Assembly: GCA_023257625.1 (NCBI GenBank)
Contig: JALRBW010000027.1
Coordinates: forward strand, 1 to 43,724
DNA: 43,724 nucleotides
Origin: Flavobacteriaceae bacterium
Lineage (GTDB): Bacteria; Bacteroidota; Bacteroidia; Flavobacteriales; Flavobacteriaceae
Direction: 5' to 3'
Every line of letters starts with the position of its first letter. Position 1 is the first letter of the stretch. A program made the translations under genes and the position numbers. The notes under the pieces were generated by a model, which worked only from the letters and a program-made list of their open reading frames with translations, did no database searches and was not told the DNA's origin. Positions 1 to 43,724 of this stretch are shown in pieces.

Positions 1-120
1 GGCGCCGGGTGACTGACTTCTGGCCAACCAGGAGCCGCATCAAAAGCGCGCCGGCCCTTCCATTCGCAATTGACTTCCATGCCTGAAATGCATAATCTGA
101 AGTGAAGAGCAAACAGGCGG
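1..120. other. GC-rich non-coding left edge, unlike the rest
   Basis: No gene is visible here. The stretch is conspicuously rich in G and C (for example GGCGCC at the first bases and GCGCGCCGGCC near 46-56), while the rest of the window is strongly AT-rich. The change in composition falls exactly where the 50-bp repeat at 121-170 begins. It could be a piece of transferred DNA, part of a larger repeated element, or a wrong join made by an assembler through the repeat. The sequence alone cannot separate these. Confidence 0.5.
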
Positions 121-170
121 TCCAGGCAACTGAAAAAAATAAGTCCCGAAAACACTGGGCTTTCAGGACT
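121..170. repeat. 50-bp inverted repeat, left copy
   Basis: This 50-bp stretch is the exact reverse complement of 43464-43513. It holds the terminator hairpin of tRNA-Ser plus 12 further bases (TCCAGGCAACTG on the plus strand) beyond the T-run. The six bases between RNA end and repeat are also similar in the two places (CTTAAT here, CTTTAA after tmRNA, read in the direction of transcription). Perfect identity over 50 bp of non-coding DNA implies a recent duplication, a repeat family or gene conversion. Confidence 0.9.
132..170 (-). terminator. Intrinsic terminator of tRNA-Ser
   Basis: Read on the minus strand, AGTCCTGAAA pairs with TTTTCGGGACT (one T-G pair) around a loop of about eight bases, followed by TATTTTTTT. 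This is a standard Rho-independent terminator beginning six bases after the tRNA discriminator base. The same hairpin ends the tmRNA gene at the other side of the window. Confidence 0.85.
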
Positions 171-176
171 ATTAAG

Positions 177-260
177 CGGAGAGACAGGGATTCGAACCCT
201 GGCGACGGTTACCCGTCGACAGATTAGCAATCTGCTCCATTACCACTCTGGCACCTCTCC
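177..260 (-). tRNA. tRNA-Ser (anticodon GCU)
   Basis: The minus strand folds as a class II (long variable arm) tRNA. The acceptor stem GGAGAGG (260-254) pairs with TCTCTCC (184-178, one G-U pair), with discriminator G at 177. The anticodon arm is CAGAT-TGCTAAT-CTG, giving anticodon GCT, which reads AGC and AGU serine codons. The long variable arm contains GACGGGTAACCGTC, and the T arm is CAGGG-TTCGAAT-CCCTG. CCA is not encoded. A promoter lies just upstream and a terminator just downstream, so the tRNA appears to be transcribed alone. Confidence 0.97.
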
Positions 261-271
261 TTAAAGGAAAA

Positions 272-303
272 CAAAATTAACTTTTTCCCTATAAGTATTC
301 CAA
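272..303 (-). promoter_or_regulatory. Promoter of tRNA-Ser, TTG-N21-TAATTTTG
   Basis: On the minus strand TTG (303-301) is followed after 21 bases by TAATTTTG (279-272), matching the Bacteroidota housekeeping promoter TTG-N17-23-TAnnTTTG. Transcription would begin near 267, a few bases before the mature tRNA 5' end at 260. Confidence 0.75.
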
Positions 304-586
304 CTTTTTGAAATTTATTTTGGTACACCACCTTCAATTGATAGACATTAATAAGTTTACTTAAAAACCCCTTTTGCAGTGTCTGTTTTAGCTTAAGTCA
401 TGTTTGCATTATTAAATGGTTTGGTTATTTTAATTTTCAATTATTTTGTAGATAAAAGCTACTTTTAAATAAAATTAGAATACTTTAAACTGCTTGATTC
501 CGCTTCATCTTCAATTACATCTATCATAATTTGTAATGCCGTTTCTTTATTTCAAATTAAGATCAATTTTCACCGCTTTAAATACG
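304..586. other. AT-rich intergenic region without a recognisable gene
   Basis: About 280 bp between the tRNA-Ser promoter and the promoter of the NlpC/P60 gene. I see no convincing reading frame, structured RNA or repeat. Base composition is like the rest of the window, unlike 1-120. Confidence 0.6.
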
Positions 587-594
587 TACTTTTG
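587..594 (+). promoter_or_regulatory. Putative -7 element TACTTTTG for the NlpC/P60 gene
   Basis: TACTTTTG is an exact match to TAnnTTTG and lies 35 bases before the TTG start codon at 630. No TTG at the right distance upstream is evident, so the -33 half is weak. Confidence 0.45.
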
Positions 595-629
595 TAAAAT
601 ATATTTTATCGATTAAACCGCGTTCTATA

Positions 630-1379
630 TTGAAATACGGAATTTGTCATTTAAGCATCGTACCGATGCGAAAAGAAAACAACCATCGAAGTGAACTTGT
701 TTCACAATTACTTTATGGAGACTGTTTTATTGTGATTTCTCAAAAAAAAGATTGGATTCAAATTACTACGCTTGGAGATGATTATACAGGTTGGATTGAT
801 CATAAACAATATCAAACTATCACTGCTGAAGAAGCAAATGACATAACTTTTAATACTGCTAAATACAGTAGTCAGCTTATAGATTATATTGAAACTGAAA
901 ATAAATTCTTATCAACCCTCGTTTTAGGAAGCAATGTTGCTGCTGCATCTTTTTTTAATCACCAGTTTGAGGGATCTGTTGTAACCAATATAGGAGATAA
1001 AAAGCAATTGATTCAAACGGCATCACTCTATTTAAATGCTCCTTATCTATGGGGAGGTAAAACACCACTTGGAATTGATTGTTCAGGTTTAACTCAAATG
1101 ACATATCGACTTCATGGTATATCAATTCCTAGAGATGCTTCACAACAAGCTCAAGTAGGTGATACCCTAAGTTTTATAGATGAGAGTGAGCCCGGTGATT
1201 TAGCTTTTTTTGATAATGAAGAGGGAAATATTATACATGTGGGCTTATTGATGGAAAATCATTATATTCTACATGCTCACGGAAAAGTACGTATTGACAG
1301 GATTGATCAAACTGGGATTTATAATTTAGATATCAATCAACATAGCCATAAACTTCGGATGATTAAAAAAATTATATAA
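630..1379 (+). CDS. NlpC/P60 family cell-wall endopeptidase with SH3 domain
   Basis: A 249-residue C40-family peptidase expected to cut stem peptides of peptidoglycan. Residues 1-70 form a bacterial SH3-like domain (for example GWIDHKQY at 54-61) that would bind cell wall. The C-terminal NlpC/P60 domain carries the catalytic cysteine in GIDCSGL (Cys151), the histidine in IHVGL (His203), and a third polar residue in the ILHAH segment around 215. No signal peptide is evident. The start is TTG at 630: the next in-frame ATG (residue 13) would delete the first SH3 strand, and a TAnnTTTG element sits upstream. It is monocistronic and converges on the TPR gene across a bidirectional terminator. The fold is clear; the physiological substrate is inferred from the family. 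Confidence 0.9.
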   Translation: MKYGICHLSIVPMRKENNHRSELVSQLLYGDCFIVISQKKDWIQITTLGDDYTGWIDHKQYQTITAEEANDITFNTAKYSSQLIDYIETENKFLSTLVLGSNVAAASFFNHQFEGSVVTNIGDKKQLIQTASLYLNAPYLWGGKTPLGIDCSGLTQMTYRLHGISIPRDASQQAQVGDTLSFIDESEPGDLAFFDNEEGNIIHVGLLMENHYILHAHGKVRIDRIDQTGIYNLDINQHSHKLRMIKKII

Positions 1380-1382
1380 AAA

Positions 1383-1410
1383 AAACCTCCAAATAGGAGG
1401 TTTCTCTTTA
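1383..1410. terminator. Bidirectional terminator between convergent genes
   Basis: AAACCTCC (1383-1390) and GGAGGTTT (1396-1403) form an 8-bp stem with loop AAATA. On the plus strand a T-rich tail follows (TTTCTCTTTA), and on the minus strand the A-run before the stem gives a T-run. It can therefore end both the peptidase gene and the gyrA-TPR transcript. Confidence 0.85.
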
Positions 1411-1425
1411 TAGATGTTTGGTATA

Positions 1426-2655
1426 CTACTCCAAAATATTCTTCATTCGCATAAAACCTTCGTTATCTCCGAGGGTTCCGTAAATATTCATTAACGTCCG
1501 CACGGCTTCTGGGTTTTTATTCAATGCTACTAATTTCTCTAGAATAGGAGTACATTCTTTGAAAAGACTTTCACGCTGTAATTTAAGCTCATCATATCTA
1601 GCATTGTCAGCTTTTGTATTTCCTAAGCCATTCATTTCTTCTACAATTGCTCCTTCCCCTTCTAAAATTAATGAGACTAGGTTTAAGTAGCCTGATTCAA
1701 AAGTTGGGTCTAATTCAATTGATTTTTCATAATATCCTCTCGCTTGTTCAGATTCTCCACGTTGAGCATTTACTACTCCTAAATTAAAATATAAGGTAGC
1801 ATTATTTGGATCTTGTTCAATAGCCTCTTTCATTAGGGCCTCAAAACGATCATTTTCTTTTAATTGAACATAAAGGTTAGCTTCTGTTAAAATTAAATTT
1901 AAATCTTTTGGATTACTTGCCCGAGCTTCTACAACTGCTTCCATAGCTTTTTCATTATCTCCCAGTTGTGAGTAAATCAAGGCAATATTTTTAACTATTT
2001 CAGGAAAGCGTGATTCTGAAACTTCTTCCCTAAAATCAGAATATTCTTTTGTTTTTTTATATAAGTTGTATTCCGTTTCAGAAAATTCTACTTCTTCTCC
2101 TGTTTCCACTGCTTTAGCAAAGTATTTTGTTGTTATTCCTTCATACTTAATATCGCGTAATTTGATGTAGTATTCAAGTGCGGCTTCATAATCTGATCCA
2201 TTAACTGCACTTGAAGCGGCAAAATATAAATAATCCTTATTTAATTCCGGATCAATTGTATAGGCTAGGTATAGTTTTTTTCCAGCATCACTATACCGTT
2301 GTTCAGCATTATCTTCAATTGCACTGTTTACAACGTCAGAAGCTAACGATTGAATTTGTGTAATTAAAATTGCATCTTCACCTTGTATAGCTTTGTATGT
2401 TTGATATTTTTCAAAAGCTGCATAAAATGATTTGTTGGCTTGATCAATTCTGCCCTCTAAAAAAAGTTTTTGACCCTTAACTTTGTCATCTGCTGTCTCA
2501 AAAAGACTTGCATTGTCTGAAAGGGTAGCTGAAGCTCCTGCTACATCTCCTTCATCAAATAATTTTTCTGCTTTTTTTAATTCCTTTTTTTGGCCAAATA
2601 CAAGACCAATACTTAACAATAAGAGCAAAGGGAAATAAAGTTTCATTGTTTTCAT
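1426..2655 (-). CDS. Exported tetratricopeptide-repeat protein
   Basis: A 409-residue protein starting with a Sec signal peptide: positively charged start, a run of leucines at 7-15, and probable cleavage near VFG|Q at 21-22. The rest is helical and alanine/glutamate-rich with tetratricopeptide repeats, clearest at about 218-250 and 285-320 (NATLYFNLG, SIELDPTFE). TPRs form protein-binding scaffolds, so a periplasmic or outer-membrane-associated adaptor role is likely. The partner is unknown. It starts 20 bp after gyrA ends and is probably co-transcribed with it; this pairing is, from memory, recurrent in Flavobacteriia. No enzymatic motif is visible. Confidence 0.8.
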   Translation of the reverse strand: MKTMKLYFPLLLLLSIGLVFGQKKELKKAEKLFDEGDVAGASATLSDNASLFETADDKVKGQKLFLEGRIDQANKSFYAAFEKYQTYKAIQGEDAILITQIQSLASDVVNSAIEDNAEQRYSDAGKKLYLAYTIDPELNKDYLYFAASSAVNGSDYEAALEYYIKLRDIKYEGITTKYFAKAVETGEEVEFSETEYNLYKKTKEYSDFREEVSESRFPEIVKNIALIYSQLGDNEKAMEAVVEARASNPKDLNLILTEANLYVQLKENDRFEALMKEAIEQDPNNATLYFNLGVVNAQRGESEQARGYYEKSIELDPTFESGYLNLVSLILEGEGAIVEEMNGLGNTKADNARYDELKLQRESLFKECTPILEKLVALNKNPEAVRTLMNIYGTLGDNEGFMRMKNILE

Positions 2656-2675
2656 GTAATAAAATTTCTTAAGTG

Positions 2676-5171
2676 TTATTCAATTATAGTACCACCATTG
2701 ACGTTCAATTCATTGAGATCTTCAATTTCTTCATCATCATTCATAACTTTAGCTACTGCTGCAATAGTGTCATCACCCTTAAGATTTATTAATCTAACTC
2801 CTTGTGTTGCTCTTCCCATTACACGTAAACTAGCTATTTCCATACGAATGGCAATTCCAGATTTATTTATTATCATCAAATCATCTGAATCGTTAACCGA
2901 TTTTATGGCTACTAACTTACCAGTTTTTTCTGTAATAGAAATAGTTTTTACTCCTTTTCCTCCTCTATTTGTAACTCTGTAATCCTCAAGATCAGAACGT
3001 TTACCATATCCATTTTCAGAAACCACTAATATATTGGCATCCATATCGTTTACCGTAACCATACCAACAACTTCATCTTTGGCATTGGCTAAAGAAATTC
3101 CACGAACTCCAGAGGCACCTCTTCCCATAGGGCGCGTTTTACTTTCTTCGAAACGAATGGCTTTACCTGATCGAACTGCGAGTAATACATGACTACTTCC
3201 ATTAGTCAATTTAGCTTCTAGCAGTTCATCGCCATCGCGAACACTAATGGCATTAATTCCATTTGTGCGTGGTCTTGAATATTGTTCTAAAGTTGTTTTC
3301 TTTACTTGCCCCTTTTTGGTGGCCATAATAACATAATGGCTATTGATGTATTCTTCATCTTTCAAATCTTGTGTACATATGGAAGCCTTAACTTTATCGT
3401 CTTGTTCAATATTAATCAAGTTTTGAATGGCTCTTCCTTTAGCAGTTTTAGAACCCTCTGGAATTTCATATACCCGCATCCAAAAACATTTCCCTTTTTG
3501 CGTAAAGAATAACATGTATTGGTGATTGGTTCCTACAAAAATATCTTCAAGAAAATCTTCATCACGTGTAGTAGATGCCTTTTGTCCAACTCCACCTCTA
3601 TTTTGAGTACGGTACTCAATCAATGGGGTGCGTTTAATATAGCCTGCATGTGAAATAGTGATAACCACTTTTTCATCAGGTATCATATCTTCTATACTAA
3701 AATCACCACCTGCATACTCAATTTCAGAACGCCTTTTATCACCATATTTTTCTTTTATTTCAACTAATTCCATTTTGATTATCTCCATACGACGATCCTT
3801 TTTTTCAAGAATGTCTTTGAGGTCAGCTATGGTTTCAAGTAATTCATTGTATTCTGTTCGAAGTTTGTCTTGCTCTAGACCTGTAAGTTGGCGTAAACGC
3901 ATTTCTACAATGGCTTTCGCTTGAATTTCTGTCAATTCAAACTTCTTCATTAAATTTTCTCGCGCTGCATCTGGGCTTTCAGAAGCTCTTATTAAAGCTA
4001 TTACTTCATCTATATTGTCTGAGGCAATAATTAATCCTTGAAGAATATGTGCACGTTCTTCAGCTTTTCGCAATTCAAATTGTGTTCTCCTAACAACAAC
4101 ATCGTGTCGGTGTTCAACAAAATGAAAAATCATGTCCTTGAGGTTGAGCATTTGGGGACGCCCTTTAACCAAAGCAATATTATTTACGCTAAAAGAGGAT
4201 TGAAGTTGAGTATATTTATAAAGTTTATTTAACACAATATTTGGAATAGCATCACGCTTTAGGATATAAACTATGCGCATTCCTTTTCGGTCAGATTCAT
4301 CACGAATAGAACTAATTCCCTCAATTTTTTTGTCATTAACCAATTCTGCTGTTTTTCGAATCATTTCAGCCTTATTTACCTGAAAAGGAATTTCAGTTAC
4401 AATAATACATTCTCTACCAGCCACTTCTTCAATGTTGGCCTTAGCTCGAATGACAATACGTCCACGTCCAGTTTGAAAAGCTTCTTTTACTCCATCGTAC
4501 CCATAAATAATTCCTCCTGTAGGAAAATCAGGAGCTTTAATCGTTTTAATTAGCTCATCAATCTCAATTTCTGGGTTGTCAATAAATTGAATTGTCCCGT
4601 CAATTACTTCTGATAAGTTATGAGGAGGCATATTTGTAGCCATCCCAACAGCAATACCAGAAGCTCCATTTATCAATAAATTAGGAACACGTGTTGGGAG
4701 AACAATTGGTTCTTTTAAAGTATCGTCAAAATTTAATTGATGATCAACAGTCTCTTTATCTATGTCAGCTAATAAATCTTCAGAGATTTTCTGCATGCGA
4801 GCTTCTGTATATCGCATCGCAGCAGGACTATCTCCGTCAACTGAACCAAAGTTTCCTTGTCCATCAACAAGTAAATATCGTAAACTCCACTCTTGAGCCA
4901 TACGCACCATGGTATCATAAACAGAACTATCTCCATGAGGATGGTATTTCCCCAGTACTTCTCCAACAATACGAGCAGATTTCTTGTAGGCAGTATTAGA
5001 GCGTATTCCTAATTCATGCATTCCAAACAAAACGCGCCTGTGTACTGGCTTCAATCCATCGCGCACATCTGGGAGTGCACGTGACACAATGACAGACATT
5101 GAATAGTCAATGTAAGCCGATTTCATTTCGTCCTCAATATTAATAGGAATAAGTTTGTCTCTTTCGTTCAT
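2676..5171 (-). CDS. gyrA: DNA gyrase subunit A
   Basis: An 831-residue GyrA, the breakage-and-reunion subunit that with GyrB introduces negative supercoils. The N-terminus shows the canonical order: SYAMSVI-like segment ([20 protein letters not shown]), winged-helix tower region, and catalytic tyrosine 121 in [10 protein letters not shown]. The quinolone-resistance region [11 protein letters not shown] has serine at 82 and aspartate at 86, equivalent to the E. coli wild-type Ser83 and Asp87, so no common target mutation is present. The C-terminal beta-pinwheel carries a GyrA-box-like QNRGGVG and a later NRGGKG. The acidic C-terminal tail ends near VNGGTIIE. Length is usual for the group. It is first in a two-gene unit with the TPR gene and is divergent from clpC across 216 bp. 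Confidence 0.98.
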
Positions 5172-5387
5172 AATTTTGTGTTGATGATGGCTAAAATAAG
5201 GATTCAGCCACCAATTTTAAAGTAATTTAAGAGGCTTATTTTTAAAATTATTAACAGAAAATTGTATTAAATTTTTCATAAATAAATAGTATCCATTTTT
5301 TGAAATCTTAATAATTTTTTGTCTATTAGCAATGTGCTATAAACACATGGTCTGCTTTTTGTAATATTAGATGTTAAATGCAAAGCT

Positions 5388-7943
5388 ATGGATGATAATT
5401 TTTCACCTCGCGTTAAAGATGTTATTGCTTACAGTAAAGAAGAGGCACTTCGGTTAGGTCATTCTTTTATTGGTACTGAACATCTTATGCTAGGGATTTT
5501 GAGAGATGGTGGAGGAAAAGCAATCGCAATCTTAAATGCAATTGAAGTAAACTTGGAAGAGTTGCGCAGGAAGGTCGAAATACTTAATCCTGCATCATTA
5601 GAACATCCACAAGCACACAATGAAAAAAGAAACCTACATTTAACCCGTCAAGCAGAAAGAGCTCTAAAAACCACTTTTTTAGAAGCTAAACTTTTTCAAA
5701 GTGAACTTATCAACACAGTGCACCTATTGTTATGTATTTTGAGAAATGAAAATGATCCTACCACTAAATTATTAGCGCAACTCAATGTTGACTATGATAC
5801 AGTAAAGGAACAGTTCAAACTCATGATTGCAAATGATACTGATAGCTACGAAGATCTTCCTAGTGCCTCATCCTTTCCTGAAGAAAAAGAAAATGAAGGA
5901 GAAGGAAAAGAAAATCCTTTTATTCCCACCTCAGAGTCAAAAACTACTAAAAAAACGAAGACTCCTGTGCTTGATAATTTTGGGCGTGATGTTACTGTTT
6001 TGGCCGAACAAGATAAATTGGATCCTGTTGTAGGTCGAGAAAAGGAGATTGAACGTGTCTCTCAAATTTTAAGCCGTCGTAAAAAAAATAACCCTCTCCT
6101 AATTGGTGAACCAGGTGTAGGAAAATCTGCCATCGCAGAAGGATTAGCCTTACGTATTGTGCAAAAAAGAGTATCAAGAGTGCTTTACAATAAACGCGTG
6201 GTCACACTTGACCTTGCAAGTTTGGTTGCCGGTACAAAATATAGAGGGCAATTTGAAGAAAGGATGAAAGCCGTAATGAATGAATTGGAAAAAAATGATG
6301 ATATCATTTTATTTATTGATGAAATTCATACTATTGTTGGTGCTGGAGGTGCCACAGGTAGTTTAGATGCTTCAAATATGTTTAAACCTGCTTTAGCGAG
6401 AGGTGAAATACAATGTATTGGTGCTACAACACTTGACGAATATAGACAACACATAGAAAAAGACGGCGCTTTAGAACGTCGATTTCAAAAAGTTCTAGTT
6501 GAACAAACTAACCCAGAAGAAACTCTAGAAATTCTTAGAAATATTAAAGAGCGGTACGAAAATCATCACAACGTTAATTACACAGATGATGCCTTAAAAG
6601 CTTGTGTTGATCTTACTCACCGTTACATGTCTGATCGGTTTTTACCTGACAAAGCAATTGACGCTTTAGATGAAGCGGGGTCAAGAGTTCACATTAACAA
6701 CATGAGTGTACCCCAAGAAATTATTGATCTTGAACAAGAACTTGATCAGGTTCGTGATCTTAAAAATACGGTGGTTAAAAAACAGAAATACGAGGAAGCC
6801 GCTAAACTTCGAGATGATGAAAAACGTGTCGAACGCACCTTAATAGAAGCTCAAGAGCGCTGGCAAGAAAATGCCAAACTCAACAGAGTAACTGTTGGAG
6901 AAACAGACATTGCCGATGTTGTCTCAATGATGACAAATATTCCAGTCAATAAAATAGTAAAATCAGAAAAAAACAAATTAGCAAAACTAACTGAAGCTAT
7001 TGGTGAAAAACTTATTGGGCAAACCGAAGCTGTTGAAAAAGTAGTTAAAGCCATACAAAGAAATCGAGCCGGCTTAAAAGCACCAGACAAACCCATTGGT
7101 TCATTTATTTTTTTAGGACAAACTGGAGTTGGAAAAACACAACTTGCAAAAATTTTAGCTTCAGAAATTTTTGACTCAGAAGAAAACCTTATCCGTATAG
7201 ATATGAGTGAATATATGGAAAAGTTTGCAATTTCCAGACTCATTGGTGCTCCTCCAGGCTATGTAGGATATGAAGAAGGAGGACAATTGAGTGAGAAGGT
7301 AAGACGTCGCCCCTATTCTGTCATTCTACTTGATGAGGTAGAAAAAGCACATCCCGATATTTTTAATATGTTATTACAGGTCCTTGATGATGGCTTTTTA
7401 ACAGATAGTTTGGGACGTAAAATAAATTTTCAAAACACAATTATCATTATGACATCGAATGTAGGTGCTCGACAAGTAAAAGACTTTGGCAGGGGCTTAG
7501 GATTCGAAACATCTGCACAAAAAGCTCAAAGTGCAGATATTGAAAGAGGAGTTATTGAGAAAGAACTTAAAAAAACTTTTTCTCCAGAATTTTTAAATAG
7601 AATCGATGATATCGTGATTTTCAATTCTCTTGATCAAAAAGACATTCGAAGTATTGTAGACATTGAACTTATAAGTCTTGTTGCCCGAATTGAAAAATTA
7701 GGATACCGTATACGTATTTCTGATGGTGCAAAAAATTTTATTGCTACAAAAGGTTTTGACAGTAAATATGGAGCACGTCCACTCAACAGAGCTATACAAA
7801 AATATGTTGAAGATTTAGTTGCTGAACATGTGGTCACAAGTTCTATTAATGAAGGTGATTTATTTATTATAGACACTGGCAAAGAAGAAGATAAATTGGA
7901 ATTAAAAGTTGATCAAAAAATTGAAACATCATCTAAAGAATAG
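5388..7943 (+). CDS. clpC: ClpC-type AAA+ chaperone of the Clp protease
   Basis: An 851-residue HSP100 protein that unfolds substrates and feeds them to ClpP. Residues 1-145 form the double Clp-N repeat. AAA domain 1 has Walker A GEPGVGKS (240-247) and Walker B LFIDE (308-312). A UVR-like coiled middle segment (about 451-500) marks it as ClpC rather than ClpA. AAA domain 2 has Walker A GQTGVGKT (577-584) and Walker B ILLDE (646-650). A GLGF loop after AAA2 is the likely ClpP-docking element. The linker at 155-195 is lysine/glutamate-rich and low in complexity. No CIRCE- or CtsR-like operator was seen in the 216-bp divergent region shared with gyrA. clpP is not in this window. Confidence 0.96.
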
Positions 7944-8013
7944 ACCCAATCCCATTATACGTTTTCAGTTCTTTTCTTGCTCCTTAAATAGAATCAATAT
8001 TTTTTATTGAGAA

Positions 8014-8049
8014 TTTGTTTTAAAGCCTTAGCATTTAGTACTATTTTTG
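8014..8049 (+). promoter_or_regulatory. Putative thr operon promoter, TTTG-N24-TATTTTTG
   Basis: TATTTTTG (8042-8049) matches the -7 consensus and TTTG (8014-8017) lies 24 bases upstream, slightly longer than the usual 17-23. Transcription would begin about 40 bases before thrA. No leader peptide or attenuator hairpin rich in Thr/Ile codons is apparent. Confidence 0.5.
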
Positions 8050-8095
8050 CGCGTGTTTGAACCAAAGCCATTCCAATAAAAGAGTGAATTACTAA

Positions 8096-10555
8096 ATGAT
8101 TAAAGTTTTAAAATTTGGTGGTACATCTGTTGCTGATGCATCAAGCTTATCTTATGTAGTTGATATTGTTAAATCAACAGATGTAACGAAACAAGTTGTT
8201 GTAGTCTCTGCCCTAGGAGGGATAACCAATATGTTAGTTGAAATGGCTCAACGAGCAAGTAATGGTCTATCCAACTATAAAGAATATATATCTGAGCTTG
8301 AAAAACGTCATTTAAATCCAATTGAACATTTTATTCCTGTCACTCATAGAAGTGAAGTTATAAGTTTTTTAAAATCAGAACTTAATACCTTAGAAGGGGT
8401 ATTAGAATCATTATATACGCTCAAAGAACTAACACCAAAAAGCTTGTCTAACATTTCAAGCTTTGGAGAACTTCTATCAAGTAAAATCATTTTTAACATC
8501 TTAAAGCACCAAAATTTAAATATTGAGTTGATCGATGCCAGATCTTTATTGTTTACTCATATTATTAATCAAAGAGAGGTAATTAACCATCAAAGAAGTG
8601 AAAAGCAAACGCAATCCCTCATAACACAATCTAAAGCAAATATAATTTTACTTCCAGGATTTATTGCAAGTGATGAAGAGGGTAACACAACTACGCTTGG
8701 CAGAGGTGGGTCAGATTATTCTGCAGCTTTAGTAGCACAATATATTCACGCAAATCAATTGGAAATTTGGACAGATGTTAGTGGCATGTTTACCGCTCAC
8801 CCCAAGTTGGTTTCTCAAGCACAACCTATCCCAAGACTATCCTATCATGAGGCTATGGAACTTTCCCATTTTGGAGCAAAAGTTATATACCCTCCCACAT
8901 TACAACCTACAATTGAAAAAGAAATTCCAATTCTTATCAAAAATACTTTTGATGCTAATGCTGCAGGTACATTAATAGATAAGACAGGAAGTTCAAAAGA
9001 TGGATTTACCAATGTAGTAAAAGGGGTAAGCCATATAGAAAATGTGGCCTTATTAAATTTAGAAGGAAGTGGAATGGTAGGTATTCCGGGATTTTCTAAA
9101 CGTTTATTTGAATGTTTATCAAATCAAAAAATAAACATCATAATGATTACCCAGGCCTCCTCTGAACATTCCATATGTCTTGGAGTAAAAGCAGAAGATG
9201 CCAGTACTGCAAAAAAGGCGATTGATCAAGAATTTGAGTTTGAAATCAGTCTCTCAAGGGTAGCCCCTGCTAAAGTGGAATTAAAAATGGTAAACATTGC
9301 AGTGGTTGGTGATAGAATGAAAGATCATCAAGGTATTAGCGGAAAATTGTTTAGTAGTTTAGGGGCAAATAATATCAATATAAGAGCTATAGCACAAGGC
9401 GCTTCTGAGCGAAACATATCGATAATTATTGATGAAAAAAATACACAAAAAGCGTTAAATACAATTCACGAAAGCTTTTTTGAAGAACAAACTAAAGAGC
9501 TCAACCTCTTTATAACTGGTGTTGGAAATGTAGGAAGTAAACTTTTAGAACAAATTCAGCAGCAGCAAGCCTATTTACTTGAAAATTTAAGACTTAAAAT
9601 TCGAGTAATAGCACTATCTAATTCAAAAAAAATGATTTTAAATGAAGATCCTATTGATCTATCAGAATGGAAAAACAAATTGGATAACAGTAGCATAAAA
9701 GCTAACCGTAACGCATTTTTTGAACACATTAAATCCTTAAACTTAAGGAATAGTATTTTTGTTGATAATACAGCAAGTGAAGAAATTGCTGAGGAATACA
9801 ACCAGTTTCTTTCACATAATATTGGCGTAGTAACTTGTAATAAAATTGCTTGTGCAAGTTCATTTGCTAATTATATCAATCTTAAAAAAACATCTCGTAA
9901 ATACAGTGCGCCATTTTTATTTGAAACTAATGTTGGGGCTGGATTACCTGTTATCGATACACTTAATAATTTGATTGCCTCTGGAGATGAAATACATAAA
10001 ATTCAAGCCATTTTATCAGGTAGTCTAAATTACGTTTTTAACCACTTCAATGAAACTACTCATTTTAAAACAATTGTTGAAAGTGCTCAAAGAGAAGGCT
10101 ATACAGAACCCGATCCAAAAATTGATTTAAGTGGTGTAGATGTGGCACGTAAAATTTTAATTCTTGCACGCGAAAGCGGAATGGAACTTGAATTAGAAGA
10201 TATTCAAAACAATAGCTTTCTTCCTAAAGAAGTGCTAGCAACCACTCAAACTAGTGAATTTTTCAATTCCCTTGAAAAACACGAAAGTCATTTTCAAAAA
10301 TTATGGAAAAATGCCAATATGAAGGGCGCAAGATTAAAGTATGTTGCTCAATTGGAAAACGGTAAAGCAAGTGTGGGTCTTCAAGAAATTAATCCTGATC
10401 ATGATTTTTATAATTTAGAAGGGAGTGACAACATTATTTTATTTTACACTAACCGATATAAAAATCAACCTCTTATTGTAAAAGGGGCTGGAGCTGGAGC
10501 TGAAGTAACCGCTGGTGGTATTTTTGGTGACATCATTCGTATTGGTAAACGATAA
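8096..10555 (+). CDS. thrA: Bifunctional aspartokinase / homoserine dehydrogenase
   Basis: An 819-residue fusion catalysing two steps from aspartate to homoserine: phosphorylation of aspartate and, after aspartate-semialdehyde dehydrogenase acts, NADPH reduction to homoserine. The amino-acid kinase domain starts with KFGGTSVA (6-13) and continues to about 300. Two ACT regulatory domains follow (about 315-455; SGMVGIPGFSKRLF and NINIRAIAQGASERNIS). The dehydrogenase begins at GVGNVGS (about 474-480), with catalytic-region motifs ETNVGAGLPVIDTL and EPDPKIDLSGVDVARK. ACT domains suggest feedback inhibition by threonine. It is first in thrA-thrB-thrC, three bp before thrB. Confidence 0.97.
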   Translation: MIKVLKFGGTSVADASSLSYVVDIVKSTDVTKQVVVVSALGGITNMLVEMAQRASNGLSNYKEYISELEKRHLNPIEHFIPVTHRSEVISFLKSELNTLEGVLESLYTLKELTPKSLSNISSFGELLSSKIIFNILKHQNLNIELIDARSLLFTHIINQREVINHQRSEKQTQSLITQSKANIILLPGFIASDEEGNTTTLGRGGSDYSAALVAQYIHANQLEIWTDVSGMFTAHPKLVSQAQPIPRLSYHEAMELSHFGAKVIYPPTLQPTIEKEIPILIKNTFDANAAGTLIDKTGSSKDGFTNVVKGVSHIENVALLNLEGSGMVGIPGFSKRLFECLSNQKINIIMITQASSEHSICLGVKAEDASTAKKAIDQEFEFEISLSRVAPAKVELKMVNIAVVGDRMKDHQGISGKLFSSLGANNINIRAIAQGASERNISIIIDEKNTQKALNTIHESFFEEQTKELNLFITGVGNVGSKLLEQIQQQQAYLLENLRLKIRVIALSNSKKMILNEDPIDLSEWKNKLDNSSIKANRNAFFEHIKSLNLRNSIFVDNTASEEIAEEYNQFLSHNIGVVTCNKIACASSFANYINLKKTSRKYSAPFLFETNVGAGLPVIDTLNNLIASGDEIHKIQAILSGSLNYVFNHFNETTHFKTIVESAQREGYTEPDPKIDLSGVDVARKILILARESGMELELEDIQNNSFLPKEVLATTQTSEFFNSLEKHESHFQKLWKNANMKGARLKYVAQLENGKASVGLQEINPDHDFYNLEGSDNIILFYTNRYKNQPLIVKGAGAGAEVTAGGIFGDIIRIGKR

Positions 10556-10558
10556 GTA

Positions 10559-11488
10559 ATGAATGAAATAGAAATTTTTTCGCCTGCTAGTGTTGCTAAC
10601 GTATCATGCGGATTTGATGTGCTTGGATTTTGTTTAGAACCTATAGGTGATCTAATGCGTGTAGTAAAAACAGAAAATCAAGGAGTTGAAATTGGAACTA
10701 TAAAAGGGCAAGACCTGCCAAAGGATCCAAAAAAAAATGTGGCTAGTGTTGCAGTATTGGCTTTATTAGAAAAGCATCCATCTTCATTCGGATTTCGTAT
10801 TGATATTCATAAAAAAATTAAACCCGGTAGTGGAATTGGAAGCAGTGCTGCAAGTGCTGCAGGTGCCGTATTTGCCGTTAATGAATTATTAGGAGCTCCC
10901 TACTCTAAAAATGAACTGCTTCAGTTTGCTATGGCAGGAGAAGCAATGGCCAGTGGCGCCGCTCATGCAGATAATTTGGCTCCTGTTCTTTTGGGAGGGT
11001 TTACCTTGGTTCGGAATAATGCTACTTTAGATGTCATTTCCCTTCCAACGCCTAAAGAATTAATAGCCACTGTAATTCACCCCAAAATTGAATTGAAAAC
11101 CATTCATGCAAGAGCAATTTTAAAAGACCATATTCCACTAAAAAAAGCGGTTGAACAATGGGGTAATCTTGGCGCTTTTGTTAGTGCTTTATACACAGAA
11201 GATTTTGAACTAATGAAACGTAGTTTAGAAGATAAGGTAATTGAGCCCTATCGAGCTATGTTAATTCCAAAATTTGATGCAATAAAAACAGCTGCTTTAA
11301 CAGCTGGTGCTTTAGGGAGTGGTATTTCAGGATCTGGCCCTTCCATTTTTGCCTTATCAAAAGGGGAAGAAACAGCACAAAAAGTTGCAAAAGCTATGAG
11401 TACCATTTATACCTCCATAAACATTGAACATGATGTTTATGTTTCTAAAATTAATACTGAAGGAATTAAAATTTTAAAAAGTCAGTGA
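10559..11488 (+). CDS. thrB: Homoserine kinase
   Basis: A 309-residue GHMP-superfamily kinase that makes O-phosphohomoserine for threonine synthase. The N-terminal substrate-binding region starts FSPASVANVSCGFDVLG (8-24), and the phosphate-binding loop is KPGSGIGSSAASA (88-100). A late glycine-rich motif GSGISGSGPSIFAL corresponds to GHMP motif 3. The gene starts three bases after thrA, and its TGA overlaps the GTG start of thrC, indicating translational coupling in the threonine operon. Confidence 0.96.
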   Translation: MNEIEIFSPASVANVSCGFDVLGFCLEPIGDLMRVVKTENQGVEIGTIKGQDLPKDPKKNVASVAVLALLEKHPSSFGFRIDIHKKIKPGSGIGSSAASAAGAVFAVNELLGAPYSKNELLQFAMAGEAMASGAAHADNLAPVLLGGFTLVRNNATLDVISLPTPKELIATVIHPKIELKTIHARAILKDHIPLKKAVEQWGNLGAFVSALYTEDFELMKRSLEDKVIEPYRAMLIPKFDAIKTAALTAGALGSGISGSGPSIFALSKGEETAQKVAKAMSTIYTSINIEHDVYVSKINTEGIKILKSQ

Positions 11489-12786
11489 ACTACTATAGTT
11501 TAAACTTTAACTCAAAAGATGTGAACTTTTTGGAAGCTGTTCAAAAAGGGCTAGCTCCTGACCGTGGGCTTTACTTTCCAAAACACATTCCTAAATTAGA
11601 TAAATCTTTTTTTGATGAATTAGATCAAAAAAATAATACTCAAATTGCTTTTGAAACTATTTTGCCCTTTGTTGGTGGTGTCATTCCTGAAATTTATCTT
11701 CAACAAATTGTTCATGATGCATTATCTTTTGATTTTCCAATTGTTCCACTAACAAATAGAATTGCAAGTTTAGAATTATTTCATGGTCCAACACTCGCTT
11801 TTAAAGATGTTGGAGCACGCTTTATGGCACGTTGTTTAGCCTATGCCAATGCTCAAAAATCAAAAAAAGAATTGACAATATTGGTTGCTACCTCTGGAGA
11901 TACAGGTGGTGCAGTAGCAGATGGATTTTATAAGGTAGAGGGAATTAAAGTTGTTATCTTATTTCCCAAAGGAAAAGTGAGTTTACTTCAAGAAAAACAA
12001 TTAACAACGCTTGGAAAAAACATAACTGCTCTTGAGGTTGACGGTGTATTTGATGATTGTCAAGATATGGTTAAATCCGCATTTATTGATCCTGAAATCA
12101 AAAATGAAGTAAATTTAACCTCTGCAAACTCAATCAATATTGCAAGATGGTTGGCTCAAATGTTTTATTATTTTATTGGGTATAAAAATCGTCCTAATCC
12201 CAATAATAAATTAGTCGTATCAGTACCTAGTGGGAATTTTGGAAACCTCTGTGCGGGGCTAATGGCCAAACAAATGGGGCTTCCCATTGATCATTTTATC
12301 GCAGCTACTAATATCAATGATAGTGTACCTCAATTTTTAGAAACCGGAGACTACCATCCAAAACCCTCACAACCTACTCTTTCAAATGCTATGGACGTAG
12401 GTGATCCGAGTAATTTTATTCGTATCCAAAAATTATTTAATAACGACTTTTTTAAACTTAAAAAGGTGGTAAGCGGTTATTCCTACACTGATGCTGATAC
12501 GTTAAAAGCACTTAAAACAATTTATAAAAATACTGGCTATATTGCTGATCCTCATGGTGCTGTTGGATATTTAGGACTTAATCAATTTTTAGAAAATAAC
12601 AATGAAGATTACAGTGGGCTTTTTTTAGAAACAGCACATCCAATTAAATTTTCAAAAAGTGTTGAGTCTGCAATTAAAACTCAATTGAAAGTCCCTGAAA
12701 AATTAAAAGAGCTTTTGAAACGAGAAAAAACTAGTCTACCAATAAAAAATTATAAGGAATTAAAATCCTATTTACTAGACAGTTAG
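11485..12786 (+). CDS. thrC: Threonine synthase
   Basis: A 433-residue PLP enzyme converting O-phosphohomoserine to threonine. The Schiff-base lysine is Lys107 in HGPTLAFKDVG, and the SGDTGGAVADGF and VPSGNFGNLCAG segments contact the PLP phosphate and ring. The start is GTG at 11485, overlapping the thrB stop (GTGA); starting there gives the expected N-terminus MNYYSLNF. It completes the threonine operon. Its stop codon is one base from the stop of the convergent peptidase gene, leaving no room for a terminator between them. Confidence 0.96.
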   Translation: MNYYSLNFNSKDVNFLEAVQKGLAPDRGLYFPKHIPKLDKSFFDELDQKNNTQIAFETILPFVGGVIPEIYLQQIVHDALSFDFPIVPLTNRIASLELFHGPTLAFKDVGARFMARCLAYANAQKSKKELTILVATSGDTGGAVADGFYKVEGIKVVILFPKGKVSLLQEKQLTTLGKNITALEVDGVFDDCQDMVKSAFIDPEIKNEVNLTSANSINIARWLAQMFYYFIGYKNRPNPNNKLVVSVPSGNFGNLCAGLMAKQMGLPIDHFIAATNINDSVPQFLETGDYHPKPSQPTLSNAMDVGDPSNFIRIQKLFNNDFFKLKKVVSGYSYTDADTLKALKTIYKNTGYIADPHGAVGYLGLNQFLENNNEDYSGLFLETAHPIKFSKSVESAIKTQLKVPEKLKELLKREKTSLPIKNYKELKSYLLDS

Positions 12787-12787
12787 A

Positions 12788-14425
12788 TTATTCATTAGCT
12801 ATTACAGGTAAAATAAAATCATCTAAGGCGCTTTTTTGACGCATCATTTCTTCGATGGCATCCCAAGCACGTGGAGCGTCAATTGATAAGTTTATTGGAC
12901 CTTCTTTAGTAATTAAAATATCATCCTCAATTCGGATACCTATATTCCACCATTTTGAATCACACGGACTACCTTCTGGGATATAAATACCAGGCTCAAC
13001 CGTTATCACCATATCAGGTTCAAGGGCACCATAAAGTCCAGGATCATGAACATCCAATCCAATGTGATGTGAAATACCATGGGGCAAATATCGTCGGTAT
13101 TCCTCAGGCGATTTAATTATTCCTAGTTCAAGTAATCCCTTTTGAACAACTTCATTAGTAGCCTTACTTATATCACTAAAAGTAGCTCCAACAAGTGAAG
13201 CATCAATTCCTGCAGTTTGTGCATCATAAACTATTTTATATAAGGCGCGTTGCTCAAGGGTAAAGGTTCCAGAAACAGGAATAGTTCGTGTTACATCAGC
13301 AGTGTAACCATTGTATTCGGCACCTAAATCCATTAAAATTAACTGATTTTCAATGTTTGTCTTATCGTTTGTTATGTAATGTAATACACAAGCATTATCT
13401 CCAGCACCCACAATAGAAGGATAGCCTTCATGTGCTGCACCGTATTTTTTAAATACTAATTGATGAATTCCTTGTACTTCGCGTTCTGTCATTTGAGGAT
13501 GTAATGCCTTCATTACCTCCACCTGACCTTGGGTGGATATACGAATAGCTTTTTTCAATAAACGAATTTCTTCTGGGGTTTTACGTTCACGAAGGCTTGC
13601 CATTATTTGTTCAAGCTGATCTATATCAAAATTATAATCTCTTACTAAATATGCACTTCGTGTTTGTAAATCAGTCACTTGTGCATTCGGATCTCGGTTT
13701 AAAAAATCATTTATTAACGGATCTTTGAGCAATGTTGAATCTGAGGACGCTTGATAACGAATTAACCTTTTTAGATAAGGCGCTTCTTCTTCGGTTGCAG
13801 TACGTATACGTTGATAAATTCGATAGAGTGAAGCATTAAAATCTGATGTATAACCAATTGTAGTTCTAAAATGACTTTGTAAATCAAACAAATCACTATT
13901 ATCTCTAGGGTCATCGCGAACATCATTTTTAAAATCAAAAATAAGAACTTGATCAAACTGATCAAATGCCTGTTGTTCTTTTTTAAAGCGTTCTTTACTA
14001 ACCACTCGATCAAAACCCATTTTTGCAGCACCTTCGACCCCTAATTGCCTTCCATTCCACATCTCATTTTGTGGGTTTCGCTCTCTTACATAGAGCTTTT
14101 CACTAAAAAAACCTGAATCGTCCTTTTGAGGAACAGAGTATACCATTAAAACCGCATGAGGCTCATTCCAGCCAGTTAAATAATTGAAATTAGGATCAGG
14201 ATGATATTCATAATCAACATCATTTGCTCTATTTCTTACTGGAGAAGAAAAAAACACTGCTACACTATTTGGTGGGAGCTTTTCACGTAATTGAATCCTT
14301 CTGTTTTTATGAAAATCCGAAGAAAGTTCCGACTTTTGCCCAAAAGAAGTAGGAGTTACAAAACAAAAAAAGAGCACCAACATGAGGAGTCTTGAAATGA
14401 TATTTTTAGGTTCTTGTTTCATCAC
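12788..14425 (-). CDS. Secreted Xaa-Pro aminopeptidase (M24B)
   Basis: A 545-residue metallopeptidase that removes N-terminal residues preceding proline. A signal peptide covers about residues 1-29 (hydrophobic LLMLVLFFCFV, then cleavage near SFG|Q), so it is exported, unlike cytoplasmic E. coli PepP. Residues 35-180 form the aminopeptidase P N-domain (PNFNYLTGW). The pita-bread catalytic domain has the metal ligands Asp366 (LMDLGAEY), Asp377 (TADVTR), His453 (GISHHIGLDVHD), Glu477 (VEPGIY) and Glu500 (RIEDD). The first two codons are both ATG, so translation may begin at 14425 or 14422. It probably feeds on dietary proline-rich peptides, an inference from the family. Divergent from gcvT with about 21 bp between starts. 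Confidence 0.93.
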   Translation of the reverse strand: MMKQEPKNIISRLLMLVLFFCFVTPTSFGQKSELSSDFHKNRRIQLREKLPPNSVAVFFSSPVRNRANDVDYEYHPDPNFNYLTGWNEPHAVLMVYSVPQKDDSGFFSEKLYVRERNPQNEMWNGRQLGVEGAAKMGFDRVVSKERFKKEQQAFDQFDQVLIFDFKNDVRDDPRDNSDLFDLQSHFRTTIGYTSDFNASLYRIYQRIRTATEEEAPYLKRLIRYQASSDSTLLKDPLINDFLNRDPNAQVTDLQTRSAYLVRDYNFDIDQLEQIMASLRERKTPEEIRLLKKAIRISTQGQVEVMKALHPQMTEREVQGIHQLVFKKYGAAHEGYPSIVGAGDNACVLHYITNDKTNIENQLILMDLGAEYNGYTADVTRTIPVSGTFTLEQRALYKIVYDAQTAGIDASLVGATFSDISKATNEVVQKGLLELGIIKSPEEYRRYLPHGISHHIGLDVHDPGLYGALEPDMVITVEPGIYIPEGSPCDSKWWNIGIRIEDDILITKEGPINLSIDAPRAWDAIEEMMRQKSALDDFILPVIANE

Positions 14426-14446
14426 TTAAATTTAGGGTATGAACTT

Positions 14447-15532
14447 ATGAAAAAAACAACACTTTATTCCAATCACCTAGCGTTAAATGCAAAAATGACA
14501 CCTTTTGGAGGTTATGAAATGCCTGTTCAATACGAAGGAGTTACCAAAGAGCACCATACCGTAAGAGAAAGCGTAGGTGTTTTTGATGTGTCTCATATGG
14601 GTGAGTTTTATGTTTATGGGCCACATGCCTTAGATTTGTTACAATACATATGTAGTAATGATATTTCAAAAATTGAAGTTGGAAAAGCCCAATATAATTG
14701 TTTTCCAAATTTGACGGGTGGTATTGTTGATGACTTAATCGTCTATAGGGTTGCTGAAACCCATTATTTATTAGTTGTAAATGCATCGAATATTAAAAAA
14801 GATTGGCAATGGGTTGAGACACATAATAAGTCTTTTGGTGCTTCAATAGTAAATGTCTCTGATCGGATTGCACTTTTAGCAATACAAGGTCCAAAGGCTA
14901 TTGATGCGATGCAATCGTTAACTAATGTGGACTTACAGCAAATTCCTTATTATGCACATACTTCGGGTAAATTTGGGGGAATTGAAAATGTAGTTATTGC
15001 TTCTACAGGCTATACAGGAGCTGGTGGAATAGAAATTTATATTCCTTCAGATAAGGCACCACTAATTTGGGATGCTGTACTTAAAGCAGGGCATTCGTTT
15101 GGCATTGCCCCTATAGGATTAGCAGCTCGTGATACGCTTCGCTTGGAAATGGGATTTTGTCTTTACGGTAATGAAATCAATGAAACCACTTCTCCAATTT
15201 CTGCAGGTCTAGGGTGGATTACCAAACCTGAAACTGGTTGTATTAATGCAGCCCAATTTGAAAAAGAAAAGCAAGTAGGAACCCCTCAAAAATTAATAGG
15301 ATTTGAATTGATTGACCGTGGAATTCCAAGAACTGGATATGTTATTGCAAATATTGAAGGAAAGCCCATAGGGACAGTTACCTCTGGAACTCAATCTCCA
15401 GTCTTATCAAAAGGAATCGGATTAGGTTATGTTGAAACAAAATATGCCCAACCCGGAAATCAAATATCCATAATTATTCGAGATAAAATATATAGAGCTA
15501 TAATTGTAAAACCTCCTTTTATTCAAAATTAA
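14447..15532 (+). CDS. gcvT: Aminomethyltransferase, glycine cleavage T-protein
   Basis: A 361-residue T-protein that transfers the aminomethyl carbon from lipoylated H-protein to tetrahydrofolate, releasing ammonia. Typical motifs are the N-terminal MTPFGGYEMPVQY, SVGVFDVSHMGEF, the folate-binding ASTGYTGAGGIEIY, and LAARDTLRLEMGFCLYGNE. I start at ATG 14447 (MKKTTLYS): a longer TTG reading from 14414 would run into the start of the divergent peptidase gene and adds no recognisable sequence. No glycine riboswitch fits in the 21-bp gap. The epimerase-like gene follows after four bases, so the two are likely co-transcribed. The P- and H-protein genes are not in the window. Confidence 0.96.
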   Translation: MKKTTLYSNHLALNAKMTPFGGYEMPVQYEGVTKEHHTVRESVGVFDVSHMGEFYVYGPHALDLLQYICSNDISKIEVGKAQYNCFPNLTGGIVDDLIVYRVAETHYLLVVNASNIKKDWQWVETHNKSFGASIVNVSDRIALLAIQGPKAIDAMQSLTNVDLQQIPYYAHTSGKFGGIENVVIASTGYTGAGGIEIYIPSDKAPLIWDAVLKAGHSFGIAPIGLAARDTLRLEMGFCLYGNEINETTSPISAGLGWITKPETGCINAAQFEKEKQVGTPQKLIGFELIDRGIPRTGYVIANIEGKPIGTVTSGTQSPVLSKGIGLGYVETKYAQPGNQISIIIRDKIYRAIIVKPPFIQN

Positions 15533-15536
15533 ACAA

Positions 15537-16367
15537 TTGAAATCTATACTGATTTTAGGAGGAAGTGGTTTTATTGGCAATGCCCTATATAAAGAATTGG
15601 CTCCCTACTACAATACCTTTGCTACCTATAACAGTGCAAAGGGCTATAAAAACAATAATCATTTTTTTCCCTTTAATGCTGAAACAGACGGACTTGAATC
15701 CATATTGAAATCTACACAACCCAAACTTATAATTTCCTCACTTCGAGGTAATTTTAATACACTACTTGATACTCATGATTTTTTAATTGATTTTATAAAA
15801 ACAAAAAATTGTAGACTTCTTTTTTTATCCTCTGCTAATGTATTTGATGCTTTTGAACATTTCCCTTCTTATGAATATGATAAAACATTATCCGAAAGTG
15901 TATATGGTCGATTTAAAATCAAAATTGAAAATCAATTGATGCGCCTTCCTGTAGGTAAATATGTAATTGCCCGTTTACCTATGATATTCGGAATTAACGC
16001 TCCAAGAACATTAACAATTGATGAAGCAGTCATACAAAATGAACCCATTGAGGTATTTCCCAATACAATTTTAAATGTTAATAGTGATGTTCGTTTATGC
16101 CAACAAATTCATTATATAATTAATCAACGAAAAACCGGAATTTTTCATTTGGGAAGTACGGATCTAATTTCACATTTTGACTTTGTAAAAATGCTAATTG
16201 CAAAACGACATCAAACTACAGGCGTTTTTAAGCAAGTATTTACATCAAATACCATGCGATACTTGGCAACACTTCCAAGAGAGAATAAATTACCTACACA
16301 CTTGCTTCCTTCTTACATTGACGTATTGAATGATTTAGCACTTACCAACTTAAAAAACAAACTATAA
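15537..16367 (+). CDS. NAD-dependent epimerase/dehydratase-like SDR protein
   Basis: A 276-residue extended short-chain dehydrogenase resembling RmlD-type nucleotide-sugar reductases. It opens with a Rossmann motif GGSGFIG (8-14), has a serine-rich strand LLFLSSANVFD, and a YGRFK motif fitting the catalytic YxxxK. The TTG start at 15537 is the only start that keeps the first Rossmann strand intact and lies four bases after gcvT. The substrate cannot be read from sequence; no polysaccharide genes are nearby, so a sugar-nucleotide role is only a family-based guess. Confidence 0.75.
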   Translation: MKSILILGGSGFIGNALYKELAPYYNTFATYNSAKGYKNNNHFFPFNAETDGLESILKSTQPKLIISSLRGNFNTLLDTHDFLIDFIKTKNCRLLFLSSANVFDAFEHFPSYEYDKTLSESVYGRFKIKIENQLMRLPVGKYVIARLPMIFGINAPRTLTIDEAVIQNEPIEVFPNTILNVNSDVRLCQQIHYIINQRKTGIFHLGSTDLISHFDFVKMLIAKRHQTTGVFKQVFTSNTMRYLATLPRENKLPTHLLPSYIDVLNDLALTNLKNKL

Positions 16368-16400
16368 TTTTTTATAATTTCGCGATTATAATTAAGTACA

Positions 16401-17117
16401 ATGGGAAGAGCTTTTGAATTTAGAAAAGCCAGAAAGTTAAAGCGCTGGTCAGCCATGGCTAAAACCTTTACCCGAATTGGTAAAGATATAGTTATGGCAG
16501 TAAAAGAGGGTGGACCTGATCCAGAAAATAATTCTCGATTACGTGCGGTTATTCAAAATGCCAAAGCAGCCAACATGCCTAAAGAAAATGTTGAGCGTGC
16601 TATAAAAAAAGCCTCAGACAAAGAGACCCAAAATTTTAAAGAAGTCCTTTTTGAAGGCTATGCTCCTCATGGTATTGCTGTTTTAGTAGAAACTGCCACT
16701 GACAATAACAACAGAACAGTTGCCAATATTCGGTCCTATTTTAACAAAGCAAATGGAAACTTGGGAACTGCAGGTTCAGTTGAATTTATGTTTGATCATA
16801 CTTGCAATTTTAGAATAAATCCCCAAGATCTAGATGCTGAAGAAATTGAACTTGAATTTATTGACTTTGGCGTGGAAGAGGTTTTTATTGATGAGGATGG
16901 TCTTTTACTATATGCTCCTTTTGAAAGTTTTGGTGGGGTTCAAAAAGAATTAGAAAAAAGAGGATTTGAAATTTTATCATCAGGATTTGAACGCATACCT
17001 CAAACTACCAAAATTCTTCATGAGGAAGCACAAGAAGAAGTTTTAAAACTTATAGAACGCATTGAAGAAGATGATGACGTTCAGCAGGTGTATCATAATC
17101 TAGAAGTAAAAGATTAA
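16401..17117 (+). CDS. yebC: YebC/PmpR (TACO1) family protein
   Basis: A 238-residue member of the YebC family, with the hallmark start MGRAFEFRKARK, the KDIVMAVKEGGPDPENN and RLRAVIQNAKAANMPKENVERAIKKA segments, and the acidic C-terminal domain ending in VYHNLEVKD. Family members act as DNA-binding transcriptional regulators or as translation factors that relieve ribosome stalling at proline stretches; which applies here is not visible. Length is normal. A near-consensus TAATTTCG lies upstream, so it may have its own promoter despite the short gap from the SDR gene. It converges on the acyltransferase gene with one base between stops. Confidence 0.93.
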   Translation: MGRAFEFRKARKLKRWSAMAKTFTRIGKDIVMAVKEGGPDPENNSRLRAVIQNAKAANMPKENVERAIKKASDKETQNFKEVLFEGYAPHGIAVLVETATDNNNRTVANIRSYFNKANGNLGTAGSVEFMFDHTCNFRINPQDLDAEEIELEFIDFGVEEVFIDEDGLLLYAPFESFGGVQKELEKRGFEILSSGFERIPQTTKILHEEAQEEVLKLIERIEEDDDVQQVYHNLEVKD

Positions 17118-17118
17118 T

Positions 17119-17661
17119 TTAAAAGCTTTTTTCTATTGAAAATCCCTTTATTCCTTTAAATAATGTGGTTAAGGTCTCCATATCCCCCTTTTCATCTTGG
17201 GTAGAAAAAAAAAGCGGATGTATGACTACCCTTTTGTTTCCGTAATCAAAACTTACTGGTACAATTGGAATTTGCAATTGTTTAGCAATATGATAAAATC
17301 CAGTTTTGAGTTGAGTCACTTTTTTTCTTGTACCCTCTGGGGCAATGGCCAACCGAAATTTTTCCTGAGAATTAAAAACTTCAGCAAAAGCATCAACCGT
17401 CCCTTGATTTCCCGTTCTATCAATAGGTGCACCACCTAATGCTTTAAAAAACCAACCAGTTAAAGGACCAAATAATTCCTTTTTTCCTACAAAGTTGATG
17501 GATTCTCCTGAAATATTCCGAACCATCATACCGATAAAGAAATCAAACCAACTGGTATGTGGAACGACAGCTACAATATATTTAGGAAGTGTAGGAAAAT
17601 TGCCTATCATCTTCCATCCCATGACCTTAAAATATATCCACTTCGTAAAAAGTTGTCCCAT
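17119..17661 (-). CDS. PlsC-like 1-acylglycerol-3-phosphate acyltransferase family protein
   Basis: A 180-residue lysophospholipid acyltransferase-like protein. The catalytic HX4D motif is HTSWFD (in VVPHTSWFDFF) and the glycerol-phosphate-binding motif is APEGTRKK; a third block is PIVPVSFDYG. It is shorter than canonical PlsC (about 240 residues), lacks a long N-terminal membrane anchor, and resembles the compact acyltransferases common in Bacteroidota. Probable role: acyl transfer onto lysophosphatidate or another lipid acceptor at the inner membrane. It starts one base after the stop of the RecD-like helicase gene and is probably co-transcribed with it. Confidence 0.82.
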   Translation of the reverse strand: MGQLFTKWIYFKVMGWKMIGNFPTLPKYIVAVVPHTSWFDFFIGMMVRNISGESINFVGKKELFGPLTGWFFKALGGAPIDRTGNQGTVDAFAEVFNSQEKFRLAIAPEGTRKKVTQLKTGFYHIAKQLQIPIVPVSFDYGNKRVVIHPLFFSTQDEKGDMETLTTLFKGIKGFSIEKSF

Positions 17662-17662
17662 A

Positions 17663-19093
17663 TTATTCTATTCCCTGTATATCTTCATTAGGAAATCCAA
17701 TTAAATACAATTTCTTTTTTGCACGAGTAATTGCCGTATATAACCAACGTAAGTAGGCTTCATTTGGACCATCTGAAAGATAAGGTTTTTCAACAAATAC
17801 ATGGTCCCACTGACCACCCTGTGATTTATGGCACGTAATAGCATAGGAGTATTTGACCTGTAAAGCATTAAAAAAGGGATTGTTTTTTACCTTTAGAAAT
17901 CGTTTATATTTTGATTTTACATGGGCATAATCTTCAAGAACGGCTTGATATAAGGCATTGGCAGATTCATAATCAAGAGAAGGGGTGTCTGTATTTAAAG
18001 TGTTTAACAATAAAACGGTTTCAAAGGGATCTTCATCAGGGTAATCCATCATAGAAACTCTAACTTCAGCAAAAGAAAAACCGTAAAGTTGTTTACGGCT
18101 GTGAATAGATAATACTTCTAATACATCACCATTAGCAATAAAACCCGGTTTAGAGTCAACATCAAGCCAAAAATAATTGTTCTTTACTACCATTAGCTGG
18201 TCTCCAACAGCTAACTCCTCCTCTAATCCTAAAATTCGAGATCTAATGTTGGTATTGTAGACACTTGCACGTTTATTAGAAAGTACAATAAATACAGTTT
18301 CACTTATTCCTGACTGAGCATAAGCGTCTTCTATAGCTTCTATAATATCTAATCCATTATTAGTATATAACACATCTTTTTTATCTGTTACATCAAACTT
18401 AAATTGATCATAAACCCCCATTTGGAGTTGTTCCCTTAACTGGGTAGCATTCATTAAAATCCCTGAGTCATTAGTCTGGCGCACCACTTCTTCAAGTTGA
18501 ATAGCATACACTTGATCAAAATGTGTGTGTTTTAACTCTTCTACATTCAATGCAGGACTTAAATTAAGGTGAACGGGTGGAAGTTGTGCTGGGTCTCCTA
18601 CAAAAATTAGTTTGCACTGATTTCCTTGATTAACATAATGAATCAAATCAAACAATAATGCTCCATTTTCAAAAAGTTTAGCTTGCTTTCTATCATCACC
18701 AATCATTGAAGCTTCGTCAACAATAAAAACTGTATTCTTATGTTTATTTTGTTTGAGCTGAAAAGAAACTCCTCCTCCAGATTCCGATTTTGGGAAGTAA
18801 ATTTTTTTGTGAATAGTAAATGCTGGATAATTAGAATAAGTAGCCATTACTTTGGCTGCACGGCCTGTAGGGGCCAGTAATATTGCATTGTAATCTGACC
18901 GATTGAGTTGTTTTACCAAATTACCAATCAATGTAGTTTTACCTGTACCGGCGTAACCCGTTAAAACAAAAGCTGTTTTTTTCTCCTTTCCTACTATAAA
19001 TTCAGACACCTTAGGAAACCATGATCGTTGAGATTCAGTAGGTTGAAAGGGGAAAAGTGCCTCAAGTTTGGAGCAAAAATTTTCGGGTTTCAT
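17663..19093 (-). CDS. RecD-like AAA+ DNA helicase
   Basis: A superfamily 1B helicase of about 476 residues, related to the RecD/RecD2 motor core but without the RecBCD context. Motif I is GYAGTGKTTL, motif II VDEASMIGD, motif III VGDPAQLPP, and the C-terminal motifs V and VI are AITCHKSQGGQWDHV and YTAITRAKKKLYLIG. Five-prime to three-prime DNA unwinding in repair is the family expectation. I place the start at ATG 19093 (MKPENF); a TTG 12 bases further upstream is possible. The acyltransferase gene follows after one base. Divergent from the 216-aa gene at 19186. Confidence 0.9.
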   Translation of the reverse strand: MKPENFCSKLEALFPFQPTESQRSWFPKVSEFIVGKEKKTAFVLTGYAGTGKTTLIGNLVKQLNRSDYNAILLAPTGRAAKVMATYSNYPAFTIHKKIYFPKSESGGGVSFQLKQNKHKNTVFIVDEASMIGDDRKQAKLFENGALLFDLIHYVNQGNQCKLIFVGDPAQLPPVHLNLSPALNVEELKHTHFDQVYAIQLEEVVRQTNDSGILMNATQLREQLQMGVYDQFKFDVTDKKDVLYTNNGLDIIEAIEDAYAQSGISETVFIVLSNKRASVYNTNIRSRILGLEEELAVGDQLMVVKNNYFWLDVDSKPGFIANGDVLEVLSIHSRKQLYGFSFAEVRVSMMDYPDEDPFETVLLLNTLNTDTPSLDYESANALYQAVLEDYAHVKSKYKRFLKVKNNPFFNALQVKYSYAITCHKSQGGQWDHVFVEKPYLSDGPNEAYLRWLYTAITRAKKKLYLIGFPNEDIQGIE

Positions 19094-19133
19094 GATTAGG
19101 ATCAAACCTTAAAGATAATTCATTTTAAAAACT

Positions 19134-19162
19134 TTTGTGATTCAAAAAAAATTGTAGTTTTG
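19134..19162 (+). promoter_or_regulatory. Promoter TTTG-N17-TAGTTTTG
   Basis: TTTG (19134-19137), 17 bases, then TAGTTTTG (19155-19162) match the Bacteroidota promoter. The start codon at 19186 lies 23 bases further on. It would drive the 216-aa gene, the DUF3822 gene and rsmD as one unit. Confidence 0.7.
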
Positions 19163-19185
19163 TTTTTTATCAATTTAAATAGACA

Positions 19186-19836
19186 ATGAAATTAGGTATA
19201 CAAGTTGTTCTCTGGGTTGCATCGATTTTTTTTGCTTATAAAATTTACGATTCTGTTAACGGACCCATCAAATTTAACCAAATTAAGAATGAACGATATT
19301 CAATAGTTATCGATCGAATGAAAGATATTAGAATGGCGCAAATTGCTCATAAAGATGTTAAAGGATTTTATGCTAATAATTTTGATAGTCTAATAAAGTT
19401 CGTAGATGAAGGTATTTTTACCCTAATTGAAAAAAGAGATTCATCATATTTAGAATACGACAGAACTTACCGAATTGACATGTTAAAAGAAGTTATTGTA
19501 ATAGACACATTAGGGACTGTCCCAGTAAAAGATTCTTTGTTTGGATCTTCCACTCGATATAAAAATATGGCTCACATTCCAATTGATGGAGTTAAAGATA
19601 GTACCTTCACTATTAAATCTGAAGTTATCAATAAGAATGGATATAATGTACCTGTTTTTGAAGTGAAAATTTCTAAAAATGTAATTCTTTATGATCAAAA
19701 TACAGATTTAGTTCGTCAAGAAAACGAAACCGTTTCTGTGGATGGTGTTAATGGATCAGAAATTATTTTAGGTTCGCTTTCCAACGTGAGTACAAACGGA
19801 AACTGGCCCACCATTTTTGATGCCAAACGCGAATAG
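19186..19836 (+). CDS. Conserved hypothetical protein, membrane-anchored
   Basis: A 216-residue protein that I recognise only as a type seen in Bacteroidota. Residues 1-22 form one hydrophobic segment (GIQVVLWVASIFFAYKIY), probably an uncleaved anchor or pilin-like N-terminus, followed by a soluble, beta-rich, exported part. The region after the anchor (RMKDIRMAQIAHKDVKGFYANNF) loosely recalls type II secretion pseudopilins, which also have an N-terminal helix and a segment matching residues sampled over time, but no GFxxxE cleavage motif is present. It overlaps the DUF3822 gene by 17 bp, so the two products are likely linked. Function unknown. Confidence 0.6.
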   Translation: MKLGIQVVLWVASIFFAYKIYDSVNGPIKFNQIKNERYSIVIDRMKDIRMAQIAHKDVKGFYANNFDSLIKFVDEGIFTLIEKRDSSYLEYDRTYRIDMLKEVIVIDTLGTVPVKDSLFGSSTRYKNMAHIPIDGVKDSTFTIKSEVINKNGYNVPVFEVKISKNVILYDQNTDLVRQENETVSVDGVNGSEIILGSLSNVSTNGNWPTIFDAKRE

Positions 19837-20590
19837 CATTTTACAACAAGAAGCATTATCCATCCACATTTTTGCGGATGGATTTTCTTTTTGTAGCCCA
19901 TCTCAAATCGACTTTACTCACACTCCTATAGGCGAAAAAGATTTTCAACCTGCTTTTGATGAGTTTTTTGCGTATCATAAAATACAGGCTGAAGCTACCT
20001 TACAAGTCATACAATTTGAATACCCCTCTACATTTGTTCCCAATGCCTTGTTTGATGAAAAACAAAAAGATAAATACAACAGCTTATATCAATCTATACC
20101 TGATAAGGTTCAAATAGAATTTGATACACTTAATGCCTTAAATATAACTAACGTATTTCCATTTTCCACTTCCCTGCTTTCTATTCTAAATAAATCGTCT
20201 TTATCCTTCTCACTGGTGCACTACAATACTCTATTGCTGGAATGGATTAGTAAACAAGAAGCGTCTTCTTCTCATCAACATCAAGTTTATGTTCATTTAC
20301 AAAAAAACACCCTTGATGTATTTTTATTTTCAAAAAGAAAATTTCTTTTTTCAAACCGCTACAGTATTAAAAATACAGATGAATTTTTATACTATTTATT
20401 TTTTATTGCTGAACAGTTTGATCTTCAAGACCAATTCGAACTTATATTTTTAGGAAACTACGTTCCCTTTTCAGCATACTATAAAGCAGCCTCCTCTTAT
20501 CATACTTCCCTCATACATATTGGTTCATCACTCGGTGAAAGTTTTGATTTAAGCCAGCACCCAGCCCCCTTTTTCATTCCTAATTCATAA
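19820..20590 (+). CDS. DUF3822 family protein
   Basis: A 256-residue protein that fits DUF3822, a Bacteroidota-specific family with a predicted actin-like/ASKHA fold (from memory of the family). Seen in sequence: alternating strands such as LSIHIFADGFSFC near the N-terminus, HHQ-type loops, and a C-terminal half with VYVHLQKNTLDVFLF and FELIFLGNYVPFS. The ATG at 19820 is preferred over a TTG three bases upstream. The gene overlaps its upstream neighbour by 17 bp, and its TAA overlaps the rsmD ATG (TAATG), indicating coupled translation. No assigned biochemical role; the fixed association with rsmD suggests, weakly, a link to ribosome assembly or simply operon conservation. Confidence 0.7.
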   Translation: MPNANSILQQEALSIHIFADGFSFCSPSQIDFTHTPIGEKDFQPAFDEFFAYHKIQAEATLQVIQFEYPSTFVPNALFDEKQKDKYNSLYQSIPDKVQIEFDTLNALNITNVFPFSTSLLSILNKSSLSFSLVHYNTLLLEWISKQEASSSHQHQVYVHLQKNTLDVFLFSKRKFLFSNRYSIKNTDEFLYYLFFIAEQFDLQDQFELIFLGNYVPFSAYYKAASSYHTSLIHIGSSLGESFDLSQHPAPFFIPNS

Positions 20591-21120
20591 TGCGAATTAT
20601 ATCAGGAACACATAAGGGACGACGTATTCAAGCGCCAAAAAAACTGCCCGTAAGACCCACTACAGATCGAGCCAAAGAAGGACTTTTTAATATACTACAG
20701 CACAGAATAGAATTTTCAACCTCCCGGGTACTTGATTTATTTTCAGGAACAGGAAACATGAGCTATGAATTTGCTTCGCGACATTGTATTGATATAATGG
20801 CGGTTGATCAAAATTTTCACTGTGTACAGTTTATCAAAAAAACCGCTGTTGAATTAAAGTTATCCATTGATGTGGTTCAAAGTGAAAGCTTAAATTTTTT
20901 AGAAAACACTGTAAAAATATACGATATCATTTTTGCAGACCCACCTTACGATTTTGAAACTGCTCAATACAATGCGCTTATACACCTTGGAAGAGAGCGA
21001 ATAGATAGCGATGGGCATTTAATTATAGAACACTTTGAAAAGGTAGAATTGGATAACCAACAGGGTTTTGATTTTAAAAGGGCTTATGGAAATAGCAATT
21101 TTTCTTTTTTTAAAAAGTAA
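20590..21120 (+). CDS. rsmD: 16S rRNA (guanine-966-N2)-methyltransferase RsmD
   Basis: A 176-residue class I SAM-dependent methyltransferase that modifies G966 (E. coli numbering) of 16S rRNA in the small-subunit head. Diagnostic segments are the start MRIISGTHKGRRI, RPTTDRAKEGLFNIL, the SAM-binding LDLFSGTGNM, and the catalytic ADPPYDF (motif IV). Length is typical. It overlaps DUF3822 by one base and converges on the RNase P RNA gene, ending about 25-30 bp from it. Confidence 0.94.
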   Translation: MRIISGTHKGRRIQAPKKLPVRPTTDRAKEGLFNILQHRIEFSTSRVLDLFSGTGNMSYEFASRHCIDIMAVDQNFHCVQFIKKTAVELKLSIDVVQSESLNFLENTVKIYDIIFADPPYDFETAQYNALIHLGRERIDSDGHLIIEHFEKVELDNQQGFDFKRAYGNSNFSFFKK

Positions 21121-21144
21121 AATGTAAGTTAGGGACAGCTCCTT

Positions 21145-21439
21145 AAAAAAGCAGGCCGATAAGCCGGATTCTGTCGAGTCTTATCATTTATCTGGATGTA
21201 AAATTACTTTTACATTCTATCCGCCTACCCATCTACATTGAACGAGCAATTCTTAATTGTAGAACTATTTGGCGTTTCACCGCATAGAGTTTACCTGATT
21301 TCACTACAGCCGAACTGTACTTGCTTTCTGTTGCACTGGTCCGCTTTTTTCAAAGGACGGGTGTTACCCGCTATGCTGCTCTATGGTGTCCGGACTTTCC
21401 TCTATTTCTTAAAAGAAATAGCGATAAGATAGCCTGCTG
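21145..21439 (-). ncRNA. rnpB: RNase P RNA (bacterial type A)
   Basis: The minus strand contains the universal RNase P RNA blocks: GAGGAAAGTCCGGAC near the 5' side, CAGTGCAACAGAAAGCAA, the GGTGAAAC region, GATGGGTAGGCGG, and the 3' block GACAGAATCCGGCTTATC. Outer helix P1 forms between AGCAGGC (21438-21432) and GCCTGCT (21156-21150), then a TTTTTT run (21151-21145 side) ends the transcript, so P1 may double as the terminator stem. The RNA cleaves tRNA 5' leaders together with RnpA. At about 295 nt it is compact compared with E. coli (377 nt). The 5' end is fixed by an upstream promoter; both ends are accurate to a few bases. Confidence 0.95.
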
Positions 21440-21441
21440 GT

Positions 21442-21475
21442 CAAAGTTAGCCATTTGTTGATAATTATCACGCAA
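21442..21475 (-). promoter_or_regulatory. rnpB promoter, TTG-N23-TAACTTTG
   Basis: On the minus strand TTG (21475-21473), 23 bases, then TAACTTTG (21449-21442). Transcription would start about 21439-21436, which coincides with the first bases of helix P1, so the mature 5' end probably needs no trimming. Confidence 0.75.
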
Positions 21476-21513
21476 TAAGTAGGCTATTGCTTACAATACT
21501 TTCTTTGGATTTT

Positions 21514-21521
21514 TATCTTTG
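21514..21521 (+). promoter_or_regulatory. -7 element TATCTTTG directly before dnaX
   Basis: TATCTTTG ends six bases before the dnaX ATG at 21528, and TTG (21487-21489) lies 24 bases upstream. If used, transcription would begin at or within a base or two of the ATG, giving a leaderless message. An alternative start further upstream was not found. Confidence 0.4.
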
Positions 21522-21527
21522 TATAGA

Positions 21528-22604
21528 ATGGAATCGTTTGTAGTATCGGCATTAAAATACCGTCCAAAAAGCTTTGATGCTGTAGTGGGTCAAGAAAGCA
21601 TTACCCATACCCTAAAAAACAGTTTAGCTACCAACCAATTGGCCCAAGCTCTCCTTTTTTGCGGTCCTCGAGGTGTTGGCAAAACCTCATGTGCTAGAAT
21701 TTTAGCCCACCAAATTAATGGAGGCGACGAAACAAGTACTGCTGATTTTTCTTTTAATATTTTTGAATTAGACGCTGCATCCAATAACTCGGTTGAGGAC
21801 ATACGGAAAATCAACGAACAAGTCCGTATTCCACCTCAGGTAGGGACACACAAAATTTACATTATCGATGAGGCTCACATGTTATCTAACGCAGCATTTA
21901 ATGCCTTTTTAAAAACACTTGAAGAACCTCCGAAGCACGTCATTTTTATACTAGCTACTACAGAAAAAAATAAAATAATCCCTACAGTTTTATCTCGTTG
22001 TCAAGTTTATGATTTTAAGCGAATCTCGGTAAATGATATACAAAAACATTTGGTAGGTATCGCCCAAGATCGGGGGTTAACCTTTGAAGAAAATGCCCTT
22101 TATTTAATTGCCCAAAAAGCCGAAGGAGCGCTACGTGATGCCCTGTCTATTTTTGATCGTATGGTAAGCTTTACCAAAGGCAAACTAACTTCAGCATCTG
22201 TAGCCGATAATTTAAACCTTCTCGATCAAAAAACGTATTCCGATTTAGGTAAACAAGTTGCTTCACACGATATTCCTTCTTTACTGATTTCATATGACTC
22301 TTTACTTAAAAGAGGTATTGACCCCGCTGAATTTATAAGAGGTCTTGGAGATTATTACCGAAACCTTATGATGGCAAAAGATCCAAAAACCTTAGCTCTA
22401 TTAGAAGTAGGTGAATCTATAAAAACAGCGTATCAAAAAGATACCGACTCTTTGTCTACGACCTATCTTTTAGATGCCATAGAAATTATAAATAACTGTG
22501 AAATACACTATAAAAATGCTAGAAACAGAAGAGTCCACGTTGAATTGCATTTAATGCAGCTTGCCTCCCTCCATTTTAATGGAGAAAAAAAAAAGGATTC
22601 TTGA
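21528..22604 (+). CDS. dnaX: DNA polymerase III gamma (N-terminal part of tau), frame ends at slippery site
   Basis: The zero-frame product has 358 residues: the AAA+ clamp-loader motor that loads the beta clamp. Features are MESFVVSALKYRPKSF, Walker A GPRGVGKTS, Walker B IIDEAHML, LKTLEEPP, the SRC motif (VLSRCQVYDF), and domain III ending near HLMQLASLHFNGE. The four zinc cysteines of E. coli/Bacillus DnaX are absent, as I recall for other Bacteroidota. The frame reads through an A10 run (22585-22594) as EKKKDS and stops at 22604. Reading one base back continues for another 650 bp, so this zero-frame protein corresponds to gamma and the shifted product to tau. ATG 21528 is chosen over an in-frame TTG nine bases earlier. 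Confidence 0.93.
   Translation: MESFVVSALKYRPKSFDAVVGQESITHTLKNSLATNQLAQALLFCGPRGVGKTSCARILAHQINGGDETSTADFSFNIFELDAASNNSVEDIRKINEQVRIPPQVGTHKIYIIDEAHMLSNAAFNAFLKTLEEPPKHVIFILATTEKNKIIPTVLSRCQVYDFKRISVNDIQKHLVGIAQDRGLTFEENALYLIAQKAEGALRDALSIFDRMVSFTKGKLTSASVADNLNLLDQKTYSDLGKQVASHDIPSLLISYDSLLKRGIDPAEFIRGLGDYYRNLMMAKDPKTLALLEVGESIKTAYQKDTDSLSTTYLLDAIEIINNCEIHYKNARNRRVHVELHLMQLASLHFNGEKKKDS
22585..22594 (+). promoter_or_regulatory. dnaX A10 frameshift/slippage site
   Basis: Ten consecutive A's read GAA AAA AAA AAG in the gamma frame and contain A AAA AAG, the same heptamer used for -1 frameshifting in E. coli dnaX. A -1 shift, or one extra A added by polymerase slippage, joins NGEKKK to KGFLIPPSYYKDN in the tau frame. 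The gamma stop is 8 bases past the run. GGAG lies immediately upstream, and a small hairpin (GTCTT 22612-22616 with AAGAC 22623-22627) follows. A sequencing error in the homopolymer would give the same picture. Confidence 0.75.
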
Positions 22605-23254
22605 TCCCACCGTCTTACTATAAAGACAATCTCATTACCCCAGTATCAATTCTAAAAAATGAAGTTTTTCAAATCCTCGATAATGTTGAAGAATCAATAC
22701 CATCACCCTATCAAAATGAAAAGGATAAGGAAGAAATTTCTATTGTTGAAGAACCCAAACCTGTTTTAATTACCAAAAAAGAATTCGACCCCAATAAACC
22801 CGTTTCTGGTTTATCGCTTTCCAGTATTGCTTTTAAAAAGACAAATAATAAAACAAAAATAGAACCTACTCATGTTGAGGAATTACCCTCTACCTCTTTT
22901 GATCAAAAAACTCTTGAAAAATTTTGGTCGCTCTATGCCATTAATTTAAAAAAAGAGGGGAAAAATAATCTTGCTTCAATTTTTACAATGCAAGTACCTG
23001 AATTAGGAGAGGAAAATAAGGTAAAATTCCGTATTGCAAACGAAATGAATAAGGGTGAAATCACTAGAGAATTAGAATATTTTCTGCCTTATTTACAAAA
23101 AAAATTAAATAATTATAAGATTAATATTGAATTTGAAATAAGTGAAAATGTACAAACTGAAACAGCCATTACTCCAAAAGAAAAATATGAGTATTTGGTA
23201 AAAATCAATCCACATTTAGAGACCTTACGTTCTACATTTGATTTAGATTTTTGA
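22601..23254 (+). CDS. dnaX: Tau-specific C-terminal extension of DnaX (-1 frame)
   Basis: Open reading frame of 217 codons in the -1 frame relative to the preceding dnaX segment; the open frame actually begins within the A10 run. It has the layout of the tau C-terminal part in Flavobacteriia: a low-complexity, charged linker (about residues 15-95 of this piece), a helical domain (LEKFWSLYAINLKKEGKNN), and the family ending KYEYLVKINPHLETLRSTFDLDF-like (here positions 23180-23254). It has no credible independent start (TTG at 22601 only) and no promoter, so I read it as translated only after frameshifting at 22585-22594. In E. coli this portion binds polymerase core and DnaB; the same role here is inferred. 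Confidence 0.82.
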   Translation: MIPPSYYKDNLITPVSILKNEVFQILDNVEESIPSPYQNEKDKEEISIVEEPKPVLITKKEFDPNKPVSGLSLSSIAFKKTNNKTKIEPTHVEELPSTSFDQKTLEKFWSLYAINLKKEGKNNLASIFTMQVPELGEENKVKFRIANEMNKGEITRELEYFLPYLQKKLNNYKINIEFEISENVQTETAITPKEKYEYLVKINPHLETLRSTFDLDF

Positions 23255-23260
23255 ATATTT

Positions 23261-23845
23261 ATGCTTGGCTTAAAATTACCTACTGACCCCCGTTGGGCGA
23301 ATATTGCTCAAATGAATATTGAAGAAATTTTAACTGATCATGCTTATTGTGAGCAAAAAGCAGCAAGTACAGCAATTTCAATGATTATCAACTTTCCCGA
23401 ATTTCCAGATCTTGTTAGCGCCATGAGTGAGCTTGCTCAGGAAGAAATGAGCCATTTTAAAATGGTGCACGATCTAATTGTAGAACGGGGATATCAACTA
23501 GGAATTGAGCGAAAGGATAATTACGTCATACAATTGCGTAGTTTTTTCCCAAAGGGAGGATCTCGAAAAGACTATATCGTTCATAAACTTTTGATTGCAG
23601 GTTTAATAGAAGCTAGAAGTTGTGAAAGGTTTAGAGTCCTTTCTGAATCGTTAGAAGATGTAAAACTTCGTACTTTTTACAGAAAATTAATGATCAGTGA
23701 AGCTAATCATTATACTATGTTTTTATCTTTTGCCAGAAAATTTGGCGCATCAAAAGAAAGGGTTGATAAAAAATGGCAAGCCTTATTAGATTATGAGGCA
23801 GAAATTATGCGTAATTTTAGTGTAGACGGAACTATTCACGGTTAA
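23261..23845 (+). CDS. miaE: tRNA 2-methylthio-N6-isopentenyladenosine-37 hydroxylase (MiaE)
   Basis: A 194-residue ferritin-like diiron monooxygenase that hydroxylates the isopentenyl group of ms2i6A37 in tRNAs reading UNN codons, after MiaA and MiaB have acted. The carboxylate/histidine ligand set is visible in four helices: Glu31 (CEQKAAS), Glu62-x-x-His65 (EEMSHF), Glu117 (IEARSCERF), and Glu147-x-x-His150 (SEANHYTMF). The start follows dnaX by six bases, so co-transcription is likely. The stop overlaps the stop of the convergent ppx gene (TTAA). Confidence 0.92.
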   Translation: MLGLKLPTDPRWANIAQMNIEEILTDHAYCEQKAASTAISMIINFPEFPDLVSAMSELAQEEMSHFKMVHDLIVERGYQLGIERKDNYVIQLRSFFPKGGSRKDYIVHKLLIAGLIEARSCERFRVLSESLEDVKLRTFYRKLMISEANHYTMFLSFARKFGASKERVDKKWQALLDYEAEIMRNFSVDGTIHG

Positions 23846-24735
23846 TTTTTCCTTGTCTTAATTTTATATAATTCTCTTATCATACCATCTGAAAGCCCCA
23901 CTTTAGGAACGTAAATTACTTTTGCTCCACTCCATACCAATGTTTTTAAAAATAACCTTGCTGCTGGTAAAATTACATCTGAGCGATCAGGGTTTAACCC
24001 TAATTTAACTATCCGTTCTTCATAGCTCATTTGGCTTAATTTATCATACATTGCTTTAAGTGCAAAGTAGGTTAATGGCCTATCCAATTTTATATTAGCC
24101 ATCTTATGAAGTTTATTTATATTTCCACCGGTACCTAATAAGTAAACTTTAGAAAATTCTTTGGTGTGCTCTTTTATCCATTGTTCTGCTTTTTTCCAAA
24201 TAGTGTCAGAAACTCCGTTATTAATAAGCCTAACTGTGCCAATTTTAAAAGATCGAGAGTATTTACGTTTTCCATTTTTTAATATTGTAAATTCCGTACT
24301 ACCCCCTCCCACATCAATATATAAAAACGTTTTCTCACGGTCTACGAGGTCGAAAACATTTGTGTTTGAAATGATTTTGGCTTCCCGTTTACCATCAATA
24401 ATTTCTATCTTAATACCACTCTTTTCCTTTACTTTTTCAATCACATCTTTACCGTTTTTTGATTCTCTAAGAGCAGAAGTGGCATAGGCTAAATAATCTT
24501 CAACTTCATGAACATCCATAAGGTGATTGAACGCCTTCATAGAATTACAAATTCGAATAATGTTTCGCTGTGAAATAGACCCTTTAGCAAAAGCATCTTC
24601 ACCTAAACGAATTGGCACACGAACTAATGCATTTTTTAAGAAAACAGTTTCTCCCTCATATTCTACAACGTTAGCTACTAGCATTCGAATGGCATTTGAC
24701 CCTATATCAATAGCAGCAAATTTTCGAAGTTTCAT
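23842..24735 (-). CDS. ppx: Exopolyphosphatase of the Ppx/GppA family
   Basis: A 297-residue single-module Ppx/GppA protein with the ASKHA phosphate-binding motifs IDIGSNAIRM near the N-terminus and YIDVGGGSTEF in the middle, then LGTGGNINKL. It lacks the C-terminal HD domain of the E. coli enzyme, as usual in this phylum. It should release orthophosphate from the end of polyphosphate or hydrolyse pppGpp to ppGpp. The start overlaps the stop of ppk1 (ATGA), so synthesis and breakdown enzymes of polyphosphate are made together. Last gene of the pyrR-ppx operon. Confidence 0.93.
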   Translation of the reverse strand: MKLRKFAAIDIGSNAIRMLVANVVEYEGETVFLKNALVRVPIRLGEDAFAKGSISQRNIIRICNSMKAFNHLMDVHEVEDYLAYATSALRESKNGKDVIEKVKEKSGIKIEIIDGKREAKIISNTNVFDLVDREKTFLYIDVGGGSTEFTILKNGKRKYSRSFKIGTVRLINNGVSDTIWKKAEQWIKEHTKEFSKVYLLGTGGNINKLHKMANIKLDRPLTYFALKAMYDKLSQMSYEERIVKLGLNPDRSDVILPAARLFLKTLVWSGAKVIYVPKVGLSDGMIRELYKIKTRKN

Positions 24736-26789
24736 GGGCTACATTTTCTTTTATAATACTCAAATATTTCCCATTGTGATCGAATAGATGGTTTTGTATT
24801 TCGTATAAATTGATTGTGGTGTATTCCGTTAACATTTCTTGATTTTACATTATCATTCCATGCAATATCAAAAACCTCATGAATTTCATTCTTTAATAAA
24901 GGATCATAAATGGGCGCTGCAACCTCCACCCTATTTTCTATGTTTCTAGTCATAAAATCAGCAGAGGAAATATATACTTTTGGATTACCTCCATTTTCGA
25001 AACTATAAACTCGAGTATGTTCCAAGTACCGATCAATAATACTGCGCACTTCAATATTTTCGCTTTGTCCTTTAACCCCAGGAATTAAACAGCAGATCCC
25101 TCTTACTATCATTTCTATGGGCACTCCAGCACAACTCGCTTCATAAAGCTTATCAATCATCTGAAAATTAGTAATTGCATTTAATTTTAAACGAATTCGA
25201 CTTGGTAAACCAGCTTTTTTATTTTCAATTTCAGTATTGATTAACTTAAATAAATTGTTGTGTGTATAGTGAGGTGAAACTATTAAGTGTTTATATTTCT
25301 TTAATTTATAATGTACCTGTAAAAAATTGAATACTTTATTTACTTCTTTCAAAATTTTTGGATTAGAGGTTAATAAGGTATAATCTGTATATACTTTAGC
25401 TGTATCTTCATTAAAATTTCCTGTACTTATAAAACCGTATCTTTTTTTCTTCCCTCTATTAATTTTTTCAACTACACATATTTTAGAGTGAACTTTTAAT
25501 CCTGGAATTCCAAAAATTAATTCTACACCTGCGGCCTGCATTTTTTCAGCATAGATGATATTGTTGGTTTCGTCAAACCTTGCTTGTAATTCAATTTGAA
25601 CTAATACTTTCTTACCATTTTTGGCTGCGTTAATGAGTGAGCTAGCTACATTAGATAGTTGTGATAATCTGTAAATCGTAATTTTTATAGTGTTTACTCC
25701 CGGGTCTAAAGCTGCTTCTCGTAAAAACTTGATGATAAACGAAAAACTATGAAATGGGGTGTACATTAAATAGTCTCTTTCATCTAAAGCTTTAAAAATA
25801 CTACGTTCTAAAGATAAACCTGGTATAGATAAAGGTTCTATTTTAGTATATAAAAGGTCTTTTCGCTGTAAAGAAGGAAAATTCATGAAATCTCTACGAT
25901 GATGGTATCGCCCACCTGGAATTAGACTGTCTGTAGAGTCTAATTTGAAGATTTTCTTTACAAGTGCTAAGGTATCCTTAGCTATGGTTTTATCATAAAC
26001 TAAACGCACCGGTTCAGCCAATAGTCTATCACGTACACTTTCTACAATTTTATTAATGTAACTTTTAGATAAATCTCCTTCCATATCCAACTCGGCATCA
26101 CGTGTCACCTTGATCATATGAGATTCGATGTGATCATATTCAAAAAAGTTGAATATGAGATGAAAATGATAACGAATTATATCATCAAGAAACATAACAT
26201 ATTGCTTAGATCCATTTGGTGGAAGCTCAACAAATCGATCTAAAATTTTTGGTAATTCGATAAGAGCAAACTGATTTGGACTGTTTTTTTGGCTTTCAAA
26301 GGTCAGCTTAACAACCAGGAAGGCTTGATTATCGGTAAAGTCTTGTTTTTCATTTTCTGAAATGATTAAGGTCATGAGTGCTGGACTGACCTTTTGGATA
26401 AAATAATCTTTTAAAAAGACTTTATGCTCTTCTGAAACCTCATGTTCATCAACAAAGTGAATATTTTCCTTCTTTAATTCCTTTTCAATTTTCTCCAAAA
26501 TTTGTGCACTTTCTTTTTGCTGATCAATAACTTTTTTGGTTATCAACGTTAAAAGCTCTGTAGCATCTTGCCCCCCAAAAACCCGCTTACCTGATTTTTG
26601 AGATTGAACAATACGCTGAACGGTGGCATATCTTACTTGAAAAAATTCATCTAAATTATTCGAAAAAATACCTATGAATCGAAGACGTTCCAGCAGAGGA
26701 ACTTTTGGGTCTGCTGCTTCTTGTAATACACGTGCATTAAAATCTAGCCAACTTAATTCACGATTAATAAAACGTTCTTGTGTTCCCAT
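24732..26789 (-). CDS. ppk1: Polyphosphate kinase 1
   Basis: A 685-residue PPK1 that reversibly makes polyphosphate from ATP. N-terminal motif NRELSWLDFNARVL (9-22) and SNNLDEFFQVR belong to the N and head domains. The C1 domain holds the autophosphorylated histidine His434 in GLKVHSKICV, with the surrounding IELQARFDE and STGNFNEDTAKVYTD motifs. Length is standard. It follows the sixA-like gene after one base and overlaps ppx by four bases. Relevant to phosphate storage and stress survival. Confidence 0.96.
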   Translation of the reverse strand: MGTQERFINRELSWLDFNARVLQEAADPKVPLLERLRFIGIFSNNLDEFFQVRYATVQRIVQSQKSGKRVFGGQDATELLTLITKKVIDQQKESAQILEKIEKELKKENIHFVDEHEVSEEHKVFLKDYFIQKVSPALMTLIISENEKQDFTDNQAFLVVKLTFESQKNSPNQFALIELPKILDRFVELPPNGSKQYVMFLDDIIRYHFHLIFNFFEYDHIESHMIKVTRDAELDMEGDLSKSYINKIVESVRDRLLAEPVRLVYDKTIAKDTLALVKKIFKLDSTDSLIPGGRYHHRRDFMNFPSLQRKDLLYTKIEPLSIPGLSLERSIFKALDERDYLMYTPFHSFSFIIKFLREAALDPGVNTIKITIYRLSQLSNVASSLINAAKNGKKVLVQIELQARFDETNNIIYAEKMQAAGVELIFGIPGLKVHSKICVVEKINRGKKKRYGFISTGNFNEDTAKVYTDYTLLTSNPKILKEVNKVFNFLQVHYKLKKYKHLIVSPHYTHNNLFKLINTEIENKKAGLPSRIRLKLNAITNFQMIDKLYEASCAGVPIEMIVRGICCLIPGVKGQSENIEVRSIIDRYLEHTRVYSFENGGNPKVYISSADFMTRNIENRVEVAAPIYDPLLKNEIHEVFDIAWNDNVKSRNVNGIHHNQFIRNTKPSIRSQWEIFEYYKRKCSP

Positions 26790-26790
26790 T

Positions 26791-27276
26791 TTACTTTAAT
26801 ATATCTTTTGGAAAACCAAAAGTGGCTTTTCCATCTTTAATATTTTTCCAAAGGTTTTGTTCAAATTTTATTTTTACCCAAGCTGATGTAGGTAAATGTT
26901 CCATATAACTAGTAGTTAATGAACTTGCAGCATATGTAAAGGCAGGATTATGTCCAATTAAAACTATAAATTTTAAATTATCTGACAGGGAATTAATAAA
27001 ATCCAAAACTTCATTACTATCAAACGTATATAAGGTTTCTGTAACTTGTAATTTAGAGAATGGTATTTTTAATTTATGCATTAAAATACAAGCGGTATGA
27101 AAAGCCCTATTGGCAGGACTGGTAAAAAATAATTCTGCATTTTCAAATATTGAACTGCTCTGTTTCGCTATTTTTTTAATTCGATATATTCCGTTTTCAG
27201 ATAAGGGTCGGTTTCGATCAGCAACATTAAGTTCCCAAGATGATTTAGCATGACGTAAAAAAACAATAGTTTTCAT
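26791..27276 (-). CDS. SixA-like histidine phosphatase
   Basis: A 161-residue histidine-phosphatase (branch 2-like, SixA group) protein. The phosphoacceptor histidine is in FLRHAKSSW (His9), and a second motif VLIGHNPAF supplies the other catalytic histidine. SixA of E. coli dephosphorylates phosphohistidine in ArcB or the nitrogen phosphotransferase system; the substrate here is not predictable. Adjacent to ppk1 with one base between, which could hint at a role with phosphate metabolism, though this is only positional. Confidence 0.88.
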   Translation of the reverse strand: MKTIVFLRHAKSSWELNVADRNRPLSENGIYRIKKIAKQSSSIFENAELFFTSPANRAFHTACILMHKLKIPFSKLQVTETLYTFDSNEVLDFINSLSDNLKFIVLIGHNPAFTYAASSLTTSYMEHLPTSAWVKIKFEQNLWKNIKDGKATFGFPKDILK

Positions 27277-27277
27277 G

Positions 27278-27925
27278 TTAAGGAGCTAATCGTTCTATAT
27301 TCCAAAATCCACTAATCCACTGACATCTTACCCTGTCATGTAATCGATTAGGTCTACCTTGCCAAAATTCAATTGAAGAGGCTACCACTTCATACCCCCC
27401 CCAAAATTCTGGCCTTTGTATAGTTTTAGTTTTATATTCTAACTCTAAGGATTCTAACTTTGTTTCTAAAATAGAACGATCACTTATAACGGTACTTTGA
27501 TCTGAAACAATAGCACCCAATTGACTCCCTTTAGGACGAGAAGAAAAATAAGTGTCTGATTGTTCAGAAGGTATTTTAGAAGCTTCGCCTTTAATATGCA
27601 CTTGACGTTCTAGTGCAGGCCAGAAAAAACTAAGTCCAACCTTATTATGATGTGCAATTGCTTGTCCTTTATCACTTTTATAATTAGTGTAAAAAATAAA
27701 GCCTCTTTCAGTAACTGCTTTTAATAAAACTACTCTACCTCTAGGATAATTGTCTAATCCTAAAGTGGTTAATGTCATTGCGTTGGCCTCATCAATTTCT
27801 GGGTGCTCAATCGCTTCTTCTAACCATTTTGTATAAAATAAAAGTGGTTCATTTTGAATTTCACTAGGCTCTAAGTTCCCCTTTTGATAAGTTTTTCGCA
27901 AATGTCCTAAATCTTCCGTACTCAT
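27278..27925 (-). CDS. pdxH: Pyridoxamine 5'-phosphate oxidase
   Basis: A 215-residue FMN enzyme oxidising pyridoxine/pyridoxamine phosphate to PLP. Recognisable blocks are EAIEHPEIDEANAMTLTT, GRVVLLKAV, FYTNYKSDKG, LSFFWPALERQVHIKGEA, SRPKGSQLGAIVS and the C-terminal end FWQGRPNRLHDRVRC with IERLAP. I set the start at ATG 27925 (MSTEDLGHLRKTY), where homologues begin; a longer in-frame reading reaches back into the rnz end. One base separates it from the sixA-like gene. Confidence 0.95.
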   Translation of the reverse strand: MSTEDLGHLRKTYQKGNLEPSEIQNEPLLFYTKWLEEAIEHPEIDEANAMTLTTLGLDNYPRGRVVLLKAVTERGFIFYTNYKSDKGQAIAHHNKVGLSFFWPALERQVHIKGEASKIPSEQSDTYFSSRPKGSQLGAIVSDQSTVISDRSILETKLESLELEYKTKTIQRPEFWGGYEVVASSIEFWQGRPNRLHDRVRCQWISGFWNIERLAP

Positions 27926-27953
27926 AATATATGCAAGGTACAATCCATTTTGT

Positions 27954-28862
27954 TTATATAGAAAAAGTTTTGAAATCTTCAGCCAATTCAACTGCCTTAA
28001 AAATTGGAGCTGCTTCTTGTATAAACTCTTCTTTTGAAGGATATCGACTTGAAAAATGGCCCAAAACCAATTGTTTTACTTCAGCATTTTTAGCAATTTC
28101 GGCTGCTTGTTGCGCTGTGCTGTGCTTCGTGTTTTTTGCCAGCCCTTCATGCTGATGTAAAAAAGTTGCTTCATGATACAATAAATCAGCGCCTTTTATT
28201 TTATTTATGATTGATTCTGAATATGCAGTATCACTACAATAGGCATAACGTTTTGCAGACTCAGGAGGAAATGTTAGCTTTTTATTTTCAATAAATTCTC
28301 CATTTTCAAGGGTAATTGATTTACCTTGTTGAAGTTGATTAAAATGATAGGGTTTGATATCGTATTTTGAACATGCCTCTGTATTGATTTTACGATGACT
28401 ATTTTTGTAAGTAAATAAAAAACCGTTGGTATATACCCGATGGTCTAAAGGAATAGTTTCAACTTGAATATCATCTTCATTAAAAATACATTCGCTATGA
28501 GTACTAATCAATTCATGAAAATACAAGGGATAATCCGTCCATGACTTTGCAAGTTTTAATTGTAATTGAATAATCTCTTGAATACCTTTTGGACCATAGA
28601 TATGAAGAGGTGCTATTCTGCCCAATAAACGAAATGTACTAATTAATCCAATTAAACCATAAAAATGATCACCGTGTAGATGAGAAATAAAAATATGTTG
28701 AATTCTAGCAAATTTTATTTTAGCCTTTCGTAGCTGAATTTGTGTTCCTTCACCACAATCAATTAAAAAAAGATTGCCTTTAATTTCTAATAGTTGTGAA
28801 GTTGTATGTTTATTCTCTCTAGGAGTAGCAGAATGACAGCCTAAAATAGTGAGTTTCATCAT
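27954..28862 (-). CDS. rnz: Ribonuclease Z
   Basis: A 302-residue metallo-beta-lactamase-fold endonuclease that trims tRNA 3' trailers. The zinc-binding motif is HISHLHGDHFYGL (HxHxDH), with further histidine/aspartate ligands in YCSDTAYSE and LGHFSSRY. The exosite insertion between strands is present at normal length. Two adjacent ATG codons open the gene. This function fits the local tRNAs, since neither the tRNA-Ser nor the tmRNA gene of the window encodes CCA. It sits one base after the 107-aa gene. Confidence 0.95.
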   Translation of the reverse strand: MMKLTILGCHSATPRENKHTTSQLLEIKGNLFLIDCGEGTQIQLRKAKIKFARIQHIFISHLHGDHFYGLIGLISTFRLLGRIAPLHIYGPKGIQEIIQLQLKLAKSWTDYPLYFHELISTHSECIFNEDDIQVETIPLDHRVYTNGFLFTYKNSHRKINTEACSKYDIKPYHFNQLQQGKSITLENGEFIENKKLTFPPESAKRYAYCSDTAYSESIINKIKGADLLYHEATFLHQHEGLAKNTKHSTAQQAAEIAKNAEVKQLVLGHFSSRYPSKEEFIQEAAPIFKAVELAEDFKTFSI

Positions 28863-28863
28863 A

Positions 28864-29187
28864 CTACTGGTCTAGATCTCGCTGTATTTGCTCAAAAGAT
28901 ATATAATCTAAAGCTTCTACTATAGTTGGCACAATAATTATCTCAGACGATAAGTTGTGTTTTGAGGTTATAGGTTTAATTAAAATTGTACAACGGTTAT
29001 GGTTTTCTAGTAAGTTAATAATCGCTTCAATTTCATCTTTAGTTAGTTTATTATGAGGATCTTCAATTAGTAGATCCGGAAAATTAGCTTTTTCTAATTG
29101 AATTGTTAATTGGTCTAAAAACTCAATATTTGAATTAATAATTAAATGTGCCGTACCATTATCAATTAATTTGAATATCAAACTCAT
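28864..29187 (-). CDS. Small conserved protein upstream of rnz (STAS-like?)
   Basis: A 107-residue acidic soluble protein without signal or membrane segment. Its alternating strand/helix pattern (LIINSNIEF, IEAIINLLENHN, CTILIKPI, EIIIVPTIVEALDYISFEQIQRD) resembles a STAS-like fold. From memory, short proteins with a similar C-terminal IVPTxxEAxDxIxxExIxRD pattern sit beside rnz in other Flavobacteriia. It overlaps pyrB by four bases and is one base from rnz. No catalytic motif is visible; a regulatory or protein-binding role is only a guess. Confidence 0.6.
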   Translation of the reverse strand: MSLIFKLIDNGTAHLIINSNIEFLDQLTIQLEKANFPDLLIEDPHNKLTKDEIEAIINLLENHNRCTILIKPITSKHNLSSEIIIVPTIVEALDYISFEQIQRDLDQ

Positions 29188-30122
29188 GTTGTAGGAATAA
29201 TTAATTTTGAAGCTAATAAATAAATTACTGCCATTCGGATTGCTACTCCATTTTCCACTTGATCTAAAATAATTGAATGAGGTGAGTCGGCAACTGCACT
29301 GGTAATTTCCACCCCACGATTGATAGGTCCAGGATGAAGAATTAAAATTTCTTTACGAAGTTGTTTTAAACGTTCGAGTGTTAAACCATAATATTGACTG
29401 TACTCGCGTATAGAAGGAAAATAATTAAGTTCCATGCGTTCATTTTGAACGCGAAGCATATTGGCAGCATCACACCAATTTAATGTGGACATCAAATCGG
29501 TAGAAACCATAACACCAAGTGATTCTATATGCTTAGGAAGCAAGGATTTTGGTGCACACAAACGAACTTCTGCGCCAAGCATTTTTAGCGCATAGATGTT
29601 TGATAAAGCAACCCTTGAATGAAGTATATCTCCAATAATTGCAATACGTTTACCTTCTAGTTCACCTAATTTTTCCTTAAGTGAAAAAGCATCTAATAAA
29701 GCCTGGGTAGGATGTTCATGAGTACCATCTCCTGCATTAATAATACAAGCATTAACCTGCTGAGATAAAAAGTGAGCTGCTCCAGGGTAAGGATGTCGCA
29801 TTACAATCATATCCACTTTCATGGCTAAAATATTATTAACCGTATCAACAAGTGTTTCTCCTTTTTGAACTGAAGATTGTCCTGCTGAAAAATTAATTAC
29901 GTCGGCACTTAGTCGTTTTTGAGCAAGTTCAAAGGAAAGTTTTGTACGTGTACTGTTTTCAAAAAAAAGGTTTGCAATTGTAATGTCACGTAAACTTGGA
30001 ACTTTTTTAATCGGCCGATTAATTACTTCTTTAAATTGTGTGGCTGTTTCAAAAATTAAATGAATATCCTCAGCAGTTAGGTATTTGATGCCAAGAAGGT
30101 GATCAACACTGAGTGTTTTCAT
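29184..30122 (-). CDS. pyrB: Aspartate carbamoyltransferase, catalytic chain
   Basis: A 312-residue enzyme forming N-carbamoyl-aspartate, the committed step of pyrimidine synthesis. The carbamoyl-phosphate site is NSTRTKLSFE, followed by HPTQALLDAF, the active-site MRHPYPG, and ILHPGPINRG near the C-terminus. No pyrI regulatory-chain gene is adjacent, so control probably comes from PyrR, encoded just upstream with a four-base overlap. Confidence 0.96.
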   Translation of the reverse strand: MKTLSVDHLLGIKYLTAEDIHLIFETATQFKEVINRPIKKVPSLRDITIANLFFENSTRTKLSFELAQKRLSADVINFSAGQSSVQKGETLVDTVNNILAMKVDMIVMRHPYPGAAHFLSQQVNACIINAGDGTHEHPTQALLDAFSLKEKLGELEGKRIAIIGDILHSRVALSNIYALKMLGAEVRLCAPKSLLPKHIESLGVMVSTDLMSTLNWCDAANMLRVQNERMELNYFPSIREYSQYYGLTLERLKQLRKEILILHPGPINRGVEITSAVADSPHSIILDQVENGVAIRMAVIYLLASKLIIPTT

Positions 30123-30661
30123 GCATTTTGTTTTTCTAGATAAACAATATTATTACGTGGATTATCATCCCATACCACACGTACTTTATCCCCCTGAAGC
30201 GCATCAATTTGGACCCCGAGGTAATCAGGTTGTATGGGTAAATGGCGGCTAAATCTTCTGTCAATAAGTACCAAAAGTTCAATTGATTTTGGTCTTCCAT
30301 AAGTATCTATTGCTGTTAACGCAGATCGAATGCTTCTCCCTGTAAAAAGAACATCGTCAATAAGTATAACATCCCTTCCTTCTACAGCAACATTCATTTC
30401 TGTTGAACGAGCATTTAAAGGCTCTTCTTTTCTTCTAAAATCGTCACGAAAAAAAGTGGTGTCAAGCTTTCCAGTTTTAACATTAGTTACTTTCATGCTG
30501 ACTAACATCGACTTAAGACGTTCAAGAAAAAGGGTACCACGGGGTTGTAAACCCACTAATACTGTATTTGAAAAATCTCCATGTCGTTCTATCAATTGAC
30601 AACTAAGTCGATGGAGTATTATCTCAATTTTTTTGTCGTCAAGAAGAACTTTAGGATTCAT
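30119..30661 (-). CDS. pyrR: PyrR: pyr operon regulator / uracil phosphoribosyltransferase
   Basis: A 180-residue phosphoribosyltransferase-fold protein. The PRPP-binding signature is VILIDDVLFTGRSIRSAL, and the N-terminal LVGLQPRGTLFLERL and TTFFRDDFRRKE segments fit PyrR. In Bacillus it binds pyr mRNA and attenuates transcription when UMP is abundant. Only about 45 bases separate the gene from the rpsA terminator, so no classic anti-antiterminator leader can be seen; regulation may occur differently here. It is the first gene of an eight-gene operon. Confidence 0.93.
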   Translation of the reverse strand: MNPKVLLDDKKIEIILHRLSCQLIERHGDFSNTVLVGLQPRGTLFLERLKSMLVSMKVTNVKTGKLDTTFFRDDFRRKEEPLNARSTEMNVAVEGRDVILIDDVLFTGRSIRSALTAIDTYGRPKSIELLVLIDRRFSRHLPIQPDYLGVQIDALQGDKVRVVWDDNPRNNIVYLEKQNA

Positions 30662-30676
30662 GCAAAAACTGTTTTA

Positions 30677-30684
30677 CAAAAATA
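30677..30684 (-). promoter_or_regulatory. Putative -7 element TATTTTTG of the pyrR operon
   Basis: On the minus strand TATTTTTG (30684-30677) lies 15 bases before the pyrR ATG and just after the rpsA terminator. No good -33 TTG was found; the expected position falls in the terminator T-run. Confidence 0.45.
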
Positions 30685-30700
30685 TAGGTTTCTTGAGTAT

Positions 30701-30727
30701 AAAAAAAACCCTCTTATGGAGGGTTTT
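30701..30727 (-). terminator. Intrinsic terminator of rpsA
   Basis: On the minus strand AAAACCCTC (30727-30719) pairs with GAGGGTTTT (30713-30705) around a five-base loop, and the T-run continues to 30701. It lies 28 bases after the rpsA stop and separates rpsA from the pyr operon. Confidence 0.88.
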
Positions 30728-30754
30728 AATTTATACTTCAAAAGATGATGAGTC

Positions 30755-32782
30755 TTACTCTTCATTTTCCATTTGCTCTTTTAAATTAGCTAAAGCATCG
30801 AGGTCACCTAGGGTTGCCTTTTCAGAATTAGATGCAGCTATTTTTTTAGCGGCATTTTTAACTATTTTTGCTTCTTGATCTTTAAAAATAGCTGTATGAG
30901 AAGCAACAACACGTTTAAATTCTTTGTTAAATTCAATGATTTTAAATGTTGCTTCCTCACCTTTAACAAGTTTAGAACCGTCCTCTTTTTCTAGATGTCT
31001 TGCTGGAACAAAAGCAACTATATCCTCATTGAAATGAAGAGTAGCCCCTTTTTCTACAATCTCAGAAATGGTAGTGGTGTGAGAAGAATCTACTGCAAAT
31101 TCTTTTTCATACTTATCCCAAGGATTGTCTTTGGTTTGTTTATGACCTAAGCTTAATTTACGTCCATCAACATCCAATTCCATTACAACTACTTCAATTT
31201 TATCACCTAAAGTGAGAACTTCTGAAGGGTGTTTCACTTTTTTAGTCCATGATAAATCTGATATATATACTAAGCCATCGATACCCTCTTCAAGCTCAAT
31301 AAAAACTCCAAAATTGGTGAAGTTGCGTACAATCCCCTTGTGAATAGATCCCACAGGATATTTTGCTGTAATGTCAGTCCATGGATCTGGAGTTATCTGT
31401 TTAATACCTAACGACATTTTTCGTGATTCACGGTCTAGGGATAAAACTATAGCCTCAACTTCATCACCCACGTTAACAAAATCTTGAGCCGAACGCAAAT
31501 GGGTTGACCATGACATTTCGGAAACGTGAACAAGTCCTTCAACACCCTCTTCAATCTCTATAAAAGCTCCATAGTCTGCAATAACTACAACTTTTCCTTT
31601 TACTTTATCTCCTTCTTTTAGATCATCTGCTAAATTATCCCAAGGGTGACCGCTAAGTTGTTTTAAACCTAATTGTATTCGAGATTTATTATCATCAAAA
31701 TCTAAAATTACAACGTTAAGTTTTTGATCTAATTCTAAAATTTCAGTTGGATGATTAATTCGACTCCATGATAAATCTGTAATATGAATCAATCCGTCTA
31801 CACCTCCTAAATCAATAAAGACACCATAAGAAGTAATGTTCTTAACTGTTCCTTCTAATACTTGTCCTTTTTCTAGTTGACCTATAATTTCTTTCTTTTG
31901 TTCTTCTATATCTGCTTCGATTAAGGCTTTATGAGAAACTACCACGTTTTTAAATTCATGATTGATTTTTACTACCTTAAATTCCATAGTTTTATTTACA
32001 TACTGATCATAATCGCGTATGGGTTTCACATCAATTTGTGAACCTGGTAAGAATGCCTCAATTCCAAATACGTCAACAATCATACCCCCTTTTGTTCTGC
32101 ATTTAACAAATCCGTTTACGATCTCTGAATTATCATGTGCATTGTTTACACGATCCCAAGCTTTTATTACTCTAGCCTTACGATGGGATAATACTAATTG
32201 ACCTGTTCGGTCTTCTCGGGTATCAACTACAACTTCTACACTATCTCCGATTTTAAGATCAGGATTGTATCGAAATTCGTTTAGTGAAATTACTCCTTCA
32301 CTTTTTGCATTGATATCGATTATTGCCTCTCTGTCCGTCATGTAGACTACTTTACCTACAACAACATCTTCATCAGCTGTGTCAACAAAATTCTCTTCTA
32401 CTAATTTTTCGAATTTCTTGAGCTCTTCTCCTTCAATTACATCAATTCCTTCTTCGTAATTTTCCCAATTAAAATTAGCAAGAAAATCATCATTTGAGCT
32501 TTCTTTTGCTTTTTCAGCTACAACAGCAACATTTCCTTTTGTTTCTAAAACGGGAACTGATACTACTTGTACTTCAGGTGTTACAGCCACTTCTTCTAGA
32601 GCTTCTTTTTTAGTAGTTTTAGCTTTTGTTGTTGCTTTAGCTACTGATTTAGCAGGTGCTTTTTTTTCAGCTGTTTTAGTGGTTGTTTTTTTAGTGGCGG
32701 TTTTTGAAGTTGTCTTTTTTGCCGCTGTTTTTTTAGGTGCTTCTTTTTCTTGAGCAGCCTTTTCGGTTGGTTTTTTAGCCAT
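30755..32782 (-). CDS. rpsA: 30S ribosomal protein S1 with basic N-terminal tail
   Basis: A 675-residue S1 with about six OB-fold S1 motifs. The body begins at DDFLANFNWENYEEGID (about residue 98), and repeats such as VFIDLGGVDGLIHITDLSW, AFIEIEEGVEGLVHVSEMSW and VFIELEEGIDGLVYISDLSW follow. S1 helps mRNA bind the 30S subunit, important in a lineage that does not use Shine-Dalgarno pairing. The unusual part is residues 1-60: a lysine/alanine/threonine-rich stretch (KKTAAKK, TATKKTTTKTA, KSVAKATTKAK) like histone H1-type tails, followed by a valine/glutamate-rich linker. It has its own strong promoter and structured leader, and its own terminator. Confidence 0.96.
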   Translation of the reverse strand: MAKKPTEKAAQEKEAPKKTAAKKTTSKTATKKTTTKTAEKKAPAKSVAKATTKAKTTKKEALEEVAVTPEVQVVSVPVLETKGNVAVVAEKAKESSNDDFLANFNWENYEEGIDVIEGEELKKFEKLVEENFVDTADEDVVVGKVVYMTDREAIIDINAKSEGVISLNEFRYNPDLKIGDSVEVVVDTREDRTGQLVLSHRKARVIKAWDRVNNAHDNSEIVNGFVKCRTKGGMIVDVFGIEAFLPGSQIDVKPIRDYDQYVNKTMEFKVVKINHEFKNVVVSHKALIEADIEEQKKEIIGQLEKGQVLEGTVKNITSYGVFIDLGGVDGLIHITDLSWSRINHPTEILELDQKLNVVILDFDDNKSRIQLGLKQLSGHPWDNLADDLKEGDKVKGKVVVIADYGAFIEIEEGVEGLVHVSEMSWSTHLRSAQDFVNVGDEVEAIVLSLDRESRKMSLGIKQITPDPWTDITAKYPVGSIHKGIVRNFTNFGVFIELEEGIDGLVYISDLSWTKKVKHPSEVLTLGDKIEVVVMELDVDGRKLSLGHKQTKDNPWDKYEKEFAVDSSHTTTISEIVEKGATLHFNEDIVAFVPARHLEKEDGSKLVKGEEATFKIIEFNKEFKRVVASHTAIFKDQEAKIVKNAAKKIAASNSEKATLGDLDALANLKEQMENEE

Positions 32783-32789
32783 TTCCGAG

Positions 32790-32817
32790 GGTTTTGTATT
32801 CTGTCTCCGGGAAAACC
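32790..32817 (-). promoter_or_regulatory. rpsA leader hairpin next to the start codon
   Basis: On the minus strand AAGGTTTTCC... contains GGTTTT (32817-32812) that can pair with AAAACC (32795-32790), looping out CCCGGAGACAGAATAC. The stem ends about seven bases before the rpsA ATG, where it could block ribosome entry and serve autoregulation by S1. Pairing is short, so this is tentative. Confidence 0.35.
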
Positions 32818-32865
32818 TTAATTGCGAAAGCAGAAGTTGTTTGAAATAAATTAAATGTGCTTTTT

Positions 32866-32889
32866 GGCTTTCCTAACAATTAAAAAGCC
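32866..32889 (-). promoter_or_regulatory. rpsA leader hairpin at the transcript 5' end
   Basis: GGCTTT (32889-32884 on the minus strand) pairs with AAAGCC (32871-32866) around a 12-base AT-rich loop. With the predicted start site near 32886 it would sit at or just at the 5' end of the rpsA transcript. Confidence 0.3.
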
Positions 32890-32891
32890 TG

Positions 32892-32922
32892 CAAATATAG
32901 AGTTAAATGCTTGATTAACAAA
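32892..32922 (-). promoter_or_regulatory. rpsA promoter, TTTG-N19-TATATTTG
   Basis: On the minus strand TTTG (32922-32919), exactly 19 bases, then TATATTTG (32899-32892). This is a perfect match to the Bacteroidota sigma-ABfr consensus TTTG-N19-TAnnTTTG and is the best promoter in the window. It implies a leader of about 100 bases. Confidence 0.88.
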
Positions 32923-32937
32923 TTCTAAATGAAATTT

Positions 32938-33633
32938 TTAAAAAGTTATAATCCCTAAAGAGATTAGGTATTCTCTCATTTTTTCAAAAACCTCATCAAT
33001 TGTTAACTTTGTTACATCTATCTCAAAAGCGTCAAACGCCTTTTTAAGTGGAGAAATATCTCTTGTAGCATCTAGCCTATCACGGTGGAGTACATTTTGG
33101 AGAACAGAATGATAAGATTCATCAATTCCCGCCTTTTGTTGTTCTTCATATCGACGTTGTGCCCGAATTTCTGAAGTAGCCTTTAAAAAAAATTTACATT
33201 CAGCATGAGGTAACACCACGGTTCCAATATCTCTACCGTCCATTACAACACCTTTATTCAATGCAATTTGTTGTTGTTGTATTACCAAAAATTTACGTAT
33301 CTCTGCATTTGAAGCAAGGGTACTTACATGTAAATTTATTTCTGGATACCTAATCGCGTTAGAAATATCTTCACCGTTCAAGAAAATTATTTGACCCTTG
33401 GCTGTAGATTTAAATTCGATTTTTAAATCTGGAAGTGACTTGAGAAGCTGATCCAGTTGAAGTATATTGGAAAAACTGTTTTTTTTTAGTGCAAAATAAG
33501 TAACCGCTCGATACATGGCTCCTGTGTCCACATATATATAATATAGTTCTTTTGCCAATCGTTTGGCCAAGGTGCTTTTCCCTGTGGCTGCGGCTCCATC
33601 AATTGCAATATTTATTTTGTTCTCCGAAATCAA
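32938..33633 (-). CDS. cmk: Cytidylate kinase
   Basis: A 231-residue nucleoside-monophosphate kinase phosphorylating CMP and dCMP. The P-loop is GAAATGKSTLAK, followed by YVDTGAMYRAVTYFA, the substrate-binding VVMDGRDIGTVVLPHA, and the lid region with RAQRRYEEQ and RDRLDATRDISPL. It lies 12 bases after lon on the same strand, and just upstream of the rpsA promoter; cmk next to rpsA is a widespread order in bacteria. Confidence 0.95.
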   Translation of the reverse strand: MISENKINIAIDGAAATGKSTLAKRLAKELYYIYVDTGAMYRAVTYFALKKNSFSNILQLDQLLKSLPDLKIEFKSTAKGQIIFLNGEDISNAIRYPEINLHVSTLASNAEIRKFLVIQQQQIALNKGVVMDGRDIGTVVLPHAECKFFLKATSEIRAQRRYEEQQKAGIDESYHSVLQNVLHRDRLDATRDISPLKKAFDAFEIDVTKLTIDEVFEKMREYLISLGIITF

Positions 33634-33645
33634 AAATTAAATTGC

Positions 33646-36096
33646 TTATAATTTCTTTGCGTTTAGTGCTTTTTGCGAAGTTACAGCAATTTCAATGACT
33701 TCACTCATTTCATGAACGTAATGAAAAGTAAGTCCTTTAAGATAAGATTGATTAATTTCTTTAATATCCTTCTTATTACTCTCGCACAAAATTATCTCTT
33801 TAATTTTTGCTCTTTTTGCCGCTAATATTTTTTCTTTAATTCCCCCTACAGGAAGTACCTTTCCTCTTAAAGTAATTTCTCCTGTCATGGCAATGCTTTT
33901 CTTCACTCTGCATTGTGTAAATAGAGAAACTAATGAGGTCAACATGGTAATTCCAGCGCTTGGACCGTCTTTGGGGGTGGCCCCTTCGGGAACATGGATA
34001 TGAATATTATAAGAATCAAATTTAAATTCATTCAAACCGAATCGATCAGCATTAGCCTTGATATACTCGAGAGCAATAGTTGCAGATTCACGCATTATTT
34101 TACCCAAATTACCCGTAATATTTAATGCCCCTTTTCCAGGAGAAATTGCCGATTCAATAAATAAAATTTCACCGCCTACAGAGGTCCAAGCTAAACCAGT
34201 GACAACTCCTGCAACATGGTTATTTTCATATCCCTCCCTTTGAATAAGAGGTGGGCCCAAAAGGGTCGTTAAATCAGAAACTTCTGGCATAATTTTATAT
34301 TTTTCTTCCATTGCCACTGACTTGGCGGCATAACGAACTGCTTTAGCTACTTGCTTTTCTAGCCCGCGTACACCTGACTCTCGAGTGTACTGTTCAACTA
34401 TTTTAACTAAAACAGGTTTCTTTAATTTTAAATCATGTTTTTTTAAACCGTGTTCAGTTAATTGTTTTGGCAATAAAAATTTCTGGGCAATAGCCGTTTT
34501 TTCTTCTAACGTATACCCACTAACATTTATAATTTCCATTCTATCACGAAGAGCGGGTTGTAAGGCACTTAAATTATTAGCGGTAGCAATAAATAAAACT
34601 TTGGAAAGATCATACCCCATCTCTAAAAAATTATCATAAAAAGCACCATTTTGCTCAGGATCTAGCACTTCTAAAAGTGCAGCAGCAGGGTCACCTTGTG
34701 CTCCATTAGAAAGTTTGTCAATTTCATCTAAAACAAATACTGGATTTGAAGTACCTGCTTTTTTCAAGCTTTGAATGATCCTACCTGGTAAGGCTCCTAT
34801 GTAAGTTTTTCGGTGACCTCTTATCTCAGCTTCATCTCTCATTCCGCCTAAAGATATTCTAATATAAGATCGACCCAAGGCTTCAGCAATAGATTTTCCT
34901 AATGAGGTTTTACCCACTCCTGGAGGTCCATATAAACACAAAATTGGTGATTTCATGTCATTACGTAACTTCAAAACTGCTAAATATTCTACAACTCTTT
35001 TTTTAACTTCATCCAACCCAAAATGATCTCTGTCTAATATTTTTTTAGCACGATTTAAATCAAATTGATCTTCAGAAAATACACCCCAAGGCAAGTCCAA
35101 AAATAAATCTAAATAATTCCTTTGAACTGAATATTCAGCCACTTGAGGATTCATGCGTTGTAGTTTCATCAATTCTTTGTCAAAATGTTTTGCTATCTCA
35201 TCAGTCCATTTTTTAGCCTTTGCACGTTTTCGCATTTCTTCTACTTCTTCCTCATAAGAAACCCCTCCAAGTTCTTCTTGTATTGTTTTCATTTGCTGAT
35301 GAAGAAAATATTCTCGTTGTTGGGAATCCATTTCTGAACGAACGCGAGATTGAATATCATTTTTTAAAACCAATTTTTGATATTCTTCGTTCATATGACG
35401 TAAACACTTCAAAGCTCTCTGATGCAAACTTGGTTCAGTAAGTATATGTTGCTTTTCAGTTACTTTTACATTCATATTAGAAGCAACAAAATTGACTAAA
35501 AAAGAAGGGCTTTGTATATTTTTTATGGCAAAAGCTGCTTCAGAAGGTATATTCGGATTTTCTTGAATTATTTGAAGGGCAAGATCTTTAACAGAATCAA
35601 TAGTAGCATTAAATTCTTTGTCTTTTTTGTTAGGCAATAGTTCTTTTACCGATTTAATTTTTGCTTTCAAGTACGGTTTATCCGAAATAATCTGATCAAT
35701 TTCGAATCGTTTTTTTCCTTGAATAATAATAGTGGTATTGCCATCTGGCATTTTCAATACTCTTAATATTTGGGCAACAGTTCCTAAAGGGAAAATATCT
35801 TCAGGTCCAGGGTTTTCCACTTTTTCATTTTGTTGAGCCACCACACCAATTATTTTATCGGTAGTATTAGCTTCTTTTATTAACTGAATGGATTTGTCTC
35901 TACCAGCAGTTATTGGAATAACAACTCCTGGAAACAAAACTGTATTTCGAAGGGGTAAAATAGGAACAATTTCGGGAAGTGCTTCGTTTTCTAATGCCTC
36001 TTCATCTTCCGTGGTTAAAAGAGGAATTAAATCTGCTTCTGCTTCAATATCTTGTAATGACAAGTTGTCAATGCTATTAAAAATGGATCGCGCCAT
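33646..36096 (-). CDS. lon: ATP-dependent protease Lon
   Basis: An 816-residue Lon A protease degrading misfolded and regulatory proteins. The N-terminal substrate-binding domain begins at about residue 45 ([15 protein letters not shown]). The AAA+ module has Walker [10 protein letters not shown] and Walker [10 protein letters not shown]. The protease domain has catalytic serine in KDGPSAGIT (near residue 713) and catalytic lysine in the [14 protein letters not shown] motif (near residue 754). A 40-residue acidic N-terminal extension precedes the Lon domain, as is common in Bacteroidota. It is divergent from the ECF sigma gene across 172 bp; no CIRCE-like operator was seen. Confidence 0.97.
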
Positions 36097-36268
36097 ATGT
36101 TTTTGTTTAAGTCATTCTGTCATTATATTCAACTTACTTTTAGGGAAATTCTCCAAAAAAGATAGAAATACAACTTTAATATAAATTAAAAACAATAGTT
36201 GTGCCATTCCTCTATCCAAAAGTGTAACATTTTAAATACTTTCGACTCTATAATAGAGTAACAAGCAA

Positions 36269-36823
36269 TTGAACTATCAAAAACAACATATCGATTTTTT
36301 ACTCCTTGCTTGTAAAAAAAAGGATCAAAAAGCACAAATGGAGCTCTACAGAAGATATCATGCCCCCTTATTTAAAGTGGCTTATAGTATTGTAAAAAAT
36401 GAAGACGATGCTTTAGATGTTTTACAAGAAAGTTTTATAGCTGCTTTTAAAAAAATTAATCAATTTCAAGGTGAGGGAAGTTTTGAAGGTTGGATACGAA
36501 AAATAGTGACCCGTAAGGGCATAAAAGTATTTCACCACAACAAAATTTGGCTAAGGGAAGATACTTTTGATAATACTATTGAAGTTTCAACGGAAATTGA
36601 AGATGAAGAAATTCCAATAGAAAGACAAAAAATTCAAAAAGATATACTAGATCGGGCTATGAAAGAAATTAATGATCGGTACCGATTAATACTTCAACTG
36701 TTTTATGTTGAAGGTTACGATCATAAAGAAATTAGTGAAATTACGGGTTGGAGCTATATTCAATGCCGAACAACATTGTCTAGAGCCAAACAACAATTAA
36801 AAAATAAATTAAAAAATGAATAA
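36269..36823 (+). CDS. ECF RNA polymerase sigma factor
   Basis: A 184-residue group IV sigma factor. Region 2 spans about residues 20-90 (LYRRYHAPLFKVAYSIVKNEDDALDVLQESFIAAF), with the -10 recognition helix around SFEGWIRKIVTRK. Region 4 is the C-terminal helix-turn-helix (YRLILQLFYVEGYDHKEISEITGW, then CRTTLSRAKQQLK). An acidic loop (TEIEDEEIPIE) joins the two. The start is TTG at 36269, since the next ATG would cut into region 2. It overlaps the putative anti-sigma gene by eight bases and heads a four-gene operon for exported proteins. The signal it answers to is unknown. Confidence 0.9.
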   Translation: MNYQKQHIDFLLLACKKKDQKAQMELYRRYHAPLFKVAYSIVKNEDDALDVLQESFIAAFKKINQFQGEGSFEGWIRKIVTRKGIKVFHHNKIWLREDTFDNTIEVSTEIEDEEIPIERQKIQKDILDRAMKEINDRYRLILQLFYVEGYDHKEISEITGWSYIQCRTTLSRAKQQLKNKLKNE

Positions 36824-37322
36824 AGATTGGGAAATTGTACTTAAGAATTGGGCGGATCATCAAAAAATTCCCCCAATTCCAAAAAATCATGAAACTTTAT
36901 TTGAAAAAAAACTTATCCAAGTTCAACAAAAAAGACGTTTTAAATATGGTTTAGCAGCTTCATTACTTCTTCTTTTTGGATTAAGTACTTCTTGGATATT
37001 AAATTCTGGTTTACCCACTCAAGAAAACATCCAAAAGTTTCAAAAAGCAGAATTTCAATTAATGCAAAATATTGATTTAGAATTTTCTCTTTTAATGAGC
37101 TTAGAAAATCCAAATACTAACGAAATCATTTTATCAGGATTAAAGAAGTTGAATCGTTTGCAAAAAGATTATCAAATATTATATACCAAATTGGAAAAAA
37201 ACCCAAATCAACCACAATTTATCCCTGCCTTACTTCAAAATCTCAATCTTCAAAGGGAACTTTTAAATACTTTAAATCAAGATTTAACACAACTTAAAAA
37301 CAATTCTTATGAAAGTTTATAA
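36816..37322 (+). CDS. Putative membrane-anchored anti-sigma factor
   Basis: A 168-residue protein with a cytoplasmic N-terminal segment of about 42 residues, one membrane helix (about 43-62, YGLAASLLLLFGLSTSWIL), and an extracytoplasmic part of about 105 residues rich in leucine, asparagine and glutamine with coiled-coil character. No HCCxxC zinc motif is present, so it is not a classic ZAS protein. The topology and the eight-base overlap with the sigma gene are what suggest anti-sigma function; direct sequence evidence is weak. It overlaps the next gene by 14 bases. Confidence 0.6.
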   Translation: MNKDWEIVLKNWADHQKIPPIPKNHETLFEKKLIQVQQKRRFKYGLAASLLLLFGLSTSWILNSGLPTQENIQKFQKAEFQLMQNIDLEFSLLMSLENPNTNEIILSGLKKLNRLQKDYQILYTKLEKNPNQPQFIPALLQNLNLQRELLNTLNQDLTQLKNNSYESL

Positions 37323-38361
37323 TAGTATTATTCTATTTATTTTTCTGCTATTTGCAGGATATGCTTACTCCCAGAATACCAAGGAATTTCACGAAGAAAT
37401 TGATGTGAATTCAAATGCCGAGGTTGAAATAAGAAATCAATTTGGTGATGTTACTGTAGTAAGTTGGGATGAAAATCGAGTTGTTATTGATGTTCTAGTA
37501 ACGGTAAAAGGAAAAAATCAAAATAAAATTGAGTCAAAACTTAATGAAATTGATATTGACTTTATACTTAATAAAAATAAGGTAATAGCTCACACTAAAA
37601 TTAATGAAGGATGGGGTATCGGCTGGTTTAACAGCAATAACCTTAATTATCAAATTGATTACGAAGTTAAAGTTCCCAAAAATAGTCCCTTGACAATTAA
37701 CAATGACTATGGGGCAATTGTAATTAATTCCATAAATGCACCTGTCTATCTTTCATGTGATTATGGAAAATTAGTGTTAGGTGATTTACTCTCTGACCAA
37801 AATGAATTGCATTTTGATTATACCACCAATTCTACTATTGATTTTATTAAAGGTGGGCATATTTATGCTGATTATTCTGGAATTGAAATCGCAGAAGCGG
37901 AAAATATTGAACTTAAGGCAGACTATACTAATGCAACCTTTTCAACCATTCAAAGCTTGCGCTTTAAAAACGATTATGGAAAATTAAGTGTTGATCAGGT
38001 GAATCAAATGGAAGGAGAAGGTGATTTTCTTGCTCTCCGAATAGGTGAAATTTATCGTGAAATAGACTTAAAGCATGAATTTGGTTCCATAAAAATAGAG
38101 CACATTATGCCCTCAGCAAAGCGAATAATAATAAATGCAGAATACACGGGAATTCAATTGGGTATTGATCCTAAATGGGATTATGAATATACATTTGATT
38201 TAGAATATGCTTCTCTAAAAGAAACACTAAACCTTACTCCAAAAATTGAGCGAGTTGAATCCAGGTATAAATACATTAATGGAACAGTTGGTGAAAATCC
38301 AATTTCTAAATTAATTGTTACCACTGAATTTGGTAATTTAAAACTTAACCCAAACCCTTAA
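37309..38361 (+). CDS. Exported DUF4097-like beta-repeat protein
   Basis: A 350-residue protein with a signal peptide (about 1-21, ending AYS|Q). The mature part is a beta-solenoid-like protein with a recurring turn [D/E]-[Y/F]-[G/S/T] followed by alternating hydrophobics: QFGDVTV (44), DYGAIVI (133), DYGKLVL (151), DYTTNST (170), DYSGIEI (188), DYTNATF (205), DYGKLSV (222), EFGSIKI (257), EYTGIQL (278), EYASLKE (299), EFGNLKL (340). Spacing is mostly 17-21 residues. It resembles DUF4097-type putative adhesins and should be periplasmic or surface-attached. No sorting domain is seen. Co-transcribed with the sigma and anti-sigma genes; function unknown. Confidence 0.72.
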   Translation: MKVYNSIILFIFLLFAGYAYSQNTKEFHEEIDVNSNAEVEIRNQFGDVTVVSWDENRVVIDVLVTVKGKNQNKIESKLNEIDIDFILNKNKVIAHTKINEGWGIGWFNSNNLNYQIDYEVKVPKNSPLTINNDYGAIVINSINAPVYLSCDYGKLVLGDLLSDQNELHFDYTTNSTIDFIKGGHIYADYSGIEIAEAENIELKADYTNATFSTIQSLRFKNDYGKLSVDQVNQMEGEGDFLALRIGEIYREIDLKHEFGSIKIEHIMPSAKRIIINAEYTGIQLGIDPKWDYEYTFDLEYASLKETLNLTPKIERVESRYKYINGTVGENPISKLIVTTEFGNLKLNPNP

Positions 38362-38365
38362 AACA

Positions 38366-39055
38366 ATGAAAAAAATCAATTTAATACTCCTCCTTTTTAC
38401 ATTTCAATTTTTCCTTTTTGCACAAAATTCTATCCGTAATGTTGGTTCCTATGATGGCATTCATGTTGCAGGCCATTACGAAGTTACTTTAGTTAACGGC
38501 AATGAAGGAACAATCAAACTCGAGGGAAATGAAAAAGATATTAATGAAATAGAGACCTATGTAAAAAACAACACTTTAATTATTAAGCAAAAAGAAAGTT
38601 CATGGTTTAGAAACTGGAATTCAAAAAAGGCAATAATTACAATTCCTGTAGAACAAATTTCATATACCAACCTAAGTGGTTCAGGTTTTATTCAATCAGA
38701 TATCATGCTACAAGGAAGTCATTTTAAAAGTATTGTTTCCGGATCAGGTAAAATTCAGCTAAAATTAAATACTCAAACTCTAGAAGGTAAAGTAATCGGT
38801 TCAGGTCATTTAATATTGAGTGGTACTTCAAATCATATTAATTTAAACGTTACTGGATCAGGAAAAATTAGCGCAGAAAGCATAGTCGCAAAAGATGGAG
38901 AAGCTACTATTACGGGATCAGGAAATATCTATATGTATTCAAATAATAGTCTTGAAGCTAAAATAACAGGATCTGGAAATTTGGTTTGTTTAGGAAGCCC
39001 TGAACGTCAAAAAACTAATATCACGGGTTCTGGTGATATTGAAATTCGAAATTAA
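38366..39055 (+). CDS. Head-GIN (DUF2807) putative surface protein
   Basis: A 229-residue exported protein with a signal peptide (1-20, ending LFAQ) and a single right-handed beta-helix-like DUF2807 domain. The family pattern is plain: start NVGSYDGIHVAGHYEV, EGNEKDINEIETYV, LIIKQKE, then seven GSG turns at about residues 105, 126, 145, 164, 184, 202 and 221, each followed by a strand (for example TGSGKISAE, TGSGNIYMY, TGSGDIEIR). Such proteins are annotated as putative auto-transporter adhesins, but their role is not established. Last gene of the sigma operon, four bases after the previous one. Its stop overlaps that of the convergent transporter. Confidence 0.85.
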   Translation: MKKINLILLLFTFQFFLFAQNSIRNVGSYDGIHVAGHYEVTLVNGNEGTIKLEGNEKDINEIETYVKNNTLIIKQKESSWFRNWNSKKAIITIPVEQISYTNLSGSGFIQSDIMLQGSHFKSIVSGSGKIQLKLNTQTLEGKVIGSGHLILSGTSNHINLNVTGSGKISAESIVAKDGEATITGSGNIYMYSNNSLEAKITGSGNLVCLGSPERQKTNITGSGDIEIRN

Positions 39056-40377
39056 GTTTTTTTCATCTTAGGAACTCGAAAAAGTAAAAGACCACCTAAA
39101 ATAAAAAACAAGGTGAAAATTAAAATTGAATTTCGCATACTCCCTGTAATCTGATCAATAATGCCAAATAACGACATCCCTATGATGATAGCAATTTTTT
39201 CTGCAACATCATAAAAACTAAAAAAGGATGTCGTGTCTTGGGTTATGGGTAATAATTTAGAGTAGGTTGATCTTGATAGTGCTTGGATAGCTCCCATTAC
39301 CATACCCACCATAGCGGCAACAACATAAAATTGGATGGGGGTATAAATATGATATGCAATAAAACAAAGTAAAGCCCAAATAGCGTTGATGATAATCAAA
39401 ACTTTTAAATTACCATATCGTTCAGAAGCTCGTGCAGTTAATGTAGCTCCTAGAATTCCTACAATTTGAATTAAAAGAATGCTAACAATAAGACCAATTG
39501 TTTTTTCGGAAGCACTTCCCCACCCTATTTCTTCTTCTCCAAAATAAGCAGCAACTAGAAGTACAGTTTGGAGGGCCATACTATACATAAAAAAGGCAAC
39601 TAAAAAACGTTTCAAACTAATATTTTTATCTAATTGATTCCATACGGATTTTAATTCTTTGTACCCATTCCATATTACATCTTTTGTAACCGTAACTTCT
39701 CGATTTCCTTTAGGCAAATAATAAAAAGAATATTGACTAAAAATAATCCACCAAATTCCTACTGTTATAAATGAATAGCGCATTGCCTTCATAGCAGCTT
39801 CACCTTCAGACCCAGTAATTCCATACCAATCCGGCTGTAAAACCATTGAAAGATTAAACAAAAGTAGCAGCACACTACCCACATAACCCATGGAAAACCC
39901 TTTGGCACTTACTCGATCTTGTTGTTCTGGAAAGGCAATATCTGGTAAATAGGAGTTATAAAAAACAAGACTTGACCAATACCCTATAAGGGCTAAGAAA
40001 TATATGATTAAACCTAAATAAATAGTATCTAATTGAAACCCATATAACCCCATACAACAAAAAGCACCTGTATAAACAAAGAACTTCATAAACCTTTTTT
40101 TGTTTCCAACATAATCAGCAATACCAGAAAGTAATGGAGACAAAAGTGCAACCACAATAAAAGCGGCGGCTGTAACAAAACTAATCATTGCTGTGTTTTT
40201 TACTTCATAATCAAAAACTTGAATAATATTGTTCTCTGCAAAAAGAGCCCCGTAATAAATTGGAAAAACAGCAGAAGAAATAACAAGTGGGTATACTGAA
40301 TTTGCCCAATCATAAAAAACCCAAGCATTGATAAGTTTCTTACTTCCTTTTCCTGGAATCGATGCCCCCAAAATCAT
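39052..40377 (-). CDS. MFS transporter, UMF1/Atg22-like
   Basis: A 441-residue integral membrane protein with about 12 hydrophobic helices and the UMF1/Atg22-like opening NAWVFYDWANSVYPLVISSAVFPIYYGAL. A central loop of about 40 residues (RNREVTVTKDVIWNGYKELKSV) separates two six-helix halves. Yeast Atg22 exports amino acids from the vacuole; bacterial members are uncharacterised, so only the class can be given. Converges on the sigma operon with a four-base overlap of stops. A TAAATTTG element ends five bases before its ATG. Confidence 0.86.
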   Translation of the reverse strand: MILGASIPGKGSKKLINAWVFYDWANSVYPLVISSAVFPIYYGALFAENNIIQVFDYEVKNTAMISFVTAAAFIVVALLSPLLSGIADYVGNKKRFMKFFVYTGAFCCMGLYGFQLDTIYLGLIIYFLALIGYWSSLVFYNSYLPDIAFPEQQDRVSAKGFSMGYVGSVLLLLFNLSMVLQPDWYGITGSEGEAAMKAMRYSFITVGIWWIIFSQYSFYYLPKGNREVTVTKDVIWNGYKELKSVWNQLDKNISLKRFLVAFFMYSMALQTVLLVAAYFGEEEIGWGSASEKTIGLIVSILLIQIVGILGATLTARASERYGNLKVLIIINAIWALLCFIAYHIYTPIQFYVVAAMVGMVMGAIQALSRSTYSKLLPITQDTTSFFSFYDVAEKIAIIIGMSLFGIIDQITGSMRNSILIFTLFFILGGLLLFRVPKMKKT

Positions 40378-40381
40378 GAAT

Positions 40382-40389
40382 CAAATTTA
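40382..40389 (-). promoter_or_regulatory. -7 element TAAATTTG abutting the MFS start codon
   Basis: On the minus strand TAAATTTG (40389-40382) is followed by ATTC and then the ATG (40377). If used, the message would be leaderless. No TTG sits at the right distance upstream, so support is partial. Confidence 0.35.
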
Positions 40390-40612
40390 GTTCTCCAATG
40401 TAGGAAAAATCATCGGGCTTTAAGTTTAATTTTTTCGATTGATTTTATTGAAAATTCATTATGTTCATTTTCCATTTGATTCTTTCACCAAATTGATTCT
40501 AAAACTCATTTTTGGGGAATGATAAATTTCAGTTGAATTTAAAAATTGTTTTGCAATTACAATTTCTATTTTGATCAAACAAAAAATTTTAAATCAATGG
40601 ATAAATCTTTCT

Positions 40613-40620
40613 TAATTTTG
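40613..40620 (+). promoter_or_regulatory. -7 element TAATTTTG of the msrB pair
   Basis: TAATTTTG matches TAnnTTTG and ends nine bases before the first msrB ATG, implying a leader of only a few bases. The -33 half is not clear. Confidence 0.45.
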
Positions 40621-40629
40621 AAATAAAAA

Positions 40630-41118
40630 ATGAAAAAGTTAGCACTACTCACTATAATAATCCTTTTCATTTCTTGCAATGGAAACTCTCAAAGTACAGA
40701 AAAAAAAGAGAAAATTTATCCTATTTCTAAAACCGATGAAGAATGGAAAGCACAACTTCCTGAAATGGCGTATTACGTATTACGCCAATCAGGAACAGAA
40801 CGTGCTTTTTCAGGTCAATTAAATTACAATAAAGAAATGGGAACTTATGTTTGTGCAGGATGCCAAACCCCACTTTATGAATCGGTACATAAATACGATT
40901 CAGGATCAGGTTGGCCTTCATTTGATCGGGGTATTGATCCCAATATTGAATATGATGTAGACTACAAGATAGGTTATGCACGAACAGAAGTAAAATGTAG
41001 TACATGTGGTGGACATCTAGGTCATGTTTTTAATGATGGCCCACGAAGTACAACCGGGAATCGGCATTGTATAAATTCTGCTGCATTACAATTTATTCCT
41101 TCAGATGGAGAAAAATAA
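40630..41118 (+). CDS. msrB: Lipoprotein methionine-R-sulfoxide reductase MsrB
   Basis: A 162-residue MsrB reducing methionine-R-sulfoxide in oxidised proteins. A type II signal peptide ends in the lipobox LFISC, with Cys16 as lipidated residue, so it acts in the periplasm or at the outer membrane. Zinc cysteines are Cys75/Cys78 (CAGC) and Cys123/Cys126 (CSTC), and the catalytic cysteine is Cys147 in GNRHCINSA. The SGSGWPSF block lacks the cysteine that the next gene has just before GWPSF. Overlaps the second msrB by 14 bases, indicating coupled translation. Confidence 0.93.
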   Translation: MKKLALLTIIILFISCNGNSQSTEKKEKIYPISKTDEEWKAQLPEMAYYVLRQSGTERAFSGQLNYNKEMGTYVCAGCQTPLYESVHKYDSGSGWPSFDRGIDPNIEYDVDYKIGYARTEVKCSTCGGHLGHVFNDGPRSTTGNRHCINSAALQFIPSDGEK

Positions 41119-41515
41119 ACGTTACCCAGTTGAAAAAACAGAGGAAGAATGGAAAGCACAGCTAGGTGATTCTTCCTACCATATTCTAAGAGAAAAAGGC
41201 ACAGAATATCCTTATACGGGAGAATACAATACTCACTTTGAAAAAGGTTTATATAGCTGCAAAGGATGTGGTGCAGATTTATTTGAATCTCCTCATAAAT
41301 TTGAAAGTCATTGTGGTTGGCCTAGCTTTGACGAAGCATTGCCAGGTTCCATAGAGTATCTCCCAGATAATAATCATGGCATGCAAAGAATTGAAATTAT
41401 TTGTATACAATGTGGTGGTCACCAAGGGCATGTTTTTCAAGACGGCCCCACATCAACAGGAAAGCGTTATTGTGTTAATTCTGCAAGTATCATCTTCAAA
41501 CCAAGCTCTAAATAG
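41105..41515 (+). CDS. msrB: Cytoplasmic methionine-R-sulfoxide reductase MsrB
   Basis: A 136-residue MsrB with no signal peptide, hence cytoplasmic. Zinc cysteines are Cys52/Cys55 (CKGC) and Cys100/Cys103 (CIQC); the catalytic cysteine is Cys123 in GKRYCVNSA. Cys70 in SHCGWPSF is an extra cysteine near the active site compared with its lipoprotein neighbour. The two share the EEWKAQL...GTE opening and clearly arose by duplication. The start ATG lies inside the end of the upstream msrB. Confidence 0.93.
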   Translation: MEKNKRYPVEKTEEEWKAQLGDSSYHILREKGTEYPYTGEYNTHFEKGLYSCKGCGADLFESPHKFESHCGWPSFDEALPGSIEYLPDNNHGMQRIEIICIQCGGHQGHVFQDGPTSTGKRYCVNSASIIFKPSSK

Positions 41516-41537
41516 GCCAACTTTGCTAACAGTTTTG

Positions 41538-41545
41538 TAGTTTTG
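41538..41545 (+). promoter_or_regulatory. -7 element TAGTTTTG upstream of lpdA
   Basis: TAGTTTTG ends 22 bases before the lpdA ATG at 41568. It suggests lpdA has its own promoter. No TTG lies 17-23 bases upstream. Confidence 0.45.
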
Positions 41546-41567
41546 TGCCGAATTTAATCATCATTTC

Positions 41568-42956
41568 ATGACTACATACGACATTATCATTTTAGGAAGT
41601 GGCCCTGGGGGTTACGTGACAGCAATACGTGCCGCGCAACTTGGTTTTAAAACAGCAATTGTTGAAAAAGAAAGTTTGGGTGGCGTCTGCCTAAATTGGG
41701 GTTGTATACCCACAAAAGCACTACTAAAATCAGCACAAGTGTTTGACTATTTAAAACATGCAGATGAGTATGGATTGATAGTAAAAGATTACGATAAAGA
41801 TTTTAATGCTGTTGTAAACCGCAGTAGAAATGTTGCTGGTGGAATGAGTAAAGGAGTTCAATTTTTAATGAAAAAAAATAAAATTGATGTGCTTGAAGGT
41901 TTCGGTAAAATTCTTCCAGGTAAAAAAGTTCAAGTATCACAAAATAACAAAACAGAAGAATATCAAGCTCAACATATTATAATTGCAACGGGTGCCCGTT
42001 CAAGGGAACTTCCTAATCTACCTCAAGATGGAAAGAAAGTTATTGGTTACAGGGAGGCAATGACATTACCAAGTCAACCTAAAAAATTAATAGTAGTAGG
42101 TTCGGGTGCCATAGGTATTGAATTTGCTTTTTTTTATAACGCAATGGGAACAGAAGTAACCATTGTAGAGTATTTAGACCGGATTGTACCTGTTGAAGAT
42201 GAAGAAATATCCAAACAGTTGGAACGTTCGTTTAAGAAAAGTGGTATTAATATAATTACAAATGCTGAAGTTACTTCTGTAGATAGTAAAGGCAATGGAG
42301 TAAAAGCGACCATTAAAACAGCTAAAGGTGAAGAAACCCTTACTGCTGACATTGTTCTTTCAGCTGTAGGTATAAAAACAAATATTGAAAATATTGGTCT
42401 TGAAGAAGTAGGTATCGTTGTTGATCGAGATAAAATTCTAGTTAATGATTTTTACCAAACCAACCTTCCTGGCTATTATGCCATTGGCGATGTAACTCCT
42501 GGTCAAGCTCTTGCACATGTTGCTTCAGCGGAAGGAATTATATGTGTTGAAAAAATTGCTGGACTACATGTTGAGCCACTTGATTATGGAAATATTCCTG
42601 GTTGTACCTATTGCTCTCCTGAAATAGCCTCAGTAGGTTTAACAGAAGCAAAAGCTAAGGAAAAAGGCTATGACATAAAAGTGGGTAAATTTCCCTTTTC
42701 AGCTTCAGGAAAAGCACAAGCTAGTGGTAATTCAGATGGTTTTGTTAAGGTTATTTTTGATGCTAAATACGGCGAATGGTTAGGATGCCATATGATTGGT
42801 GCAGGGGTTACCGATATGATTGCTGAAGCAGTTTTAGGACGAAAGTTAGAAACCACAGGGCATGAAGTTTTAAAATCGGTACATCCACATCCAACAATGA
42901 GTGAAGCTGTTATGGAAGCTGTTGCTGCGGCTTACGATGAGGTAATTCATTTATAA
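41568..42956 (+). CDS. lpdA: Dihydrolipoyl dehydrogenase
   Basis: A 462-residue FAD/NAD flavoprotein (E3) that reoxidises dihydrolipoamide in pyruvate and 2-oxoglutarate dehydrogenases and in the glycine cleavage system. The FAD motif is LGSGPGGYVTAIRAAQLG (9-26). The redox disulfide is Cys41/Cys46 in GGVCLNWGCIPTK. A second Rossmann motif VVGSGAIGIEFA binds NAD, and the C-terminal HPHPTMSEAVMEA carries the catalytic His-Glu pair. It stands alone between msrB and ssrA; its link to gcvT in this window is functional, not positional. Confidence 0.97.
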   Translation: MTTYDIIILGSGPGGYVTAIRAAQLGFKTAIVEKESLGGVCLNWGCIPTKALLKSAQVFDYLKHADEYGLIVKDYDKDFNAVVNRSRNVAGGMSKGVQFLMKKNKIDVLEGFGKILPGKKVQVSQNNKTEEYQAQHIIIATGARSRELPNLPQDGKKVIGYREAMTLPSQPKKLIVVGSGAIGIEFAFFYNAMGTEVTIVEYLDRIVPVEDEEISKQLERSFKKSGINIITNAEVTSVDSKGNGVKATIKTAKGEETLTADIVLSAVGIKTNIENIGLEEVGIVVDRDKILVNDFYQTNLPGYYAIGDVTPGQALAHVASAEGIICVEKIAGLHVEPLDYGNIPGCTYCSPEIASVGLTEAKAKEKGYDIKVGKFPFSASGKAQASGNSDGFVKVIFDAKYGEWLGCHMIGAGVTDMIAEAVLGRKLETTGHEVLKSVHPHPTMSEAVMEAVAAAYDEVIHL

Positions 42957-43003
42957 GTTAGATTTAAATTCTTTAAAAAATCAAACCTTTATAAATAAGA
43001 TTA

Positions 43004-43039
43004 TTTGCCAATTCTTTTGGCTTAATCTTTGTAAGTTTG
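43004..43039 (+). promoter_or_regulatory. Putative ssrA promoter, TTTG-N24-TAAGTTTG
   Basis: TAAGTTTG (43032-43039) matches the -7 consensus, with TTTG at 43004-43007, 24 bases upstream. Transcription would start near 43045, about 18 bases before the mature tmRNA 5' end, fitting a precursor trimmed by RNase P. Confidence 0.55.
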
Positions 43040-43062
43040 AAAATATGTTCATTGAAAATTTT

Positions 43063-43457
43063 GGGGTCGACTGGTTTTGACAGCAGGACCCATGAAATAG
43101 TAAGCAAGTCGAGCGCTGAATAACAGCTCGTGAATCTCATTTTTCAAAGCTTTAAATGGCGAGAATAACTACGCTCTAGCTGCATAATAACTGAATTATA
43201 GTAAGTTAATGCCAAGTCTCGGCTAGGCCGAGAAGCTGGATGTCTCTAAGCAGCCCTTGTTGACGGCGGTTTGTATTGAGGCACCATAAAAGTCAACATC
43301 GAAACACAGCAGCGTCGGTTGTGTTTTTCAATAAAGATGCTAAGGTGTAGATGGGCAGGTTTCGGTCAGTCTATATTCGAAAATCATACGGAATCTAAAC
43401 TTGTAGAAAGCTATTTAATGGCTTGTTTGGACGCGGGTTCGAATCCCGCCGACTCCA
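43063..43457 (+). ncRNA. ssrA: tmRNA (tag GENNYALAA)
   Basis: A one-piece transfer-messenger RNA of 395 nt that frees stalled ribosomes and tags the unfinished protein. The acceptor stem pairs GGGGTCG (43063-43069) with CGACTCC (43450-43456); discriminator A at 43457; CCA is not encoded. The T arm GCGGG-TTCGAAT-CCCGC precedes the 3' end. The mRNA-like part runs GGC GAG AAT AAC TAC GCT CTA GCT GCA (43158-43184), followed by two TAA stops, giving the tag GENNYALAA. Pseudoknot stems are visible, for example TCTCGGCTAGGCCGAGA near 43217-43233. The terminator follows six bases after the end. Confidence 0.97.
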
Positions 43458-43463
43458 CTTTAA

Positions 43464-43501
43464 AGTCCTGAAAGCCCAGTGTTTTCGGGACTTATTTTTT
43501 T
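43464..43501 (+). terminator. Intrinsic terminator of ssrA
   Basis: AGTCCTGAAA and TTTTCGGGACT form a 10-11-bp stem with a short loop, followed by TATTTTTTT. It is identical to the terminator after tRNA-Ser at the left end. Confidence 0.88.
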
Positions 43502-43513
43502 CAGTTGCCTGGA
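43464..43513. repeat. 50-bp inverted repeat, right copy
   Basis: Exact reverse complement of 121-170. It includes the ssrA terminator and 12 bases past the T-run (CAGTTGCCTGGA). Beyond base 43513 the two flanks diverge at once. Unlike the left copy, the sequence outside this copy is AT-rich like the rest of the window. Confidence 0.9.
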
Positions 43514-43682
43514 GCGTTGCCTTTTCTCTGTCTTACAACCATTGGATCTACACTTCAAATTTAGTGGTTTAATTTTCGAGTATCTTTAGGTATTCAAATA
43601 AAATTCACTCCAATCATATCATTATAATAACCAGCAAGGCTTGGATTGCCTTAATCCCTGCTATTGCATAAACTTAACCAAC

Positions 43683-43724
43683 ATGACTACAGCTAAAGAT
43701 TACGCATCATTCCTTCAGCAACTA
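43683..43724 (+). CDS. Possible gene start, cut by the window edge
   Basis: An ATG at 43683 opens a frame of 14 codons (MTTAKDYASFLQQL) running off the end. The amphipathic start is plausible for a real gene, but nothing identifies it. The 170 bp between the ssrA repeat and this ATG hold no other feature. Confidence 0.3.
   Translation, partial: MTTAKDYASFLQQL

What the first reader, a model, noticed from the sequence alone, without database searches (positions are those of the whole stretch)
22585..22604. dnaX split by a -1 frame change at an A10 tract: programmed gamma/tau production
The clamp-loader motor ends EKKKDS-stop just after ten A's, while the -1 frame goes on for about 650 bp with a tau-like C-terminal domain and no credible start of its own. 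The run contains A AAA AAG, the E. coli dnaX heptamer; a small hairpin follows 17 bases later and a GGAG precedes it. Either ribosomal -1 frameshifting or RNA polymerase slippage (as known for Thermus dnaX) would make both gamma and tau. One extra A would restore a single frame, so a sequencing or assembly error must be excluded. As I recall, related Flavobacteriia usually carry an uninterrupted dnaX with a similar GEKKK junction, which would make this a lineage-specific change.
Basis: partly seen in the sequence, partly recalled or inferred. Interest (0 to 1): 0.7.

Follow-up and report, generated by a model that had tools for sequence, protein, structure and literature searches.

The report
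Hairpin-flanked slippage site in dnaX
The gene for a DNA-replication clamp loader carries a run of ten A's, kept in most relatives examined and often sitting right behind a small RNA hairpin, at which the RNA copying machine probably stutters so that one gene makes two proteins.

Summary
dnaX gamma (21528-22604) closes just after A10 (22585-22594); the tau part is open in the -1 frame to 23254, and both halves hit one gamma/tau model. It is no assembly error: 22 of the 31 other same-genus genes analysed are split at the same A10.

Nor is it lineage-specific. Of 209 fetched genes of the class, 198 carry A9-A14 (143 exactly A10) at this border; in a second class sample centred on Paraprevotella 22 of 30 do, its nearest kin mostly not. 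The register varies: of the 198, tau is in the gamma frame in 103, at -1 in 85, at +1 in 6, undetermined in 4. A tree of 193 needs 28 changes, 19 forced by well-supported branches.

Not found in the papers I could search: the bases touching the run fold into a hairpin (window 22569-22584). It ranks in the top 5% of same-gene windows in 31 of 38 family genera and in 15 of 20 loci of the second sample, peaks at the run, and covaries.

Best reading: RNA polymerase slippage, probably hairpin-assisted. Ribosomal frameshifting fits worse but is not excluded. Split A10 dnaX was published in 2013. No RNA or protein data were seen.

The parts
21528..22604 (+). dnaX gamma frame (358 aa, the templated product): AAA+ clamp-loader motor, lid and domain III
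   Evidence: NCBIfam NF011531 E 9.9e-161 and TIGR02397 E 1.4e-108; Pfam PF13177, PF22608, PF12169
22569..22584 (+). inverted repeat CTCCAT-TTTA-ATGGAG, a 6-bp RNA hairpin directly touching the A run
   Evidence: MFE -5.9 kcal/mol for the 22-nt window; rank 0.010 among windows of the same gene and 0.010 against synonymous recodings; pair counts in the genus
22585..22594 (+). A10 slippage tract
   Evidence: A>=9 at this border in 198 of 209 fetched loci of the class and 22 of 30 of a second class sample
22595..22604 (+). gamma tail (last codons and TGA) closing the 0 frame 7 nt after the run
22595..23254 (+). tau C-terminal part in the -1 frame (219 aa after the run)
   Evidence: 22601-23251 matches positions 474-612 of 614 of the same gamma/tau model NF011531, E 3.1e-19; homologous to tails of uninterrupted relatives, e.g. 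L026 6.6e-41, L276 1.1e-36
   Evidence: of five relatives printed kept only in L007; downstream folding rank 0.158

Best explanation
dnaX here is one gene that makes two clamp-loader subunits. RNA polymerase copies the A10 run while holding a pure rA:dT hybrid about as long as the run, so the transcript can slip and A's are added or dropped. Transcripts with ten A's give gamma (EKKKDS-stop). Transcripts with a net gain of one A (or loss of two) bring the -1 frame into register and give tau. The hairpin at 22569-22584 would form in the RNA exit channel just as the run fills the hybrid, melting its upstream end and promoting realignment, as proposed for hairpin-dependent slippage in bacterial insertion sequences. 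Over most of the class the run is kept while the templated register wanders, because slippage can make both products from any register. Shown: anatomy, conservation of run and hairpin, covariation, repeated register changes, closely spaced stops. Inferred: that slippage occurs, its efficiency, that the hairpin stimulates it, and that both proteins are made. The confidence below is for slippage; for slippage helped by the hairpin it is about 0.6.
For: A>=9 in 198 of 209 loci, A10 in 143, also in loci of 50-63% GC; a ribosomal heptamer needs only 7 (recalled). All three registers occur: 103 fused, 85 at -1, 6 at +1, 4 undetermined; 28 changes on a 193-row tree, 19 forced. In 103 fused genes both other frames close early: -1 within 30 nt in 101 (p 3.7e-15), +1 in 92 (p 2.4e-13); in the second sample both close within 30 nt in 19 of 19. 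-1 ribosomal shifting gives no reason for the +1 stop. Hairpin touching the run: 27 of 32 genus and 46 of 56 family loci in the top 5% of their gene; 31 of 38 with one genome per genus, 19 of 38 at p<=0.05 against synonymous recoding; second class sample 15 of 20 and 6 of 20. Mean z at the run -3.7 (family), -3.0 (second sample), and +0.6 and +0.1 six bases further up. In 50 family rows 20 double-changed cells in 7 of 8 pairs; 0 of 500 shuffles reach the cells paired or the double-changed cells. None of 20 other A>=10 runs of this genome has an upstream hairpin in the top 5%.
Against: No transcript, read or protein data. Among split genes tau is at -1 in 85 of 91, which -1 ribosomal shifting also predicts. 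In the window's own genus the third frame does not close unusually early (median quantile 0.668). Five genus members that keep A10 lack a good hairpin (L013, L031, L034, L035, L217), so it is not essential. Genus covariation alone is weak: 2 double changes, reached by 16-20 of 500 shuffles. The hairpin is uneven: 19 of 83 order, 7 of 25 first-sample class and 0 of 14 other-phylum-level loci in the top 5%, and against synonymous recoding only 6 of 20 in the second sample. The run itself is missing in 8 of 30 loci there. Hairpin-driven slippage in Roseiflexus IS630 deletes a base, whereas this register needs a gain. P-values ignore shared ancestry.
Confidence: 0.78

Rival explanations
1. E. coli-type -1 programmed ribosomal frameshifting on A AAA AAG: ribosomes slip back one base and read on into tau.
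For: The heptamer is present and in phase. 85 of 91 split genes have tau in the -1 frame. A GGAG lies upstream and a small stem downstream. Ribosomes are reported to slide on A stretches (title and abstract start of PMC4363877, listing).
Against: Runs are mostly kept at 9 or more though 7 suffice; 6 split genes have tau at +1, one more in the second sample; +1-frame stops are close in fused genes. No conserved downstream structure in the family (1 of 38 loci in the top 5%). The GGAG touches the run instead of standing about 10 nt upstream (spacing recalled) and is the hairpin's arm; Flavobacterium rarely uses Shine-Dalgarno sequences (abstract start of PMC8710568, listing). A hairpin abutting the shift site attenuates -1 ribosomal shifting (abstract start of PMC6321510, listing).
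Confidence: 0.14
2. Slippage on the A run alone; the hairpin is irrelevant or serves something else (mRNA stability, a DNA-level constraint).
For: Thermus slips on A9 (passages) with no required hairpin (recalled). Five genus loci and 64 of 83 order loci have the run without a top-5% hairpin.
Against: Position-exact peak at the run in the family and in the second class sample, synonymous-codon bias and covariation in the family. Both registers carry it (family: 21 of 27 fused, 23 of 27 split).
Confidence: 0.2
3. Two separate polypeptides: gamma terminates and ribosomes restart on the tau tail at the TTG overlapping the TGA.
For: TTG 22601 overlaps TGA 22602 in the window.
Against: 1 of 23 split genes of the genus has any such start; the tail is fused to gamma in 103 of 198 loci.
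Confidence: 0.03
4. Sequencing or assembly error, or a decayed pseudogene.
For: Draft genome and a homopolymer; L027 has A11 where its near twin L022 has A10. The tail changes more than gamma (67 of 219 codons nonsynonymous against 18 of 352 between L006 and L007).
Against: The same split at the same A10 in 23 of 32 genus genes; the tail is still constrained in the -1 frame (differences 41, 31, 85 at codon positions 1, 2, 3) and keeps homology to fused tails.
Confidence: 0.02

Closest known systems
Split two-ORF dnaX of Antonov et al. 2013 (NAR, PMC3711429; passages read)
   Same: Two ORFs, -1 offset, tau needs recoding; nine of 17 genes have ten A's; transcriptional slippage proposed for these
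Thermus thermophilus dnaX slippage (Larsen 2000, not read; described in passages of PMC1088944 and PMC5009743)
   Same: A-run at the gamma/tau border, nearby stops in the other frames, both products from one gene
   Different: There tau is the templated frame and gamma needs slippage; in the window gamma is templated. The fused relatives have the Thermus arrangement
Stem-loop-mediated slippage: Roseiflexus IS630 (Penno 2015, not read; passages of PMC5009743) and IS1447 (PMC6211511, passages)
   Same: Hairpin directly 5' of the slippage motif; IS1447 has a stem-loop before A9
   Different: Those are transposase genes; IS630 uses T5C5 and loses a base. Here it is a chromosomal replication gene with A10
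E. coli dnaX -1 ribosomal frameshift (passages)
   Same: A AAA AAG, gamma and tau
   Different: Roles reversed, no conserved downstream stem, no upstream element at the usual spacing

Membership tests
dnaX (DNA polymerase III gamma/tau) | Clamp-loader motor with domain III, and tau C-terminal part | tested here: met
   Gamma and tail hit opposite ends of NF011531; PF13177, PF22608, PF12169. Neither half alone reaches that full-length model's cut-off (536.6 and 69.2 against 685 bits)
Split A10 dnaX (Antonov 2013) | Two ORFs, tau at -1, poly-A at the junction | tested here: met
Thermus-type transcriptional slippage | Run of at least 9 A or T at the border | tested here: met
   A10
Thermus-type transcriptional slippage | Nearby stops in both non-tau frames | tested here: inconclusive
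   Met statistically in fused genes of the class; in split genes of the window's genus the third frame is not specially close
Thermus-type transcriptional slippage | mRNA with heterogeneous A-run length | not testable with these tools
   No RNA data
Stem-loop-mediated slippage (IS630/IS1447 type) | RNA hairpin directly 5' of the slippage motif | tested here: met
Stem-loop-mediated slippage (IS630/IS1447 type) | Slippage depends on the hairpin | not testable with these tools
   Needs a reporter assay
E. coli-type dnaX -1 PRF | In-phase A AAA AAG | tested here: met
E. coli-type dnaX -1 PRF | Conserved downstream stem-loop | tested here: not met
   1 of 32 genus and 1 of 56 family loci in the top 5%; no dip in genus or family windows up to +60
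E. coli-type dnaX -1 PRF | Shine-Dalgarno-like element about 10 nt upstream of the heptamer (spacing recalled) | tested here: not met
   GGAG touches the run, 3 nt from the heptamer

The most novel reading that the evidence does not exclude
Most of the class Bacteroidia carries, in an essential replication gene, a dedicated slippage element built like an intrinsic terminator: a hairpin abutting a homopolymer of about 10 A's that fills the RNA:DNA hybrid. It sets the gamma:tau ratio so robustly that the genomic reading register has become nearly neutral and has flipped at least about 19 times. (Probability raised from my first 0.5 because the second class sample, shows the same abutting hairpin.)
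Probability: 0.55. Interest if true: 0.78.

Novelty: new variant of a known kind. Interest (0 to 1): 0.6.

Why it matters
If true, dnaX of a large part of a bacterial class depends on RNA polymerase slippage, and many annotated 'frameshifted' and 'intact' dnaX genes are the same gene in different registers, so automatic annotation would miss tau in one set and gamma in the other. It would give a chromosomal, replication-gene case of hairpin-assisted slippage with many natural variants (hairpin present or lost, run 9-14, three registers, run lost near Paraprevotella), making the role of an exit-channel hairpin directly testable.

Tried and rejected
Assembly error (rejected: shared by many genomes). 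Downstream frameshift stem (no conservation in genus or family). Restart at the overlapping TTG (1 of 23). Lineage-specific invention (rejected).

Limits found. The run is not universal. Within the first class set 11 of 209 lack A>=9: L194 and L200 (A8), L215, L218, L245, L292, L294 and four of five reduced genomes L295-L299. In the second class sample 8 of 30 lack it, 6 of them among the 7 loci nearest to Paraprevotella. Of the named loci, 19 of 32 Bacteroidota have it (two others end before the junction; the other misses mostly carry Bacteroidales-group names) and 2 of 48 non-Bacteroidota. Of 30 other-phylum-level loci 14 have it; that choice put split ones first, then about one per family, and two of them end at or near the junction.

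Rows dropped or chosen: same-genus G025 (gene cut by the contig; 32 of 33 matches kept). 13 of 106 order-level matches not fetched (9 are 0.6-Mb genomes). 1 of 28 same-class matches (G322, partial) not fetched. L298 dropped from the tree (identity under 40%). Two order loci with N near the run dropped from the folding test (83 of 85). Covariation was first counted on 46 of 56 family loci, where I had left out four ill-fitting rows of the common codon phase by eye; one search repeats it with them (50 of 56; the other six have another phase) and is the count I use. In one search L359 and L370 were left out as genomes already in the first set (L227, L225). The 22 A>=10 runs of the own genome include dnaX and one at a contig start that had too little upstream sequence; 20 were folded.

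Full report
What is there. The window (contig C71 of a 1.93-Mb, 75-contig draft genome) holds dnaX at 21528-23254. The 0 frame gives a 358-aa gamma ending EKKKDS just after ten A's at 22585-22594; the -1 frame stays open to 23254. The halves match opposite ends of one NCBIfam gamma/tau model, 1-370 and 474-612 of 614, and the tail is homologous to tails of uninterrupted relatives. Between the window and its nearest relative (L007) the tail changes most at third codon positions of the -1 frame (41, 31, 85 at positions 1, 2, 3), so it is a coding frame under some constraint, though it changes more than gamma.

Not an error. One search covered 38 genomes of the genus; 33 have the gene and 32 reach the junction. 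All 32 carry the run, 31 with exactly ten A's and one with eleven; 23 are split with tau at -1 and 9 are uninterrupted. On the gamma tree the uninterrupted ones fall in three places within the genus: L026, L027 and a clade of seven, not all branches between them being starred. Reading the junctions, L026, L028 and L029 keep A10 but lack the two bases (GG in most, GA in some) that follow it in split genes.

Not a lineage-specific change. I fetched junctions from family, order, class and phylum. A run of A>=9 lies at the border in 32 of 32 genus, 56 of 57 family, 85 of 93 order and 25 of 27 class loci, that is 198 of 209; 143 have exactly ten. In codons 1-320 of all 239 genes such runs occur 6 times in 228,141 nt. 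It is kept in loci of over 50% GC too, for example L173, L209, L210, L237. A check made while revising this report, with a Paraprevotella gamma as query over 247 genomes of the class, gave 30 further loci: 22 have the run, and 6 of the 7 nearest to Paraprevotella do not. So the run is widespread in the class but not universal. The register differs: of the 198, 103 fused, 85 with tau at -1, 6 at +1 (L149, L249, L256, L160, L170, L298), 4 undetermined; of 20 new loci in the second sample 14, 4, 1 and 1. A FastTree tree of 193 first-set rows needs 28 changes of register, at least 19 forced by starred branches; it has long branches and local support only, so 19-28 is approximate.

Slippage or ribosome. 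Antonov et al. take shifts in both directions within a cluster as the mark of transcriptional slippage (passage of PMC3711429, seen cut at its start); here both occur, though 85 to 6. In fused genes the -1 frame closes within 30 nt in 101 of 103 and the +1 frame in 92 of 103, both earlier than at matched positions of the same genes (one-sided p 3.7e-15 and 2.4e-13, uncorrected for kinship); in the second sample both non-tau frames close within 30 nt in 19 of 19 (no control run there). This is the Thermus pattern of nearby stops in the non-tau frames (passages of PMC1088944 and PMC5009743). In split genes with tau at -1 the gamma stop is within 30 nt in 85 of 85, while the third frame shows only a weak effect overall (p 0.0004) and none in the genus. 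So slippage is well supported for the class and likely, not proven, for the window.

The hairpin. The 22 nt before the run were folded. In the genus 27 of 32 and in the family 46 of 56 rank in the top 5% of windows of their own gene; against synonymous recodings with the gene's codon usage 22 of 32 and 33 of 56 reach 0.05. With one genome per genus (loci) it is 31 of 38 and 19 of 38. Order (19 of 83), first-sample class (7 of 25) and other-phylum-level loci (0 of 14) are weaker, but in the second class sample 15 of 20 rank in the top 5% and 6 of 20 beat synonymous recoding. The place is exact: mean z for the window touching the run is -3.0 (genus), -3.7 (family), -0.85 (order), -1.4 (class) and -3.0 (second sample), and six bases further up +0.6, +0.6, -0.1, -0.2 and +0.1. 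Downstream windows to +60 show nothing in genus and family and mild dips (to -0.6) in the class. A second, weaker upstream dip (windows ending 36-48 nt before the run) was not followed up. The commonest family stem is 8 bp (CTCTATCA..TGATGGAG type); the window's genus reaches the same 3' arm with a 5' arm nearer to it (CTCCAT..ATGGAG). In 50 family rows 7 of 8 pairs have double changes, 20 cells; of 500 shuffles 0 reach the cells paired and the double-changed cells, 2 the pairs, 1 the score and 12 the pair types; slid versions stay below except for tied pair types. In the genus alone covariation is weak. The codon at the stem's start is CTC in 26 of 32 genus genes, against 10% of leucine codons in their gamma bodies. 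Twenty other A>=10 runs of this genome have no upstream hairpin in the top 5%; two rank 0.06.

How it may work. A hairpin next to the hybrid in the RNA exit channel is proposed to melt the hybrid's upstream end and drive realignment in a Roseiflexus insertion sequence (PMC5009743 passages); IS1447 has a stem-loop before an A9 run and slips both ways at about 16% each (PMC6211511 passages). The window matches that anatomy with A10. Slippage on 9 or more A's or T's is described as going both ways, with insertions dominant for the Thermus run in E. coli (PMC6260861 passages), which suits the commonest split register (tau needs one extra A). A hairpin abutting a shift site attenuates -1 ribosomal shifting (abstract start of PMC6321510, listing), which speaks against the ribosomal reading. 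Against the hairpin role: several loci keep the run without it, and IS630 loses rather than gains a base.

Novelty. Split dnaX with ten A's and a slippage proposal is in print (PMC3711429, main-text passages; its supplementary figure was not available). I found no paper on an upstream hairpin at dnaX, on class-level conservation, or on register changes in searches of the held open-access library; I read passages or listings only, and Larsen 2000 and Penno 2015 were not read. I therefore call it a new variant of a known kind.

Noticed in passing
window 21144-21440 (-): Bacterial class A RNase P RNA, divergent from dnaX and between an RsmD-like methyltransferase gene (20590-21120) and dnaX.
   Followed up: partly
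window 43063-43460 (+) and 177-260 (-): tmRNA gene and a tRNA gene by Rfam.
   Followed up: no
L245 (G370): A Flavobacteriaceae dnaX in which no A>=7 run is left at the border, yet gamma still ends there and tail-like codons follow in another frame: loss of the slippage site or assembly collapse.
   Followed up: partly
L345-L347, L349-L351 and L055: Paraprevotella and its nearest relatives have uninterrupted dnaX without the run: the slippage site seems lost in that branch.
   Followed up: partly
L051, L054, L056, L058, L059, L060, L061: Loci named Bacteroidales or kin with dnaX frames of 374-384 aa and no A>=9 run: possibly gamma-only genes or another arrangement.
   Followed up: no
L326, L329, L332, L336, L337, L338, L343: Other A>=10 runs of the same genome lie in open frames of 144-461 codons without upstream hairpins; other slippage genes are possible.
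   Followed up: no
window about 22527-22548 and equivalents in relatives: A second, weaker folding dip in windows ending 36-48 nt before the run, in genus, family and the second class sample.
   Followed up: no
L358, L372, L185, L209, L287, L236: Strong hairpins of unrelated sequence at or within a few bases of the run in other families, perhaps independent gains.
   Followed up: partly
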